Source: Candidatus Peribacteria bacterium (lineage in GTDB: Bacteria > Patescibacteria > JAEDAM01 > Absconditabacterales > Absconditicoccaceae). Taken from it: a DNA stretch of 7,466 bases. The translations under genes and the position numbers were made by a program. How positions within the stretch are numbered: the stretch's first letter is position 1; each line of letters begins with the position of its first letter. Location: NCBI GenBank assembly GCA_031288635.1, contig JAITQZ010000094.1, forward strand, positions 1 to 7,466, in the 5' to 3' direction. The notes under the pieces were generated by a model. The model ran no database searches, was not told the origin of the DNA, and was given only the letters and a program-made list of their open reading frames with translations. Below, one piece after another: positions 1 to 7,466 of the stretch.

Positions 1-154
1 CGGGCCGGAGGGCGCGGCGCCTTTGCGGTGGTCCAAGACTCAACGCGACTGCGGCCGCGTGTAAAAGCCAGCGCAACTATTCCTCTCTCGAGGAGTGGCG
101 ATGAGGTCTTCTTTTGGCCGTTTTCTGAAAGGCGCGTGAAAACATCTAAAGATA
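1..154. other. GC-rich left flank, no confident gene
   Basis: This stretch is far richer in G+C than the rest of the window: 45 of the first 60 bases and 32 of the next 60 are G or C, against about a third inside the cassette. One + strand frame is open from base 1 to a TGA at 172-174 (57 codons). It could be the 3' end of a neighbouring gene, ending in an arginine- and lysine-rich tail. However, the third codon positions are no more GC-rich than the region as a whole, I recognise no motif, and an open frame of this length is common in GC-rich DNA. No RNA gene, att site or insertion sequence end could be identified. It most likely belongs to the host chromosome or to the element carrying the cassette. 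Confidence 0.4.
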
Positions 155-183
155 CTGAAAAAAAGGCGCATTGATGCTATACT
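155..183 (+). promoter_or_regulatory. Sigma-70 type promoter of the five-gene operon
   Basis: A -10 hexamer TATACT at 178-183 matches TATAAT at five of six positions. Exactly 17 bases upstream, CTGAAA at 155-160 matches the -35 consensus TTGACA at four of six. Transcription would start near 190, giving a leader of about 46 nt before the ATG at 236. No comparable promoter was noticed at the later gene junctions, which are too short to hold one. The region is AT-rich, so chance hexamers are a risk, but the spacing and the position just upstream of the first gene support the call. Confidence 0.55.
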
Positions 184-193
184 AATAATATAG
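177..193. promoter_or_regulatory. Candidate operator: 17-bp palindrome over the -10
   Basis: CTATAcTAATAaTATAG reads as an inverted repeat centred on base 185, with seven of eight base pairs symmetric (only 182/188 mismatched). It covers the whole predicted -10 and the expected start point, where a bound repressor would block RNA polymerase. No regulator gene lies in the window, so a host factor or a gene outside it would have to bind. Low sequence complexity makes chance symmetry possible. Confidence 0.3.
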
Positions 194-222
194 TTGCGAT
201 GATATAGATATGTCAGCGCATT

Positions 223-228
223 GGGAGA
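223..228 (+). promoter_or_regulatory. Ribosome binding site deciding the first start
   Basis: GGGAGA lies 7 nt before the ATG at 236, a standard spacing. An in-frame TTG at 221 would overlap this site and would itself lack a Shine-Dalgarno sequence, so ATG 236 is chosen over TTG 221. Confidence 0.7.
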
Positions 229-235
229 AAACTTG

Positions 236-2101
236 ATGGGAAGACCATTTGAACAAGAATTAAAGGCGATAACGGGAACCTATCATATCTGTTCAAGGTA
301 TGATTATGATAGTTTGCGTAAGTATATTAAAGAGGCAATTGCTGATCCAATAATAGCCGTTGGGTCAGGCGGATCATTTTCTGTAGCAACTGCGTTTTGT
401 GTTTTAATAGAATCTTTTGGAGGATATGCGAAGGCAATTACGCCTTTTGAATTACTGAATGAGAAAAATACATATAAATGTCATATTGTATTATTTACTG
501 CAGGTGGGAGTAATCCTGATACGATAAACGCATATAGATATATCAAAAAACTAGAACCATTAAGTACTTATGTCATATGCGCAAAACAAGATAGTATAAT
601 TGCTAGTGAAATGCAGAAATATTATGATTATAATATTCAATCAGTTGCTATCCCAAATGGGAAAGATGGCTTTTTGGCAGTAAACTCTACAATGGGAATG
701 CTGTCTATGTTCCGAACGTTATACCATACCATCAAGTTCACGGATGACGACAAAGAAGTCATCATATGGGATGAAGTGAGTATTGATAACAATATATACG
801 ATAGAAAAACAATTATTGCTTTAGGAGGCAGATTAACTATGCCTGTCGCTATCGACTTTGAGTCGAAATGTACAGAGGCAGGTCTAGTACAAGTGCAAGT
901 AGCCAACTTAAGAAATTTTGCACATGGTCGACATCATTGGATTGCCAAAAACAAAGATACAACAGGGATTATTTGTTTTATTACTCATCAAGATAAAGAG
1001 TTAGCAGAAAAAACACTTCGGTATATTCCTGAAATTCCCAAGGTGGTAATCGAAAGTAGCCATAACAATATAGATTCTTTCCCAGAGTTGTTCTCTCAAA
1101 TGTTTCATGTGGTTATGGGGTTTGGAAAGCAACGAGGGATTGATCCAGGGAGACCTCAAGTACCTGAGTTTGGAAGGAGGATTTATCATATCAACTACAA
1201 TCTCACTAAACATGATTTCGAATTACACGATAGAGAGAAAAATCTTTTTAAAAGGGCTCTATATAGAAAAAATTCAGCGGTGTTCAAATCAGAAAATCAA
1301 GATTTCTATAATCACTATTTATTGGGATACAATAAATTCAAAGAAGCCCTTACTTCTAATTCATATAATGCAATTGTTTTGGACTATGATAATACTGTGG
1401 TCTTGGCTAACGATGTCAACTCTTTAAGTTATCGCACAATCGTTAATCATATTATTGAGTTGCTAAAAAATGGAGTTACCGTCGGTTTTGCAACAGGAAG
1501 AGGGAAATCAATCTGGGATTCTTTGAGAAAAGTACTCCCTGAAAACTTGTGGACAAATGTTTGGATAGGTTACTATAGTGGTGCATACATCAAAAACTTA
1601 ACGGAAGACGTTGAGAATGTCAATAAATATGAAGATATTGAATTATTGAATATTGATTTATGCAAATATAAGGGGTTTGATGATTGCTTGAAATATAAGA
1701 ACTCCCAGATAACAATTATTGCTGATAAATGTAAGCGGAGTTGGATGCTCGGTTTAATACAAGAGATAATTGAACAAAAAAAGTACAAGGTGAGGACTTC
1801 ACAATCCGACCACTCTATAGATATTATTGCAAATAGTGTTTCGAAAAAGTGTTTGCTTGATTTTTTCACTAAAGACAAGAGTCTTACTGCGCTTTGTATT
1901 GGTGACTCTGGCGATTTGCATGGAAATGATTATGATTTGCTCAATACGGAATTCGGTTTGAGTGTTGATAAAACATCGTATGCATTTGATACATGTTGGA
2001 ACTTGGCACCATTAGGGTTTACTGGTCCAGCGGCTACTCTCTACTATTTGGAGAATCTAGTGATGACAAAGGATATGGGGAATTATAAAATAAAGATATA
2101 G
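236..2101 (+). CDS. SIS-domain sugar isomerase fused to a HAD phosphatase
   Basis: A 621-residue, apparently cytosolic, two-enzyme fusion. The N-terminal half is a SIS (sugar isomerase) fold, known for binding phosphosugars: the glycine- and serine-rich loop VGSGGSF is at 42-48, a second loop TAGGSNPDT at 88-96, the second subdomain begins near 191, and FAHGRHHW at 228-235 resembles the EFxHGP-like segment of SIS isomerases. A linker with GIDPGRP and FGRRIY (301-317) leads to a HAD domain. Its motif I is DYDNT (383-387, nucleophile D383 and acid D385), motif II ATGR (419-422), motif III lysines 537/538 and motif IV GDSGDLHGND (556-565). The roughly 115 residues between motifs II and III are the right size for a C2-type cap, as in Cof and sucrose-phosphate-phosphatase relatives. 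All catalytic HAD residues are present, so phosphatase activity on a sugar phosphate is expected; the substrate cannot be read. It is the first gene of the operon and pairs logically with the PfkB kinase at the end. No signal peptide or membrane segment is visible. Confidence 0.9.
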   Translation: MGRPFEQELKAITGTYHICSRYDYDSLRKYIKEAIADPIIAVGSGGSFSVATAFCVLIESFGGYAKAITPFELLNEKNTYKCHIVLFTAGGSNPDTINAYRYIKKLEPLSTYVICAKQDSIIASEMQKYYDYNIQSVAIPNGKDGFLAVNSTMGMLSMFRTLYHTIKFTDDDKEVIIWDEVSIDNNIYDRKTIIALGGRLTMPVAIDFESKCTEAGLVQVQVANLRNFAHGRHHWIAKNKDTTGIICFITHQDKELAEKTLRYIPEIPKVVIESSHNNIDSFPELFSQMFHVVMGFGKQRGIDPGRPQVPEFGRRIYHINYNLTKHDFELHDREKNLFKRALYRKNSAVFKSENQDFYNHYLLGYNKFKEALTSNSYNAIVLDYDNTVVLANDVNSLSYRTIVNHIIELLKNGVTVGFATGRGKSIWDSLRKVLPENLWTNVWIGYYSGAYIKNLTEDVENVNKYEDIELLNIDLCKYKGFDDCLKYKNSQITIIADKCKRSWMLGLIQEIIEQKKYKVRTSQSDHSIDIIANSVSKKCLLDFFTKDKSLTALCIGDSGDLHGNDYDLLNTEFGLSVDKTSYAFDTCWNLAPLGFTGPAATLYYLENLVMTKDMGNYKIKI

Positions 2102-2123
2102 GTAATGAAGCAACGGGTGAGAT

Positions 2124-3221
2124 ATGAAGCAAGATCTAGCAAATGAATTACTTTCGACGATTATGGATTGGGAATCCAAAGATGTTGAAGAATATCGTGA
2201 ACGTTTAGAAGATATTGCAGAATTAAAATATGATCGCTATCAGCAATATCGTCCGGGGGGAAGATTTTTAGAAAACCTAACTATTTGGCTTAACCAATTT
2301 GATGAATTGGCCGAGAAAAAAGTGGCCTTTGATTTTTTGTTGCAAAGGCTGATTTTCATTTCACCTGATGAATTAAATCATTTAGTAGGTATGGTTTTCC
2401 CCGATATAATCAAATTGATTCTCAAAGAAGAGTCGCGAAAAATACAAAAAGAGGAAGAACTTGAACTTTCAATTGAAGATAAACTTGTGTTGCTCGAGGT
2501 ATTGAGAAATGAGTCTTTATTTTTAGGGTTAAGCGATGGGGCCAGAATTGATGTATTTAGAAGATTAACTTCGGAGTTGAACCATGAACAAATCTGTTTG
2601 AGTTATGAAATACCTGACAGCAAATATGATGACATTATGGAGGCTATCATAAAGCAGATCGATAGTATGAAATTGGGAGAAGAGTTGAAAAGGATTGCAA
2701 GTCCACCGTCAATCAGGAATATTTTCCTTCTTGATGACTTTTCGGCGAGTGGTATCAGTTTTATTCGGCAAGAGAAAGATGATAATGGGAATAAAATATG
2801 GAAAGGGAAAATCAGCAAATTAATCAAATCATTTAAAGGAAACGGTTTTAATTTATCAACAATTAAGGTCGTAATAATTCTATATGCTGCTACAGATAGT
2901 GCTATTACACACATAAAAGACAATCTATCCGAGTATAATCAAGAAAATGAGATTGCTATGGATTTCGATGTTCGGGCCATACAAATAGTTCAGCCCTATC
3001 AGTTATCTACTAAAGAGAATGCGTTATTTAAAAAGTATTTCGATGATTGTATTATAGACTCTCATTATAAAAAAGGAAAACACGAAAAACCATTTTTGGG
3101 CTTTGATGAATGTGGTTTACCGATAGTGCTTTATCACAATACACCGAACAATTCGTTTCCTATCATATGGAGTACGGATAATGCTTTATTCCCACGAGTA
3201 ACTCGTCATAAGGATGTGTGA
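2124..3221 (+). CDS. Phosphoribosyltransferase-like protein, PRTase-CE type
   Basis: A 365-residue protein starting 22 nt after the SIS-HAD stop, with GGGTGA (2115-2120) just ahead of the ATG. The N-terminal ~190 residues are charged and mostly helical, with an RPGGRF segment at 43-48. The core strand-loop FLLDDFSASG at 201-210 matches the PRPP-binding loop of type I phosphoribosyltransferases (hydrophobic strand, two acidic residues, then a small-residue loop that holds the 5-phosphate). A following strand VVIILYAAT (249-257) fits the next beta strand of the Rossmann-like fold. The C-terminal block around 331-358, with HNTPNNSFP and ALFPR, resembles the tail I recall for PRTase-CE proteins found in predicted prokaryotic conflict systems. 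The family is usually encoded next to an ORC/CDC6-like ATPase, as here. Whether it transfers a phosphoribosyl group, breaks down PRPP or nucleotides, or only binds a ligand is unknown. The PRPP loop is clear; the family name is from memory. Confidence 0.8.
   Translation: MKQDLANELLSTIMDWESKDVEEYRERLEDIAELKYDRYQQYRPGGRFLENLTIWLNQFDELAEKKVAFDFLLQRLIFISPDELNHLVGMVFPDIIKLILKEESRKIQKEEELELSIEDKLVLLEVLRNESLFLGLSDGARIDVFRRLTSELNHEQICLSYEIPDSKYDDIMEAIIKQIDSMKLGEELKRIASPPSIRNIFLLDDFSASGISFIRQEKDDNGNKIWKGKISKLIKSFKGNGFNLSTIKVVIILYAATDSAITHIKDNLSEYNQENEIAMDFDVRAIQIVQPYQLSTKENALFKKYFDDCIIDSHYKKGKHEKPFLGFDECGLPIVLYHNTPNNSFPIIWSTDNALFPRVTRHKDV
3210..3214 (+). promoter_or_regulatory. Ribosome binding site deciding the ATPase start
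   Basis: AAGGA inside the last codons of the PRTase-like gene sits 9 nt before ATG 3224 but only 3 nt before an in-frame GTG at 3218. ATG 3224 is therefore preferred. The GTG would overlap the preceding TGA as GTGA, so coupling of the two genes is likely with either start. Confidence 0.6.
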
Positions 3222-3223
3222 TT

Positions 3224-5125
3224 ATGATTCCGAGAAATCCATTCTTTATTGGAAATACTGAAAAAATTGACACGGATTCATTATTTTTGTCGCTATTCAA
3301 CGCAAAGGTAACAGAATATATTAAGCCTGAGTACCTTCATAAAGTAGTTTTTTTCAGAAGTACCCCGGGGGCTGGGAAATCTAGTATTTTTCGTTTATTT
3401 TCACCCAGTGTTTTGCGGGAAATTGTAGGCAACTCAAACCCAAATTATGAAGAAACGCGAATTTTTTTACAAGAACTATCTGTTATTACAAATAACAATA
3501 TTAACTTATTAGGAGTACAACTATCATGTGCAGGGAATTATAGCATTATCGATGATTTGTATGATAATGGGAAAAGGACACAGTTGTTCTTCGCGTTATT
3601 AAATCTGCGTATTCTTCGTACCACACTAAAAAATCTATTAGTATTGAATAAAATGCATCAACAAGATCTTAGCCATATCACTTTTGTTGATATACCTCCA
3701 GACATTGCAAGTTGTATAGATGTAAAATGGAATGGAGAAGATATTTACAATTGGGCAATAAACGAAGAGAATAGAATATGTAGAGCGATGGATGATATTA
3801 ATGATCCGGGCGCTATTCCGTTCGCTCTTAATTCATTATCGTTTTTGTCAATTATCGGTGCCAACAACTTACTAATCGATAATCAGAGCACAACCGAGCA
3901 TACCCTATTAATGCTTGATGATTTGCATTTGCTAACGGAAAGACAACGTAATGAGTTGCGCGAAGAAGTTTTTAAACAGAAATCCACTATTGGAATATGG
4001 ATAGCTGAAAGAATATCTGCTTTGACATATGATAAGATACTTGGGACAACTGGAGATGAACCCAGAGATTATATTGAACTTCTTGTTGAAAAGGAGATTA
4101 ACCTAAGAGAAAAACAGTTATTTCTAAATGATATTGCGGATAGAAGAGTAAAAATCAATTTCAATGATACAATAGGAAATTATGCTTCTTGCATTGAGGA
4201 AAATTTCACAGATGGTTTTAAGCTAGAAAATACAATATCAAAATTAAAAGAATACATATTTGAGAATGGACTAAACAAAGAACTATTTACTTACTTTACT
4301 GAAAACTATCATGAGAATTATTCTGGTGCGATTTTCTTACGCGCGTTGAAAATACTCATAGATAGGAGGTTGGGAGAGGCTCAATTAAGCTTCTTGCCAA
4401 AGAAAAATATTCCTATTGCATATGTTATTTCAGAGGATGGGAAAAAGACCAAAGTAGATGACTCGGCATTAATGTCCAGCGCGGAATTTTATCTATGCAT
4501 TGAAAATAAACTTCCATTCTATTACGGCATGAAAAAATTGTCGGCACTCTCATCGAATAATATAGAACAATTCCTAGAGTTTGCTGGAGCGATTTTTGAG
4601 AGAAGAATCGCAGAAAGTTTTACATCGTCTAAAAAGAGGAAAGGCAAGATATCAGCTACCGAGCAAGAAAAAATCATTAAAAAGATTGCTCAGAAAAAAT
4701 GGGATTCAATCACTAGGCAATATACCAATTACAAAGATATTAATAATCTTTTAGAGAACATATGCTCCATATGCGTTGAGAACAGGGATAAAGCGCTAGC
4801 GTCATATTCGGGAGGTTCATATACTGGGATAGGTATAAATGAAGATCAGTTTAAAGAGTTGTCTGTTGCAGAATCCAACATTGATGTAACTAGGGCACTA
4901 GCAAATGCAGTTGCATCCAATTATTTGGTTGTTAGAGACGTTTCGCAGGGAAACCAAAATGAGAAATGGAAAGTTTTCTATCTTAACAGATGGATCTGCG
5001 CTTTGAATAATTTACCCTTACAATACGGTGGTTGGCGTCCATTAGCGAAAAATAAATATAAGGTCCTTACTCAGAAAACTCCTAGTATTGCGTTCACGAC
5101 ACTGGAGGATTATGCTAATGCATGA
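3224..5125 (+). CDS. ORC/CDC6-like AAA+ ATPase
   Basis: A 633-residue P-loop ATPase. Walker A is STPGAGKSS at 46-54, with K52 and S53 for nucleotide phosphate and magnesium; the usual first glycine of the loop is serine (S46). Walker B is LLMLDDLH at 228-235 with acidic D232 and D233, followed by IGIWIAER (256-263) in the place of the sensor-1 strand. About 175 residues separate Walker A and B, far more than in a standard ORC/Cdc6 protein, so an insertion of roughly 100 residues is implied (about 70-200, containing a predicted helical part). A lysine-rich, charged helix (about 466-495) precedes a C-terminal region (about 540-610) that could be a winged helix, ending in LPLQYGGWRP. ORC/CDC6-like ATPases of this sort are known from computational surveys as companions of PRTase-CE proteins; they are not replication initiators. 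It begins 2 nt after the PRTase-like gene and overlaps the next gene by 8 nt, so its product probably works with both. DNA or partner remodelling driven by ATP is the likely role; the trigger is unknown. Confidence 0.85.
   Translation: MIPRNPFFIGNTEKIDTDSLFLSLFNAKVTEYIKPEYLHKVVFFRSTPGAGKSSIFRLFSPSVLREIVGNSNPNYEETRIFLQELSVITNNNINLLGVQLSCAGNYSIIDDLYDNGKRTQLFFALLNLRILRTTLKNLLVLNKMHQQDLSHITFVDIPPDIASCIDVKWNGEDIYNWAINEENRICRAMDDINDPGAIPFALNSLSFLSIIGANNLLIDNQSTTEHTLLMLDDLHLLTERQRNELREEVFKQKSTIGIWIAERISALTYDKILGTTGDEPRDYIELLVEKEINLREKQLFLNDIADRRVKINFNDTIGNYASCIEENFTDGFKLENTISKLKEYIFENGLNKELFTYFTENYHENYSGAIFLRALKILIDRRLGEAQLSFLPKKNIPIAYVISEDGKKTKVDDSALMSSAEFYLCIENKLPFYYGMKKLSALSSNNIEQFLEFAGAIFERRIAESFTSSKKRKGKISATEQEKIIKKIAQKKWDSITRQYTNYKDINNLLENICSICVENRDKALASYSGGSYTGIGINEDQFKELSVAESNIDVTRALANAVASNYLVVRDVSQGNQNEKWKVFYLNRWICALNNLPLQYGGWRPLAKNKYKVLTQKTPSIAFTTLEDYANA
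5104..5108 (+). promoter_or_regulatory. Ribosome binding site deciding the fourth start
   Basis: GGAGG lies within the final codons of the ATPase gene. It is 9 nt before ATG 5118, only 3 nt before ATG 5112, and downstream of the TTG at 5088. ATG 5118 is the best start, which puts the initiation site upstream of the ATPase stop (5123-5125). Confidence 0.65.
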
Positions 5126-6215
5126 CTGGATGAATTACAATATGTTAGTGGACAATCAAATTACGGAGTATTTTATCGAGCATAAAATACAAGATCAACA
5201 CAATCTACTCATAATGGGTGAAGGTTTTGATAGCCGGATGTGTAAAGGTCTGGAGTGCCTATCTGGGTTTTTGGAAAATTCAGAAATTTGGAAAATCCAT
5301 TACGCTGAAGCAAAAGACTCTCAATCGGAAGCGTATAAAAGCCTTATTGATGAAAATATCAAAACATTTAATAGTTTAACGAAAAGTATAAAGACAGAAT
5401 TAGCTATATTGAAAATGTGGACAGAGGGTTCTGAAGAACGCTATATTGCAGAAATACAAGCGACTAAATTTATTAAAGATAATCAAGGGAATATAGGAAT
5501 TTTTGATAATGTTATCATTGATATTAGTGCATTGCCACAATCGATTTACTATCCAATGTTAATTAAGTTATTCAGAGATTGGATAGAAAAAAAGAATATT
5601 TTTATTCTTGCTACTGAAAACTATATGACTGACATGAACACACATCCAGTCGAGTTAGCTGAGACGGCTCATAAAATGCATGGATTTGTTGGAACCGGGA
5701 ATGTTGCAAACGACGAAGGGATCATTGTTTGGTTCCCCGTTTTAGGAGAGATTAATCCCCCTATGTTGCAAAAGTATTATGATTATTTACAAAAAACATA
5801 TAGTAAAATCAACGAAATTTGCCCTGTTTTACCTTTCCCATCGGTAGACGTGAGACGACTAGATACGATAATTGATAGCTATCGAAATTTGATTTTCAGC
5901 CAATGGCAAATCGAAAAGGGCAATTTAATATATGTTGCAGAAAACAACCCGTTTCAGGTCTATCGAAAATTATTTGAAACGGCTACGCACTATGATAAAG
6001 TCATGAAGCCGATCGGCAAGTGTAGATATGTATTTTCAACAATAACGAGTAAACTTATGGGGATTGGCACCCTCCTATCATCCTACGCTTTGAGAGATGA
6101 TGGATACAGTGTAGATTTCCTGAATATTAGCAATAAAGGATACATGTTAAATAAAAGTGGTACAGAAATCTCTTCACAAATCTACTGTTTGTGCATGAAC
6201 GATAAGGGCCTTTAG
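5118..6215 (+). CDS. Unrecognised alpha/beta protein, probably Rossmannoid
   Basis: A 365-residue soluble protein whose family I cannot name. Several features look conserved rather than random. An N-terminal strand-turn NLLIMGEGFDSRMC (29-42) resembles the first strand and loop of a Rossmann-like fold. The strand VIIDISALP (132-140) is followed by a helix with YYP. A proline-rich block PFPSVDVRRLD (239-249) begins the second half. Next come a strand IYVAENNPFQVYR (271-283), and SKLMGIGTLLSSYAL (311-325), a strand-to-helix or ligand-loop candidate. The pattern suggests two alpha/beta halves. No nuclease, protease, kinase or membrane signature is visible. Its start lies inside the ATPase gene with an 8-nt overlap, so the two are translationally coupled and probably form a pair. 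In such cassettes the otherwise unplaced protein is often the sensor or effector, but that is inference. The gene itself is certain; the role is open. Confidence 0.82.
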   Translation: MHDWMNYNMLVDNQITEYFIEHKIQDQHNLLIMGEGFDSRMCKGLECLSGFLENSEIWKIHYAEAKDSQSEAYKSLIDENIKTFNSLTKSIKTELAILKMWTEGSEERYIAEIQATKFIKDNQGNIGIFDNVIIDISALPQSIYYPMLIKLFRDWIEKKNIFILATENYMTDMNTHPVELAETAHKMHGFVGTGNVANDEGIIVWFPVLGEINPPMLQKYYDYLQKTYSKINEICPVLPFPSVDVRRLDTIIDSYRNLIFSQWQIEKGNLIYVAENNPFQVYRKLFETATHYDKVMKPIGKCRYVFSTITSKLMGIGTLLSSYALRDDGYSVDFLNISNKGYMLNKSGTEISSQIYCLCMNDKGL

Positions 6216-6228
6216 TGTAGGAGAAAAC

Positions 6229-7242
6229 ATGAATCGAATTCTTGGTGCCGGATTAGCATGTGTTGATATAATATATGATAATAATAATGACAACAACAAA
6301 ATTGAGTTTCAAAATGGGGGAACATGTGCTAATGTGCTTTCAGTATTGGCGCAGTTAGGTTGGGATGCTGAAATACTAAAACCAAGATATGCTGATTTTT
6401 TCGATACTTTTTTAAATGAAACCTTCTGTAATCTGAATGTAAAATGCATGTACTATAAGTATTCAAAAAAAACAACACCACGAGTTATAGAATTGCTTAA
6501 TCAAAGGAAACACATTTTTAAGACATGTTGTCCGAGTTGCGCTCGGAAAATCACATCTTTAGATATGCCTTCGGTTAATGACATCGAAAAATTGGATTTG
6601 TTTTATAAAGACTATGCGCTTTTTTTTCATGATCGTGTTTCTCCCGGGGTGAATCAGATAATAGCGGAGATGAAGAAGAATAGAAAAGTAGTGATGTATG
6701 AGCCGAATGGGTTCAGAAATGCAAAAATCTTTATGAATCATTGCAAGAAATGTGACATTGTCAAGTTTTCTGGATCGCAAGTACCAATGGAAATTGCGGA
6801 AAGAATAAGGATTGACGCCTATAACAACGAGACAAAAATTATCATTAATACCAACGGGGAAAACGGATTAGTATTTGCTCATCGAAAAAAAAATGGACTC
6901 ATGACCTCATGGCAAAGAATCCCTCCATTTACTTCAAGGCAAGTATTTGATACATCTGGAGCAGGCGATTGGTTTACAGCAGGATTCCTGGATAAGCTAC
7001 TCAGAAAGTTTTCAATTCTTCCAACTGGAATTGAGGAAGAATTTATTGTTGCCTGTATTGAGGAGGGAAAAAGGAATGCCAAAATATGTTGTACCTCGTT
7101 AGGAGCACAAGGAGCTTTTTATAGTAATACTCAAATAAAAAAACTGCGTATGAATGCTACAGCTATCATGTCATCATACCCTTCTAAAATAGCCATAAAA
7201 ACGGAGAACAACTATTGTACAAAATGTTTTTTAGAATTATGA
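6229..7242 (+). CDS. PfkB/ribokinase-family sugar or nucleoside kinase
   Basis: A 337-residue kinase of usual family length. The N-terminal strand GAGLACVDII (6-15) and the substrate-side GGTCANVLSVLAQLGW (30-45) match the first PfkB signature region. NTNGENGLVF (207-216) matches the TxGxxG strand near the ATP site, and DTSGAGDWFTAGF (241-253) is the second PfkB signature, with the anion hole GAGD (244-247) and catalytic base D247 intact. ATP-dependent phosphorylation of a sugar, nucleoside or similar hydroxyl compound is expected; the substrate is unknown. Unusual for the family are three CxxC pairs: CPSC at 101-104 (next to C100), CKKC at 172-175 and CTKC at 330-333 near the C terminus, which suggest bound zinc. 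The AGGAG site at 6219-6223, 5 nt before the ATG, and the 13-nt gap place it as the last gene of the operon. It contains three homopolymer runs of 8-9 bases but no frameshift is seen. Confidence 0.92.
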   Translation: MNRILGAGLACVDIIYDNNNDNNKIEFQNGGTCANVLSVLAQLGWDAEILKPRYADFFDTFLNETFCNLNVKCMYYKYSKKTTPRVIELLNQRKHIFKTCCPSCARKITSLDMPSVNDIEKLDLFYKDYALFFHDRVSPGVNQIIAEMKKNRKVVMYEPNGFRNAKIFMNHCKKCDIVKFSGSQVPMEIAERIRIDAYNNETKIIINTNGENGLVFAHRKKNGLMTSWQRIPPFTSRQVFDTSGAGDWFTAGFLDKLLRKFSILPTGIEEEFIVACIEEGKRNAKICCTSLGAQGAFYSNTQIKKLRMNATAIMSSYPSKIAIKTENNYCTKCFLEL

Positions 7243-7283
7243 ACTGCATAACTGATTCAAATATCAACATCCGCAGTCAATTT

Positions 7284-7320
7284 AACGCGCCAAGCGAATT
7301 CGAACGCATGGCGCGTTTTC
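7284..7320 (+). terminator. Probable rho-independent terminator of the operon
   Basis: AACGCGCCA (7284-7292) and TGGCGCGTT (7309-7317) form a perfect 9-bp, GC-rich stem. An inner GCG/CGC pairing (7294-7296 with 7305-7307) can extend it past an A-A mismatch, leaving an 8-nt loop. The stem runs into TTTTC (7316-7320). It lies 41 nt after the kinase stop, where an operon terminator is expected. The T-run is short and broken by C, so efficiency is uncertain. The opposite direction has no good T-run. Confidence 0.62.
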
Positions 7321-7466
7321 TCTGTACCCATTCTTCCGATCAGCAGGCTAATTAGCAGATAGCAGTAAGCGCAACATAGAGGGGTACCTAGCGATGTGTG
7401 TGCCAAAAGGGTAAAGTGGTACGACGTAGGGAAAACCTGCGCCGTATAAATTGTTATCAAGGATAT
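7321..7466. other. Right flank, no supported gene
   Basis: The last 146 bases hold no open frame I would call a gene. A 67-codon frame on the - strand (7257-7460) runs through the terminator, has no recognisable motif, and I treat it as chance. TATAAA near 7445 and AAGGA near 7460 on the + strand could belong to a gene starting just beyond the window, but this cannot be tested here. No tRNA, direct repeat of the left flank or insertion sequence end was found. Confidence 0.4.

Follow-up and report, generated by a model that had tools for sequence, protein, structure and literature searches.

A patchily distributed five-gene cassette with a phosphoribosyltransferase, an ORC-CDC6-like ATPase and a predicted tandem CARF protein: a candidate defense system

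PRTase-CE and ORC-CDC6-like conflict systems are reportedly covered by the survey of Nicastro et al. 2023. The two corresponding Pfam families, PF24390 and PF24389, are neighbors in accession number, and a single survey is their probable origin. The DprA-PRTase pair of P2-like phages protects against T7 and lambda, and its PRTase is suggested to be an effector activated by the DNA-sensing partner; the same text calls the mode of action of retron PRTase effectors unknown (PMC9122126). NADARs are described as ribosyl N-glycosidases and antitoxins (PMC11543638, PMC9503650). Here, we describe a locus in which, unlike in the DprA-PRTase pair, a PRTase is partnered by an ORC-like ATPase and a predicted CARF protein, with a sugar module added. 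No paper on this cassette was among the matches listed, and it may already be predicted in the CARF census of 2020 and the survey of nucleotide effectors of 2023.

Layout of the operon and its protein families

The window, i.e., the whole stretch of 7,466 nt that was analyzed, contains a genuine five-gene operon. Its five + strand ORFs (236-2101, 2124-3221, 3224-5125, 5118-6215 and 6229-7242) are separated by 22 nt, 2 nt, an 8-nt overlap and 13 nt, exactly as a preliminary description of this DNA had it. ATG codons at 236, 3224 and 5118 were adopted as starts of genes 1, 3 and 4, respectively, the one of gene 3 because homologues start with M-PRNPF and the one of gene 4 because a GGAGG motif is found at 5104-5108, 9 nt upstream. 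Directly 3' of gene 5, a terminator-like hairpin (7284..7317, + strand) precedes a U-rich stretch. The region 7243-7330 folds with -26.9 kcal/mol (z -4.9), a value equalled by 0 of 200 shuffles, and the hairpin is missing from the output of a consensus scan. Upstream of gene 1, a weak sigma-70-like promoter candidate with an extended -10 element (155..183, + strand) matches 9 of 12 consensus positions; the window holds 42 sigma-70-like sites against 32.6 ± 5.3 expected, which is not clearly above chance. An Rfam scan of the whole window gave no match.

The identities proposed at the outset for four of the products, a SIS-HAD protein, a PRPP-loop protein, an AAA+ ATPase and a PfkB kinase, are supported by profiles and conserved motifs. 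Gene 1 (236..2101, + strand) encodes a GlmS-type double-SIS part, sugar-phosphate isomerase/deglycase-like, fused to a HAD-IIB phosphatase. Both family matches, SIS with E 0.0063 and HAD-IIB with E 4e-6, stay under the family cut-off, and the assignment was made mainly because of profile matches to solved structures and conserved motifs. The SIS part matches 2aml (E 1.8e-5) and 8eol (E 0.0036), with Glu and His columns aligned in both, and also 3eua, a putative fructose-aminoacid-6-phosphate deglycase. Within the SIS part, G43-S44-G45-G46, E209, E214 and H230-G-R are kept in 44/44 aligned homologues and S47 in 43/44; the HAD residues D383/D385/T387/K537/D557/D565 are kept in 45/45. Judged by sequence, the double SIS with E214 and H230 appears to be of the GlmS type, and these two columns we take to be the catalytic Glu and His of GlmS-type SIS isomerases.

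Gene 2 (2124..3221, + strand) encodes a PRTase-CE and predicted effector, with a match to PF24390 over the curated cut-off (E 4e-24), an intact PRPP loop and a type I phosphoribosyltransferase fold. D204 and D205 are among its conserved residues. It is also matched by PADLOC PRTase_III-A (E 2e-16), a family common to retron III-A effectors. The product of gene 3 (3224..5125, + strand) is an ORC-CDC6-like AAA+ ATPase with both Walker motifs, matching PF24389 with E 8e-20 and 71.5 bits against a cut-off of 27. Counted from codon 3218, Walker A K54 is kept in 47/48 aligned homologues and Walker B D234 and R283 in 51/51 each. Gene 5 (6229..7242, + strand) encodes a carbohydrate/nucleoside kinase of the PfkB family (PF00294, E 3e-16, over cut-off), in which G244, G246 and D247 are kept in 47/47 homologues and A245 in 38/47. 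This protein carries two CxxC pairs, one central and one C-terminal; the idea that the PfkB proteins of the cassettes generally hold a zinc site was rejected, both pairs being present in only 18/49 rows counted.

Gene 4 (5118..6215, + strand), left as unrecognised in the preliminary description, can in fact be recognised. The PADLOC CARF6 profile PDLC01910 matches residues 14-360 of the reading that starts at 5088 (E 1.6e-74), and the predicted fold agrees: it is that of a tandem CARF, with CARF/SAVED proteins in all of the best 26 rows of a VIA-align comparison of the model. The cotransporter C-terminal domains and universal stress proteins that held the top ranks in Foldseek were put down, in view of these 26 rows, to generic Rossmann likeness. 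The CARF6 family presumably comes from the 2020 CARF census. Gene 4 being read as a tandem CARF, the likely ligand-sensing role would shift to its product, which by analogy is the likely ligand sensor of the cassette. No effector domain fused to this CARF was seen; a lysine, K315 in one numbering of the protein, is among its conserved residues. Sequence searches of solved structures returned nothing convincing for genes 2, 3 and 4, while gene 5, searched with a strict cut-off of 1e-20, had no match.

Distribution, modules and neighborhood of the cassette

Searching with gene 4 yielded 54 genome loci, of which 46 contain all five genes, and since these 46 hold the same five genes together, the set occurs far beyond chance. 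Chitinophaga and Mucilaginibacter are examples of hosts with a complete copy. Contig ends truncate 7 of the others and 1 is an exception; a gene-4 relative stands alone in L049. In L031, the apparent loss of SIS-HAD, PRTase and PfkB was an artefact of the longest-ORF choice, and a six-frame search recovered all three. The genome loci come from seven phyla of bacteria and two groups of archaea, and across phyla the five families keep a fixed or block-rearranged order, so that the co-occurrence suspected beforehand does exist. The cassette is likewise found in 17/17 plasmid records with a gene-4 relative. One of these 17 copies is without PfkB, one is decayed-looking with most genes in several pieces, and two further ones have one gene split in two. 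Among the 76 loci of the full set, L075 and L079 refer to a single site of one genome, which is thus counted twice.

Distribution of the cassette is patchy and rare. With seed genomes included, the ORC profile was present in 3/295, 2/289, 2/246 and 1/291 sampled genomes; among the four matches outside seed genomes, three are surrounded by the other four genes and one is a fragment. Full-length SIS-HAD was found in 2/247 genomes, both ORC-positive, and 11 further genomes gave weak partial matches only. At the sensitivity used, gene 4 had no relatives in viral contigs and phage records and gene 3 none in phages, thus there is no sign of phage carriage. A PHROGs search gave only weak matches, and close DNA relatives of the window were found neither in plasmids nor in E. 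coli genomes.

Divergence, measured as protein distances, and gene rearrangement together divide the cassette into two modules: module A with PRTase-CE, ORC-like ATPase and tandem CARF, and module B with SIS-HAD and PfkB. Correlations of protein distances reach 0.92-0.97 within module A and 0.86 within module B, compared to 0.70-0.82 between them (44 loci, window included; left out were L011, a near-copy of L010, as well as L017, L023, L075, L079, L089, L091 and all loci truncated at a contig end). Two PRTase-ORC-CARF trios per single SIS-HAD-PfkB pair are found in L095 and L099. A NADAR gene accompanies the cassette in 13/76 loci, all proteobacterial, and is lacking in the window. With the putative sensor-effector trio so cleanly set apart from the shared metabolite module, simple gene deletions would suffice to separate their roles.

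Defense genes or integrases do lie beside some copies, but compared with control loci their enrichment is weak and, for any PADLOC match, absent. Gabija, type I restriction-modification, AbiE and RloAB-like genes adjoin or sit inside some copies, a Shedu-annotated gene lies near one, and integrases or recombinases lie near some; other copies reside on plasmids. Between CARF and PfkB, AbiEi/AbiEii are nested in two closely related loci, L051 and L053, and AAA and RloB-like genes in L052. Matches to any PADLOC family numbered about 13 for 173 flank ORFs, at least 3 of the 173 being false antisense shadow ORFs of L031, versus about 12 for 179 in controls (p 0.46). System-specific family names, sorted post hoc, numbered 9 in flanks versus 2 in controls (p 0.03), so that the flank excess is modest and the evidence for it weak. 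These tallies rest on the best 25 families of each output and count family names, not assigned to individual proteins, with GajA+GajB and AbiEi+AbiEii being one locus each. An additional PADLOC scan covered 128/145 flank proteins; the 17 outside it comprise eight proteins from L049, long proteins from L006/L030/L041, and accessory or NADAR ORFs that lie between genes of the modules.

None of the flank families is shared by more than 5/53 loci, and hence no consistent metabolic linkage is seen, with most flank clusters unnamed. The recurring families that could be named are an alphaproteobacterial HTH gene, histidine kinases (4 loci), RND efflux pumps (3 loci) and integrases (two clusters), and one recurring cluster has no relative among solved structures. 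In five alphaproteobacterial loci, an accessory ORF of 163-252 aa, matching HTH families in the two of five examined, partly overlaps the NADAR gene on the opposite strand. Some settings are ordinary, e.g., after moeA-like genes in L026 or after an mnmE-like gene in L014. As noted initially, neither a transporter nor a catabolic regulator is among the five genes, and none was found consistently linked to the cassette in the 53 loci with their mostly unnamed flank clusters.

Proposed mechanism and alternative readings

We read the cassette as a mobile two-module defense system against mobile elements, which would be gated by a small molecule and would use a phosphoribosyl-type effector; from sequence, we give this reading a probability of about 0.5. 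It is favored by the combination of genes and the degree to which it is conserved, by catalytic motifs that are intact, by the CARF fold predicted for gene 4, and by modularity, nesting of defense genes, plasmid carriage and the NADAR genes of 13/76 loci, as well as by the patchy, rare occurrence, the membership of the PRTase in one family with the effectors of retron III-A and the protection by DprA-PRTase. Against it we count the PADLOC total that fails to separate flanks from controls, the absence of phage and viral matches in our searches, copies among ordinary genes and the solitary L049. The original proposal of a defense cassette stands in part, backed by co-occurrence across phyla and defense neighbors in some copies, with flank statistics that are only modest.

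In such a system, the ORC-like ATPase might engage invading or replicating DNA or work as an ATP-driven switch, and the CARF protein would be the small-molecule gate. Jointly, the two would release the PRTase, which could then use or cleave phosphoribosyl groups of PRPP, nucleotides or a ribosylated target, halting growth and thereby aborting infection. Module B, with NADAR in some proteobacteria, may act on a diffusible phosphosugar or ribosyl-phosphate compound, which either sets the CARF gate or, alternatively, module B may clear the PRTase product. We infer this order of events.

The same genes could be arranged differently. SIS-HAD and PfkB might synthesize a novel messenger of a sugar or nucleotide type, to be read by the tandem CARF instead of cyclic oligoadenylate before CARF and ORC activate the PRTase. 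Heptose-1-phosphate, the precursor of ADP-heptose, is built by enzymes of the isomerase, PfkB kinase and HAD phosphatase superfamilies, and all three are represented in the cassette, where gene 5 is a weak match to TIGR02198 (rfaE domain I). Moreover, L095 and L099 have a single module B for two trios, and 17/30 host genomes have the CARF without a match to the cyclase profiles Csm1, Cmr2 or SMODS at E 1e-3. We nevertheless consider signal synthesis doubtful, as no nucleotidyltransferase was recognised in the cassette and 13/30 genomes do have one or more matches, in a survey that comprises three profiles only and includes some drafts. Alternatively, the PRTase could be a toxin that attaches PRPP-derived phosphoribose to a base, a nucleotide or a protein amine, a mark which NADAR, SIS-HAD and PfkB would erase. 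The intact PRPP loop, the likeness of the gene 1 SIS part to 3eua and GlmS-like enzymes, with the Glu and His columns of 2aml and 8eol, and the proteobacterial NADAR genes fit this idea, for which NADAR as the DarT1 antitoxin sets a precedent. It is quite doubtful all the same, considering that NADAR is missing from the window and 63/76 loci, that PRTase-CE may instead hydrolyse nucleotides, and that the best NCBIfam match of gene 5 is a fructokinase, below the family cut-off.

Plasmid or island maintenance by addiction, or competition between plasmids, would account for the 17 plasmid records from several genera, the L097 copy between conjugation genes and the Phd/VapC-type and Phd/PemK-type genes near the L099 and L109 copies, respectively. 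Many genome loci, however, lie on long contigs in distant phyla, and to our knowledge addiction pairs rarely contain CARF or ORC-like folds, which makes this reading unlikely. That the cassette is a metabolic operon, devoted to some uncommon sugar or nucleoside and free of any conflict role, is very improbable. Sugar or ribose enzymes do make up 3/5 genes, ABC transporter and arabinofuranosidase genes occur near L106, a TRAP transporter gene near L102 and the RND efflux family in three flanks; yet flank families are confined to at most 5/53 loci each, the CARF and ORC-like genes stand alongside SIS-HAD and PfkB in 46/46 complete genome loci, and the cassette is rare and patchy, with AbiE and RloB-like genes nested in it.

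Returning to the defense reading, a more specific version can be put forward tentatively. A PRPP-fuelled PRTase would write a ribosyl-phosphate mark or compound, which the isomerase-phosphatase, the kinase and sometimes NADAR erase or remodel, and which a cyclase-free tandem CARF and the ORC-like ATPase read. If true, this would be an immune signalling or modification chemistry based neither on cyclic oligonucleotides nor on NAD.

Relation to known systems

Accessory CARF proteins of type III CRISPR and SAVED effectors of CBASS share the predicted tandem CARF/SAVED fold with gene 4, and the gating of these systems by a small molecule would be a further likeness by analogy. In contrast to them, no effector domain was seen on the cassette CARF, and neither Cas10 nor a CD-NTase was recognised among the five genes. 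DarT1-NADAR toxin-antitoxin systems can be likened to the 13/76 loci with a NADAR gene in their ribosyl chemistry (PMC11543638); they differ in that the window lacks NADAR and its proteins match no DarT-type or ART family. Retrons of type III-A, composed of RT, ncRNA, PRTase and a winged helix protein, share the PRTase family with gene 2, whereas the five genes include no reverse transcriptase family and the partner genes differ. If the cassette is defensive, this set of partners would suggest ribosyl-phosphate chemistry for PRTase effectors. It would also represent a CARF-gated system seemingly needing neither Cas10 nor CD-NTase, and its ligand would therefore have to be something other than the cyclic oligonucleotides known so far or else be taken over from the host.

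Composition, spread and gene order of the cassette

The five plus-strand genes of the preliminary description, with junctions of 22 nt, 2 nt, an 8-nt overlap and 13 nt, were present in the window. PRTase-CE (gene 2), ORC-CDC6-like (gene 3) and PfkB (gene 5) exceeded the Pfam cut-off, and gene 2 also matched PRTase_III-A of the PADLOC defence-family profiles. In gene 1, the SIS domain gave a weak Pfam match below cut-off, and HAD-IIB was added by NCBIfam, also below cut-off. Gene 4 was identified decisively by the PADLOC model CARF6 (E 1.6e-74). A terminator-like hairpin lies 3' of gene 5. GC content was 0.42 at window positions 1-500, with positions 7243-7466 named alongside, against about 0.35 in the operon; the shift at the window start is possibly the boundary of an inserted unit. 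The PfkB gene (window 6229-7242) encodes two CxxC pairs, at residues ~100-107 and at the C-terminus, both found in 18 of 49 rows; in some lineages they may constitute a zinc site.

Scanning genomes with gene 4 as the anchor yielded 54 loci, from which profiles were built for a six-frame search of loci. All five genes were found in 46 of the 54; a contig end cuts seven, and CARF stands alone in a Nitratireductor genome (L049:9959-10804). Co-occurrence of the five families in the same order, which had been suggested as a check, held, strand included, for 40 of the 46 complete loci (SIS-HAD, PRTase, ORC, CARF, PfkB; ORC is split in two pieces in one of these, L023), but not for the remaining six, where PfkB is inverted within the standard order (L012) or the order is SIS-HAD, PfkB, PRTase, ORC, CARF (five alphaproteobacteria). 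Sorted by record titles, and with L010 and L011 as near-copies, the 54 loci comprise 27 Bacteroidota, 10 Pseudomonadota, 5 Bacillota, 5 Acidobacteriota, 3 Planctomycetota, 1 Nitrospirota, 1 cyanobacterium and 2 archaea (Heimdallarchaeota, Methanoregulaceae). Four non-seed genomes were found through gene 3; the other four genes surround ORC in three (L075, L089, L091), and L077 is a fragment.

ORC matches occurred in 3/295, 2/289, 2/246 and 1/291 genomes per sample, counts that include the seed genome each time and, in the first, one weak fragment. SIS-HAD matched in 13 of 247 genomes, at full length in two, both ORC-positive; the other 11 matches were weak and on the HAD part or nearby. Gene 4 matched once per genome in all 30 cassette genomes. 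Because the cassette is rare yet widely spread, its distribution suggests movement by horizontal transfer.

Each of the 17 plasmid records having a gene-4 relative contained the cassette, with Alpha- and Betaproteobacteria and one actinobacterium as hosts. PfkB is missing from L106 (R. lentis), most genes of L105 are in several pieces, and L095 and L102 have one gene each in two pieces. On a Sulfitobacter plasmid (L097:6961-13987), the cassette is flanked by conjugation genes: upstream by one of the T4SS coupling type and downstream by virB11. Eight plasmid copies (L093, L095, L098, L099, L101, L103, L107 and L109) have an annotated RHE_PE00001-family or DUF1612 gene nearby, and in L093, L098, L107 and L109 it lies just before the cassette on the upstream side; that of L093 matches DUF1612 and HTH_13.

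Flanking genes and defence context

No flank family was common to more than 5 of 53 loci. A minority of recurring families was named, as looked up: an alphaproteobacterial HTH gene, integrases, histidine kinases (four loci) and RND efflux pumps (three loci). A position beside known defence genes, the other suggested check, was seen at individual loci: Gabija genes directly upstream (L003), a nearby type I restriction subunit on the 5' side (L005), an hsdM-like gene (L023) and, between CARF and PfkB, AbiEi/AbiEii (L051 and its relative L053) or AAA and RloB-like genes (L052). Listed flank matches also include SduA, AbiLi, AbiGi, dCTPase and candidate PDC families, and a Shedu-annotated gene and a caspase-domain gene lie near L107 and L101, respectively.

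In overall counts, any excess over controls was weak. In a matched control of 20 genomes (173 flank ORFs versus 179 remote ORFs of the same contigs), PADLOC matches were counted by family name at 1e-15, and names may share one protein. Any PADLOC hit gave ~13 flank versus ~12 control names among matches listed, i.e., no excess. System-specific names among matches listed numbered 9 versus 2 (one-sided p 0.03, with paired genes non-independent), after mad, SoFic, IetA, DEDDh, pVip and AriA had been set aside post hoc as housekeeping or generic. Given these qualifications, the defence context rests more on the nested and adjacent examples than on statistics.

Among the pooled flank proteins were matches to the type V-K transposon profiles TnsB, TnsC and TniQ. 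At L039:11550-14778, ~1.5 kb from the cassette and on the opposite strand, genes for a cytidine-deaminase-domain and a DUF6791-ThiF protein overlap, possibly a separate conflict pair.

Two modules and a proposed function

Across 44 loci, protein distances correlated at 0.92-0.97 within PRTase-ORC-CARF, 0.86 between SIS-HAD and PfkB and 0.70-0.82 between these groups (raw pairwise values, uncorrected for relatedness and protein length). Block rearrangements follow the same split, and L094, L101, L102 and L105 have the order PRTase-ORC-CARF-SIS-HAD-PfkB. Two trios accompany a single SIS-HAD-PfkB pair on S. meliloti pRRI128_5 and R. tumorigenes pRt1078 (L095:862-13021 and L099:3301-17547), and we infer that SIS-HAD and PfkB act in trans, their substrate being a diffusible compound. 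The pair may make the CARF ligand or, with similar weight, may clear the PRTase product.

Profile matches in the 30 cassette genomes, drafts included, were found for Csm1 in 5 (1 over cut-off), Cmr2 in 3 (1 over cut-off) and SMODS in 9 (8 over cut-off); at E 1e-3, 13 genomes had at least one and 17 had none of the three. By these three profiles, CARF does not seem tied to known cyclases. The cassette would most likely be an abortive or anti-element system gated by a small molecule; PRTase would be the putative effector, and ORC and CARF the putative gate.

Relation to NADAR proteins and earlier surveys

Profile searches detected a NADAR gene in 13 of 76 loci, all proteobacterial (L036, L037, L041, L042, L047, L095, L096, L099, L101, L102, L104, L105 and L106); all five tested matched PF08719 (E 4e-24 to 1e-25). 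In L106, NADAR overlaps SIS-HAD by 4 nt, and an HTH regulator gene adjoins NADAR in several of the 13. According to passages of PMC11543638 and PMC9503650, NADARs are enzymes that cleave ribosyl N-glycosidic bonds and serve as antitoxins against DarT1. The presence of such enzymes beside some cassettes points to probable ribosyl chemistry around PRTase.

No paper on the five-gene cassette appeared among the matches listed in the literature searched. Since the accessions PF24389 and PF24390 are neighbours and PADLOC has the name CARF6, the families were already familiar to earlier surveys; those of Makarova (2020) and Nicastro (2023) reportedly know them and may show the operon.
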